DNA of 44,111 nt from an uncultured delta proteobacterium. GTDB taxonomy: Bacteria > Desulfobacterota > WTBG01 > CAIYCZ01 > CAIRTM01. Numbering within the stretch: position 1 is the first letter of the stretch; the number at the start of each line of letters is the position of its first letter. The position numbers were made by a program, and so were the translations under genes. Positions 1 to 44,111 of the stretch are shown here, one piece after another. The stretch covers positions 1-44,111 of the forward strand of contig CAIRTM010000026.1 in assembly GCA_903881505.1 (NCBI GenBank). The letters are read 5' to 3'. Below the pieces are notes generated by a model. The model saw nothing but the letters and a program-made list of their open reading frames with translations. It did no database searches and had not been told where the DNA came from.

Positions 1-155
1 AGGATGAGCACGATATGCAGTCCTACCTTGAGAACCAGCAGCAGAACCAGAACGCGACGATTGGCGACCTGATCAACGCCGCCCGCGCGCGCGCATCGGC
101 CGCCGAGCCTGAGCAGGCGCCGGGCAAAGACGCGCAAACCGGCAGCGAGGAATAA
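1..155 (+). CDS. rpsA: C-terminal end of probable 30S ribosomal protein S1 (partial)
   Basis: This is the last 50 codons of a gene that begins before the window. The frame starts at base 3 and stops with TAA at 153-155. The tail contains an N-A-T-I-G-D-L-I-N-A-A segment followed by an acidic, Gln/Ala-rich end. That matches the 'TLGDLL' type of ending seen after the last S1 domain in many ribosomal protein S1 sequences. The following sppA gene fits, because rpsA and sppA are neighbours in several deltaproteobacterial genomes. No S1 domain core is visible, so the name rests on the tail and the neighbour only. Confidence 0.5.
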   Translation, partial: DEHDMQSYLENQQQNQNATIGDLINAARARASAAEPEQAPGKDAQTGSEE

Positions 156-185
156 GCGCGCAGCCTTCCGGCAGCGTACACATCC

Positions 186-218
186 GGGAAGGGCGCGGCT
201 CGCGCCCTTCCCTTTTTT
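186..218 (+). terminator. Strong rho-independent terminator after the S1-like gene
   Basis: A perfect 12-bp stem (186-197 with 201-212) closes a 3-nt loop (GCT) and is followed by six T at 213-218. It lies 30 bases after the stop of the S1-like gene and separates it from sppA. Confidence 0.9.
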
Positions 219-266
219 CTTGCAAAGGCGCTGCCCCGGGCTGCGGCGCCGCGAAAGGAACGCACC

Positions 267-1160
267 ATGAAACGGCATCCCTTTATGACCGGCTTTCTCT
301 GGATGACAGTGTTTTGCGCGGTGTTTGTGGCCGCTGTCTGGGCCATGACGAGCCTGAACATGACCGCCTCGATCGGAAGCGCTTCGATTGGAAGCGCTTC
401 CTCGGGCAAGGTCGCCGTGGTCGATATAGAAGGCATTATCAGCGGGTCGCGCGAAATCATCGAACGGCTCCATACGCTTCGAGACGATGACAAGGTCAAG
501 GCGGTCGTACTCAGGATCGATTCGCCGGGCGGAACCGTGGGCCCGGCGCAGGAGGTCCACGAAGAGCTTATAAAACTGCAGAAAACCAAGCCGGTGGTGT
601 CCTCGATGGGATCGGTAGCCGCCTCGGGAGGCTACTATATCGCGGTCGCCACGCAGAAAATATTCGCCAATCCCGGCACCATCACCGGCAGCATCGGCGT
701 GCTGGTCGAGTCGGCGAACTTCGAGGAACTGCTCGACAAGGTTGGGCTGCGCAGCGAGGTGATTAAAAGCGAGGCCTACAAAGACACGCTCTCGCCGACC
801 CGCACCATGCAGGCCGACGAGCGCGCACTGATACAGGCGGTTGTCGACAACATCCATACTCAATTCGTCAAGGCGGTCGCCGAGGGCCGCTCCCTGCCGA
901 TAGAGAAGGTGCTGGCCATTGCCGACGGGCGGATCCTGTCCGGCGAGCAGGCCCGCGAGGCCGGCCTTGTGGATGAGCTGGGCAATCTCTATGATGCGAT
1001 CCAGGCAGCGGCCAAGCTTGCCGGCCTCGAAGGCAAACCCGACGTTCTGTATCCACCGAAAAAGAAACCTTCACTGCTTGAGTTTCTCCTTGAGACACGG
1101 CTGAACACACTGTTTGAGCAGTACCGGGGCATGAGCGCCGAATACATGATGGTCAGGTAA
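267..1160 (+). CDS. sppA: Signal peptide peptidase SppA, short 36K type
   Basis: Membrane-bound serine protease that degrades cleaved signal peptides. The 297-residue protein has one N-terminal membrane segment (about residues 8-30) and a single S49 protease domain, so it is the short bacterial form and not the tandem E. coli form. The Ser-Lys dyad is visible as Ser120 in AASGGYY and Lys172 in AYKD. The 52-residue spacing equals that of Bacillus SppA (Ser147/Lys199). An SPGG motif (about 86-89) also fits the family. The start is supported by AAAGGAA seven bases upstream. The gene follows a strong terminator and so needs its own promoter, or read-through. Confidence 0.93.
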   Translation: MKRHPFMTGFLWMTVFCAVFVAAVWAMTSLNMTASIGSASIGSASSGKVAVVDIEGIISGSREIIERLHTLRDDDKVKAVVLRIDSPGGTVGPAQEVHEELIKLQKTKPVVSSMGSVAASGGYYIAVATQKIFANPGTITGSIGVLVESANFEELLDKVGLRSEVIKSEAYKDTLSPTRTMQADERALIQAVVDNIHTQFVKAVAEGRSLPIEKVLAIADGRILSGEQAREAGLVDELGNLYDAIQAAAKLAGLEGKPDVLYPPKKKPSLLEFLLETRLNTLFEQYRGMSAEYMMVR

Positions 1161-1188
1161 CAGGCCCGCCAAGGGAAGGAATGTACAC

Positions 1189-1497
1189 ATGGCAATCGCA
1201 GAAATCAGCATCGTTCCCGTCGGAACGCAAACCACAAGCGTCAGCTCCTTTGTCGCAGGCGCGGTGACCGAGCTCAAGGCATCAGGGCTTGACTACAGGC
1301 TCACGCCGATGGGAACAATCATCGAGGGCGGCCTGGAGCAGGTCATGGCCGTGTGCACGCGCATGCACGCGAGCGCCTTCGCCGGGGGAGCCCTGCGCGT
1401 CTACACCACGATCAAGATCGACGACCGCCGCGACGGCGACGAAGGGCCGCGCATGGGCCACAAGGTCGCTTCGGTCGAGCGCAAGCTCAAAAGCTGA
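1189..1497 (+). CDS. MTH1187/YkoF-like family protein (thiamine-binding type)
   Basis: Small 102-residue protein of the MTH1187 (DUF77) family. Members have a ferredoxin-like fold, assemble as oligomers, and some bind thiamine or its pyrimidine part. Visible family features are the N-terminal strand AEISIVPVGT, the central TPMGTIIEG segment and the final KVASVERKL. The start has GGAAGGA nine bases upstream. It lies 28 bases after sppA on the same strand and is probably cotranscribed with it. No thiamine genes or TPP riboswitch are nearby, so a role in thiamine metabolism is only inferred from the family. Confidence 0.85.
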   Translation: MAIAEISIVPVGTQTTSVSSFVAGAVTELKASGLDYRLTPMGTIIEGGLEQVMAVCTRMHASAFAGGALRVYTTIKIDDRRDGDEGPRMGHKVASVERKLKS

Positions 1498-1537
1498 CCA
1501 AACCGGAACAACGCTGTTGTGTTAGGATTTTAAAAAC

Positions 1538-1560
1538 AATCGGTTTTGATCCCGATTTTT
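1538..1560 (+). terminator. Weak candidate terminator after the MTH1187-family gene
   Basis: A 6-bp stem (AATCGG at 1538-1543 with CCGATT at 1552-1557) is followed by a short T run ending at 1560. It lies 40 bases after the stop codon. The stem is short, so the call is tentative. Confidence 0.4.
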
Positions 1561-1564
1561 AGAC

Positions 1565-1596
1565 AAAAAAGGCGGGGCCGCTTCTGCGGCCCTGCC
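1565..1596 (-). terminator. Second terminator-like hairpin between convergent genes
   Basis: The stem at 1571-1581/1586-1596 has 11 pairs including one G-U and a TTCT loop. Six A at 1565-1570 read as a U tract on the minus strand. It can stop transcripts of the S8 protease that pass the first hairpin. As a stem it may also work on the plus strand, where the T tract is poor. Confidence 0.65.
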
Positions 1597-1636
1597 TTGC
1601 CTGTTATTAAATCCGCAGCAAACTTCAAGGCACGGG

Positions 1637-1666
1637 AAAAACAGGGGCGGCCAAGGGGGCCGCCCC
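1637..1666 (-). terminator. Terminator of the S8 protease gene
   Basis: A perfect 9-bp GC stem (1644-1652 with 1658-1666) with a 5-nt loop is followed on the minus strand by TG and five T (1637-1641). It starts 18 bases past the stop codon of the minus-strand protease gene. Confidence 0.8.
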
Positions 1667-1683
1667 CTTCGCTCTGGAGGCCC

Positions 1684-3672
1684 TTACAGCACGGTTTCCA
1701 GGATCTGTATCGTGCCGCTGCAGGGGGTCATGTGCACATTGAACGTTCCCGCCGGCGTTCCGGCAGGCACGATCACCGTCAGCTGCAGTTCGTTTTTCAC
1801 CAGCACGCCACCCTTGTACTTGACCACGGGCTTACTCTTGTAAACGGTGAACGAACCCACGGTGACCTTGGCATACGGGTTGAACCCGGGACCGCCGGTG
1901 ATCTTCAATTTGAGCTTCTTTTCTTTCTTGATCAGCTTCTCTTCAAGCAGCGGCTTGTAGCTGATGGTCAAATCGCAGTCCTCAACGCATGCGTAGGATG
2001 TGCAGGCATACCCGTCGTCGCAGTGCGATGAACTGGTGCATTCCACGCAGCGGTCGCTCGCCTCGAGGCAATAGGGCGTTCCGCCCGAACAGGGATCGGC
2101 GACATCCGCGCAGGTACCGCCTGCACAGGTCTCGGCGCCGTTGCAGTACGCCCCGTCGCTGCAGTCACCTGCATTTCGGCATTCCACGCATTCGCTGTTT
2201 GCGCAGTAGGGCCTTTCCGCGGGGCAGTCAGCATCGGCTTCGCACCCGCCGCCCAGCGCATTGACCGCCGCGGCAACGTCGATCCTCGGCTTCACCCGGC
2301 TGCCGGCGCCCGAGCGCGTGTCGGTAACGGGCACGCCCGTGTCCTGCAGCGCTGTCAGCACCTCGGTCACGCTTGCATCAGGCTTTGCCTGTTTAAGAAC
2401 CGCCCATGCGCCCGCGACATGCGGTGTTGCCATGGATGTTCCGCTCCAGGCCTCATAGGTTGTACCCGGCACGGATGAATTAATGCCGCTGCCCGGCGCG
2501 AGCAGGGAAAGGATATCTGCGCTGTTGGAATACGAGGAGACCTCGTCGGCCTTGGTGGTGCTGCCCACGCTCACCGCGCTTGAAATACAGCCGGGCGAGC
2601 TGATGGAACCCGTATAGGAATTATTGCCGCTTGCGATGACCGTGGCAATGCCGGCACTGCGCAGGGCATCGATTGCCGGCTTTTGGGATGCGCCATCACA
2701 ATACGATGTATTGCTGCCGCCGCCAAGGCTCATGTTGACTGAAGCGATACTATAGGTATTACGCAGCGCATAAACGCGCTGCAGCCCCAAAATCTGATCA
2801 GAGGTCCAGGACAGTACGTCAGAGCCAAAATTGCTGAACACCTGTATGGCGATGATGTCGGCTTCCCGTGCAACGCCTGAAAACGTGGCGTTTCTGCCGG
2901 CCGCGATACCGGCCACATGCGTGCCGTGATCACAGCCGTTAAGACTCAGGCTGCAGTACGTGCCTGAGCCCGCAGCGGTCGACTCCTCAGCCCCGCCGGG
3001 GCACACCGTTGTAGACTGACCTGAAACAGTAGAAGAATAGCAGGCCTCGGACACGACCTTGCCGCTCAGAAAGGGATGGCTCTTGTCAACGCCGGTGTCG
3101 AGAATGGCAACGGTCCAGCCGTCGCCGGTGTAGCCGCCGAAGGTGCCATTGCCGTCAGCGCCGATCAGCGGCACACTGTCATCAAGCACGGGCGGAACCG
3201 GCACGTCCTCGACAACGTCAATGACATTCGGACTTTCGACCAAGGCCTCAAGGGTGGCCGGGTCGGCAAGCAGGGCCATGCCCGGAATGATCTGGAAACG
3301 TTTCACATGCAGGCCTGCCTCATCAGTGCCGGTGCGGCTTGCCACATCGTCAACAACCGCATCCTGCAGGCCGCGGATCACCTCGGGCCTGGAGGCAGAC
3401 GTATCGGCGAAAAACCCGAAGGGCAGATCGCCGTCGCGCAGGCGCACGATCACGGGCAGTTTGCCCTTTGACTGCACTTTACTGATCAGGCCGCTGCCGG
3501 CTTTCTGGCCGGGCTCGGGGATGCTGCCGTAGACCTGCTCAACGAGCGCGTTCAGGCTTTCGACATCACCGGGCGTGGCGGGCGCGCTCAAAAAATCTGC
3601 GGCTGCGGAAAAGGAAGCGAAAGCAGCACACATAACGGCTGTCATCGCACACTGTACAATGCTTTGTTTCAT
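1684..3672 (-). CDS. Secreted subtilisin-like (S8) serine protease with cysteine-rich C-terminal region
   Basis: Exported protease of 662 residues. A signal peptide (about 1-25) is followed by a likely I9-type prodomain (about 70-160) and an S8 catalytic domain (about 180-475). The triad is Asp192 (ILDTGVD), His249 (DHGTHVAG) and Ser413 (GTSMATPHVAG), with oxyanion Asn350. After the catalytic domain come about 90 residues with some 16 cysteines in repeated C-x5-C-type units (477-566), then a Lys-rich beta-strand domain (567-662). Such Cys-rich tails occur on secreted proteins of myxobacteria and relatives. The start is supported by AGGAG eight bases upstream. It is monocistronic, with its own AT-rich promoter region and terminator. 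The substrate is unknown. Confidence 0.92.
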   Translation of the reverse strand: MKQSIVQCAMTAVMCAAFASFSAAADFLSAPATPGDVESLNALVEQVYGSIPEPGQKAGSGLISKVQSKGKLPVIVRLRDGDLPFGFFADTSASRPEVIRGLQDAVVDDVASRTGTDEAGLHVKRFQIIPGMALLADPATLEALVESPNVIDVVEDVPVPPVLDDSVPLIGADGNGTFGGYTGDGWTVAILDTGVDKSHPFLSGKVVSEACYSSTVSGQSTTVCPGGAEESTAAGSGTYCSLSLNGCDHGTHVAGIAAGRNATFSGVAREADIIAIQVFSNFGSDVLSWTSDQILGLQRVYALRNTYSIASVNMSLGGGSNTSYCDGASQKPAIDALRSAGIATVIASGNNSYTGSISSPGCISSAVSVGSTTKADEVSSYSNSADILSLLAPGSGINSSVPGTTYEAWSGTSMATPHVAGAWAVLKQAKPDASVTEVLTALQDTGVPVTDTRSGAGSRVKPRIDVAAAVNALGGGCEADADCPAERPYCANSECVECRNAGDCSDGAYCNGAETCAGGTCADVADPCSGGTPYCLEASDRCVECTSSSHCDDGYACTSYACVEDCDLTISYKPLLEEKLIKKEKKLKLKITGGPGFNPYAKVTVGSFTVYKSKPVVKYKGGVLVKNELQLTVIVPAGTPAGTFNVHMTPCSGTIQILETVL

Positions 3673-3763
3673 GGTCTATCTCCTGCTTTTAATGCGTGGC
3701 ACGTCCGTGCCGGACATGTGAACAACCTTCTGCAATAAATTGCAAAAAGCATACCGGAAAACT

Positions 3764-3791
3764 ATTTTATAAATAAATTTAATAAAATCAA
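3764..3791 (-). promoter_or_regulatory. Probable promoter of the S8 protease gene
   Basis: On the minus strand TTGATT (3786-3791) and TAAAAT (3764-3769) are separated by 16 bases in an AT-rich tract. The predicted start lies about 85 bases before the protease start codon. The AT richness also makes chance matches likely. Confidence 0.45.
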
Positions 3792-4060
3792 AAAAAATAT
3801 GCCCGGAAGCCCGGCAATAATGCATACTAACCACTATGCATTTGATAATTATTTAACACCATATTCCAAAAAGCGCCATTCTGCTGCCCAATGCCGCCTC
3901 ACCTTTGGATTCGGCGCGGCAGGCCGCCCAGTGCCGAAAAGCGTCACCTCGAATGACAAAATTCTGTTAGTCGGGAGTTCGGAGTGGCAGGAACAGCGCC
4001 CTGCGATTGCCCTGCACGGTGCAGGCCGGGATATCTAAGCGCAACCCGATAACCGCCTAG

Positions 4061-4140
4061 AGCATGTTACAAAATGCCGCAGCCGCTTTTGATTGGTCTA
4101 TCCGAGACGACAGCGCGATTACGGCATTTTGTTACATGCT
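4061..4140. repeat. 80-bp element bounded by 19-bp inverted repeats
   Basis: The arm at 4061-4079 (AGCATGTTACAAAATGCCG) matches the reverse complement of 4122-4140 at 18 of 19 positions. The arms enclose 42 bases. There is no clear target-site duplication and no T tract. It could be a very short MITE, a regulatory inverted repeat or a structured transcript end of the kinase operon on the minus strand, which stops 61 bases away. Confidence 0.7.
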
Positions 4141-4201
4141 GTCATATACGGCGGCACACTGAAAAAATGAACGGGCGGGAATTACAGATGAGGGCCTGAT
4201 G

Positions 4202-5233
4202 TTACGCGGGCCGCTCCCGGTCCGCAGCAAAAAGTCCCCGCACTTCTTCACGGATATTTCCGTGATAGCGAGGCCCCACGTGAGACACAACACGCGCTGA
4301 AAACAGGCTGGCGATCCGGCCGCTGAGATCGAGGCTGAAGCCGTTGGTGAGACCGTAGAGCAGCCCGGCCGCATAGGAATCCCCCGCCCCGGTCGTGTCG
4401 ACGGCCTTCACAATCTGGGGAGCGACCCTGAGCGTACAGCCGTCCAGATGCACAAGCGAGCCCCGTTCGCCATCGGTGATGGCCACGCCGGGACACATGG
4501 CCGTCAGGGCGCGCAGGGCCGAGCCGGTATCGGGCGCGCCGGTCAATGCGCAGGCCTCCTGCGCGTTGGCGAACAGCAGGTCGACATCCCCGTCCAGCAG
4601 TTTCAAAAAAAGGTCACGGTGGCGCTCGATGCAAAAGGCATCAGAGGCGGTAAAGGCGATTTTGACCCCGGCACGCCGGGCCAGTTTGACCGCATGCAGC
4701 ATGGTTTCGGTCGCCATGGCGCTGTCGAACAGGTATCCCTCAAGATATATGTAATCACTGCTCTGAAGCTGCTGCGCGTCAATATAGTCCGGCGCGATCT
4801 CGCTCGATACGCCCAGGCAGGTCAGCATGGTGCGCTGGGCATCCCCGGAGATGAGCACAACGCATGAACCGCTTATACCCTCCCGCAGCCGCGGAATAAA
4901 CTGAACGCCGCTTGATGCCATGCTGCGCCGGTAGAGCTCCCCGAAGGCATCCCCGGCAACCGCGCCGCACAGGCCGGCAGTGCCGCCCAGCTGCACGATG
5001 CCATACACCGTGTTGGCGGCACTGCCTCCGGCAGCGGTCTGCAGGCGGCATGAAAGGGTATCAGGTGAAAAAGCATCAGTGCCAAGCAGCCGTTTGAGCA
5101 CCTGCTCCTGACGGCTGCGCTCCGTGAGGTACATATTGCCTTTTTCAATGCCGAGTTCCCGGAAAACAGCATCCTCAACCTCCACCTGCACGTCGACAAG
5201 GGCGCTGCCGAAAGCGTATACGTTCAGCTTCAT
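4202..5233 (-). CDS. PfkB-family carbohydrate/nucleoside kinase (adenosine kinase-like)
   Basis: ATP-dependent kinase of the PfkB/ribokinase fold, 343 residues. The N-terminal signature GGSAANT (69-75) and the C-terminal signature DTTGAGDSYAAG (279-290) are intact, and Asp285 is the catalytic base. The NAQEAC segment (about 223-228) is also typical. The overall layout, with an N-terminal G-S-A-L-V-D strand and a large lid, is closest to the adenosine kinase-like branch of bacterial PfkB proteins, but the substrate cannot be set from sequence. Its ATG overlaps the TGA of the upstream flavoprotein (ATGA), so the two are probably translationally coupled. Confidence 0.85.
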   Translation of the reverse strand: MKLNVYAFGSALVDVQVEVEDAVFRELGIEKGNMYLTERSRQEQVLKRLLGTDAFSPDTLSCRLQTAAGGSAANTVYGIVQLGGTAGLCGAVAGDAFGELYRRSMASSGVQFIPRLREGISGSCVVLISGDAQRTMLTCLGVSSEIAPDYIDAQQLQSSDYIYLEGYLFDSAMATETMLHAVKLARRAGVKIAFTASDAFCIERHRDLFLKLLDGDVDLLFANAQEACALTGAPDTGSALRALTAMCPGVAITDGERGSLVHLDGCTLRVAPQIVKAVDTTGAGDSYAAGLLYGLTNGFSLDLSGRIASLFSARVVSHVGPRYHGNIREEVRGLFAADRERPA

Positions 5234-6525
5234 ACGTATCCCTTCTGCGCGTGCGCAAACGTGTCCGCAAGGGTCATCTGCGCGTTCCGGGAGAATTTTT
5301 CGAGAAGCCCGGGCCGCCCGGCCGCGATTTTCGCGCTATGCCGGGCAATGGCATCCCAGAGCAGGCGCGGAGCCTTGTACTGGCCGTACGCCCCGTCAAG
5401 CGGACTGCCTTCCAGCAGGGCGAACAGATAGTCGATTTCCTCGTCGGTATAGGTCGGCACCAGGGCATACCCCTGCGCGACCCGAAGTGCCTCGGGGCTG
5501 TTAAATTCAAAACTCTTCCGCCACCATGCGGCATAGCGCTCAAAGCCGCCCTGCCCCAGCAGTTCATCCGCGACCGCGCGGGCCGCGTGATAGCCGCACA
5601 TCAGGGCGCCCTGCACCTCGACTTCCACGTAGGCGGCCGCATCCCCGATGGCAAGCACATTGCCCCGCCAGGGAACCGGCAGGGACGTATAGGCCTTGAC
5701 CGTGCAGGCGGTACGGCCGGTGACACGGGCGGATGCGAAACGGCCGGCGGCGGGGCCGGTGCGGGTGAAAGCTTCAAAAATCTGCTCGGGCCGCTGCTGC
5801 TCGCTGCCCATCACCACCAGATCGGCAACGCCGCCGTGCAGCGACGGATCGAGAATAACCGGCGCATAGGAGCCGTAGGCCATGCCCATATGCCACTGCA
5901 TGACCGCTGGGTCAAATCCCGTGACGCCTTCAAGCGCGTAGATGATACACAGCGCGGTCGCGAAATGCGTACGCTGGGCATTCATGCCCAGCGATGCGAG
6001 CGTGCGGGAATTGACCCCGTCTGCGGCCAGCAGCTTTGCGGCCGTGAACTTCACGGCCCTGCCGTCATGCACGCCGTGCACGTATACATGGTCGCCGTGA
6101 TCAACGGCAGCGGTCGCCAGCGTGCCGCTGCGGTACTCGACGCCGGAGCGCAGACAGCGCTCAAGCAGCCCGGCGAGCAGCCGGCCCTTGTCGAATTTAA
6201 CCGCGACCGGCCTGCCGTCCGCGTAGCGGAACCTGACCGTGCGGCCCGAGGCCGAAACAAAACGGGTTTCGGTTATAGGGTGCAGCGGGCCTGCGTAGGC
6301 AACCTCAAAGCCGTTGGAGGGAAAAACGATGCGTCCCGGTTCGAGTTCGATATTCTCATGCTCATAGTTTTCATCCATGACAAACTGCTGGCAGCAGGCG
6401 CGCCGGACAATCGAAATATCCTCGAATTTTTCCAGCAGCAGCACCCGCAGACCCGCGTCGGCCGCCCCGGCGGCCGCCATCAGCCCGGCCGGCCCGGCTC
6501 CGTTGATGATAAGATCATACTGCAT
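5230..6525 (-). CDS. FAD-dependent oxidoreductase, geranylgeranyl reductase-like family
   Basis: Cytoplasmic or membrane-associated flavoprotein of 431 residues from the chosen start. It has the FAD dinucleotide fold GAGPAG (9-14) ending in the acidic LLLEK, a central ADGVNS motif (169-174) and the second FAD motif GDAAA (294-298). This is the layout of the geranylgeranyl reductase/p-hydroxybenzoate hydroxylase group. Two adjacent cysteines (44-45) lie near the flavin region. An earlier ATG at 6555 lacks a ribosome site, whereas ATG 6525 has AGGGAG eight bases upstream. It is the first gene of a coupled pair with the PfkB kinase, divergent from malQ. The substrate (prenyl chain, lipid or aromatic) is not determined. 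Confidence 0.8.
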   Translation of the reverse strand: MQYDLIINGAGPAGLMAAAGAADAGLRVLLLEKFEDISIVRRACCQQFVMDENYEHENIELEPGRIVFPSNGFEVAYAGPLHPITETRFVSASGRTVRFRYADGRPVAVKFDKGRLLAGLLERCLRSGVEYRSGTLATAAVDHGDHVYVHGVHDGRAVKFTAAKLLAADGVNSRTLASLGMNAQRTHFATALCIIYALEGVTGFDPAVMQWHMGMAYGSYAPVILDPSLHGGVADLVVMGSEQQRPEQIFEAFTRTGPAAGRFASARVTGRTACTVKAYTSLPVPWRGNVLAIGDAAAYVEVEVQGALMCGYHAARAVADELLGQGGFERYAAWWRKSFEFNSPEALRVAQGYALVPTYTDEEIDYLFALLEGSPLDGAYGQYKAPRLLWDAIARHSAKIAAGRPGLLEKFSRNAQMTLADTFAHAQKGYV

Positions 6526-6741
6526 GCCCGCACTCCCTGTGCTCAATACCGTCATACAATGCCGCAGTACACCGCAGGCGAAACACTATATAAAACCGAC
6601 CGGGCTTTTACAAGTGAAAAGGCGCCCTGCCCGGTGCCGGCTGCGCCCGCATTTGCCGCTTGACAGACCGGGCCTGCCGTTGCATAACCTAAACCGCACA
6701 CGAAACGAGGACAAACCGCATACTGCCGACGCGCACACGAC

Positions 6742-8286
6742 ATGCTGAACCTTGAACGATCAAGCGGCCTGCTGCTGCACATCACGAGCCTGCCGGGGCC
6801 TTTCGGCATCGGCACCCTCGGGCCTGAAGCGCGCCGCTTCTGCGACCTGCTCGCGCTCGGCGGCCAGCGCTGCTGGCAGATCCTGCCGTTCGGCCCGGTC
6901 ACGCCGTATATGGGGTACAGCCCCTACGCCTCCCCGTCAACATTCGCCGGCAATGATCTGCTCATCAGCCTTGAGTTGCTGGCGGGCTGCCACTGGTGCC
7001 CGATCACCCCGGCAGCCCTGACGCGGATCGATGAGGATTTTGTCGATTTTGACGCTGTCTGCCGCATCAAGCGCCCGCTGCTTGAGCAGTCCGAGACATA
7101 CTTTTTTGCAGCGGCCTGCGATGATGAACTGTTGAAATATGAACACTTCGTCCAGGAACACGCGGGCTGGCTTGACGACTATGCCCTGTTCTCCGCCCTG
7201 GCGGAGTTCTTTGATACCAGCAGCTGGGCCTCATGGCCGCAGCCGATCGCGCAGCGCTCGGCGCAGGCGCTGGAAGAGTGGCAGCGCCGCCTCGCCCCGC
7301 GCGTCAGGTACCACCGCTTCATCCAGTATCTTTTTTTCACACAGTGGCAGTCGCTCAAGCGCTACTGCAATGAACGCGGCGTGCTGCTGGTCGGTGATAT
7401 CCCCATCTATGTAACCTTTGAAAGCGCCGATGCCTGGGCCAATCCCGGCATTTTCGAGCATGACCCCTCCACCGGCGAACCCGCTCGCGTTGCCGGCGTG
7501 CCCCCGGATTATTTCAGCGAAACAGGGCAGCGCTGGGGCAATCCCCTGTACTGCTGGCATGCGCAGGACGGAGGCCTGCATCCCGATACCCTGGCCTGGT
7601 GGGTGGCACGGATCCGCCATCACAGCGCCATGGTCGACATGCTGCGCATTGATCATTTCCGCGGATTTGATTCCTACTGGGCGATCCCCGCGCAAGCGCA
7701 GACAGCGGTTGACGGGACATGGGAAAAAGGACCGGGCCCCGCCTTTTTCGAGCATCTGAAATCCGAGCTGGGCAACCTGAACCTGATCGCCGAAGATCTC
7801 GGCATCATTACGCCGGCTGTCGAAGAGCTGCGCGCGCAGGCCGGACTGCCCGGCATGAAAGTGCTGCAGTTCGCTTTTGACGGCGACAGCAGCAACAGCT
7901 TCCTGCCGCATACATACTGCGATACGGACTGCATTGTCTATACGGGCACGCATGACAACAACACGACCAACGGGTGGTTTTACGGCGGGGAAATTGACGA
8001 TGCCACCCGTGCCTATGTCATGGACTATATCGGCACGGCCGGCTTCAGCGATTTTCACTGGAATATGATACGGCTTGCCATGCAGTCAACCGCGCGCCTG
8101 GCAATTATACCCGCCCAGGATGTGCTCGGCTACGGCGAGGAGCTGCGCATGAACCGTCCCGGCACGCTTGACGGGCGCAACTGGTCATGGAAGCTGCGCG
8201 GCAACGCACTGACACCTGACCACATGCAGCGCCTGCGCCGCCTGGGCTGCCTCTACGGCCGCATACCCGAAAGCCCGGCTGCCTGA
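6742..8286 (+). CDS. malQ: 4-alpha-glucanotransferase (amylomaltase, GH77)
   Basis: Cytoplasmic enzyme that transfers glucan segments between maltodextrins, in glycogen/maltodextrin turnover. The 514-residue protein has the normal GH77 length and the N-terminal signature SGLLLHITSLPGPFGIG. Catalytic residues are Asp304 in MLRIDHFRGF (nucleophile), Glu351 in LIAEDLG (acid/base) and Asp405 in GTHDNN. They match Thermus Asp293, Glu340 and Asp395 with a nearly constant offset. The start has no strong ribosome site, but the family N-terminus begins just here. No other glycogen genes are in the window. Confidence 0.95.
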   Translation: MLNLERSSGLLLHITSLPGPFGIGTLGPEARRFCDLLALGGQRCWQILPFGPVTPYMGYSPYASPSTFAGNDLLISLELLAGCHWCPITPAALTRIDEDFVDFDAVCRIKRPLLEQSETYFFAAACDDELLKYEHFVQEHAGWLDDYALFSALAEFFDTSSWASWPQPIAQRSAQALEEWQRRLAPRVRYHRFIQYLFFTQWQSLKRYCNERGVLLVGDIPIYVTFESADAWANPGIFEHDPSTGEPARVAGVPPDYFSETGQRWGNPLYCWHAQDGGLHPDTLAWWVARIRHHSAMVDMLRIDHFRGFDSYWAIPAQAQTAVDGTWEKGPGPAFFEHLKSELGNLNLIAEDLGIITPAVEELRAQAGLPGMKVLQFAFDGDSSNSFLPHTYCDTDCIVYTGTHDNNTTNGWFYGGEIDDATRAYVMDYIGTAGFSDFHWNMIRLAMQSTARLAIIPAQDVLGYGEELRMNRPGTLDGRNWSWKLRGNALTPDHMQRLRRLGCLYGRIPESPAA

Positions 8287-8321
8287 GAACAGCCGCGGTT
8301 TTTCTTCTCACGCGCACCCAT

Positions 8322-8355
8322 AAAAAAACCCCTGCGGCCGCGGAGGGCGCAGGGG
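8322..8355 (-). terminator. Terminator of the HU gene
   Basis: An 8-bp GC stem (CCCCTGCG 8329-8336 with CGCAGGGG 8348-8355) is followed on the minus strand by seven T (8322-8328). It lies 30 bases past the HU stop codon. It sits between convergent malQ and HU and may also slow malQ transcripts. Confidence 0.85.
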
Positions 8356-8385
8356 CCTGAACTATGCGCAATGAGGAAACGACCG

Positions 8386-8688
8386 CTATTTCGCCGGTAC
8401 GATGGCGTCCTTACAGGATTTCTGCAGCCTGAACTTCACCACGGTTTTGGCGGGGATTTTAATCTCCGCGCCGGTGGCGGGGTTGCGGCCCGTGCGGGCC
8501 TTGCGTTTATCCTTGATCAGTTTTCCGAAGCCGGGCAGCACGAACGCACCCTTTTTCTTGGTTTCCTTGTAGGCCAGATCGGTCAGGGCATCAAAAAAAC
8601 CGCCGATTTCACTTTTCTTCATCGCGAGTTCGTCGGCAAGCGCGGCGACGACCTGTGCCTTGGTCAGGGGTTTCTGTTTCTCGGTCAT
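8386..8688 (-). CDS. HU/IHF-family DNA-binding protein
   Basis: Small basic nucleoid protein of 100 residues. It has the HU dimer core and the beta-arm signature FGKLIKDKRKARTGRNPATG, with the intercalating Pro in RNPATG, followed by KIPAKTVVKF. The family role is DNA bending and chromosome compaction. An ATG five codons upstream is in frame, but the AGGAGG ribosome site lies inside those codons and points to ATG at 8688. It has its own promoter (8757-8785) and terminator (8322-8355), so it is a single-gene unit. The N-terminal TEKQKPLTKAQ stretch is slightly longer than in E. coli HU. Confidence 0.92.
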   Translation of the reverse strand: MTEKQKPLTKAQVVAALADELAMKKSEIGGFFDALTDLAYKETKKKGAFVLPGFGKLIKDKRKARTGRNPATGAEIKIPAKTVVKFRLQKSCKDAIVPAK

Positions 8689-8756
8689 ACGTTTCCTCCT
8701 CATGCTATGGGTTAATACAGCGTTGGATACGGGCGCGATACATTCTTGTATCGCCC

Positions 8757-8785
8757 CTTATAGTTGATAATCAAACCGAATTCAA
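8757..8785 (-). promoter_or_regulatory. Sigma70-type promoter of the HU gene
   Basis: On the minus strand TTGAAT (8780-8785) and TATAAG (8757-8762) are separated by exactly 17 bases. Just downstream is an imperfect hairpin (about 8731-8756, GGGCGATA/TATCGCGCCC) that would form at the transcript 5' end and could stabilise it. The AGGAGG site follows. Confidence 0.75.
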
Positions 8786-8810
8786 GCAAAAAAACGCATC
8801 TGCGCTGACC

Positions 8811-10388
8811 TCAGCACGGGCGTATTTCAACCCGTCCTGCAAGATGTTTTTTAACGGCAGCAAGCGGCACCTGGCCGCGGTGGAATATGCCCGCGGCCAG
8901 GGCGGCCTCGGCCCCGGTGCGCTCAAACAGCGCGGCGAAATGCTCCGGGCAGCCCGCTCCGCTGGAGGCAATGACCGGTATGCTGACAGCCCCTTTCACG
9001 GCGTTGATCAGCTCAAGATCAAAACCGCCGCCGGTGCCGTCGCGGTCGATGCAGTTGAGCAGGATTTCTCCGGCCCCCAGCTCCTGGCACACGCGGGCCA
9101 GCGTTACCGCATCCACGGGACGGCCTTCGCGCCCCCCCCTGACAGTGCATTCATACCAGCACCAGCGCTCGCCGCGCGGGCCCGGCACATCGGTCGCAAT
9201 AACGTGATGCGGCACCGCATCGGGTGATTCGACGTACACCCGGCGCGGATCGATTGAAATCACGACGGCCTGGCTGCCGTACACACGCGAAATCTGCTCA
9301 ATCGAACTTGCACCGGTTGCGCGCCCTGTTTTAAGAAACTCCTCGACGATTCCGACCGCATCGCTGCCGATTGATATTTTGTCGGCCCCGGACCGGAAAT
9401 ACTCCGCGGCAACGTCAAGGGCCGTGTGCAGGCGGCCGTCACCGTCACGATATTCTCGGATGCCCCCGCCGATCGTAAGCGGCACAAACACATGGCGCGA
9501 CGTCTTCTGCAGCACATCGAGCATGGGCATGTCGGCCAGGGGGCAGTTGCGGAATGCGGTGATATTCAGGAAGGTGATCTCATCGGCGCCCTCTTCATAA
9601 TAGCGCCGGGCCATATCCACCGGCACTCCGAGGTTGCGGACTCCGTCCGCGTCGCGCACGTCATACTGATCCCCCTTGGTCACCACCAGCTCTCCCCGGT
9701 CATCAGCGCGCACGTCAAGACAGGCGATGATGCGGCGCGCAAGCCGTGTCTCGGACGGGCAGCGGCCCGGAACGGACGCGCAGGCACGGCCGGCGATAAA
9801 ATTCTCGAGCATGCGCAGCCCGGGCCCGCCGCTTTTTTCAGGATGGAACTGGACGGCTGCTATATTGCCCCGCTGAATAGCGCTCGTAAACGCACCGCCG
9901 TAGTCGGTCTCAGTCAGCACAACGGCGCGTTCGAGCGGAACCACATGAAAGGAATGTACGAAATAAAACTTCTCATCGCCCGCAAGGCCGCTGAAAAGCC
10001 CGCTGGGCGCGCGCACCCGAATGCCGTTCCAGCCGATATGCGGCACGGCAAGTGTGCCGGGGCGCAGGCGCTGCACCGAGCCCGCAAGAACTCCCAGCCC
10101 GGGCACGCCGGGCGCCTCCTGGCTTGTTTCAAACAGGGCCTGCAGGCCCAGGCAGATCCCCAGGAAGGGACGGTCGGAGCGCAGATACTCCTGCAGGGGC
10201 GCAACATACCCCTTGGCCTTGAGAATTTGCATCATGGAGCCGAAACTGCCCACGCCCGGAAACACGAGCTTTTCAGCAGCGCTGATATCGCCGGGCTGTG
10301 CCGCGATGCGGACGGATTCCCCGGCGCGCTCGATCGCGTTGATAACGCTGCGCACGTTGCCGGCGCCGTAATCAAGGACGGTAATCAT
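8811..10388 (-). CDS. hisHF: Imidazole glycerol phosphate synthase, fused HisH-HisF
   Basis: Bifunctional histidine-biosynthesis enzyme of 525 residues. The N-terminal glutamine amidotransferase (about 1-200) makes ammonia, and the C-terminal (beta/alpha)8 cyclase (about 217-525) makes IGP and AICAR. Amidotransferase Cys79 (GICLGLQ) with His182 and Glu184 (FHPEKSG) is intact. The cyclase acids are Asp225 (ACLDV) and Asp380 (ISIDPRR). The cyclase carries the LVVTKGDQYDVR insertion and GADEITFLNIT segment characteristic of the eukaryotic HIS7 fusion, not of typical bacterial HisF. The frame is open 85 codons further upstream, but ATG 10388 gives the canonical MITVLDYGAGN start. No other his genes are in the window. 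Confidence 0.92.
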   Translation of the reverse strand: MITVLDYGAGNVRSVINAIERAGESVRIAAQPGDISAAEKLVFPGVGSFGSMMQILKAKGYVAPLQEYLRSDRPFLGICLGLQALFETSQEAPGVPGLGVLAGSVQRLRPGTLAVPHIGWNGIRVRAPSGLFSGLAGDEKFYFVHSFHVVPLERAVVLTETDYGGAFTSAIQRGNIAAVQFHPEKSGGPGLRMLENFIAGRACASVPGRCPSETRLARRIIACLDVRADDRGELVVTKGDQYDVRDADGVRNLGVPVDMARRYYEEGADEITFLNITAFRNCPLADMPMLDVLQKTSRHVFVPLTIGGGIREYRDGDGRLHTALDVAAEYFRSGADKISIGSDAVGIVEEFLKTGRATGASSIEQISRVYGSQAVVISIDPRRVYVESPDAVPHHVIATDVPGPRGERWCWYECTVRGGREGRPVDAVTLARVCQELGAGEILLNCIDRDGTGGGFDLELINAVKGAVSIPVIASSGAGCPEHFAALFERTGAEAALAAGIFHRGQVPLAAVKKHLAGRVEIRPC

Positions 10389-10537
10389 TGCCGTGACACT
10401 TTCATGTACGAAAAAAATTGACCCACCCGTAAAAGCAGGCTTGTGGGGACTTTTTTTACGGCTCCATCGTATGTGCACCTTATCACAAACACACGCAAAA
10501 AAACAGCGCCTGCTGCAGGCCTGACCCCATATTTTGT

Positions 10538-10567
10538 TTGCAGCTGAAGCGGGTACTGTCATACAAT
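10538..10567 (+). promoter_or_regulatory. Probable promoter of the biotin ligase operon
   Basis: TTGCAG (10538-10543) and TACAAT (10562-10567) are 18 bases apart, about 75 bases before the birA ATG at 10642. Its position rules out the longer in-frame start at 10534 for a transcript begun here. Confidence 0.55.
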
Positions 10568-10641
10568 ACACAGGCCCGCACAGCGGACCGGCCCGGCATG
10601 GAAGGCATGCGGTCTTTTTTATCCTGTTCTCCGGCGCACTC

Positions 10642-11445
10642 ATGACCTACACTGATGCCCTCGATCCACAGCATATTGAAAAGGCACTGGCCGGCCGGAC
10701 CATCGGGCAGCGCATTGTCTATTATCCACGCATAGACTCGACCAACCGGGCCGCCCGCGCGCTTGCCCTGCAGGGCAACGCCCACGGCTGGGTGGTGCTG
10801 GCCGATGAGCAGAGCGCAGGCCGTGGCCGCCTGGACCGCCGCTGGCGGTCATCGGCGGGCGAAGATGTTCTGGCAAGCATCATCATCCATCCGGAACTGG
10901 CCCCGGCGCAGGGCTTCCGGCTGACGATGATCGCCTCCATCGCGGTAGTGCTGGCCGTCAAACGGATCTGCGCAATTGCATGCGGCATAAAATGGCCCAA
11001 TGATATTTGCCTGAACGGCAGAAAACTGTGCGGGATACTGTCCGAAGGCCAGACCGAAAATGAGCGCATGCAATTCATGGTGATCGGCATCGGGCTGAAC
11101 GTAAACAGCAGCATGGCCGGCCGGAAAGATCTGGCATATACGGCCGTGTCGCTGCGCGACGCCGCCGGCATCCCCTGCGACCGCACCGCGCTCGTCATCG
11201 CGCTGCTTGAGGAGTTCGACGCGCTGTACGCAGCAGTCCACGAAAACGCCGGCGAGCATATCCGGCAGCTGTGGCAGCAGCATGCGATGATGCTCGGCCG
11301 GCAGGTCTCGATCACGGGCGGCGATACTGTTGTATGCGGTATCGCCAGCGCCGTTACGCCCGACGGAAGCCTTATCGTGCGCGATGATCAGGGCCGCGAT
11401 CACAGTATCGTCTGCGGCGATCTGTCGCTGCGCCTGAACAGCTAG
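10642..11445 (+). CDS. birA: Biotin--[acetyl-CoA-carboxylase] ligase, catalytic form without repressor domain
   Basis: Activates biotin to biotinyl-AMP and attaches it to the lysine of biotin carboxyl carrier proteins. The 267-residue protein has the biotin/ATP loop GRGRLDRRW, the KWPNDI motif and the GILSE segment, followed by the small C-terminal SH3-like domain. It lacks the N-terminal winged-helix DNA-binding domain of E. coli BirA, so it is a monofunctional (group I) ligase and probably does not repress bio genes. ATG 10642 was chosen because the likely promoter lies just upstream. It starts a plus-strand run with the aminotransferase and engB. Confidence 0.92.
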   Translation: MTYTDALDPQHIEKALAGRTIGQRIVYYPRIDSTNRAARALALQGNAHGWVVLADEQSAGRGRLDRRWRSSAGEDVLASIIIHPELAPAQGFRLTMIASIAVVLAVKRICAIACGIKWPNDICLNGRKLCGILSEGQTENERMQFMVIGIGLNVNSSMAGRKDLAYTAVSLRDAAGIPCDRTALVIALLEEFDALYAAVHENAGEHIRQLWQQHAMMLGRQVSITGGDTVVCGIASAVTPDGSLIVRDDQGRDHSIVCGDLSLRLNS

Positions 11446-11481
11446 CGTAGTGTCAACGTCACGGGTTTTTCGCTGGTTATT

Positions 11482-12336
11482 ATGGAACGAATCATTTTCT
11501 ACAACGGCACGCTGCAGGCAGAAAGCGCCCGCCCGCTCAGCCGCGCCGTGCATTACGGCGACGGGGTATTCGAAACCATGCGCGCCCGCAACGGCCGCGT
11601 GTTCCGGCTGTCCGAACATTTTGAGCGCCTGAGCGCCGGGCTGAACGTTTTACGCATAACGCTGCCTGAGACCGCGAAGCTTGCCGCAGCCGTTGACGGC
11701 CTGCTTCGGGCAAATGCCTTACCCGAGGCAGTCGTTAAAATAATCGCATTCCGCGGCGGTCCGGCCGGCCCCCTGCCTGCCGTACATGCGCCCTGCGTGC
11801 TGATTACCGCCGAACCCTTCGACCATGGCATGCTTGCGCGCAACGCTGCCGGTATCAGCGCCAGGATCGTCTCCCTGCGCCGTGATGAAACCTCCCCCTT
11901 GAGCGGCATAAAGAGCCTGAATTATCTCGTCAATATTATGGCGCGCATGGAGGCGGCCGATTCCGGCGACCGCGAGGCCCTGCTGCTCAACCGAGGCGGA
12001 TGCGTGGCTGAAGGCGCAACCAGCACTGTGTTCATGGTCAGCTCCGGCTCGCTGCGCACCCCGCCGCTCAGCTCCGGCGCGCTGCCCGGCATTACCCGCG
12101 CAGCCGTGCTTAAAATCGCGCGCTCGCTCGATCTTGACTGCGCTGAAGCCGATATCGCGCCCGCGGAGCTCAAAGGCGCTGATGAAATTTTTCTGACCAA
12201 TGCGGGATCCGGCGTGATGCCGCTGATCATGCTTGACGGGAGATCAGTCGGCGCGGGCCGGCCGGGGCCAGTGACCCTGCGCTGCCAGGCAGCGTATAAC
12301 GAAACCTTCGCACGGGAAACGGGACGGCGTACATGA
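11482..12336 (+). CDS. Class IV PLP aminotransferase / aminodeoxychorismate lyase-like
   Basis: Fold-type IV PLP enzyme of 284 residues. The PLP lysine is Lys144 in SGIKSLNYL, and the YGDGVFETMR and CVAEGATSTVF motifs are present. The family includes aminodeoxychorismate lyase (PabC, folate), branched-chain aminotransferase (IlvE) and D-amino acid aminotransferase. The short length and the GIKSLNYL form favour PabC-like or D-amino acid-type activity over IlvE, but this is not decided by sequence. Its stop overlaps the engB start (ATGA), so the genes are coupled. No clear ribosome site precedes ATG 11482. Confidence 0.85.
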   Translation: MERIIFYNGTLQAESARPLSRAVHYGDGVFETMRARNGRVFRLSEHFERLSAGLNVLRITLPETAKLAAAVDGLLRANALPEAVVKIIAFRGGPAGPLPAVHAPCVLITAEPFDHGMLARNAAGISARIVSLRRDETSPLSGIKSLNYLVNIMARMEAADSGDREALLLNRGGCVAEGATSTVFMVSSGSLRTPPLSSGALPGITRAAVLKIARSLDLDCAEADIAPAELKGADEIFLTNAGSGVMPLIMLDGRSVGAGRPGPVTLRCQAAYNETFARETGRRT

Positions 12337-12929
12337 AAATCAATGCGGCTGAATTTTATAAAAGTTTTTTCAAGTGTGCCGACCTGCCTGCGCCCGAGTT
12401 TCCCGAAATAGCATTTGCCGGACGCTCCAATGTCGGCAAGTCCTCGCTGATCAACCGGCTGCTCAACCGCCGCGGCCTTGCAAAGACAAGCTCAACGCCG
12501 GGCAGGACCCAGTCGATTAACTTTATCATGGTCAATCAGGCCCTGTTTCTGGTTGATCTGCCGGGCTACGGCTACGCCAAAGTGCCGCTGGAGGTTAAAA
12601 AGCACTGGGGTAAACTGATTCAGGACTATCTGCGGCAGCGCGCCTGCCTGGAGCTGCTGGTTCTGATCGTGGATGCGCGCCGCAGCGGCACCGACGATGA
12701 AAAACTTTTTGTGCAGTGGCTCGACCAGCACGCCATACCCTGGATGCTCGTGTTGACCAAAACCGACAAGCTCAAAAATGCCGAACGGGGGCGCGCCCGG
12801 CGGCACTGGCAGGACTTCCTCGGCACCGGCGGCGCCGTCGAATTTTCAGCCGTCAGCGGCGAGGGCCGCGACAAGCTGTGGCGCGCAATCGAAGCGGCCA
12901 TGCGGGCCGGCGGCGATAAAAGTGCTTGA
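12333..12929 (+). CDS. engB: Ribosome biogenesis GTP-binding protein EngB (YihA/YsxC)
   Basis: Small GTPase needed for late assembly of the 50S ribosomal subunit. The 198-residue protein has all G motifs: G1 GRSNVGKSS (30-38), G3 DLPGYG (75-80), G4 TKTD (142-145) and G5 SAVSG near the C-terminus. The STPGRTQ segment after G1 is characteristic of EngB. It overlaps the aminotransferase by four bases. It closes the birA-aminotransferase-engB group; rmlB follows after 78 bases with its own ribosome site. Confidence 0.96.
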   Translation: MKINAAEFYKSFFKCADLPAPEFPEIAFAGRSNVGKSSLINRLLNRRGLAKTSSTPGRTQSINFIMVNQALFLVDLPGYGYAKVPLEVKKHWGKLIQDYLRQRACLELLVLIVDARRSGTDDEKLFVQWLDQHAIPWMLVLTKTDKLKNAERGRARRHWQDFLGTGGAVEFSAVSGEGRDKLWRAIEAAMRAGGDKSA

Positions 12930-13007
12930 AGTTGCCGGGGCTTTGCAGTAACCTGTGCGCTTAAATTTGAACGCACCAGCTTGCGCCCGACACGAAAGGC
13001 ACCCGCG

Positions 13008-14015
13008 ATGAAACTCCTGGTCACCGGCGGAGCCGGCTTTATCGGCTCGAACTTCATCCGCTTTATGAATGCGCGGCATCCGCAGTATGCAGTCACGAAC
13101 TTCGACGCGCTGACCTACGCCGGCAACCTGGAAAACCTGGAGGGCATATCCGAGTCGTCCAGCTACCGCTTTATCCGGGGCGACATCCGCGACCGGCAGG
13201 CCGTCGACAGCCTGCTGGCCGAAGGATTCGACGCGATCATCAATTTCGCGGCCGAATCGCACGTTGACCGCAGCATCGACAACGCCGCCGTGTTCGTCGA
13301 GACCAACGTGCTCGGCACGCAGGTGCTGCTGGACGCCGCGCTGCGCAACAAGGTCACGCTGTACCTGCAGGTTTCAACCGATGAGGTCTACGGCTCTCTC
13401 GGCCCCGAAGGACTCTTCACCGAACGCACGCCGATTTCCCCCAACAGTCCGTATTCGGCCAGCAAGGCCTCGGCCGATTTATTCGTGCGCGCCTGGAATG
13501 AAACCTTCGGTCTCAAAACGCTCATTACCCGCTGCTCCAACAATTACGGCCCCTACCAGTTTCCCGAAAAGCTGATCCCGTTGTTCATCACCAACGCGCT
13601 TGCCGGCGAGCATCTGCCGCTCTACGGCGACGGGCTCAACGTGCGCGACTGGATCTACGTTGAAGACCACTGCAGCGCGATCGACACGGTCCTGCATCAC
13701 GGCCGGCCGGGCCAGGTGTACAATATCGGCGGCAATGCGGAAAAAACCAACCGCGAGATTACCGCCACCATCCTGCAGCAGCTGGGCAAGCCCGAATCGC
13801 TCATCCGCCACGTGGCCGACCGGCCCGGCCATGACCGCCGCTACGCCATCGACAACACGAAAATCCGGCAGGAACTCGCCTGGCAGCCCGCCCATGATTT
13901 CGAGTCCGGCATGCGCGCAACAATTCAATGGTATCTCGACAACCGGGAATGGTGGCGGCGGGTCAAAAGCGGCGCTTACCGTGACTTCTACGAGCGCTGG
14001 TACGAAAAGCGCTGA
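13008..14015 (+). CDS. rfbB: dTDP-glucose 4,6-dehydratase
   Basis: Second step of dTDP-L-rhamnose synthesis: makes dTDP-4-keto-6-deoxyglucose using bound NAD. The 335-residue extended SDR protein has the Rossmann motif GGAGFIG (7-13), the Thr124-Asp125-Glu126 catalytic triplet in STDEVYG and the Tyr149/Lys153 pair in YSASK. It also has the RCSNNYGPYQFPEKLIPL segment typical of RmlB. A TTG nine codons upstream is in frame, but GAAAGG eight bases before ATG 13008 supports the start given. The partner rmlD is downstream, while rmlA and rmlC are not in the window. Confidence 0.95.
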   Translation: MKLLVTGGAGFIGSNFIRFMNARHPQYAVTNFDALTYAGNLENLEGISESSSYRFIRGDIRDRQAVDSLLAEGFDAIINFAAESHVDRSIDNAAVFVETNVLGTQVLLDAALRNKVTLYLQVSTDEVYGSLGPEGLFTERTPISPNSPYSASKASADLFVRAWNETFGLKTLITRCSNNYGPYQFPEKLIPLFITNALAGEHLPLYGDGLNVRDWIYVEDHCSAIDTVLHHGRPGQVYNIGGNAEKTNREITATILQQLGKPESLIRHVADRPGHDRRYAIDNTKIRQELAWQPAHDFESGMRATIQWYLDNREWWRRVKSGAYRDFYERWYEKR

Positions 14016-14093
14016 GGAGCGCCATGCCCCGCAGCACGGCCGCGGCGACGTTTCACTCCGGTACCTCTCTTTCAGGATATCATACTGCACGTT

Positions 14094-14930
14094 ATGAAAC
14101 TATTGCTTATCGGCGCAAACGGCATGCTGGCCAGGGACGTAATTGAAGCGTTTCACGGCACCCATGAGCTTGTCACATGCGACCACCCGGACATCGACAT
14201 ACGCCAGGCTGATTCCGTCACGGCCTTCATTAAATGCCACCGGCCCGACTGGGTGCTGAACTGCGCGGCCTATACCGATGTCGACGGCGCGGAAACGCAC
14301 CCTGATCTGGCCTTCGCGGTCAACGCCGACGGAGCCGGCATTCTTGCCCGCGCCTGCCGCGAGCAGAAAGCCCGGCTGTGCCACTTCAGCACCGACTTCG
14401 TGTTTGATGGAAACGCCCGGACTCCTTATCGCGAAACCGACCCGGCCGTCCCGCTCAGCGTATACGGTAATTCAAAGCTGGCCGGCGAGCAGAGGATTCA
14501 GGACACCTTCGACGACTACCTGATCGTGCGGACATCATGGATGTTCGGCCGCGGCGGTAAAAATTTCATTACAACCGTCTGCCGGCTTGCCGCCGAGAAT
14601 CCGGATGTGCGGGTGGTTGATGATCAGCGAGGCAGCCCCACCAGCGCGTCCGACCTGGCCGCCATACTCAGGGTTGCGCTTGAAAAAAACCTGCACGGCA
14701 TATATCATGCCTGCAACGCGGGCGTATGCAGCTGGTTTGAGCTTGCGCGCGAGGCCGTCGCGCTTTCGGGCATCGACAGCCGGGTCGTGCCGGTCTCAAC
14801 GAGCCAGATGCCGCGCCCGGCGCGCAGGCCGGCGTTTTCAGCAATGGATTGCACTAAAATCAGCCGCGATTGCGGGCTGCAGATACGGCACTGGCGCGAG
14901 GCGCTGCGCGACTACATCGCGCAACTTTAA
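14094..14930 (+). CDS. rfbD: dTDP-4-dehydrorhamnose reductase
   Basis: Last step of dTDP-L-rhamnose synthesis, reducing dTDP-4-keto-rhamnose with NAD(P)H. The 278-residue protein has the N-terminal GANGMLA nucleotide motif, STDFVFDG (99-106, Thr100/Asp101) and the catalytic Tyr124/Lys128 in [10 protein letters not shown]. The [12 protein letters not shown] segment is diagnostic of RmlD. The ribosome site is weak (AGGA about 17 bases upstream). It lies between rmlB and the UDP-xylose synthase gene, in a nucleotide-sugar block probably serving surface polysaccharide synthesis. Confidence 0.94.
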
Positions 14931-14964
14931 AAAAGCACCCACGGAAGCAGGAGAAAAAAAACAC

Positions 14965-15899
<935 letters not shown>

Positions 15900-15900
<1 letters not shown>

Positions 15901-16214
15901 TGGCAGAACCATACCGTCCGCGCCTGCTTTTAATCATCGTCTGCGCCCTGATCATCGTGCAGATATTCGTCATCACATCGCTGAAGCAGAAACTTGAAGA
16001 GCAGATACTCGCGGCCCAGCAGGCGGTCAACACCCAGACCCTGCTGCAGGGGGCCCTTGTCAACCTGCTGGTTGAAAAAAAAATTATTGCGCGCGAAGAC
16101 CTTCTGCGCGAGGCCGGCGACCTGTCGCGACAGTTCATGCCGGAGACCCAGGCCAAGGAGCCGCCGTTTGACACAAGCGGGCTTGCCCGGCCCGGTGCAG
16201 CCCCGCAGCAATAA
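15900..16214 (+). CDS. Small single-pass membrane protein with coiled coil
   Basis: This 104-residue protein has one hydrophobic segment (about 9-28), then a Lys/Glu/Gln-rich helix (about 28-80) likely to form a coiled coil, and a Pro-rich tail. It belongs to no family I recognise. Its start codon overlaps the stop of the UDP-xylose synthase (TAATG), so it is translationally coupled and probably belongs to the same polysaccharide operon. A role as a small scaffold or adaptor at the inner membrane is possible but not shown. Confidence 0.7.
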
Positions 16215-16227
16215 GGCCAACGCCCGT

Positions 16228-16307
16228 CATTTCGGCGCATGCCGGATTCCAGGATAAAAAATTCCCGTCACCTTCCTGTGCCCGTCCGAAAAAAGCTGAT
16301 GGGAATT
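16228..16307. repeat. REP-like short palindromic repeat region
   Basis: GTCATTTCGGCGCATGCCGG at 16226-16245 and the following ATTCCAGG resemble the dispersed extragenic repeat GTCATTCCGGCG...CCGGAATCCAGG found in many Gram-negative genomes. On the minus strand it gives the familiar artefact peptide NPACAEMTG. It is followed by an 11-bp inverted repeat, AATTCCCGTCA (16260-16270) with TGATGGGAATT (16297-16307), with one G-U pair. The region separates the small membrane protein gene and the convergent kinase gene and may end transcripts. Confidence 0.6.
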
Positions 16308-16369
16308 CTGTCCCCGATGCATGTGCAGCTGCCAATGGCGGGGCTCACCCGTCCGGCATCCTGTCTTCC

Positions 16370-17761
16370 CTACAGCGACCGCGGCAGGGTAAAGCTGATT
16401 CTCGTGCCCCGGCCCAACGCGCTCTCGGCCCGAACCTGGCCGCCGTGCGCCTCGACGAACTTCTTCACAATCGCCAGCCCGAGCCCTGAACCGCCGGTTG
16501 TGCGGGAGCGGGACTTGTCCACACGGTAAAAACGCTCGAAGATATAGGGGAGCTTTTCTTCGGGAATACCCGCGCCGCTGTCGAGCAGCCAGACTTCTGC
16601 CATGCCGTTATTAACATCGATGCCGACCTCAAGGGTGCCGCCCTCGGGAGTATAGCGCAGGGCGTTGGCAACAAGGTTCGAGACAACCTGGCCGATGCGC
16701 TTGGGGTCAAGCATGACATAGCCGGGGTCCTGCAGGATTGTTTGAATGAGGGTAATACGCTTTGCCTCGATCTGGGTCAGGAACAGGGCCACGGACTGCA
16801 AAACGACATCCTGCAGGCAATGCGGCGCGGGAACCACATAAAACTCATCGAGTTCTGTTTTGGCAAGAATGGTCAACTCGCCGATAAGATGATCGAGATT
16901 CTCGATTTCGCTGCAGATTGCCCTCAGGTGCGGCTCCTGTTCAGCCGGCTCCATCGTGCGTTCGAGCAGGATCTCGGCATCGGTCAGCATGCGCGCCAGC
17001 GGGGAGCGCAACTCGTGGGAGATATCGGCAAACAACTCCCTGCGTGCGGCATAGTCGCGGGCGATGCGCTGCGACATGCCCGACATCGCCTGCGCCAGCT
17101 CACCGACCTCATCATGCGATGCAACCGTTATCGTCCTGCCGAAATTGCCCTGCGCCATTTCGCGCGCCGCCCGGGTGAGCTGGCGCAGGGGCCGGGTCAG
17201 GTAGCGCGACAGCAGGAGCACGCAGATCAAAAGCGACAAAAGCACCACCCCTTCTATCATCCAGGGCGGCAGAATGCGCAGGAACCGCTTGGTGATCGGG
17301 TACTCGCAGCGCACGATGAACTGCCGGCCGTCTCCTGCCCGGACAGGTACCGATACCACGGGGGAGAGCACCCTGCGGGGATAGGTGACCTCGAAAAGCC
17401 AGCCCTGCCGCACGGCCGTCTCAGCGGCGGATGCCGGGATGCAGTCAGGGCTGGCAAGCCCGGCGTCTAGGACACGGGCAACCGCGCAGCCGTCCGCCCC
17501 ATACAGCGTAATGCTTGCGTTTTCTGATTCGTACAGGCGTTCAAGAACCGCTGCCGGACTTGCGCCTCCGGCGAGCCCATCCTCGATCAGGCGAGCGATG
17601 CGCTGCGTTTCATGAACGAGGATGTGCCGTATATGCGGCCGCAGCGGCGTGTGGGGTGTCAAACCAAGGTACAGGACCGTGATAATGGCAAAACTGCAGG
17701 CCATGCTGGCCAGAATCGACAGGCACAGCTTCCAGAAAAGTCCGATCCTGAAACCGGCCAT
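16370..17761 (-). CDS. Sensor histidine kinase (CpxA/EnvZ-like)
   Basis: Inner-membrane sensor kinase of 463 residues. It has two membrane segments (about 11-34 and 166-187) enclosing a periplasmic sensor of about 130 residues with three cysteines. A HAMP linker (188-240), the H-box with His249 in FADISHELRSPLARM and the ATPase domain (NLVANALRY, DSGAGIP, GSGLGLAI) follow. The H-box and HAMP resemble the CpxA group, which sense envelope state, but the signal here is unknown. It starts three bases after the response-regulator stop, so the two form an operon and a cognate pair. Confidence 0.93.
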   Translation of the reverse strand: MAGFRIGLFWKLCLSILASMACSFAIITVLYLGLTPHTPLRPHIRHILVHETQRIARLIEDGLAGGASPAAVLERLYESENASITLYGADGCAVARVLDAGLASPDCIPASAAETAVRQGWLFEVTYPRRVLSPVVSVPVRAGDGRQFIVRCEYPITKRFLRILPPWMIEGVVLLSLLICVLLLSRYLTRPLRQLTRAAREMAQGNFGRTITVASHDEVGELAQAMSGMSQRIARDYAARRELFADISHELRSPLARMLTDAEILLERTMEPAEQEPHLRAICSEIENLDHLIGELTILAKTELDEFYVVPAPHCLQDVVLQSVALFLTQIEAKRITLIQTILQDPGYVMLDPKRIGQVVSNLVANALRYTPEGGTLEVGIDVNNGMAEVWLLDSGAGIPEEKLPYIFERFYRVDKSRSRTTGGSGLGLAIVKKFVEAHGGQVRAESALGRGTRISFTLPRSL

Positions 17762-17764
17762 GGA

Positions 17765-18475
17765 TCAGTCGCCCTGAAACTTGTAGCCGGCGCCCCAGAC
17801 CGTGATAATGTAGCGCGGCGTCTTGGGGCTGTCCTCGATTTTTCTGCGCAGGTGGCTGATATGGGCATCGATTGAACGGTCGAATGATTCCAGCTCGCGG
17901 CTGCGCAGGTCCTCGAGCAGCTTCTCGCGGCTGAACACAACGCCCGGATTGGAGGCCAGCAGCCACAGCAGGTTAAACTCGGTACCGGTCAGCACTATCC
18001 GGTGCTGAACCTGCGGATCGTGCACATCCTGCTTATACACTTCGCGCCGGACTGAATCAACCGTCAGTATCCCGTGGGTGATAACATCTTTATTGGCCTG
18101 CGACATGCGCTCGAAACGGTCATGGCGCAGGCGCGCCTTGATGCGGGCGACAAGCTCGCGCAGGCTGAACGGCTTGGTGATGTAGTCGTCGGCCCCGACT
18201 TCCAGTCCTGCAACGACATCGGCTTCATCAGTCCGCGCCGTGAGCATGATCACGGGAATCGTGCTTGATCTGCGTATTTCCCGGCAGACCTCAACACCAT
18301 CAAGGCCCGGCATCATCAGATCAAGCACGATCAGGTCAGGGGCAAACGCTGCAGCTTTTTCCAGGCCCTGTACACCGTTCAGGGCGCTGTCGATCTCAAA
18401 GCCGAAATCCTGCATATACTTGGTCAGATTTTCAACCAGGCGCACATCATCATCAATAATCAATATCTTTGGCAT
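17765..18475 (-). CDS. OmpR-family response regulator
   Basis: Two-component transcription regulator of 236 residues. The receiver domain (1-118) has acidic residues Asp8-Asp10, the phosphoacceptor Asp52 in LDLMMPGLDG and Lys101 in ITKPFS. The C-terminal winged helix (about 130-232) has LTGTEFNLLWLL, a VFSREKLLEDL recognition segment and the final GAGYKF typical of OmpR/PhoB regulators. GGGAG nine bases upstream supports the start. It precedes the kinase gene in the same operon. A likely role is control of envelope genes, inferred from the CpxA-like partner. Confidence 0.95.
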   Translation of the reverse strand: MPKILIIDDDVRLVENLTKYMQDFGFEIDSALNGVQGLEKAAAFAPDLIVLDLMMPGLDGVEVCREIRRSSTIPVIMLTARTDEADVVAGLEVGADDYITKPFSLRELVARIKARLRHDRFERMSQANKDVITHGILTVDSVRREVYKQDVHDPQVQHRIVLTGTEFNLLWLLASNPGVVFSREKLLEDLRSRELESFDRSIDAHISHLRRKIEDSPKTPRYIITVWGAGYKFQGD

Positions 18476-18803
18476 GCCGCATCTCCCGTATATCCGGTTT
18501 ACCGAACTCTCCGGCGAGTCAATCCATCAAACCCAACAATACAAAAACATATCACCATTCTTTCAACCCTGTCTGAATTTGTTAAAAAACATAGTATTTT
18601 CATCAAAAAACATCAAGCATAATTTTCAGATTTTTTTATTGGCTGTTTTGCCGTTTTTGTGTAAAGTGAAACAGCACCGCAGGTACGCTGATACGGTTGC
18701 GCACGTATCCAAGCCGGAAGCCCTGAAGGCGCCGGCTGCGTATCCATGCCCCGCCGTTCACGCTCCGGGGCGTACGGTATCATGACTGCACGGAGAAACA
18801 TCG
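18476..18803. other. 328-bp AT-rich divergent promoter region
   Basis: This gap between the response regulator (minus) and the MORN-repeat gene (plus) is much richer in A and T than its surroundings, especially 18520-18665. It should hold promoters in both directions; the best plus-strand one is at 18639-18667. I found no clear direct repeats for autoregulation and no RNA gene. Confidence 0.6.
18639..18667 (+). promoter_or_regulatory. Candidate promoter of the MORN-repeat/nucleotidase genes
   Basis: TTGGCT (18639-18644) and TAAAGT (18662-18667) lie 17 bases apart in an AT-rich tract, about 135 bases before the start codon at 18804. Confidence 0.4.
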
Positions 18804-19736
18804 ATGGACAGCCCAGATATAACCCGCAAAAAAATAGACAACGCCGATGGAACGATAACCCTGATTTTTTACAGCGGCCCGGCCGAAGTCGCCCGCACGG
18901 TTGTCGACAAAAACTATGACGTCATACAGCGCGAGGGCACTATTCCCGACGGCATTGTCCGCCAGTATTACGACAGCGGCCGGCTGCTTGCCGAGGCTGT
19001 GTACGCGAACAATATGCGCCACGGACTCACCACCCTTTACCGTGAGGACGGGTCCCTGTGGCTTGAAATACAGTTTCAAAACGACCGGGCGCAGGGAGCC
19101 ACCCGCGAGTACTATCCGGGCGGTGTCCTGTTCAAGGAAACCCGTTTTCACAACGGCACGCTTGAAGGCATCAGCCGCGAATACTATGAAAACGGCGCGC
19201 TGAAGCTCGAATGGGAGGCCAGCGGCGGCAAGCCCGAGGGCATGTGCCGGGAATACTATGAGAACGGTCAGCTCAAAAGCGAACTGGAAAACGTCAGCGG
19301 CAGGCCCGAGGGTATTGTGCGTGAATTTTATGAAAACGGACAGCTCCGGTCGCGCGGCAACTACATCAACGGCAAACGCGAGGGACTTCTGCGCGAGTAC
19401 TATGAAAACGGCGTCATGAAGGGCGAGTGGAACTACGCCAACGACATGCGCGAGGGCATCGCGCGTGAATATTTTGAAAACGGCGAAATCAAGTATCTGG
19501 ACACCTTCAAGCGCGATCAGCGCATTAACCGCAAGGCCTACCTCGAGCGCGAGGACGCGGCGGCAGCGGCGCAGGAGCAGGACGAAATACAGCAGATCAA
19601 GGACCTGCTGGTGACCCACGGGGACAGCTACCTGAACTACCAGAACCAGATTCTGGAGCGGGTCCGGCTGCTGGAAAAGCGCCTGGTCAGCCTCGAGGAA
19701 ACCCTGAAGGCAATCGCCGAACGACTGCCGTCCTGA
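18804..19736 (+). CDS. MORN-type (YwqK-like) repeat protein with C-terminal coiled coil
   Basis: A 310-residue protein without signal peptide. After about 45 residues come eight copies of a 24-residue unit around G-x-x-R-E-Y-Y-E-N-G-x-L-K, the MORN_2 repeat of YwqK-type proteins. The repeat glycines fall at 50, 74, 98, 122, 146, 170, 194 and 218, an exact 24-residue period. The C-terminus (about 242-308) is a charged alpha-helical coiled coil. Bacillus YwqK-type proteins are annotated as antitoxins, but no toxin partner is next to this gene. Such repeat rods more generally act in protein or membrane contact. The function here is unknown. It lies 14 bases before the nucleotidase gene. Confidence 0.82.
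   Translation: MDSPDITRKKIDNADGTITLIFYSGPAEVARTVVDKNYDVIQREGTIPDGIVRQYYDSGRLLAEAVYANNMRHGLTTLYREDGSLWLEIQFQNDRAQGATREYYPGGVLFKETRFHNGTLEGISREYYENGALKLEWEASGGKPEGMCREYYENGQLKSELENVSGRPEGIVREFYENGQLRSRGNYINGKREGLLREYYENGVMKGEWNYANDMREGIAREYFENGEIKYLDTFKRDQRINRKAYLEREDAAAAAQEQDEIQQIKDLLVTHGDSYLNYQNQILERVRLLEKRLVSLEETLKAIAERLPS
18951..19526 (+). repeat. Eight 72-bp repeats inside the MORN-type gene
   Basis: The coding repeat has a 72-bp period. At DNA level, segments such as CGCGAATACTATGAAAACGG recur with few changes near 19177, 19249, 19321, 19393 and 19465. The central copies are most alike, which suggests recent internal duplication or gene conversion. Confidence 0.8.
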
Positions 19737-19750
19737 CCGGCACCCCTGCC

Positions 19751-21367
19751 ATGCGCGCATCTGCCCGATACCGGCATCGAGCGCTGTATGCAGCCGCACT
19801 TGTGCTGGCATGCACGCTGCTGTACGCCGCCGGCTGCCGGCAGACGCCGCGGCATCACGCAGCCGCCGACATTACCCTGCTCACAACCAATGACCTGCAT
19901 GGCAGGCTTGAACCGTTCATGGTTCAAAACGAGGGACACGCTCAATCAGCCGGCGGGTTTTCCGCTTTGGCCGCGTGCATGGACATGTGGGCGCAGCAGG
20001 CACCGGGTGCCGTGCTGCGCCTCAACAGCGGCGACACGCTGGCCGGACCGTATGCTGTCCATTTCGGCGGAGCGGCCCTGTTCGGAGCGCTTGGCCTGAT
20101 GGGCATGGATGCCGCCGTTCCCGGCAACCATGAATTCGACCGCGGGCCGCGGGAGTTTGCCCGGGCACTCGATCACTGTCCGTTTCCGATGGTGGCCACC
20201 AACATGGAGATAGCCCCGGGACACGCGCTGGCTGGCAGGATACAACCTGTGATTGTGCTCGAGCGCTGCGGAGCGCGCCTGCTGATAGCGGGATTCATGA
20301 CGCCGGAGCTGGCATATATTTCGAGCCCGGGATCCGGTATCAGGATACTGGACCCGGCATCCCCGCACATGCGGCGGCGGATCACAGACGCCATTGAACA
20401 GCACTCACCCGACCTTGTCATCGCGCTCACCCATCTGGGCCTTGAAGAAGACCGCCGACTTGCGCAGAGCATCCCGGAACTTGATGTGATCTGCGGAGGG
20501 CACTCGCACGACCTGCTGCCCGCCGGGCAGGAAGTCAGGGTCAGGCACGCAGGCGGGCGCCAGACCGTAATCGTGCAGGCCGGCGCCGGCGGCGCCGCGC
20601 TGGGCGTGCTGCGCATACGCGCTGCAGCGGGCGCCCAGCCGCAGTATACCTGGCTGCCGCAGAAAATAGACTCCTCATCGGGCCAGAGCCCGCGCCTGCA
20701 GGAGTTCATCGCGCGCTATCGCGCCCAGCTGCCGCCTGTCAGGGTGCTGACCGTGTCGGATACGGCGATTGACTGCCGGGGGGCAACGCTTCGCAGCCGT
20801 GAGGCGCCGATCGGCAATTATATCGCCGACAGCCTGCGCGAATATTGCGGCACGGATGTGGCGCTCTATAACGGCGGCGGCATACGGGGTGACTGCGTGG
20901 TTCCCGAGGGCCCGGTCACGAACCGGGATATCGAAACCATGCTGCCCTTTGATAACATGGCCGTGGTCATCAGCATGACCGGAGACGAACTCAGACAGGT
21001 GCTTGAGCGCAGTGTCGGGCACCTGCCACTGCCCTGGGGGGGGTTTCTGCAGGTAAGCGGATTAAACGTGCGCGTTGACCCGCAGGCACAGGCCGGATCA
21101 GGGAAGCGTATCGCGCATGTCGATGTTCGGGGGGACGGCGGGCTGTCTTCTCCCCTTGAAGGGGGACGGCGCTACCGCGTCGCGACCAATTCCTTCCTTG
21201 CGCGGGGCGGCAACGGTTATCACGAGTTCAGCCGGTCGCGGGCCGAACCATCGGCTGGAACAGCCGTGCGCGATATCATCATGCAGCGCATGAGCGCGCA
21301 GCCCCGGCTCGCGCTTGCAGCCGACGGCCGCATCAACATGACCACCGCCCCGGCGCAGAAACGCTGA
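19751..21367 (+). CDS. 5'-nucleotidase/UshA-like lipoprotein
   Basis: Exported metallophosphatase of 538 residues that hydrolyses nucleotides or related phosphate esters outside the inner membrane. A hydrophobic leader ends in YAAGC, a lipobox with Cys29 as likely lipidation site. The metal-binding motifs are TTNDLHG (Asp48, His50), NSGDTL (Asp95), GNHEFD (Asn126, His127), a THLG segment and GGHSHD. The C-terminal 5'-nucleotidase domain has the nucleotide-binding NGGGIRGD. The start is the only one giving the full signal peptide. It is close behind the MORN-type gene, probably in one transcript. The exact substrate is not fixed by sequence. Confidence 0.9.
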   Translation: MRASARYRHRALYAAALVLACTLLYAAGCRQTPRHHAAADITLLTTNDLHGRLEPFMVQNEGHAQSAGGFSALAACMDMWAQQAPGAVLRLNSGDTLAGPYAVHFGGAALFGALGLMGMDAAVPGNHEFDRGPREFARALDHCPFPMVATNMEIAPGHALAGRIQPVIVLERCGARLLIAGFMTPELAYISSPGSGIRILDPASPHMRRRITDAIEQHSPDLVIALTHLGLEEDRRLAQSIPELDVICGGHSHDLLPAGQEVRVRHAGGRQTVIVQAGAGGAALGVLRIRAAAGAQPQYTWLPQKIDSSSGQSPRLQEFIARYRAQLPPVRVLTVSDTAIDCRGATLRSREAPIGNYIADSLREYCGTDVALYNGGGIRGDCVVPEGPVTNRDIETMLPFDNMAVVISMTGDELRQVLERSVGHLPLPWGGFLQVSGLNVRVDPQAQAGSGKRIAHVDVRGDGGLSSPLEGGRRYRVATNSFLARGGNGYHEFSRSRAEPSAGTAVRDIIMQRMSAQPRLALAADGRINMTTAPAQKR

Positions 21368-21392
21368 AACACCCGGCCGCGGCTGCACGCGC

Positions 21393-22421
21393 TCAGGCCA
21401 CCTCGGCAAGCTGGAGCAGGCAGCGCTCCGTATCCTGCCAGCCGAGGCAGGGATCGGTAATGGATTTACCGAACACATTCTCATTCAGGCTCTGCGTTCC
21501 CTCGACAAGGTAGCTTTCGATCATCAGCCCGCGCACATAGTCCTTCAGCAGGCTGTCGCTGGCGCGGCTTCGCATGACTTCCATGGCAATGCGCGGCTGC
21601 TGAAGAAAATGCTTGTTGGAATTGGCGTGATTCGTATCGACGATGATGACCGGATTGTCGAGGCCGCGCTTCTGATACTCGAGCGCGGTGCGCATCAGGT
21701 CCTCGTAGTGATAATTGGGTATGCAGTTGCCGTAGGGATCAACAGCGCCGCGCAGGATCGCGTGCGCCCAGGGATTGCCGGTGGTTCTGACCTCCCAGCG
21801 GTTATGCACGAACACATGCGAATGCTGCGCGGCATAAATGGCATTGAACATGACCGGCAGATCGCCGCTGGTCGGGTTTTTCATGCCAACCGGCACGTCA
21901 AGCGCGCTGGCGGTCAGGCGGTGCTGCTGGTTCTCGACCGAACGGGCCCCCACTGCATTGTAGCTGAGCAGGTCTTCAAGATACGGGGAGTTGCCGGGAT
22001 AGAGCATCTCATCGGCGGCCGAAAGCCCGGTTTCGCGCAGGGCGCGGATATGCATGGCGCGGATGGCCGTGATGCCCGCGGCGATATTGGGCTCTTTGTG
22101 CGGGTCAGGCTGGTGCATCATGCCTTTGTAGCCGGTGCCGGTCGTGCGCGGTTTGTTGGTATAGATGCGGGGAATCAGCACGAGACGGTCGCGCACCCGA
22201 TCCTGCAGGCCCGCCAGGCGCGCAATGTACTCACACACGGCGTCTTCGTTGTCAGCCGAGCATGGGCCGATGATGATCAGGAAGCGGTCATCACGGCGCT
22301 CGAAAATATCGCGGATAATGCGGTCGCGCTCTTTTTTGATCGCGGCAAGATCCGGACTCAGGGGAATGGCGGCGCGGATTTCATCGGGCAGCGGAATTTC
22401 ATGCAGCGGCTCATAACTCAT
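21393..22421 (-). CDS. aroG: 3-deoxy-7-phosphoheptulonate synthase, class I (AroG/F/H type)
   Basis: First enzyme of the shikimate pathway: condenses erythrose-4-phosphate and phosphoenolpyruvate to DAHP. The 342-residue protein is full length for the E. coli-type class I-alpha family. Visible signatures are GPCSADNEDA (metal/PEP region), PRTTGTGYKG, GARSVENQQHR, VGMKNPTSGD, VDTNHANSNK and the final ESYLVEGTQ. Which aromatic amino acid inhibits it cannot be read with confidence. AGGAGA about seven bases upstream supports the start. It is a single minus-strand gene between plus-strand neighbours. Confidence 0.96.
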   Translation of the reverse strand: MSYEPLHEIPLPDEIRAAIPLSPDLAAIKKERDRIIRDIFERRDDRFLIIIGPCSADNEDAVCEYIARLAGLQDRVRDRLVLIPRIYTNKPRTTGTGYKGMMHQPDPHKEPNIAAGITAIRAMHIRALRETGLSAADEMLYPGNSPYLEDLLSYNAVGARSVENQQHRLTASALDVPVGMKNPTSGDLPVMFNAIYAAQHSHVFVHNRWEVRTTGNPWAHAILRGAVDPYGNCIPNYHYEDLMRTALEYQKRGLDNPVIIVDTNHANSNKHFLQQPRIAMEVMRSRASDSLLKDYVRGLMIESYLVEGTQSLNENVFGKSITDPCLGWQDTERCLLQLAEVA

Positions 22422-22657
22422 GATCTGTCTCCTTCACGGGCTCTCCGGACCCGCGTGTGCGTACCTGTATACACCATTGATGCTCCGTACCCCGGGCGGC
22501 AAGCTTGGCATTATATTCCTCGCGAAAGCCCAAGTCAACAAAACTGGCGGCACCGGCGCGCGGATAATTATTCATCTTGATTTACAGGGAGAGTTTTACT
22601 ACAACGGTACCTGCAGCGCACAGGCAGCGCACCGCAGCCGGCACGACGGAACACTGC

Positions 22658-23353
22658 ATGACGACACTCATTATTGCCGCAACAGAATGTGAGCTGGCCC
22701 TGCTGGCAGAGACACTGCAGTGCCGCCGTGAGTCCCGCGTGCTTGACTTTACGGTCTACCGGGCCGGCGGCGCCGCTGACGGAACGGTCCTCGTGCGCTG
22801 CGGCGCAGGTATTGCCAATGCCGCCGCAGCCGCGGCGCTGGGCATAGAGCTGTACACGCCTGATCGTATTTTTAACGTCGGGGTGTGCGGCGTCTGCAAC
22901 GCCGGCATGGAATCGATCGGAGTGGCGGTGACCGGCACGCGGGCGGTATTTGCCGATACGGGCGTTGATACAGGCGCCGATTTCCTGTCCCTGCGGGCAA
23001 TTGGCCTGCCGCTGGCGAACCAATCCTCCGGCAGGCGCGTGTTCAATGCCATCGGCCTGCACGCGGCCCGCGGCAGCCGCAGGCTGAAACGCGCCCTGTT
23101 CCTGACGGTTGCGGCATGTTCCGGCAGCGCGCAGCGGGCTGCACTCATGAGCGGCCGTTTTACGTGCAATCGGCAGGATCTACTGTGCGAGGACATGGAA
23201 TCAGCCGCCGTGGCGCTGATGGCCTGCAAGGCGGGCATCCCCTGCAGCGTCGTGCGCGCGATCTCGAATGTGTGCGGCGACCGCGACTACGCCAACTGGC
23301 AGCTCTCCGCGGCCGCGCTCAACGCACAGAAAGAACTTCTCAAATGCCTGTAA
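22658..23353 (+). CDS. mqnB: Futalosine hydrolase (MqnB)
   Basis: Nucleosidase of the futalosine menaquinone pathway; it splits futalosine to hypoxanthine and dehypoxanthine futalosine. The 231-residue protein belongs to the PNP/MTAN nucleoside phosphorylase fold, with an RCGAGIANAAAA phosphate/ribose-region motif, a NVGVCGVC strand and the catalytic region EDMESAAVA. It could be confused with MTA/SAH nucleosidase, but the direct neighbour mqnD makes MqnB the better call. ATG 22658 was chosen by homology of the MTTLIIAATECE start; an earlier frame start adds 27 unlikely residues. Confidence 0.88.
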   Translation: MTTLIIAATECELALLAETLQCRRESRVLDFTVYRAGGAADGTVLVRCGAGIANAAAAAALGIELYTPDRIFNVGVCGVCNAGMESIGVAVTGTRAVFADTGVDTGADFLSLRAIGLPLANQSSGRRVFNAIGLHAARGSRRLKRALFLTVAACSGSAQRAALMSGRFTCNRQDLLCEDMESAAVALMACKAGIPCSVVRAISNVCGDRDYANWQLSAAALNAQKELLKCL

Positions 23354-23363
23354 CCGGGCCGCC

Positions 23364-24212
23364 ATGCAAATGCTGACACTGGGCATATCCCCATGCCCCA
23401 ACGACACCTATATCTTTGAAGCCTGGATCAACGGACGCCTGGGAGCTGACGCGCCCCCGGTTGCGGCACGCCTTGAGGACATCGACACCCTCAACCATCT
23501 GGCCCTGCGGGGCGCGCTTGACGTGGCAAAGGTTTCTTTCTACGCCTACGGTCTGCTGCGCGGCCGCTACCATTTGCTGCAGGCCGGCGGCGCCATGGGG
23601 CGGGGCTGCGGCCCGCTGCTGGTCGGAAGGGATACCAAACTCTCCCGGCATGACCTTGCGCACGGACGTGTACGGATTGCGGTTCCCGGCGAGCTGACCA
23701 CGGCGTGCCTGCTGCTGCGCCTGTACGCTCCCGGTGTTCAGTCGGTGCATGCCCTGCCCTTTGAACGCATCATGCCTGCCGTCAGCCGGGGCGAGTTCGA
23801 TGCCGGCGTTATCATCCACGAAGGACGGTTCACGTATCAGGCCTGCGGCCTGCACATGCTGGCCGACCTGGGGCAGTGGTGGGAACGCGAAACCGGCCAC
23901 CCCGTTCCGCTCGGCTGCATCGTTGCCCGCAGCAGCTGTGCGCCAGACATGATCGCGCGCCTTGAGCGCACCATCCGCGCAAGCCTGCTGCACGCGCGCG
24001 GCTGTCCCGGCGACGGCCGCGGATATATCCGCTCACATGCCCAGGAAATGGACGAGCAGGTTATCGGGCGCCATATTGAACTGTACGTGAATGCTTTTAC
24101 CGAAGACTACGGCATCGAAGGACATACGGCAATTGACTGCCTGATGGAGCACGCCCGCACAGCCGGTTTGTTCCAGCAGGGCGAATCGGGCCACGACCGC
24201 CCGCGGTGCTGA
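23364..24212 (+). CDS. mqnD: 1,4-dihydroxy-6-naphthoate synthase (MqnD)
   Basis: Late step of the futalosine route, converting cyclic dehypoxanthine futalosine to 1,4-dihydroxy-6-naphthoate. The 282-residue protein has the periplasmic-binding-protein-like fold of the MqnA/MqnD family. Diagnostic segments are LGISPCPNDTYIF at the N-terminus, ALDVAKVSFYAY, GRGCGPLLV and AGVIIHEGRFTY. It starts ten bases after mqnB. A second in-frame ATG two codons later (23370) is possible. Together with mqnB it shows that this organism makes menaquinone by the futalosine route; mqnA, mqnC and mqnE are elsewhere. Confidence 0.94.
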   Translation: MQMLTLGISPCPNDTYIFEAWINGRLGADAPPVAARLEDIDTLNHLALRGALDVAKVSFYAYGLLRGRYHLLQAGGAMGRGCGPLLVGRDTKLSRHDLAHGRVRIAVPGELTTACLLLRLYAPGVQSVHALPFERIMPAVSRGEFDAGVIIHEGRFTYQACGLHMLADLGQWWERETGHPVPLGCIVARSSCAPDMIARLERTIRASLLHARGCPGDGRGYIRSHAQEMDEQVIGRHIELYVNAFTEDYGIEGHTAIDCLMEHARTAGLFQQGESGHDRPRC

Positions 24213-24223
24213 CACCCCAAAGG

Positions 24224-24250
24224 AGGGCCGCACGGCACAACTGCGGCCCT
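24224..24250. terminator. Bidirectional hairpin between convergent mqnD and the exported-protein gene
   Basis: A perfect 9-bp stem AGGGCCGCA (24224-24232) with TGCGGCCCT (24242-24250) and a 9-nt loop sits in the 53-bp gap. Neither flank has a long T run, so termination strength is uncertain. Confidence 0.55.
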
Positions 24251-24265
24251 TGCCTCAACGAAGGA

Positions 24266-25855
24266 TCACCTGCTTTTCATCTGCTCGAGCTCGCCCACAA
24301 GCCGGGCACGCGATTTTTCTGGCGTGTTCGCCTGCACCGCGGCGATGACCGTATCTTCGGTCACCTCGCCGCCGGCGCCGGCGCGCTCCGCGACCGCATC
24401 CAGCAGGCTTTTTCTCACAATGGAGCGCACGAAAAACGGCGCCGCGTCAACAGCCTTATCAAACATCGGCCTGCTGTTGCCCTGCCAGACAAGCTTTTCA
24501 GCCGGGACACGGCTGCCGGAATCCTTCGGTTCGGCGGGCGGGGGGGGGTTCGCCGCTTTCGGGAGTTTGACTTTTCTGATGGCGGCAAGCTCAAGCTTCT
24601 GGTTCTGGAAGATGTAATCCGGCGTTTCCTCCAGATAGGTGTTGGCAAGGCTCACGCTCTCGCTCTTGACCAGCCCCACGCCCCGTGCAAACCACATGAA
24701 TCCCGTGCGGATTTTCTCGCGCTGCATGTCGTAGGAGCGGTTTACGGAACTGACGCACAGCTTGACGCAGTCACGGTAGGTGCCGGCGGGCACGGTCACG
24801 TCCTCGACGCCGGTAACGACCGAAGCGATCTCGCCCTCCGGATAAAAGTCAAGCATGGGCTGCAGAGACGGCCACTGGACCGTCCGCGTATAGGTGACCG
24901 ACTGGTTCAGCCTGCCCACAGCGGTCCGGGCGGGCAGCAGCAGCGGCGGCTTGTCCGGGGGAAGCGTGCCGAATCCAAAGCCCATGGCGGCGCGGTACTT
25001 GAGCGGCAGGATAAGCCCGCGGTCATCACGGCTCAGATAATACACGTCCCCTTCGGGGTCGGTATAGGCGATCGTCTGCCAGCCGAGCCGCTCCGACTGC
25101 GCGCCGAACACCGAACTCACCAGGTTTCCGTTCTGGTCGCGGTAATCGTACGCGGTCCCGGGCTTCAGGGGAAAATACTTCTCCAGGGAGAATTCCTTAC
25201 CGGGCGCGCCCCGGTCGTTCCGATAGGTCTGCATGGTATAGGCCCGGACAGCGCCTGCTTCTTCAAAGCTTATTTTCACCGGGCCTATGGTCGGCGCCAG
25301 CCAGAATGTTTCCGTGCTCTCGGCCTGCCGTGACCTGATTTTTTTCACCAGGACGGCGCAGTTGCGTATTTCACGTCCCTCGATATCGATATCCTCCAGG
25401 GCCTGCAGTTCCATGGTAACGCTGTAGTCATAGTCTTCCAGCACGCGGGGGGTCTCCCCGGCAGCGTACACCCGCATGCGCGTGGTGTTCACGACGGGTT
25501 TATCAAAATCGACGACAAAGGGCATGAACATGACCGGCTTCTCGGGTATGGTGAAGCCGTCGACGCGGTATTCGCCGCACAGGTACAGCCCGTCCCATTC
25601 CTCCTTGAGGGCGACGAAGCCGCTGCCCTGGCGCGCCAGCACGATAAGGGGGCCGACATCGGAGCGGGCGAACCGCCCGAGCACGGCCCAGGTCATCTGC
25701 TGCCGCGTGGCGTTGTCGCTGAAATTCCAGTACATACCGTTATACACCGGAAACTGGCCGCGCAACACCAGCGCATCAGCCCGCACAGCACCGCACACAA
25801 CTGCCGCCGCACACACGGCCGCGCACCATAGAGCCGTCCTTTGAACCCGTTTCAT
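24266..25855 (-). CDS. Exported two-repeat protein with C-terminal PCP_red-like domain
   Basis: A 529-residue protein with a clear signal peptide (about 1-27). The body has two similar halves (about 35-205 and 225-405). Each begins with an aromatic segment near a G-x-x-Y/W and contains an 'ED(I/V)...(N/D)C' strand pair and a W-(L/F)-A-(P/R)-x-(I/V)-G-(P/L)-V-K motif, like proteins with a 'YFPL..G..W.Y' envelope domain. A Pro-rich linker (about 430-450) leads to 455-512, where W-x10-KAVDAAPFFVRSIVRK and an EVTEDTVIAA helix resemble the PCP_red domain of light-independent protochlorophyllide reductase. ATG 25855 has GAGGAT upstream. The function is unknown. Confidence 0.72.
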   Translation of the reverse strand: MKRVQRTALWCAAVCAAAVVCGAVRADALVLRGQFPVYNGMYWNFSDNATRQQMTWAVLGRFARSDVGPLIVLARQGSGFVALKEEWDGLYLCGEYRVDGFTIPEKPVMFMPFVVDFDKPVVNTTRMRVYAAGETPRVLEDYDYSVTMELQALEDIDIEGREIRNCAVLVKKIRSRQAESTETFWLAPTIGPVKISFEEAGAVRAYTMQTYRNDRGAPGKEFSLEKYFPLKPGTAYDYRDQNGNLVSSVFGAQSERLGWQTIAYTDPEGDVYYLSRDDRGLILPLKYRAAMGFGFGTLPPDKPPLLLPARTAVGRLNQSVTYTRTVQWPSLQPMLDFYPEGEIASVVTGVEDVTVPAGTYRDCVKLCVSSVNRSYDMQREKIRTGFMWFARGVGLVKSESVSLANTYLEETPDYIFQNQKLELAAIRKVKLPKAANPPPPAEPKDSGSRVPAEKLVWQGNSRPMFDKAVDAAPFFVRSIVRKSLLDAVAERAGAGGEVTEDTVIAAVQANTPEKSRARLVGELEQMKSR

Positions 25856-25958
25856 TGCATCCTCGCTTTCTGACGGTTTGCCGCACCAACGCCGGATGCA
25901 GACATCCGGCGCCGGACACCGGTATACCAAAACCCGCACCTGCAGTGCTTTGCAGGAC

Positions 25959-25985
25959 TGTAACAGTTTGTAACAAAATGTGACA
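25959..25985. promoter_or_regulatory. Three direct TGTRACA boxes at 10-bp spacing
   Basis: TGTAACA at 25959-25965, TGTAACA at 25969-25975 and TGTGACA at 25979-25985 lie exactly one helical turn apart. This is the layout of sites bound by OmpR/PhoB-type response regulators. They sit between the minus-strand exported-protein gene and the plus-strand PIN gene, just upstream of a TACAAT hexamer (25996-26001) on the plus strand and about 105 bases from the minus-strand start. Confidence 0.55.
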
Positions 25986-26101
25986 GCCCGCGCAATACAA
26001 TCTTGTGTTGTTTGCCGTGACCGTTCATGGTAAAAACGTGCCGGTGGAGCCCGCTTACGTCCGCGACTTCCTCCACGCCAAACCCGGCGGAGCGTTCAAG
26101 C

Positions 26102-26686
26102 ATGCATAGTTCAGCCTGCGCGCGCATGCCCCTTCTGCACGCCGGCCGCAGTATCGCCGCCGACAGCTGTTCACTTATATTTCTCAACAGGCTGCATCTG
26201 CTTGAGCGCTACGGCCGCGTGCACAGGCTTGTGCTGACGCAGGCCCTCTATGATGAAATCACCCGAATGCCGGGTGCCAAGGCCTCTCCGGAAGACATTT
26301 CCCTCTACACACGGATGTTTGCCGGGAACATACCGCCGGTTCCCTCTGAACATGCACCGGGATCGGGTCCGGAAGCCGGGCTGTCCGTCGCCGACCGGAC
26401 ACTTATCAGGGCATTTTATACGCTCAACCTTGACGGCATACTGACCGATGACAAAAAAGTGTGCAGCTGCTGCCGCAGGCGGGCCATACCCTACATCAAC
26501 ACGCCGATGGCGCTGTTTGCGCTGCTGTACAATGGGGGCCTTTCGCATGCACGCTACACGACTGCGCTGCAGGAGCTTTATGCCATGGGCCGCTACGCAC
26601 CATTCGTCCGCACCCACATGGAAAATCTGTACCGCAGCTATTGCGCGCATACGCCGGCGGCTCACATGCGTCAGAACGGCTGTTAA
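26102..26686 (+). CDS. PIN-domain protein
   Basis: Probable metal-dependent RNase of 194 residues. The four acidic positions of a PIN domain can be traced: Asp21 in ADSCSLIFL, Glu52 in LYDEIT, Asp98 in LSVADRTLI and Asp116/Asp117 in LTDDKKV, followed by an IPYINTPMAL strand and helix. The extra C-terminal helices resemble DUF3368-type PIN proteins. No antitoxin-like small gene lies on either side, so it may be a lone toxin-like gene or a housekeeping nuclease. ATG 26102 has GGAG nine bases upstream; ATG 26126 is an alternative. Confidence 0.7.
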   Translation: MHSSACARMPLLHAGRSIAADSCSLIFLNRLHLLERYGRVHRLVLTQALYDEITRMPGAKASPEDISLYTRMFAGNIPPVPSEHAPGSGPEAGLSVADRTLIRAFYTLNLDGILTDDKKVCSCCRRRAIPYINTPMALFALLYNGGLSHARYTTALQELYAMGRYAPFVRTHMENLYRSYCAHTPAAHMRQNGC

Positions 26687-26770
26687 AAAATATGGTATAC
26701 TTTTATACATAGGATCTGCCGGAACCGCGGCGCAGGGTGTCATCACACAAACAAGGCACGGGTGCATGCA

Positions 26771-28681
26771 ATGTCAAAAAGCCTGAAAGTGCTGCTCGTC
26801 GAAGACATGGAAAACGATGCGCTGCTGATCCTGCGTGAGCTGCGCAAACAGGGATATGAGCCGCTTCATGAGCGCGTAGACACGGCCGAGGCAATGACCT
26901 CGGCGCTTGAGCGCGAAAGCTGGGATATCATCCTCACCGACCACAGCATGCCCGCGTTCAGTTCCGGCGCCGCCCTGGAAATACGCCGGCAGAAGGCCCC
27001 CCTGCTGCCGATTGTGCTTGTATCCGGCACCATCGGCGAGGAGGCGACTGTTGAGGCTGTCAGGGCCGGTATCGCCGATTTCGTCAACAAGGACAACCTC
27101 AGCCGCCTGGTGCCGGCCATTGAGCGCGTATTGCGCGAAGCCGAGAACCGCAGCAGGCGCGAGCAGGCCGAGCTGTCGCTCATGCGGCTTGACGCGGCCA
27201 TCAACACGATCGATGAAACCATTATCATAACCGACACGCAGGGCCTCATTCAGTACGTCAACCCGGCCTTTGAACGCACGACCGGCTACAGCCGGGACGA
27301 GGCCCTTGGCTCCTCAATCCACATGCTTGAAAGCGGCAGGCATGCCCAGGACTTCTACCGGCACATGCAGCAGTCCGTTGCCCGCGGAGAGGTATGGAAG
27401 GGGATCGTGGTCAACAAAAAAAAGGACGGCTCGCTTTATGATGCCGAGGCAACACTGTCGTGCACGCGGCTGGCCGATGGAGCAGTCGCGAATTTCATTA
27501 CCGTGCAGCGCGACGTTACCCTGGAGCTTAAGCTCGAGCAGCAGTACCGGCAGGCCCAGAAGATGGAGGCCATCGGCGCGCTTGCCGGCGGCATAGCCCA
27601 TGATTTCAACAACATCCTCGCCGCGATCCTGGGCTATACGCAGATCGCCATGGATACGCTCAACGACCGCGCCGCGACCCGCCGTCACCTGCAGTCCATT
27701 CTCAAGGCCACGGACCGCGCCATCAGCCTGGTGAAGCAGATCCTCACCTTCAGCCGTAAAACCGAGCACGAAAAGCGCCCGGTCATGCCCGGCATTGTCA
27801 TCAAGGAAGCCCTCAAGCTGCTGCGGGCATCGCTGCCCTCGACAATCGAAATACGGCAGAGCATCCGCAGCGAGTCCGTTATCATTGCCGACCCGACCCA
27901 GATTCATCAGGTTATGATGAACCTGTGCACAAACGCCGGATATGCCATGCAGGACAGGGGCGGCGTGCTTGATGTCAGCCTTGTCGATGTTGAACTCGAC
28001 GCCGAATCCGCGCAGCAGCGCCCCGGGCTCAACGCCGGCAGGCATACCAGGCTGCGGGTCTCCGATACCGGCTGCGGCATTCCGCCTGGAATCATCGAGC
28101 GGATATTTGATCCTTTTTTCACAACCAAACCGCACGGCGAGGGAACAGGCCTTGGTCTTTCGGTTGTGCACGGCATCATACAATCCTGCGGCGGCGCCAT
28201 AAGCGTACACAGCGAACCCGGCCGGGGCACGGCATTTGAAATATACCTGCCGGCCATTCAGTCGGAAGCACTGCCGGAGACGCAGACCCCGGGACCGCTT
28301 CCGCGCGGCACGGAACGCATCCTGTTTGTGGATGATGAACCCATGCTGATCGATATCGGCAAAAAACTGCTCGAATCGCTCGGATACAGCGTTACCGGGT
28401 GTATCGACAGTTTCGAGGCATACGAAACGTTCAAAAAAGACCCGGCGGCCTTTGACGCCGTCATCACGGACTACACAATGCCGAAGATGACCGGCCTTGA
28501 GCTTGCCCAGGCGATTATCAGCCAGCGGCCCGCCCTGCCGGTCATACTGTGCACCGGCTGCACAGAGGACATGACCGAAAAAGCGCATGCCGCGGGCATT
28601 AATGAATTCATCCTGAAGCCGCTCAAAATACACGAGCTTGCAGAAACCGTGCGCAGGATTTTTGACAAAAAAACTGTTTAA
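26771..28681 (+). CDS. Soluble hybrid histidine kinase (REC-PAS-HisKA-HATPase-REC)
   Basis: Cytoplasmic hybrid sensor kinase of 636 residues without membrane segments. The order is receiver domain with Asp57 (LTDHSMP), PAS domain (about 138-252), HisKA with His277 (GIAHDFNNIL), HATPase (NLCTNAGYAM, DTGCGIP, GTGLGLSV) and a second receiver with Asp567 (ITDYTMP) and Lys616. The leading receiver suggests input from another kinase; the PAS domain may add a ligand or redox signal. No response regulator is adjacent. A GTG at 26762 is a possible earlier start. Its kinase core is very like that of the kinase at 30339. Confidence 0.92.
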   Translation: MSKSLKVLLVEDMENDALLILRELRKQGYEPLHERVDTAEAMTSALERESWDIILTDHSMPAFSSGAALEIRRQKAPLLPIVLVSGTIGEEATVEAVRAGIADFVNKDNLSRLVPAIERVLREAENRSRREQAELSLMRLDAAINTIDETIIITDTQGLIQYVNPAFERTTGYSRDEALGSSIHMLESGRHAQDFYRHMQQSVARGEVWKGIVVNKKKDGSLYDAEATLSCTRLADGAVANFITVQRDVTLELKLEQQYRQAQKMEAIGALAGGIAHDFNNILAAILGYTQIAMDTLNDRAATRRHLQSILKATDRAISLVKQILTFSRKTEHEKRPVMPGIVIKEALKLLRASLPSTIEIRQSIRSESVIIADPTQIHQVMMNLCTNAGYAMQDRGGVLDVSLVDVELDAESAQQRPGLNAGRHTRLRVSDTGCGIPPGIIERIFDPFFTTKPHGEGTGLGLSVVHGIIQSCGGAISVHSEPGRGTAFEIYLPAIQSEALPETQTPGPLPRGTERILFVDDEPMLIDIGKKLLESLGYSVTGCIDSFEAYETFKKDPAAFDAVITDYTMPKMTGLELAQAIISQRPALPVILCTGCTEDMTEKAHAAGINEFILKPLKIHELAETVRRIFDKKTV

Positions 28682-28881
28682 AATGCCGCGCTGTTTATGG
28701 TATGCAAACCATGCACGGGGCGCAGGCGACCGATGAGGTCCCTTTTCCGCTGCAGCATGCGCTCACTGCTGTACATCTCATGCGCGCTGCCGGGCCCGTC
28801 ATGGGCTGTGCTTTATATCACCACAGACACTGCCGGGGCAACGACTAAGCCGTACACCATACTGCACGGGAGCCATCGCTC

Positions 28882-30123
28882 ATGAAAAGAATCGCGTGCT
28901 GCGTCATTGTCGTCGCATGCCTTGCGGCTGCCCTCGCGCACGCAGGTGAAAACCCATGCGCCTATCCGGTTGCCGCTTACAGCACGGCCGAGCTCGAATC
29001 CCTGCGGCAGTGGGAAAAAGAGTGGGCCGAAAAAAAAATCACCTCCGCGACCGTTGACGCCGTACGGGACTTCCTGCCCGAGAGTTTCTACCGCCTCATG
29101 AAAGACGCCGCAACCTGGGGCGAAACCTGGTTTACGATCGTCGCCTACCGGCCGATAGAGCCCACACCCGGGGCCGTTGCCATGACCCGGCGCTTCTGCG
29201 GGGAGCCGGCCGTGAACGCCGACGGGTCGCTGCGCAGCTGGACCAGCGGGGTTCCCTTCCCGCAGGCCGCAAACGGCATTGAAATGGCGCACAACTTCCG
29301 CTGCCGCAGCTACGGTGACGGCTACAGTTCCGATGAAACAGGGCACCTCATCGACGGCGCGTTCGGCTATGACCGGACTCTGCACATCAAAAACCAGTAC
29401 CTGCATTTTTCCGGCAGAACCGATGTACAGCCCGTGCCCGAGATACCTGATAATACCAAGCAGCTGTGGCGGGCCTTTCACATGCACCAACTGGCGCCGC
29501 CCGAGGTCAGAAACCTGCGCATCATCGAGCTGCAGTACAAGGATGACACCCGGCCCTATGACTCCTGGATCTGGATATCGGCCCTGCGCCGCATCCGCAG
29601 GCGCTCGACCTCGGAGCGTCAGGACGCCCAGGGCGGGGCCGACTTCTGCGGATATGACAATTTCGGATGGGACGGCCCCGTGCACATCAACACCTACCGG
29701 AACCTGGGACGCAGAGACGTGCTGCTGTGCCGCCATAACGACCAGCGCCAGCTGGTCCACACCCCGGGAAAATGCCTGTATGACGGCACCCGGCGCGAAC
29801 GCATCAACGCCCATGTGCTTGAGATCACCAGCCGCGACCCCAACTTCCTCTACAGCAAAATGATCTGGTATCTCGACCCGGAAACCTGGCAGATACTCTA
29901 CTCTGACCGTTATGACCGCGACGGCAGGCTCTGGAAAGTGCTTGACCAGCTCGGCAGCACCAGCCCGGGCCCCGGAGGCGCCACGATCAGCTTTTTCAAC
30001 GCCAGCCAGATGATCGACGTGCAGCGGCGCCATTCAACCGCGGGCAGGGTCGACTATGTTTTCGGCACGAAACCCGACACGCAGGTCGTCAGCCTGCAGT
30101 ACCTGCAGAAACACGGATACTGA
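28882..30123 (+). CDS. DUF1329 exported protein
   Basis: A 413-residue protein with a signal peptide (about 1-22). It is probably periplasmic or attached to the outer membrane. The body fits DUF1329: G-x-x-M-x-H-type segments, the 'R..H.IEL.YKDD.RPYDSW.W..ALRR.RR' region at about 212-240, and YSDRYDRDGRLWKV near the C-terminus. DUF1329 proteins often occur with DUF1302 outer-membrane proteins, and one is found 7.7 kb away (37846-39429). A lipid/hydrophobic compound transport role has been suggested for such pairs but is not shown here. GGGAG precedes the start. It stands between two hybrid kinases. Confidence 0.85.
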   Translation: MKRIACCVIVVACLAAALAHAGENPCAYPVAAYSTAELESLRQWEKEWAEKKITSATVDAVRDFLPESFYRLMKDAATWGETWFTIVAYRPIEPTPGAVAMTRRFCGEPAVNADGSLRSWTSGVPFPQAANGIEMAHNFRCRSYGDGYSSDETGHLIDGAFGYDRTLHIKNQYLHFSGRTDVQPVPEIPDNTKQLWRAFHMHQLAPPEVRNLRIIELQYKDDTRPYDSWIWISALRRIRRRSTSERQDAQGGADFCGYDNFGWDGPVHINTYRNLGRRDVLLCRHNDQRQLVHTPGKCLYDGTRRERINAHVLEITSRDPNFLYSKMIWYLDPETWQILYSDRYDRDGRLWKVLDQLGSTSPGPGGATISFFNASQMIDVQRRHSTAGRVDYVFGTKPDTQVVSLQYLQKHGY

Positions 30124-30159
30124 AACCCCAATAACAGGGTGGTGAAAAAATCTTTTTAT

Positions 30160-30314
30160 GCAGGCCGTTCAAAAACGCGCAGATGCACGGCGCGCGAGAT
30201 CATGAAGAATGGGGCGTACGTTTCCGTACGCCCTGTGTAGCGCACCGCAACAGATAAAAAACCGTCCTCCGCGCTGGACCTGCTGCGAAGGATGGACGTT
30301 TTTCAACGGCCTGC
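30160..30314. mobile_element. MITE-like element, 155 bp with 18-bp terminal inverted repeats
   Basis: GCAGGCCGTTCAAAAACG (30160-30177) matches the reverse complement of 30297-30314 at 17 of 18 positions. Inside are a perfect 9-bp hairpin (GGGCGTACG 30212-30220 with CGTACGCCC 30225-30233) and further imperfect palindromes (about 30256-30300). No coding frame is present. The structure fits a non-autonomous element or dispersed extragenic repeat, placed in the gap between the DUF1329 gene and the next kinase. It may also act as a transcription end. No target duplication was seen. Confidence 0.65.
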
Positions 30315-30338
30315 TGACGCAGCGATGAGCACCCGGCC

Positions 30339-32870
30339 ATGAACGTACAGAAAAAAATCGCCTGTATGCTTGCGGGCATTACCGTCCTGTTCCTCTGCTG
30401 CGTGATAGGTATCCGCTACTACCTGATTTACAACAACCGCAGCCTTTTTGAAAATCAGGCCGACGACAAGGTTGCCTATTTCGACCAGGTGCTCCAGTTC
30501 CAGCAGACGACCCTTGAAATGTTCGCCTATGACGCGGCCGTCAACAGGGCTGTCGTCAATTTTGTCCGCGATCATGACGCCAAGTCCCTTCAGAAAACAC
30601 TCGCGGACGCGATGCCGAGCTACGGGGTCGACTCGGTCTGGATCTGCGATATCGGCTGCCGGCTCCTGCACCATGAATGCGCGCTGAGCGACGGCGAGAT
30701 ACAGCACGCCGCCCAGCCGGCCGACCTGGCCCGCATGTTCCGCAGGGGCAGCCTCTACCGGCAGTTTTTCACGGAAGTACCGCTCGGCATCATGGAGATA
30801 CGGACCGCCCCGGCAGGGATCGCAGCCGCAGGCGACCCGGACGCTCCGCCCGAGGCTGTCATTCTTGCCGGCCGTCTGTGGTCGCAGGAATACATGACAA
30901 CGCTGGAAGGGAAAAGCGGCGCCAAACTGAAGCTGACCACTATTCAAAATGTCGAAAACCTTGAACCCTCCTACAATCAGGCGACAGGCCGCCTGCACTT
31001 CGCCCGTGTGCTGTTCGACGACGACCGCCGCCCCCTGCGTGTCCTGCGCGTTTCCTACGGGACCCCGCTGATAAAAACGTTCAACAAATCCTCCAATATG
31101 CAGGTGACACTGCTTCTGATTTTCGGGCTGGCGATTTTCGCCATGCTTGCCGTGAGCTTCGCCGCCTGGGTTATATCTCCGCTTAAAAAAATCTCCATGT
31201 CACTGCGAACCGCCGATCCCCGATTCGTTGCGGATATACCCGGGAGCAAAAACGAATTCGGCACCATCGCGCGGCTGATAGAAAATTTTTTCAGGCAAAA
31301 GGACGTACTCGTCGCTGAGATAAACGAGCGCCGTCAGGCCGAAGAGGCCCTGCGCCACAGCCAGGAACGCTTCAGGGCGCTGGTTGAAACGACAAGCGAT
31401 CTCATATGGGAAGTGGATGCCGATTTAACCATCACTTATGTCAGCCCCCGGAGCATTCAGATGTTCGGCTTTGCGCCCGATGAGCTGATCGGCAAAAACA
31501 TCCTGGGCATCCTCTCCCAGGTTGAATCCCGGTCCGTTGCCGCCGGCACGGCTGCCGAAACATTCAGGCGCCGCGAGCCATTCAACAGCCTTGTCTATCC
31601 TGTGCGGCACAAGGACGGCCGCCTGCTTTTCATCGAGGCGAGCGCCGTTCCCGTATGCGGCGAAGACGGAAGCTTTTGCGGATACCGCGGCATCGACCGG
31701 GACATAACGGAGCGCAGGCAGATCGAGGCGCAGCTGCAGCAGGCGCTGAAAATGGAAGCGGTCGGCACGCTTGCCGGAGGTATCGCGCATGATTTCAACA
31801 ATATCCTCACCGTCATTATCGGCAATACCCAGCTTGCCCAGCTGGGAGTTCCGCACGACAGCGCGCTGTACAGCAATCTGGATCAGGTTCTGCAGGCTTC
31901 GCAGCGGGCCAGCGAAATGGTCCGCCAGATCCTTGATTTCAGCCGCCAGGCGCCGGTTGAAAAAAAGCCCGTCCATATCATTGAGCTGGTCCAGGATGTT
32001 CTCAAGATGCTGCGCGCCTCGCTTCCCAGCTATGTCACGATACAAAAAAACATAGCCTGCGACCGCGATGTCATCACTGCCAACCCCTCCCAGATTCAGC
32101 AGATCATCATGAACCTGTGCGTCAACGCTGCGCATGCCATGGAGCCCGATGGCGGCATTCTTGCCGTCGAGCTTGCCAGCACTACCCTGGGGGCCGGCCG
32201 GACAGGACAGTCCACATCGGCACCTCCGGGGGACTATGTCCGGCTGAGCATCAGCGACACCGGCTGCGGCATACCGGCAGAGCTGCTGTCAAAAATTTTC
32301 GACCCGTTCTTCACAACGAAGGAAGTAAACAAGGGCACGGGGCTCGGCCTTTCGGTTGTGCTGGGCCTTGTCAGGCAGCATGGCGGTGAAATATCCGTCG
32401 AAAGCACACCCGGAAAAGGTTCCGTATTTCATGTGCTGCTGCCGCTGGCCGACAGCGTGCCCCGGGCCGCCGGGCCTGCCGCCGGGCCGTCCAAGGGCGG
32501 CGCAGGCCGGATTCTTGCCGTTGACGATGAGGAACAGGTCGCTCACATGCTGGAGTATATGCTGCGGTACCTCGGCTACAGCGCGACTGTCATGACCGAC
32601 AGCCGAAAAGCCCTTGAACTGTTCAGCGCGGACCCTGACGCATTTGATCTTGTCATCAGCGACCTCACCATGCCGTACCTCACCGGTGAGGCGCTTGTGC
32701 GCAAACTTCGCGAAATCCGCGCCAGCATCCCGGTCATACTCACAACCGGCTTCAGCGGGCGCATTAATGAAGAGTCCTGCAAAAGCCTTAATATTCAGGG
32801 ACTCTTCATGAAACCCTTCGTGCTGACGGAACTTGCCGAACTGCTGAGCAGGCTCTTAAGCGGGCGCTGA
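30339..32870 (+). CDS. Membrane hybrid histidine kinase (CHASE4-like-HAMP-PAS-HisKA-HATPase-REC)
   Basis: Hybrid sensor kinase of 843 residues. Membrane segments at about 8-30 and 255-279 enclose an extracytoplasmic region of about 220 residues of CHASE4-like layout, with several Cys/His in the WICDIGCRLLHHEC area. Then come HAMP (279-325), PAS (about 341-460), HisKA with His484 (GIAHDFNNIL), HATPase (NLCVNAAHAM, DTGCGIP, GTGLGLSV) and a C-terminal receiver with Asp775 (ISDLTMP). No response regulator is adjacent. Core similarity to the 26771 kinase indicates paralogy. Chromosomal partners must lie elsewhere. Confidence 0.92.
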   Translation: MNVQKKIACMLAGITVLFLCCVIGIRYYLIYNNRSLFENQADDKVAYFDQVLQFQQTTLEMFAYDAAVNRAVVNFVRDHDAKSLQKTLADAMPSYGVDSVWICDIGCRLLHHECALSDGEIQHAAQPADLARMFRRGSLYRQFFTEVPLGIMEIRTAPAGIAAAGDPDAPPEAVILAGRLWSQEYMTTLEGKSGAKLKLTTIQNVENLEPSYNQATGRLHFARVLFDDDRRPLRVLRVSYGTPLIKTFNKSSNMQVTLLLIFGLAIFAMLAVSFAAWVISPLKKISMSLRTADPRFVADIPGSKNEFGTIARLIENFFRQKDVLVAEINERRQAEEALRHSQERFRALVETTSDLIWEVDADLTITYVSPRSIQMFGFAPDELIGKNILGILSQVESRSVAAGTAAETFRRREPFNSLVYPVRHKDGRLLFIEASAVPVCGEDGSFCGYRGIDRDITERRQIEAQLQQALKMEAVGTLAGGIAHDFNNILTVIIGNTQLAQLGVPHDSALYSNLDQVLQASQRASEMVRQILDFSRQAPVEKKPVHIIELVQDVLKMLRASLPSYVTIQKNIACDRDVITANPSQIQQIIMNLCVNAAHAMEPDGGILAVELASTTLGAGRTGQSTSAPPGDYVRLSISDTGCGIPAELLSKIFDPFFTTKEVNKGTGLGLSVVLGLVRQHGGEISVESTPGKGSVFHVLLPLADSVPRAAGPAAGPSKGGAGRILAVDDEEQVAHMLEYMLRYLGYSATVMTDSRKALELFSADPDAFDLVISDLTMPYLTGEALVRKLREIRASIPVILTTGFSGRINEESCKSLNIQGLFMKPFVLTELAELLSRLLSGR

Positions 32871-32893
32871 CACGCTGCAGCGCTTATATTATA

Positions 32894-32922
32894 TTGACAC
32901 GCATGTGTGCAGCGCATATACT
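32894..32922 (+). promoter_or_regulatory. Near-consensus sigma70 promoter of the small exported-protein gene
   Basis: TTGACA (32894-32899) and TATACT (32917-32922) are separated by 17 bases. The predicted start at about 32929 leaves a 75-base leader before ATG 33004. This is one of the best promoters in the window and implies strong expression. Confidence 0.85.
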
Positions 32923-33003
32923 TTTTGACGATCGAGTGCGCCGCACACTGAACGCAGCCCTGCAGCGGCAATCTTGCTTTTCCGGCGAAACGGAGGCTCC
33001 AGC

Positions 33004-33390
33004 ATGTACAAAGCAATAATGAGCGGTTTTCTTATCGCAGGCGTACTGTTGTGGTGTGCGCCCGCATGGTGCGGCGGCAACGGGGAATCAGAGCGCAGCG
33101 TCAGGCCCCTTGAGCGCTTCGGCAGGGGCCTTGCAAATATCACCACATCGCCGCTCGAAATACCGGCCCAGATCTACAACCGGGCGGCGTTTCAGGAGGA
33201 GCACAACAGCAATCCCTTTGCGGTCATCGGCGGTTTTTTTGAAGGCATCCCGATGGGAATCGTGTACTTCGGCTGGCGGCTGGGCGCAGGATGCTTTGAT
33301 GTTTTCACATTCCCTTTCCGGCGGTTCGATGAATGCCTCATCGACCCGGAATACGTCACGTTCTCCTGCGAAACTCTTTTAGAAGACTGA
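33004..33390 (+). CDS. Small exported protein, TIGR04073-like (exosortase system-associated type)
   Basis: A 128-residue protein with a signal peptide (about 1-23). The mature part has FGRGLANITTSPLEIP, a Tyr, then NPF-x-VIGGFFEG and R-x-GAG-x-FDVFTFPF followed by IDPEYV. This order matches the TIGR04073 family of small exported proteins seen in genomes with exosortase systems. The family function is unknown. GGAGG seven bases before ATG 33004 sets the start. It has a very strong promoter of its own. No exosortase or PEP-CTERM protein is in the window. Confidence 0.7.
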   Translation: MYKAIMSGFLIAGVLLWCAPAWCGGNGESERSVRPLERFGRGLANITTSPLEIPAQIYNRAAFQEEHNSNPFAVIGGFFEGIPMGIVYFGWRLGAGCFDVFTFPFRRFDECLIDPEYVTFSCETLLED

Positions 33391-33479
33391 TGCCGGCGCA
33401 CACCCCGGCTCGCGGAAGGGCAACAGCCGCGCCGCTGCGGACCTGACCACGCCCGGCAGGGCTGTCAGGCTTCGGCTTT

Positions 33480-33995
33480 TCACGCGGCTGAATTTTTCGG
33501 ATACGTGCTGCGGAGCTGCGAGCGCATTTTTTCAATGCTGTTGACGATCTGCCGGTCGCGCTCGAGTATCGCGGCCTTCAGGCTGTGGGATCCGAATTTT
33601 AAATACTTCCTGTTCGACCATATTTCCTTGCGTGCCCGGATCATCTCCCGCAGGCTGCCCACGTCGACGATATGACCGCACTCCCGGGCAGCCTCGGCGA
33701 CTTTCGTCACAATCCTGTCCAGGCGGTCGAGATCCTTCAAGATCGTTGTGGGGGTTTTGTGGGCAATATTGATGCCCCAGTCGATTTCCGCCTGACCAAA
33801 AAAAGACAGTGCCTGGGAATACTGGCGGTTCTCAAGGCAGGCTAGTCCCTGTTTGAAAGCCCTTTGTTTGCGCGACCGGTACAGGATCCAGAAGATTATC
33901 GAGCCGATCGCAAACACCGCCAGAAGAATTGCAATAATCTCGATTTTTTTTTCAATGCCAGCAATAGTCTCCAGTAATTTTTCAATGTCTACCAT
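33480..33995 (-). CDS. Membrane-anchored helical protein of unknown function
   Basis: A 171-residue protein with an N-terminal amphipathic helix, one membrane segment (about 20-39), then a basic stretch and a TPR-like helical pair (about 45-70, KQGLACLENRQYSQALSFFGQAE). A helical C-terminal half rich in Arg/Lys and Glu follows. No family was recognised. GGAAGG lies close before the ATG. It is a single-gene unit with a long leader from a probable promoter at 34131-34160. The soluble part would face the cytoplasm if the N-terminus is outside, but the topology is not certain. Confidence 0.72.
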   Translation of the reverse strand: MVDIEKLLETIAGIEKKIEIIAILLAVFAIGSIIFWILYRSRKQRAFKQGLACLENRQYSQALSFFGQAEIDWGINIAHKTPTTILKDLDRLDRIVTKVAEAARECGHIVDVGSLREMIRARKEIWSNRKYLKFGSHSLKAAILERDRQIVNSIEKMRSQLRSTYPKNSAA

Positions 33996-34130
33996 GGGCC
34001 TTCCTTTCAGTGCTTGCGTTTCCAGCAGGGGCGATGCCGTTCAGCATGCATGCTTTTACAGCCCCCTGAAAAATGCGCAGTCGAGAATCCCCCGGCATGT
34101 ATATACAAGCCTTATATATAGACTACACGC

Positions 34131-34160
34131 ACTATAGCCACGAATTATTTGCTGAGTCAA
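34131..34160 (-). promoter_or_regulatory. Promoter of the membrane-anchored protein gene
   Basis: On the minus strand TTGACT (34155-34160) and TATAGT (34131-34136) are 18 bases apart. The predicted start near 34124 leaves a leader of about 130 bases before the ATG at 33995. Confidence 0.7.
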
Positions 34161-34186
34161 TAAAATCTTTTCAATTATACGGGGAT

Positions 34187-34261
34187 ATGATTTCCATGAT
34201 CAGCAGGCTGTTGAAACGTCTCTTTGCGCAGGCTGCTCGAGCCTTGGGCTTAATGCTATAA
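34187..34261 (+). CDS. Possible 24-residue amphipathic micropeptide
   Basis: The frame encodes a short peptide beginning MISMISRLLKRLF and ending ALGLML, with alternating basic and hydrophobic residues that would make an amphipathic cationic helix. A GGGGAT lies directly before the ATG, too close for a good ribosome site; the second ATG at 34196 is better placed relative to it. No homologue is known to me. It may be chance. Confidence 0.2.
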   Translation: MISMISRLLKRLFAQAARALGLML

Positions 34262-34364
34262 CCGCGCACACAGGCAGCGGCATCAGGTGAATGCAGCCCG
34301 CGCGGGTTGAGCCTGGAGCCCATATCGAAAGGACCGTGAGCGCATGAGCCTGATCTGTCATGGA

Positions 34365-34378
34365 TATGTGGCCACATA
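34365..34378. promoter_or_regulatory. Perfect 14-bp palindrome
   Basis: TATGTGGCCACATA is a perfect inverted repeat without spacer, the size of a dimeric regulator site. It lies in an otherwise empty part of the gap and no gene starts directly beside it. Confidence 0.25.
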
Positions 34379-34565
34379 AAAACGGATCATGCCCTCAGGC
34401 TATACGGATTGGAAAAAACAGGGCATCCGGTACCCGGCATGCATGGCTGCGACCGTTGTGAGAGATGCTTTTGTGCATCCCAGAACGCCACTGACCGGCG
34501 GCATGCACGAACGCCCCCGGAAAACAGCCGGAACAGTCCGCATGCCGTGGAGACACGCAGCAAAC

Positions 34566-35048
34566 TCACGGCCGGCGCAACAGGCGGCGAATGCGCCCGG
34601 CAAGGCGGTTAGCAGCGTGGCCGCGGGGCAGCGAGGGAAAATACGCCTTCTGCCTGATGCCCATTTTACGCAGCTCCTGCAGGATAGCCCTGTTGCTCGG
34701 GTCAGCCTTCAGGCCGGAGACAAAGGCTGCATGGGCCTTGCGCCGCCCCCCCCGCAATAAATGCGCTTTCCCGAGATTGCAGTATAAAAGCGCATCGTAG
34801 CAGCCGGCTTTCAAGGCTCTCTCGCACAGTTCGAGCGCCTCGCGGGATCCCCTGTCGGCCATTGTCATACACAGGCCGAGATATGACAGGCAGAACGGGT
34901 CATCGGGTTGCAATTCAAGGGCACGCCTCAAAACGTGCGCCGCCATATTCGGTTCCCGGCGCTGCAGATACACGAGGGCCTCTTTCAAAAGCCTTGCATG
35001 CGCTGCAGCGTCCGGCGACGCCGATGCCTGATCGTCTTCACGGCGCAT
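34566..35048 (-). CDS. Small TPR protein
   Basis: A 160-residue cytoplasmic protein without signal peptide. It has about three tetratricopeptide repeats (about 18-135): A-x-H-V-L-R-R-A-L-E-L-Q-P-D-D, then SYLGLCM, and L-Y-C-N-L-G-K-A-H-L-L-R-G-G with SGLKADPSN. The C-terminus is strongly basic (about 15 Arg/Lys in the last 45 residues). TPR proteins act as binding scaffolds; the partner is unknown. AGGAGA seven bases upstream supports the start, and an excellent promoter (35084-35112) lies just before. It is divergent from the HD-GYP-type gene. Confidence 0.82.
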   Translation of the reverse strand: MRREDDQASASPDAAAHARLLKEALVYLQRREPNMAAHVLRRALELQPDDPFCLSYLGLCMTMADRGSREALELCERALKAGCYDALLYCNLGKAHLLRGGRRKAHAAFVSGLKADPSNRAILQELRKMGIRQKAYFPSLPRGHAANRLAGRIRRLLRRP

Positions 35049-35083
35049 AGCCGATTCTCCTGCGCTACAACAATCATATCTGC

Positions 35084-35112
35084 ACTATAGACAGAGAGTC
35101 ATCGCGTGTCAA
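35084..35112 (-). promoter_or_regulatory. Near-consensus promoter of the TPR gene
   Basis: On the minus strand TTGACA (35107-35112) and TATAGT (35084-35089) are separated by 17 bases, giving a leader of about 30 bases before the ATG. Confidence 0.85.
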
Positions 35113-35168
35113 GGCGGGTGCGCGGCTCGCTGCGGAGTACGCTTCCACGGCACCCTGCGAAATACTGC

Positions 35169-35197
35169 TTGACACACCCTGACGCCTTACCTATAGT
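35169..35197 (+). promoter_or_regulatory. Near-consensus promoter of the HD-GYP-type gene
   Basis: TTGACA (35169-35174) and TATAGT (35192-35197) are separated by 17 bases. The start near 35204 leaves a leader of about 70 bases. It faces away from the TPR promoter, with 56 bases between the two -35 boxes. Confidence 0.85.
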
Positions 35198-35274
35198 GGT
35201 TGGCAACAAAACCATTTCAATACAGCAGGTTCGCAGTATCCCTGTAAACTTCAGCACGCTGGGGCCGGGCACGC

Positions 35275-36210
35275 ATGAAGGCACTGATACTCAACTATCC
35301 TGTCAGAACGCTGGACGGCATCGAGCTGTTCGCGGCAGGTTCAGAGCTCTCTGAAGAAACCATCCAGGAAGCCCGGAAGCAGCATCCCCCGGGGAAGCGC
35401 GAATATTGCTACCTTTTAAAGCACGGCTCCGTGTTCAACGACATGCTGGACCTGATGGCCCAGCCCACCTACAGCGCCATCTATGCCGGCCCCACGGACC
35501 GCGATACAATCCTGGCCCTGTTGAAAAACTGCCGGGTCCAGCCCATCGTGCTTGCATCGCTGGACTATTTCCGCAGGAAAGACCTCTACACCTATCGCCA
35601 TGCGCTTATGGTATTCGCTCTCTCGATTATGCTCGCGCGCCATCTTGCCCTGCCCGGCCTTGACCTCGAGCAGGAAATCATCGCTGCCGGCCCGACACAC
35701 GACCTGGGGAAGACCTGCATACCGCTATCGATACTGACCAAAAGCACGGCACTTACCCTAAGCGATCGCAGGTATCTTGAACATCATACAGCCGCTGGCT
35801 TCGCGCTGCTGGCCTGGTACAGCGGCGACATGCATGCCCCCGCCGCACGCATAGCCCGAGACCACCATGAGCGCTTCGATGGATCGGGATATCCCTCGGG
35901 GATACACCTGCGGGATGTGCTTGTGGAGATTATTGCGGTCTGCGACATATACGATGCGCTTGTTTCGCTCCGGCCCTATCGCTTGACTTCATTCGACAAT
36001 CGCACGGCTCTCGAGGAGCTTACGGAACTTGCAGACAGCAACGCGCTGCGCAGGGAGATCGTTCAATCGCTGGTAGCCCTCAACCGCCGCAGCCGGCCAA
36101 GCGCGCAGGCATGCGTCGTATCACTGGAGCGCAGGGGAACGCCGCCCGCCGACAACCTGTACGGGGTCACGGTTCCCGAGCCTGACGCACCGCCCCCCCA
36201 TAAATCCTGA
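35275..36210 (+). CDS. HD-GYP-type domain protein (possible cyclic-di-GMP phosphodiesterase)
   Basis: A 311-residue soluble protein with a poorly conserved N-terminal region (about 1-95) and an HD-GYP domain (about 100-270). The metal ligands can be traced: His109 (YRHALMV), His142-Asp143 (HDLGK), His170/His171 (LEHHTAAGF), His197-His198 (DHHERFDGSGYP) and Asp224 (CDIYDAL). The GYP triplet (205-207) is intact, so the domain is likely to be active on cyclic dinucleotides. The N-terminal part has the place of the region found before HD-GYP in YajQ/PilZ-linked proteins but is not recognised. The ribosome site is weak. The promoter is strong. Confidence 0.85.
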   Translation: MKALILNYPVRTLDGIELFAAGSELSEETIQEARKQHPPGKREYCYLLKHGSVFNDMLDLMAQPTYSAIYAGPTDRDTILALLKNCRVQPIVLASLDYFRRKDLYTYRHALMVFALSIMLARHLALPGLDLEQEIIAAGPTHDLGKTCIPLSILTKSTALTLSDRRYLEHHTAAGFALLAWYSGDMHAPAARIARDHHERFDGSGYPSGIHLRDVLVEIIAVCDIYDALVSLRPYRLTSFDNRTALEELTELADSNALRREIVQSLVALNRRSRPSAQACVVSLERRGTPPADNLYGVTVPEPDAPPPHKS

Positions 36211-36241
36211 CAAGCACCCGCAGCCTGGGCAACCGAAGCAT

Positions 36242-36919
36242 CTACCGTATTACCTCTTTGAAAATCCTGGTGGCCCTGTCCATGCCGATAAAGCGTCCCA
36301 GCATTTTACGCGAGCCGTCCTTTTCACTCAACTGATCGCAGTAGTGAAGGCTGGCAGCAGCCGCCCGCTGCGCATACTCGGGATCGGCGGCAGGGGCTGC
36401 CTCGTCGAGCAGGCCGAGATAGCAGCGCAGGACATCGAGCGCGCAGGCAAAGGCCTTCTCAAGCAGGCCGTTGTCTGCCATGGCATATATGCTGCAGTCG
36501 TGCAGGTACGGCTGCATCCACTCTTTGGGCTTTGCCGGCGGCCCGATCGCATACCCGGCAACCACCGGCCGCAGCCGCTCAACGTAGCGCTGAAGATACT
36601 GCCGATCGGTAAACAGCGGAATGAAATTCATATAAATAAACGATTTTTTCTTCATGCAGGAGAAGTCAATCGCCAGCAGCGGCATGTCATAGCAGCTCTC
36701 CGGATATATCTCCAGAGCGAGGATTTCAAGGCGCGGCAGCTTGACGCTTGAGCGCATGACATTGACTTTGCGCACCTTGGGCGCGCGCCAGTTGTCAAGC
36801 CGCAGCGTCATGAAACCCAGCGGCAGCCGGATGTGGCGCAGATCCTCGGGAACGAATGTCGGCTCGAGAGGATAGCGTTCCCGGATCATGGCAAGCATTG
36901 CGTCTTTCAGATGGTCCAT
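36242..36919 (-). CDS. Ferredoxin-dependent bilin reductase-like protein (PcyA/HY2 family)
   Basis: A 225-residue protein that can be aligned by eye along most of its length with phycocyanobilin:ferredoxin oxidoreductase. Matching segments are PLEPTFVPEDL (17-27), a V-RK-V strand, EILALEIYPESCYDMPLLAIDF (65-86), W-x3-Y-x3-CSIY (134-145), and LHYCDQLSEKDGSRKML (191-207). Asp85 falls on PcyA Asp105 and Asp201 on Asp220, while positions of PcyA His88 and Glu76 are Ala and Met. The family reduces biliverdin to phytobilins with ferredoxin or flavodoxin electrons. AGGAGG supports the start. It follows the flavoprotein gene by 56 bases. The substrate here is unknown. Confidence 0.78.
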   Translation of the reverse strand: MDHLKDAMLAMIRERYPLEPTFVPEDLRHIRLPLGFMTLRLDNWRAPKVRKVNVMRSSVKLPRLEILALEIYPESCYDMPLLAIDFSCMKKKSFIYMNFIPLFTDRQYLQRYVERLRPVVAGYAIGPPAKPKEWMQPYLHDCSIYAMADNGLLEKAFACALDVLRCYLGLLDEAAPAADPEYAQRAAAASLHYCDQLSEKDGSRKMLGRFIGMDRATRIFKEVIR

Positions 36920-36975
36920 CCGTTCCTCCTGTGTCTGTCACTCCACAACGGAGCACTCATGCTGCCCCGGTGCGC

Positions 36976-37593
36976 TCAGCGCATACCGGTCATGGTGACG
37001 AGGTTCATGCCAAGCTGGAAGGCTTTCTCAAGGTCATCGGACTTGGCGCGTACATCCTGCGGCCCCATGTTGCCGCGGCTGATAACGTCGCCCACACGCC
37101 GGATGCCCAGGTCAATCAGGTTGCGTTCAAGCACCTCATGCACCAGCGCGGATGAGAACACCGGATCGCCCTGGCTGATGACAATGGCGGCCCTGCGCCC
37201 GCTGAGCCTCGAGGTAAAACCGCCGCCGGTAATGCGGCCTTCCGCATCCGTGTCCGGCACAAACTCCATCAGGGGCAGCAGGCGCGAAAAAAAGGTGAGC
37301 AGCGGCGAGCTCACGGTGCGCATATGATTGGGCGTGCCGAAAATAAAAGCGTCGCAGGCAACCATGCGCTCGAGGATGCCGGGCATGTCATCGGGAAGCG
37401 GGCAGGCTTTGGTTCCCGGCGGCGGGAACGTGCAGGTCAGGCACCCAGTGCAGTAGCCGATGCTGTGTTCGGTAACGAACAGCGTGTCCAGCTCGACAGC
37501 GGTTTTGCTTGCGGCCCCCCGGGCAACGCGGTCGACCAGGAAATCGGTGTTGCCGCCCCTGCGGGGGCTGCCGATGACTGCCATGATTTTCAT
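36976..37593 (-). CDS. Flavodoxin-like NAD(P)H-dependent FMN reductase / iron-sulfur flavoprotein-like
   Basis: A 205-residue redox protein. The N-terminal IGSPRRGGNTDFL is the FMN phosphate-binding loop of the NADPH-dependent FMN reductase/flavodoxin fold, and FGTPNHMRTVSSPL binds the isoalloxazine region. A cysteine cluster C-x2-C-x2-C-x10-C (about 48-64, YCTGCLTC...ACPL) resembles that of archaeal-type iron-sulfur flavoproteins, which bind a 4Fe-4S cluster. It is the first gene of a two-gene unit with the bilin-reductase-like gene and could supply its electrons; this is inference from context. GGAGCG precedes the ATG, and a promoter is at 37714-37742. Confidence 0.85.
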   Translation of the reverse strand: MKIMAVIGSPRRGGNTDFLVDRVARGAASKTAVELDTLFVTEHSIGYCTGCLTCTFPPPGTKACPLPDDMPGILERMVACDAFIFGTPNHMRTVSSPLLTFFSRLLPLMEFVPDTDAEGRITGGGFTSRLSGRRAAIVISQGDPVFSSALVHEVLERNLIDLGIRRVGDVISRGNMGPQDVRAKSDDLEKAFQLGMNLVTMTGMR

Positions 37594-37641
37594 ACGCAGC
37601 GCTCCATCACACTACCGGCATCATGCTGCAAGCCTGAAAAC

Positions 37642-37670
37642 TTCCGGCGGCGCCGGCTGCTCTGCCGGAA
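37642..37670 (-). promoter_or_regulatory. Leader hairpin of the flavoprotein/bilin reductase operon
   Basis: In the 5' leader a 7-bp stem (TTCCGGC 37642-37648 with GCCGGAA 37664-37670) is followed on the minus strand by GTTTT. It could be a weak attenuator or simply a stable leader structure. Confidence 0.3.
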
Positions 37671-37713
37671 AAGCACAAACGCCGCAACCCTGCAGGGGCG
37701 TACTTGCAGACAC

Positions 37714-37742
37714 ATTGTACTGCGCGTCCGCCGCAGCCGCAA
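37714..37742 (-). promoter_or_regulatory. Probable promoter of the flavoprotein/bilin reductase operon
   Basis: On the minus strand TTGCGG (37737-37742) and TACAAT (37714-37719) are separated by 17 bases, giving a leader of about 115 bases before ATG 37593. This separates the operon from the upstream DUF1302 gene. Confidence 0.55.
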
Positions 37743-37845
37743 TCTATTTTATGGCATCCGCCGCGACAGCGCCAGCGAATCAGGCCGGTTCCTGAGCGCT
37801 TCGTGACTGCAGCGGTTCCCACTCATGAGGGGATTCAGCCATGTC

Positions 37846-39429
37846 TTAAAATTCATATGTATATTCAAAGGTCCAGAAATCCTTGTGGTTCAAATTCGCC
37901 GGGCTGTCACCCAGCCCGAAATAATCGAGATAGCGAACCATGAACGTATGCTTGAACTGCGGCTTGAACCCCAGCGCCGGCGCCCAGTAGCCCCCGGCCT
38001 CGTTGGTATAGTATACCCCGTAAAAACCGGGCAGAATGCGGCCGTTCCACAGTTCGTAGCCCAGTTCCTCCGTAATGACCGTCCAGTGATGCCGTTTCGG
38101 GGCATATGTCACCCAGGGAAAATATTGATCATTGCGGCTCCTGGCAGGCATGGTTTCATAAAAAAGCTGGGTGGTCGATGCCAGGTACTTGTTGCGCGCC
38201 CATGGGGTGATGTACGGCAGGAATATTTTCGTCTGCCACGCAAGACACACCGCATACCGGTCCTGCTCGGTTATGCGCGATTGCATCATCCTGGGGTCAC
38301 CCACCGTCTCGGCAGCGGGCTTGCCGTGCTCCCAGACGGACTCCAGCCTGAAAATGCTGCCTGCCATGGCAAGCGTGGTGCCCGGAATAATGGGGATCGT
38401 GGCATCGATCGGCTTATTAAGCGTAAAGCCGAATGTTTCCATCCATGGGTAGCGGTACACGTCTTCCAGGTGCACCAATCCCAGCATCCCTGCAAATACC
38501 TCCATGCCCTTATTGGGCTTCAGCACGCCGTCGTCATTGCGATGGTGAAAACAGGACAGTGTCCAGTCAAAGCCCGCAAGAAAGCCGCGGATGCGAATGC
38601 CGAATTCAGGCTTGCTCCAGTCGTCCTGGGGCGCGTCGCGATAGAGAGCCCTGTACTGCTGATCGAAGAAGGGAAAAGGATTGGCGGCTTTCGGGTGCGA
38701 AAGATGGTAGCCTGCCGGCCACTGCCGGTTGGGCTCGAAATCCGGTATAACAAGCAGTTCATAGCTCAGGTCCATGGGCTGATCCATGGGGGTGAAAAAC
38801 AACCGGGCCATCCACAGGCCGCGCTTGATCTCGGCGAAATCGGGATAGGCAGGATTCAGGTTGCCGCGCGCGTCAACCGGGTTGATGTTGTCGACCATGC
38901 GCTCGAAACCGGTCTCCCCCCATGAAACGATCTGTTTGCCAAGGCGCACCTGGAAAAGCGGCGCGTTGAATTCAAGAAACAGCTCCCGCGAGATATCCTT
39001 GAGCTGGTGATAATAATTGAGCTGGTCGATCCCGCTTGTTCCACCGTTTGAGCCCCACTCAAGATAGTGCTTATAGCCGCTGTCAAGCCGGTGCGCGCCG
39101 TCATAAAACTGCTTCCACACGCTGTACAAATTGACTGAATATTCAGGCCCGTCATACATGTACGCCATGGCCTCCAGCTTCAGCGACGTGCGGGCGTTGA
39201 ATATGCGGTAATCGTACAGTTCGTAATCCTGGATGTCATGCGCCCGCATCAACAGCTGATTGGACCATTTACCGTGGATGACGATCCTGCCGTCATACAG
39301 ATCGATCGCTCCGGCCGTGCCTGCGAGCACGAACGCACACATGATGCATGCGCCTGCCAGTACCCACATGCAGCGATTGGCTGCAGCACGCATCATAGCA
39401 GCTGCCGGCGCCTCGTTATGACTGTCCAT
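37846..39429 (-). CDS. DUF1302 outer-membrane beta-barrel protein
   Basis: A 527-residue exported protein with a signal peptide near residues 14-41; ATG codons at residues 12 and 13 are alternative starts. The mature protein is rich in aromatic residues in alternating strands and ends in YTYEF, the C-terminal Phe of outer-membrane barrels. The LGKQIVSWGETGFERMVDNINPVD segment near residue 165 is the hallmark of DUF1302. Such proteins pair with DUF1329 and are thought to move hydrophobic compounds or lipids; here the DUF1329 gene is 7.7 kb away. Another small exported protein is divergently encoded. The actual cargo is unknown. Confidence 0.86.
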   Translation of the reverse strand: MDSHNEAPAAAMMRAAANRCMWVLAGACIMCAFVLAGTAGAIDLYDGRIVIHGKWSNQLLMRAHDIQDYELYDYRIFNARTSLKLEAMAYMYDGPEYSVNLYSVWKQFYDGAHRLDSGYKHYLEWGSNGGTSGIDQLNYYHQLKDISRELFLEFNAPLFQVRLGKQIVSWGETGFERMVDNINPVDARGNLNPAYPDFAEIKRGLWMARLFFTPMDQPMDLSYELLVIPDFEPNRQWPAGYHLSHPKAANPFPFFDQQYRALYRDAPQDDWSKPEFGIRIRGFLAGFDWTLSCFHHRNDDGVLKPNKGMEVFAGMLGLVHLEDVYRYPWMETFGFTLNKPIDATIPIIPGTTLAMAGSIFRLESVWEHGKPAAETVGDPRMMQSRITEQDRYAVCLAWQTKIFLPYITPWARNKYLASTTQLFYETMPARSRNDQYFPWVTYAPKRHHWTVITEELGYELWNGRILPGFYGVYYTNEAGGYWAPALGFKPQFKHTFMVRYLDYFGLGDSPANLNHKDFWTFEYTYEF

Positions 39430-39530
39430 TGCGACTATCCTGCACCGCGGACTCTATCCCTGCAATCTTTCGAGAAAGGTTTCGCAAACCATATACCATG
39501 CGAACCGGCACTTCGGCACGCGATTTTTTC

Positions 39531-39558
39531 TTGCGGCACACGTCTGACATGCTATATG
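39531..39558 (+). promoter_or_regulatory. Candidate promoter of the small exported-protein gene
   Basis: TTGCGG (39531-39536) and TATATG (39553-39558) are 16 bases apart, with a leader of about 65 bases before ATG 39631. Confidence 0.45.
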
Positions 39559-39630
39559 CTCATGTGCACATACAAACTGCGGTCCGCGCGCGCCCTGCAG
39601 GCGGCCGCACACCCGAAAAGGAGCGCCTTC

Positions 39631-40149
39631 ATGAAAAAGCCAGTGGTGACCGTCGTTCTGTTTGTATCTCTGTGCACGCTCGGCCAGCTTGCACGCCCCG
39701 CGCGGGCCGAGGCCGGCATTATCACGAGCATCGTCATGTATGTTCCCAACCGCGTATTTGATCTCGTGGATATTTTCCGTGTGCGCGTGAGGGTCGGGCC
39801 GGGCATCTCCGCGGGCGTGCGGGCCACCAGGCCGGTGTCGGCCTACCTGGGCCTGCACAGCACGATCTTTGTGGGCCTGCCCGGGCCCCGCGGCGGCAAA
39901 AAAATCCCCTGGCCCGTGGGGTTCGATGTGCGCGCCGGTGCGCAGGCAAGCATTGCCGACGCCAGCGAGGGAACGCCGTACTACGATCCGCTTGAAGTGG
40001 GACTGGAAGTGCAGCCTCTGATCGCCGGTGTCAATCTCGGCATCGGGGTTTTTGAAATCCTTGATTTCGTCACCGGTTTTGTGTTTATCGACCTGCAGGG
40101 TGACGATTTCGGGACAGACTCCGGGGAAAAGGAACCGGAACACGCATAA
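39631..40149 (+). CDS. Small exported protein of unknown function
   Basis: A 172-residue protein with a signal peptide (about 1-27, cleavage after ARA). The mature part begins with a hydrophobic NRVFDLVDIFRVRVRVGPG segment, then Gly-rich beta strands (SAGVRATRPVSAYLGLHSTIFVGLPGPRGG), and ends in an acidic tail. The alternating strands suggest a small beta-structured envelope or surface protein. I do not recognise a named family. AAGGAG eight bases before ATG 39631 decides the start; the open frame continues upstream without support. It is a single-gene unit with a strong terminator. Confidence 0.78.
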   Translation: MKKPVVTVVLFVSLCTLGQLARPARAEAGIITSIVMYVPNRVFDLVDIFRVRVRVGPGISAGVRATRPVSAYLGLHSTIFVGLPGPRGGKKIPWPVGFDVRAGAQASIADASEGTPYYDPLEVGLEVQPLIAGVNLGIGVFEILDFVTGFVFIDLQGDDFGTDSGEKEPEHA

Positions 40150-40173
40150 CAGCGGTCATGCAGAAAACAATCG

Positions 40174-40208
40174 CCGCCCCGCCGGCCCAGCGCCCGGGGC
40201 GGTTTTTT
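40174..40208. terminator. Strong terminator between convergent genes
   Basis: An 8-bp GC stem (CCGCCCCG 40174-40181 with CGGGGCGG 40195-40202) is followed by six T (40203-40208) on the plus strand, 25 bases past the small exported-protein gene. On the minus strand it lies 30 bases past the ndk stop and is followed by a weaker T-rich stretch, so it may serve both. Confidence 0.88.
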
Positions 40209-40238
40209 ATGTCCGCGTGTGCAGCCGGACTGAGGCCT

Positions 40239-40964
40239 TCATTCATTGATAAGGTATTTGGCTGCAACCGCTTCCAGGCTGCAGGAAGCCTTTCGTCCGC
40301 CGGCAAGCAGCCGCAGGGCCTCGATATCGGACACCCACGCCACGTTGCCGGGCGCCAGGAGGCAGACACTGCCCGGCTCATAGGCGGTGAACAGCTTGCC
40401 CTCTTTGTAATAATAATGCTCATCGCTGGCCCGGGACTCATAGATGCGCATGGCGGGCGGCAGATCTCCGGGCTTGAACCAGAGCTTGATTTCGCGCTCG
40501 GCGTCAGCCGGGTTGGCGGATGCGTGAATCAGGTTGTCCATGCGCTCGTCAAGCACCGTGCCCGAGGCGTCTTTCACCGGGAAAAGCGTGCCGAGAGCGC
40601 GGATGCACCCCGGCCGCTTGACGCGCGCCTCGTGCGGATTGGTCGGGCCGGCGATATCGCGTATTTTCTGAATGGCCCCGGGGCCGACATAGGCCAGGGC
40701 TATGACGCGCCGCTTCCACTCCTCATCGGGGTAATGCGAAGCGCCCATGATGTATTCAAGCAGCGATTCAAAAAACACCTTCCCGCGGTGCTCGGCATAG
40801 TGCTCTTCGGCGAGCATCCTGTGCACCCTGACGATCTTGGCGCCGGCGAACCGCAGCCCGGTATGGAATTCCGAGAGCTGCGAAAGCACATACCCGGTCA
40901 GTGAATGCCTGAGCGCGTCAGGCTTGATGAGCACCAGTGTCTGTTCAAAATCTTTTGTGTCCAT
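40239..40964 (-). CDS. ndk: Nucleoside diphosphate kinase-like protein, enlarged
   Basis: Transfers the gamma-phosphate from ATP to NDPs through a phosphohistidine. The usual length is about 140 residues; this protein has 241. Core motifs are present: TLVLIKPDALRH (9-20), GPTNPHEA (106-113) and DNLIHAS with His147 as the phosphorylated residue. Differences are an insert with YPDEEWKRR (79-87), about 15 extra residues before NLIHAS, and a C-terminal extension of about 75 residues (YYYKEGKLFTAYEPG...). Activity is likely but not certain. AGGAGG lies about 11 bases before the ATG. A terminator-like hairpin precedes it in the leader. Confidence 0.82.
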   Translation of the reverse strand: MDTKDFEQTLVLIKPDALRHSLTGYVLSQLSEFHTGLRFAGAKIVRVHRMLAEEHYAEHRGKVFFESLLEYIMGASHYPDEEWKRRVIALAYVGPGAIQKIRDIAGPTNPHEARVKRPGCIRALGTLFPVKDASGTVLDERMDNLIHASANPADAEREIKLWFKPGDLPPAMRIYESRASDEHYYYKEGKLFTAYEPGSVCLLAPGNVAWVSDIEALRLLAGGRKASCSLEAVAAKYLINE

Positions 40965-41021
40965 GCTGAAACAGCCTCCTTCATTACACGCTGAAATATG
41001 CGGTCTTTATCGGGCCCGCAT

Positions 41022-41055
41022 AAAAAATACGGGGCCGGCTCAACAGTGCCGGCCC
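41022..41055 (-). promoter_or_regulatory. Terminator-like hairpin in the ndk leader (possible attenuator)
   Basis: On the minus strand a perfect 8-bp stem (GGGCCGGC 41032-41039 with GCCGGCCC 41048-41055) is followed within three bases by six T (41022-41027). A second small stem (ATGCGG/CCGCAT, about 41003-41025) overlaps the T tract. No minus-strand gene lies upstream that would need a terminator, so it probably belongs to the ndk leader. Confidence 0.5.
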
Positions 41056-41153
41056 TGCCTGCAGCAGGCCCTTACGGCCGAACTACGGGGGACATTCTAC
41101 CACGCTTTCATTTTTTATACAATTGCCTGCATGGCCCGAAAACATGAAAAGGC

Positions 41154-41183
41154 TTGCCAAAAAGCAGGTATTGCTGATAGTAT
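41154..41183 (+). promoter_or_regulatory. Candidate promoter of adk
   Basis: TTGCCA (41154-41159) and TAGTAT (41178-41183) are separated by 18 bases, with a leader of about 38 bases that contains AAGGAGG just before ATG 41229. Confidence 0.5.
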
Positions 41184-41228
41184 TGCAATTTTATATGTGC
41201 ACTGTTCTTATTTCAAAAAGGAGGTAGT

Positions 41229-41876
41229 ATGCGAATCATCCTGTTAGGCCCCCCCGGCGCCGGCAAAGGAACCGTGGCCAACCGTCTCAAAGCCACCGAC
41301 GGCTCCGTGCATATCTCAACGGGCGACATCCTGCGCAATAACGTCAAGGCCGGCACCGACCTGGGCAAAAAAGCCAAAGAGTACATGGACAAGGGCGAAC
41401 TGGTGCCCGATCAGCTGATCATGGACATGATGGAAGTGCGCCTGCAGGAAGCCGACTGCGCCAAGGGCTTCATGCTCGACGGATTCCCCCGCACTATTCC
41501 CCAGGCCGACGCGCTGGGCAAACTGCTGACCAAGATCGGCATCAAGCTCGACGCGGCCGTCAATCTCGACATGCCCCGCGAAGTGGTGCTCGACCGGCTC
41601 ACGACGCGCAGAACCTGCAATAATTCTGCATGCCAGACGATTTACAATGTAAAGACCAACCCGCCAAAGAAGGAAGGCGTGTGCGACAAGTGCGGCAGCC
41701 CGGTCATCCAGAGAAGCGACGAGACCGAAGAGGCAATTCTCAACCGCCTCGATGTCTACAACAGGCAGACCGCTCCCCTGATCGAGTATTACGCCGACCG
41801 CGGCATGCTCAAGACCGCAACCAAGCTTGACCTGAACGAGCTCGTCGCGGAGATTATTGCCAAGCTGAAAAATTAG
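41229..41876 (+). CDS. adk: Adenylate kinase, zinc-type lid
   Basis: Interconverts ATP + AMP and 2 ADP in the cytoplasm. The 215-residue protein has the P-loop GPPGAGKGT (7-15), STGDILR for AMP binding, DGFPRT (84-89) and the Arg pair in the lid. The lid carries four cysteines as C-x4-C-x16-C-x2-C (CNNSAC...CDKC), the structural zinc site also found in Gram-positive enzymes but absent from E. coli Adk. AAGGAGG five bases upstream is the strongest ribosome site in the window. uvrC follows after 15 bases. Confidence 0.97.
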   Translation: MRIILLGPPGAGKGTVANRLKATDGSVHISTGDILRNNVKAGTDLGKKAKEYMDKGELVPDQLIMDMMEVRLQEADCAKGFMLDGFPRTIPQADALGKLLTKIGIKLDAAVNLDMPREVVLDRLTTRRTCNNSACQTIYNVKTNPPKKEGVCDKCGSPVIQRSDETEEAILNRLDVYNRQTAPLIEYYADRGMLKTATKLDLNELVAEIIAKLKN

Positions 41877-41891
41877 GTGTAGGCTTCGGCC

Positions 41892-43751
41892 ATGACGACC
41901 GAAGACGGCACCCCCCGGCATCCGCTGGCCGATGCGGCCGCAGACCTGACCACCAGCCCTGGCGTGTACCTGATGAAGGACCGCCAGGGCTCTGTTATAT
42001 ACGTGGGCAAGGCCAAGAACCTGCGCAACCGCGTGCGCACCTATTTCCAGGCCGGCATTGAAAGCCCCAAAACCCGCATGATGGTATCGAAGGTCGCCTG
42101 CTTCGACACGATCGTCACCCCGACCGAGCAGGACGCCTTCCTTCTAGAAAACACGCTCATCAAGCAGCACCGGCCGCGCTACAACGTGGTGTTCCGCGAC
42201 GACAAGGACTACCCCTGCCTGCGCCTGGCCGTGAAGGAGCCCTACCCCAACCTGACCATAGCGCGCAGGCCGCGCACGGACGGGGCGCGCTATTTCGGGC
42301 CTTTCGCCTCAGCGCTTGCGGTACGCGAAACGATCAAGGTTATCAACCGCATTTTTTCCCTGCGCAAATGCAATCGCCGCCGTCTGGCACAGGGGCGCCC
42401 CTGCGTTTACCATCAGCTCGGCCAGTGCCCGGCGCCCTGCACCGGTACGGTCGAGCCTGCCGTGTATGCCCAAACCGTACGCCAGGTGGAGCTTTTTTTG
42501 CGCGGCAGAAGCTCTGAAGTGATTGGCGACCTGAAGGCGCGCATGCAGGAGGCCTCCTCGCATATGCACTTCGAGCGCGCGGCCCAGCTGCGCGACCGTG
42601 TGCGCGCGGTAGAGCAGACGCTGTCACGGCAGGTCATGGTATGCCATGACGGCCTTGACCGCGACGTGTTCGCCTGCGCCCGCGAAAGCGAGCGCATGGC
42701 CGTGACGATTCTGTTCGTTCGCGGAGGGCGCATCACCGGTTCGCGCGATTGCCTGGCGCGCTCCGGCGCGGGTGAGGAAAAAGAAGCCCTTGCTTCGTTC
42801 GTGTCACAGTATTATCAGCAGCATCCCTTTATCCCCGATGAAGTCCTGCTGCCGTTCTCGGGCGCTGACAATGAACTGCTGGAGCAATTGCTGAGGGGGC
42901 TCAAGGCCGGCGCGGTGAGCGTGCTCTGCCCCCGGCGCGGCGCAAAAAAAGACCTCATCGCCATGGCCGCCCGGAATGCAGAAATCGCCCTTCAGAAACA
43001 CCGGCCGGAAGTCAGCGATACACTTGAAGAGCTGCGCGTGCGGCTGCACCTGCAGCGGCATCCCTACCGCATTGCCTGCTGCGATATATCAAACATCATG
43101 GGCGCCGATGCGGTCGGCTCGATTGTCGTGTTTGAAGACGGCCTGCCGCAGAAAAAAGCCTACCGCACCTTCCGCATTCAACATGTTCATCAGCCTGATG
43201 ATTACGCCATGATGCACGAGGTGCTGCAGCGCTATCTCGGGCGCCCGCGCAATCAAGATGCTCCCGACCTGATCGTGGTTGACGGCGGCAGGGGACAGCT
43301 GGCGATCCTGCTGCATGTTCTGCAGGAAGCAGGCTGCGAAACCGTTGACGCCGCCTCGCTCGCCAAGGGCCCTGAGCGCGGCCGGGCCAAACGCGAACAA
43401 ACCGAGAAGGTGTTTATCCCCAACCGCAAAAACCCGGTCAACTTCCCCCATAACTCGCAGGCGCTCTTTCTGCTGCAGCGCATCCGCGACGAGGCCCACC
43501 GCTTCGCCGTCGGCTTTCACCGCCGTGTCAAGCGCAGCAAAGACTTCTCCACGGAGCTGTCCTCGATTAAGGGCATCGGCCCCAAAACCGCGCAGACCCT
43601 GCTCAGGCATTTCGGCAGCCTTGAACGTGTCCGCTCTGCCGAATACGCGCAGATTGCGGGTGTGTCCGGCATCAGCAAGCTGCGCGCGCGGATCGTGTTT
43701 GACTCCCTGCATGCGCAGCAGGGCACAAACAGCTTTGAACGCTCAAAATGA
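41892..43751 (+). CDS. uvrC: Excinuclease ABC subunit C
   Basis: Nucleotide-excision repair endonuclease that makes both incisions on UvrB-marked DNA. The 619-residue protein has the GIY-YIG nuclease (GVYLMKD and IYVGKAKNLRNRV, about 24-50), a UVR domain contacting UvrB (about 200-240), and the UvrC RNaseH-like nuclease with a CCDISNIMG strand and VVDGGRGQL. The C-terminal helix-hairpin-helix pair (IKGIGPKTAQTLL, VSGISKLRA) is also present. A cysteine cluster at about 157-178 (KCNRRRLAQGRPCVYHQLGQCPAPC) is the UvrC Fe-S-type motif. The ribosome site is weak, so it may be coupled to adk, which ends 15 bases upstream. Confidence 0.97.
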   Translation: MTTEDGTPRHPLADAAADLTTSPGVYLMKDRQGSVIYVGKAKNLRNRVRTYFQAGIESPKTRMMVSKVACFDTIVTPTEQDAFLLENTLIKQHRPRYNVVFRDDKDYPCLRLAVKEPYPNLTIARRPRTDGARYFGPFASALAVRETIKVINRIFSLRKCNRRRLAQGRPCVYHQLGQCPAPCTGTVEPAVYAQTVRQVELFLRGRSSEVIGDLKARMQEASSHMHFERAAQLRDRVRAVEQTLSRQVMVCHDGLDRDVFACARESERMAVTILFVRGGRITGSRDCLARSGAGEEKEALASFVSQYYQQHPFIPDEVLLPFSGADNELLEQLLRGLKAGAVSVLCPRRGAKKDLIAMAARNAEIALQKHRPEVSDTLEELRVRLHLQRHPYRIACCDISNIMGADAVGSIVVFEDGLPQKKAYRTFRIQHVHQPDDYAMMHEVLQRYLGRPRNQDAPDLIVVDGGRGQLAILLHVLQEAGCETVDAASLAKGPERGRAKREQTEKVFIPNRKNPVNFPHNSQALFLLQRIRDEAHRFAVGFHRRVKRSKDFSTELSSIKGIGPKTAQTLLRHFGSLERVRSAEYAQIAGVSGISKLRARIVFDSLHAQQGTNSFERSK

Positions 43752-43762
43752 AAACGGCCCTA

Positions 43763-43817
43763 CAGCTCTTGTGACTGCGGGAACAGCCCCCTGCGGATGC
43801 CCGGGAGCTGGGAGTTT
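43763..43817 (+). terminator. Weak candidate terminator after uvrC
   Basis: CAGCTC (43763-43768) pairs with GAGCTG (43805-43810), with further partial pairing inside and TTTT shortly after. The long loop makes this a tentative call. Confidence 0.3.
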
Positions 43818-43897
43818 TGAGCATGTTTGCGGAGGTAATCTGAGCCTTACATTCTTGAACTTTATGCCCTTAAACTTTTCGTTATCCCCCGCTCTCA

Positions 43898-43927
43898 TTG
43901 ACAATCAAGAAAACTTTCTGCTATAGT
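43898..43927 (+). promoter_or_regulatory. Promoter of the tRNA gene
   Basis: TTGACA (43898-43903) and TATAGT (43922-43927) are separated by 18 bases; the predicted start is about 42 bases before the tRNA 5' end. Confidence 0.8.
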
Positions 43928-43975
43928 TCAACCCGCAAAAACACCGCCGGCCGGTCCGGCACACCCGCCGCACAT

Positions 43976-44052
<77 letters not shown>

Positions 44053-44078
44053 GAAATCAACCTTCAAGGTTAGAGTAT

Positions 44079-44110
44079 CGGTATCGAAATCGCTAACGGT
44101 TTCGGGACCG
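44079..44110 (+). terminator. Imperfect hairpin after the tRNA gene
   Basis: The arms 44079-44092 and 44097-44110 pair with a few mismatches around a CTAA loop. It may be the tRNA terminator or a further structured element, but the window ends at 44111, so no T tract can be seen. Confidence 0.3.
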
Positions 44111-44111
44111 G

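Follow-up and report, generated by a model that had tools for sequence, protein, structure and literature searches.

Why would an apparently anaerobic bacterium carry a gene related to the bilin reductases next to a gene for a cysteine-rich flavoprotein? The window (the whole stretch of DNA analysed, 44,111 nucleotides) encodes such a pair, P0001 and P0002 (Table 1), and both open reading frames exist as an earlier sequence-only reading described them. That reading called such proteins in heterotrophs only recently noticed; FDBR (ferredoxin-dependent bilin reductase) proteins of heterotrophs, named pre-PcyA, were published in 2023 (PMC10151467). PcyA-like proteins in heterotrophs were already known (Rockwell 2023), and the larger finding here, beyond the view of a single window, is an expansion of the FDBR superfamily across the class of the source bacterium. 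In the open-licence literature, neither this expansion nor its heme-oxygenase-free setting turned up in any paper.

Table 1. Features of the P0001 locus and of a second FDBR locus in the same genome
Feature	Location	Coordinates	Strand	Remarks
P0001, FDBR-superfamily reductase-like protein	window	36242..36919	-	225 aa; group IV; catalytic-type Asp85 and Asp201
P0002, FMN_red flavodoxin-fold protein, candidate electron donor	window	36976..37593	-	205 aa; CX2CX2CX9C from Cys48
DUF1302 protein	window	37846..39429	-	PF06980, E 1e-12; about 250 bp upstream
Ferrochelatase-like gene, N-terminally hydrophobic product	L013 (own genome, contig C136)	7040-8491		
Ferredoxin-FDBR fusion	L013 (own genome, contig C136)	8501-9463		
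4-Cys flavoprotein	L013 (own genome, contig C136)	9473-10423		

P0001 is near certain to be an FDBR-superfamily protein, and the kinship with bilin reductases first proposed from the sequence holds. A profile search with Pfam Fe_bilin_red (PF05996) gave 88.5 bits (E 6.6e-25; cut-off 31 bits) over residues 9-223 and profile positions 5-225 of 228, and this was the only Pfam family matched at E up to 1. The closest PDB chains by sequence (phmmer) are GtPEBB, PcyA, PebA and HY2. The AlphaFold2 model was built from only 3 sequences (orthologues) and has a pLDDT of 70.9, with residues 195-225 poor; its best PDB matches (Foldseek) are HY2 (TMq 0.86), GtPEBB (0.84-0.85), PebA (0.81), PcyA (0.67-0.80) and RCCR (0.72-0.81), with HemF next. 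P0001 is thus predicted to adopt the alpha/beta/alpha sandwich of PcyA, PebA and HY2, in line with the fold expected from the earlier reading. The likeness in fold extends to RCCR and to the sequences from Ca. Schekmanbacteria that group with RCCR, whereas the RCC_reductase profile (PF06405) is not matched by P0001. Plant RCCR acts after an oxygenase. In length, too, P0001 resembles PebA, PebB, PebS, HY2 and PcyA, but identity to them is about 20% in structure alignments, and the NCBIfam equivalog cut-offs for PcyA (31 of 206 bits), PebA (61 of 263) and PebB (51 of 327) are not reached. Plasmid sequences matching P0001 were cyanobacterial pebA/pebB only, and there was no phage match.

The alignment confirmed that Asp105 and Asp220 of PcyA are kept in P0001 as Asp85 and Asp201, and the two equivalents are present in all 12 group IV proteins, the paralogue group of P0001. 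His88, Glu76 and His74 of PcyA are represented by Ala68, Met55 and Asn53, so that the His88 and Glu76 of PcyA proper are both absent. This loss had been taken to mean that any reaction may differ from that of PcyA. The loss is real, but it is no special departure because PebA and PebB also lack both residues, and the active site of P0001 is therefore of a non-PcyA type rather than degenerate. Both genes of the pair are under purifying selection, with a dN/dS of 0.079 for P0001 against its sister-species orthologue (86% identity) and of 0.11 for P0002, whose 88% identical orthologue adjoins the P0001 orthologue in locus L044. We consider it quite probable that P0001 is a donor-dependent reductase, and we put the chance that its substrate is a tetrapyrrole at about even.

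The gene directly upstream, on the same strand and separated by a gap of about 57 bp, indeed encodes a cysteine-rich flavoprotein (P0002; PF03358, E 1.1e-16). Its FMN_red/flavodoxin fold and compact four-cysteine motif match those of iron-sulfur flavoproteins, and P0002 may be of this type, with putative binding of a [4Fe-4S] cluster and FMN. To our knowledge, the pairing of an iron-sulfur flavoprotein with FDBR genes has not been described so far. We detected nineteen four-cysteine FMN_red proteins in FDBR neighbourhoods, all with a CX2CX2C...C motif; the spacing to the fourth cysteine differs from one to another. Twelve of the 19 directly adjoin an FDBR gene, where 3.6 would be expected by slot; orthologous loci enter this count more than once, and the associated probability is therefore indicative only. 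The donor role proposed for P0002 gains indirect support from these family members, which adjoin other FDBR paralogues in other genomes, and from the ferredoxins or flavodoxins fused to or beside other paralogue groups. The exact combination of P0001 and P0002, however, occurs solely in the genus of the window, and other group IV genes have different neighbours. It is doubtful that the DUF1302 gene belongs to the same unit, as it does not adjoin the pair in the sister species (L057).

Including P0001, ten loci of the source genome match PF05996, nine of them above the Pfam cut-off. Among 17 sampled genomes of the class, 13 carry 6-17 copies (G000, 10; G001, 9; G002, 17; G003, 8; G004, 14; G006, 14; G007, 14; G008, 7; G009, 9; G010, 12; G297, 16; G370, 6; G395, 9), and four carry none (G005, G140, G236 and G334). 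In a sample of 395 genomes from the phylum, clear matches were found only in 12 of the FDBR-bearing genomes of this class; outside the class, a single genome had a single match, below the cut-off. A few copies have in-frame stops and are probably decayed paralogues or assembly errors, such as those in G004 (C171:1700-2368; three TGA and one TAA) and G001 (C78:5910-6515; one TAA). DUF1329 is another large family expansion in these bacteria, with 1-19 copies per genome. We rejected it as a marker of the FDBR lifestyle, on which it is uninformative because it occurs in all 17 class genomes, including those free of FDBR genes.

A tree of 127 FDBR sequences of the class resolved about 13 deep groups. 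A second tree, with PcyA, PcyX, PebA, PebB and PebS added as references (pre-PcyA and plant RCCR were left out), is unrooted, with a long PcyX branch and several joins left open. The references form clades nested among groups I, II and III, and the class paralogues therefore span more diversity than the PcyA, PcyX, PebA, PebB and PebS references. Group IV, with P0001, and groups V-XIII lie across a branch with 91/82 support from the references and groups I-III. The label PcyA-like used in the earlier reading is accordingly too narrow, since in this unrooted tree P0001 falls outside the clade of PcyA and PebA/B/S. Some paralogue groups also have weak RCC_reductase matches. FDBR-like genes recur in tandem as the pairs IX and VI, VIII and XI, and XII and XIII.

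The active site varies widely among these groups. Position 105 is Asp in groups I, IV, IX and XIII, Glu in II, VII and VIII, Asn in V and VI, and Thr or Asp in III, while it is Phe or Tyr in X, Arg, Tyr or Gln in XI, and Ala in XII. Asp220 is missing only from groups I and XI. The replacements at position 105 in groups X, XI and XII and the missing Asp220 in I and XI, together with the SCP2-like proteins that adjoin some of the tandem pairs, would fit a view in which the fold is all that many of these proteins retain of an FDBR, their role being to bind or carry tetrapyrroles without catalysis. We find this improbable, given the conservation of both aspartates throughout group IV and the electron-donor genes, described below, that are fused to or stand beside several groups.

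Nine of the ten group IX proteins begin with a two-cluster ferredoxin joined to the FDBR domain, and the tenth has a ferredoxin encoded immediately upstream. Ferredoxin motifs also come after group XI genes in all six loci with enough contig and flank group XIII in all four loci, and flavodoxins (family c9) are found near 11 of the 14 group I genes. Both the four-cysteine flavoproteins and the flavodoxins are enriched in the slot beside FDBR genes; no such enrichment was seen in the adjoining slot for AOR, GlcD/GlcF, transport or regulator genes. One-electron donor genes nearby are a feature that P0001 shares with PebA, PebB, PebS, HY2 and PcyA, while the ferredoxin fusions of group IX and the many paralogues set its lineage apart from them. 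A PNPOx-type flavin barrel protein (family c18, for example L060:1523-2347) also recurs in FDBR neighbourhoods, and carries a CXXCH heme-c motif (CNDCH) near its N-terminus.

The sequence-only reading had seen no photosensory or heme oxygenase genes around the pair, and this absence extends well beyond the window. Searches with positive controls for heme oxygenase (PF01126) and for the PHY domain of phytochromes gave no match in the draft genome of the source bacterium or in ten others of its order, and known bilin reductases such as PebA and PcyA differ from this lineage in that respect. Heme-copper oxidase (COX1) was found in none of the 13 FDBR-bearing class genomes (drafts), and is present in the FDBR-free G236 and, as a fragment, in the FDBR-free G005. 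Because these three partners are unmatched, biliverdin that the cell itself produces to sense light is an improbable substrate. FDBR relatives that occur where no enzyme making their usual substrate is detectable suggest a large, undescribed role outside photosynthesis.

The closest precedents are the pre-PcyA proteins (pre-1, pre-2 and pre-3), FDBR proteins of heterotrophic bacteria; most of their clusters carry heme oxygenase, and those of pre-1 and pre-3 typically encode heme oxygenase, an Fe-S protein, V4R and globin (Rockwell et al. 2023, PMC10151467). P0001 could belong to a system of this type, which would convert biliverdin into the bilin chromophore of a light-sensing or protective protein: pre-PcyA enzymes are active members of the same family (PMC10151467), are encoded in gene clusters of non-photosynthetic bacteria, and in pre-2 and pre-3 keep Asp105 and lose His88 as P0001 does. 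Yet none of the 11 genomes of the order matched heme oxygenase or phytochrome, the FDBR-bearing genomes have no detected heme-copper oxidase, no globin or V4R gene was recognised among the otherwise different genes beside P0001, and 6-17 copies per genome is unlike pre-PcyA. We therefore regard such a system as very unlikely here. The known FDBR relatives are all described as ultimately needing oxygen (Rockwell et al. 2023, PMC10151467), and the class of P0001 is a candidate exception. Its genomes, with up to 17 FDBR-family genes and no detected heme oxygenase or heme-copper oxidase, would allow a direct test of that statement.

Several FDBR loci hold clues to the substrate. The ferrochelatase-like gene, ferredoxin-FDBR fusion and four-cysteine flavoprotein of L013 (Table 1) are consecutive on one strand with 9-bp gaps, and this order is kept in G003; xanthine-dehydrogenase-type genes were seen by eye upstream of this run. 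The ferrochelatase-like family carries an HG[LM]P motif in all copies read but one, and nine of ten members match Pfam Ferrochelatase (best E 5.8e-7), while the copy of the source genome does not reach an E under 0.01. Profiles of the chelatase-like clusters c15 and c25 had no matches in the PDB, and comparison of the family with E. coli HemH alone (hhalign) was not significant. The family is present in all 13 FDBR-bearing genomes and in one of the four FDBR-free ones (Fisher p 0.006, kinship ignored). HutW/ChuW was considered as a ring-opening partner and rejected, since its only matches fall below the cut-off and arise in the FDBR-free G005 as well.

Other neighbours differ by group. A gene for a B12-binding radical SAM protein follows group XIII (nearest BchE, 212-215 bits against a cut-off of 481), a heavy-metal P-type ATPase gene precedes group XII, and OYE genes near groups VII and X are nearest to bilirubin reductase and BaiCD, far below the cut-off. 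Weakly SCP2-like proteins (Pfam SCP2, E 0.025) adjoin tandem FDBR pairs in ten of ten cases. In L099:721-8298 and L128:3424-10917 the order is heavy-metal P-type ATPase, FDBR XII, SCP2-like protein, ferredoxin, FDBR XIII, ferredoxin and BchE-like radical SAM gene, a row that looks like a self-contained pathway; in L099 a His-rich protein is encoded ahead of it.

We favour, at slightly below even confidence, a reading in which the P0001 family comprises single-electron reductases for anaerobic tetrapyrrole breakdown. The bilin pocket of P0001 would hold a conjugated substrate, which the protein would reduce by successive single-electron transfers, with protons supplied via Asp85 and Asp201. The electrons would come from a low-potential Fe-S/flavin carrier, for which the adjacent P0002 is the natural candidate, and the reaction would most likely serve as a reductive step in the anaerobic breakdown of environmental tetrapyrroles, whether heme, derivatives of chlorophyll or opened forms of these. 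The family, the fold, the invariant aspartates of group IV, purifying selection, copy number, donor linkage and the missing matches to heme oxygenase, phytochrome and heme-copper oxidase all count for this reading; the ferrochelatase-like operon, BchE-like radical SAM protein, heavy-metal ATPase and bilirubin-reductase-like OYE count as hints. Against it, no ring-opening enzyme was identified, the ferrochelatase similarity is weak, the BchE and bilirubin reductase matches fall far below their cut-offs, 6-17 copies are many for one pathway and several groups have no acidic residue at position 105. For P0001 in particular, neither a chelatase-like nor a ferredoxin gene is present at its locus, and the flavoprotein pairing is genus-specific.

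The many paralogues would also fit many substrates, and the FDBR fold may instead have been recruited to reduce hydrophobic conjugated compounds other than tetrapyrroles (steroid-, terpenoid- or polyaromatic-like) in anaerobic catabolism, again with single-electron donors. Short-chain dehydrogenases are enriched beside FDBR genes, and the SCP2-like proteins by the tandem pairs point the same way, as do neighbouring GGR-type FAD enzymes, AOR, GlcD/GlcF, the OYE near BaiCD, TetR/MarR regulators and MMPL, DUF1302 and DUF1329 genes. Of these neighbours, however, AOR and GlcD/GlcF show no enrichment in the slot next to FDBR genes, nor do transport genes, and DUF1329 is found in every FDBR-free genome of the class too. 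The ferrochelatase-like genes, in turn, track the FDBR genes, and every characterised PF05996/RCCR enzyme we know of acts on tetrapyrroles. We rate this recruitment as possible and short of probable.

For the class as a whole, we tentatively propose a catabolism of tetrapyrroles that needs no oxygen and rests on a radiation of FDBR-fold reductases, in which paralogue groups would each draw electrons from a ferredoxin, flavodoxin or iron-sulfur flavoprotein of their own. If this is true, the FDBR superfamily is independent of heme oxygenase and oxygen, and the photosynthetic bilin reductases arise inside a far more extensive anaerobic family. For enzymology, the paralogues supply some 13 new subfamilies with natural ferredoxin fusions and a range of active sites, as well as candidate enzymes for a poorly known process, the oxygen-free breakdown of heme and chlorophyll.

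Elsewhere in the window, a DUF1329 gene lies at 29038-30051 (+). The gene at 40239-40964 (-) encodes a nucleoside diphosphate kinase of 241 aa, in which the NDK domain ends near residue 166 and is followed by a C-terminal extension of about 75 aa.
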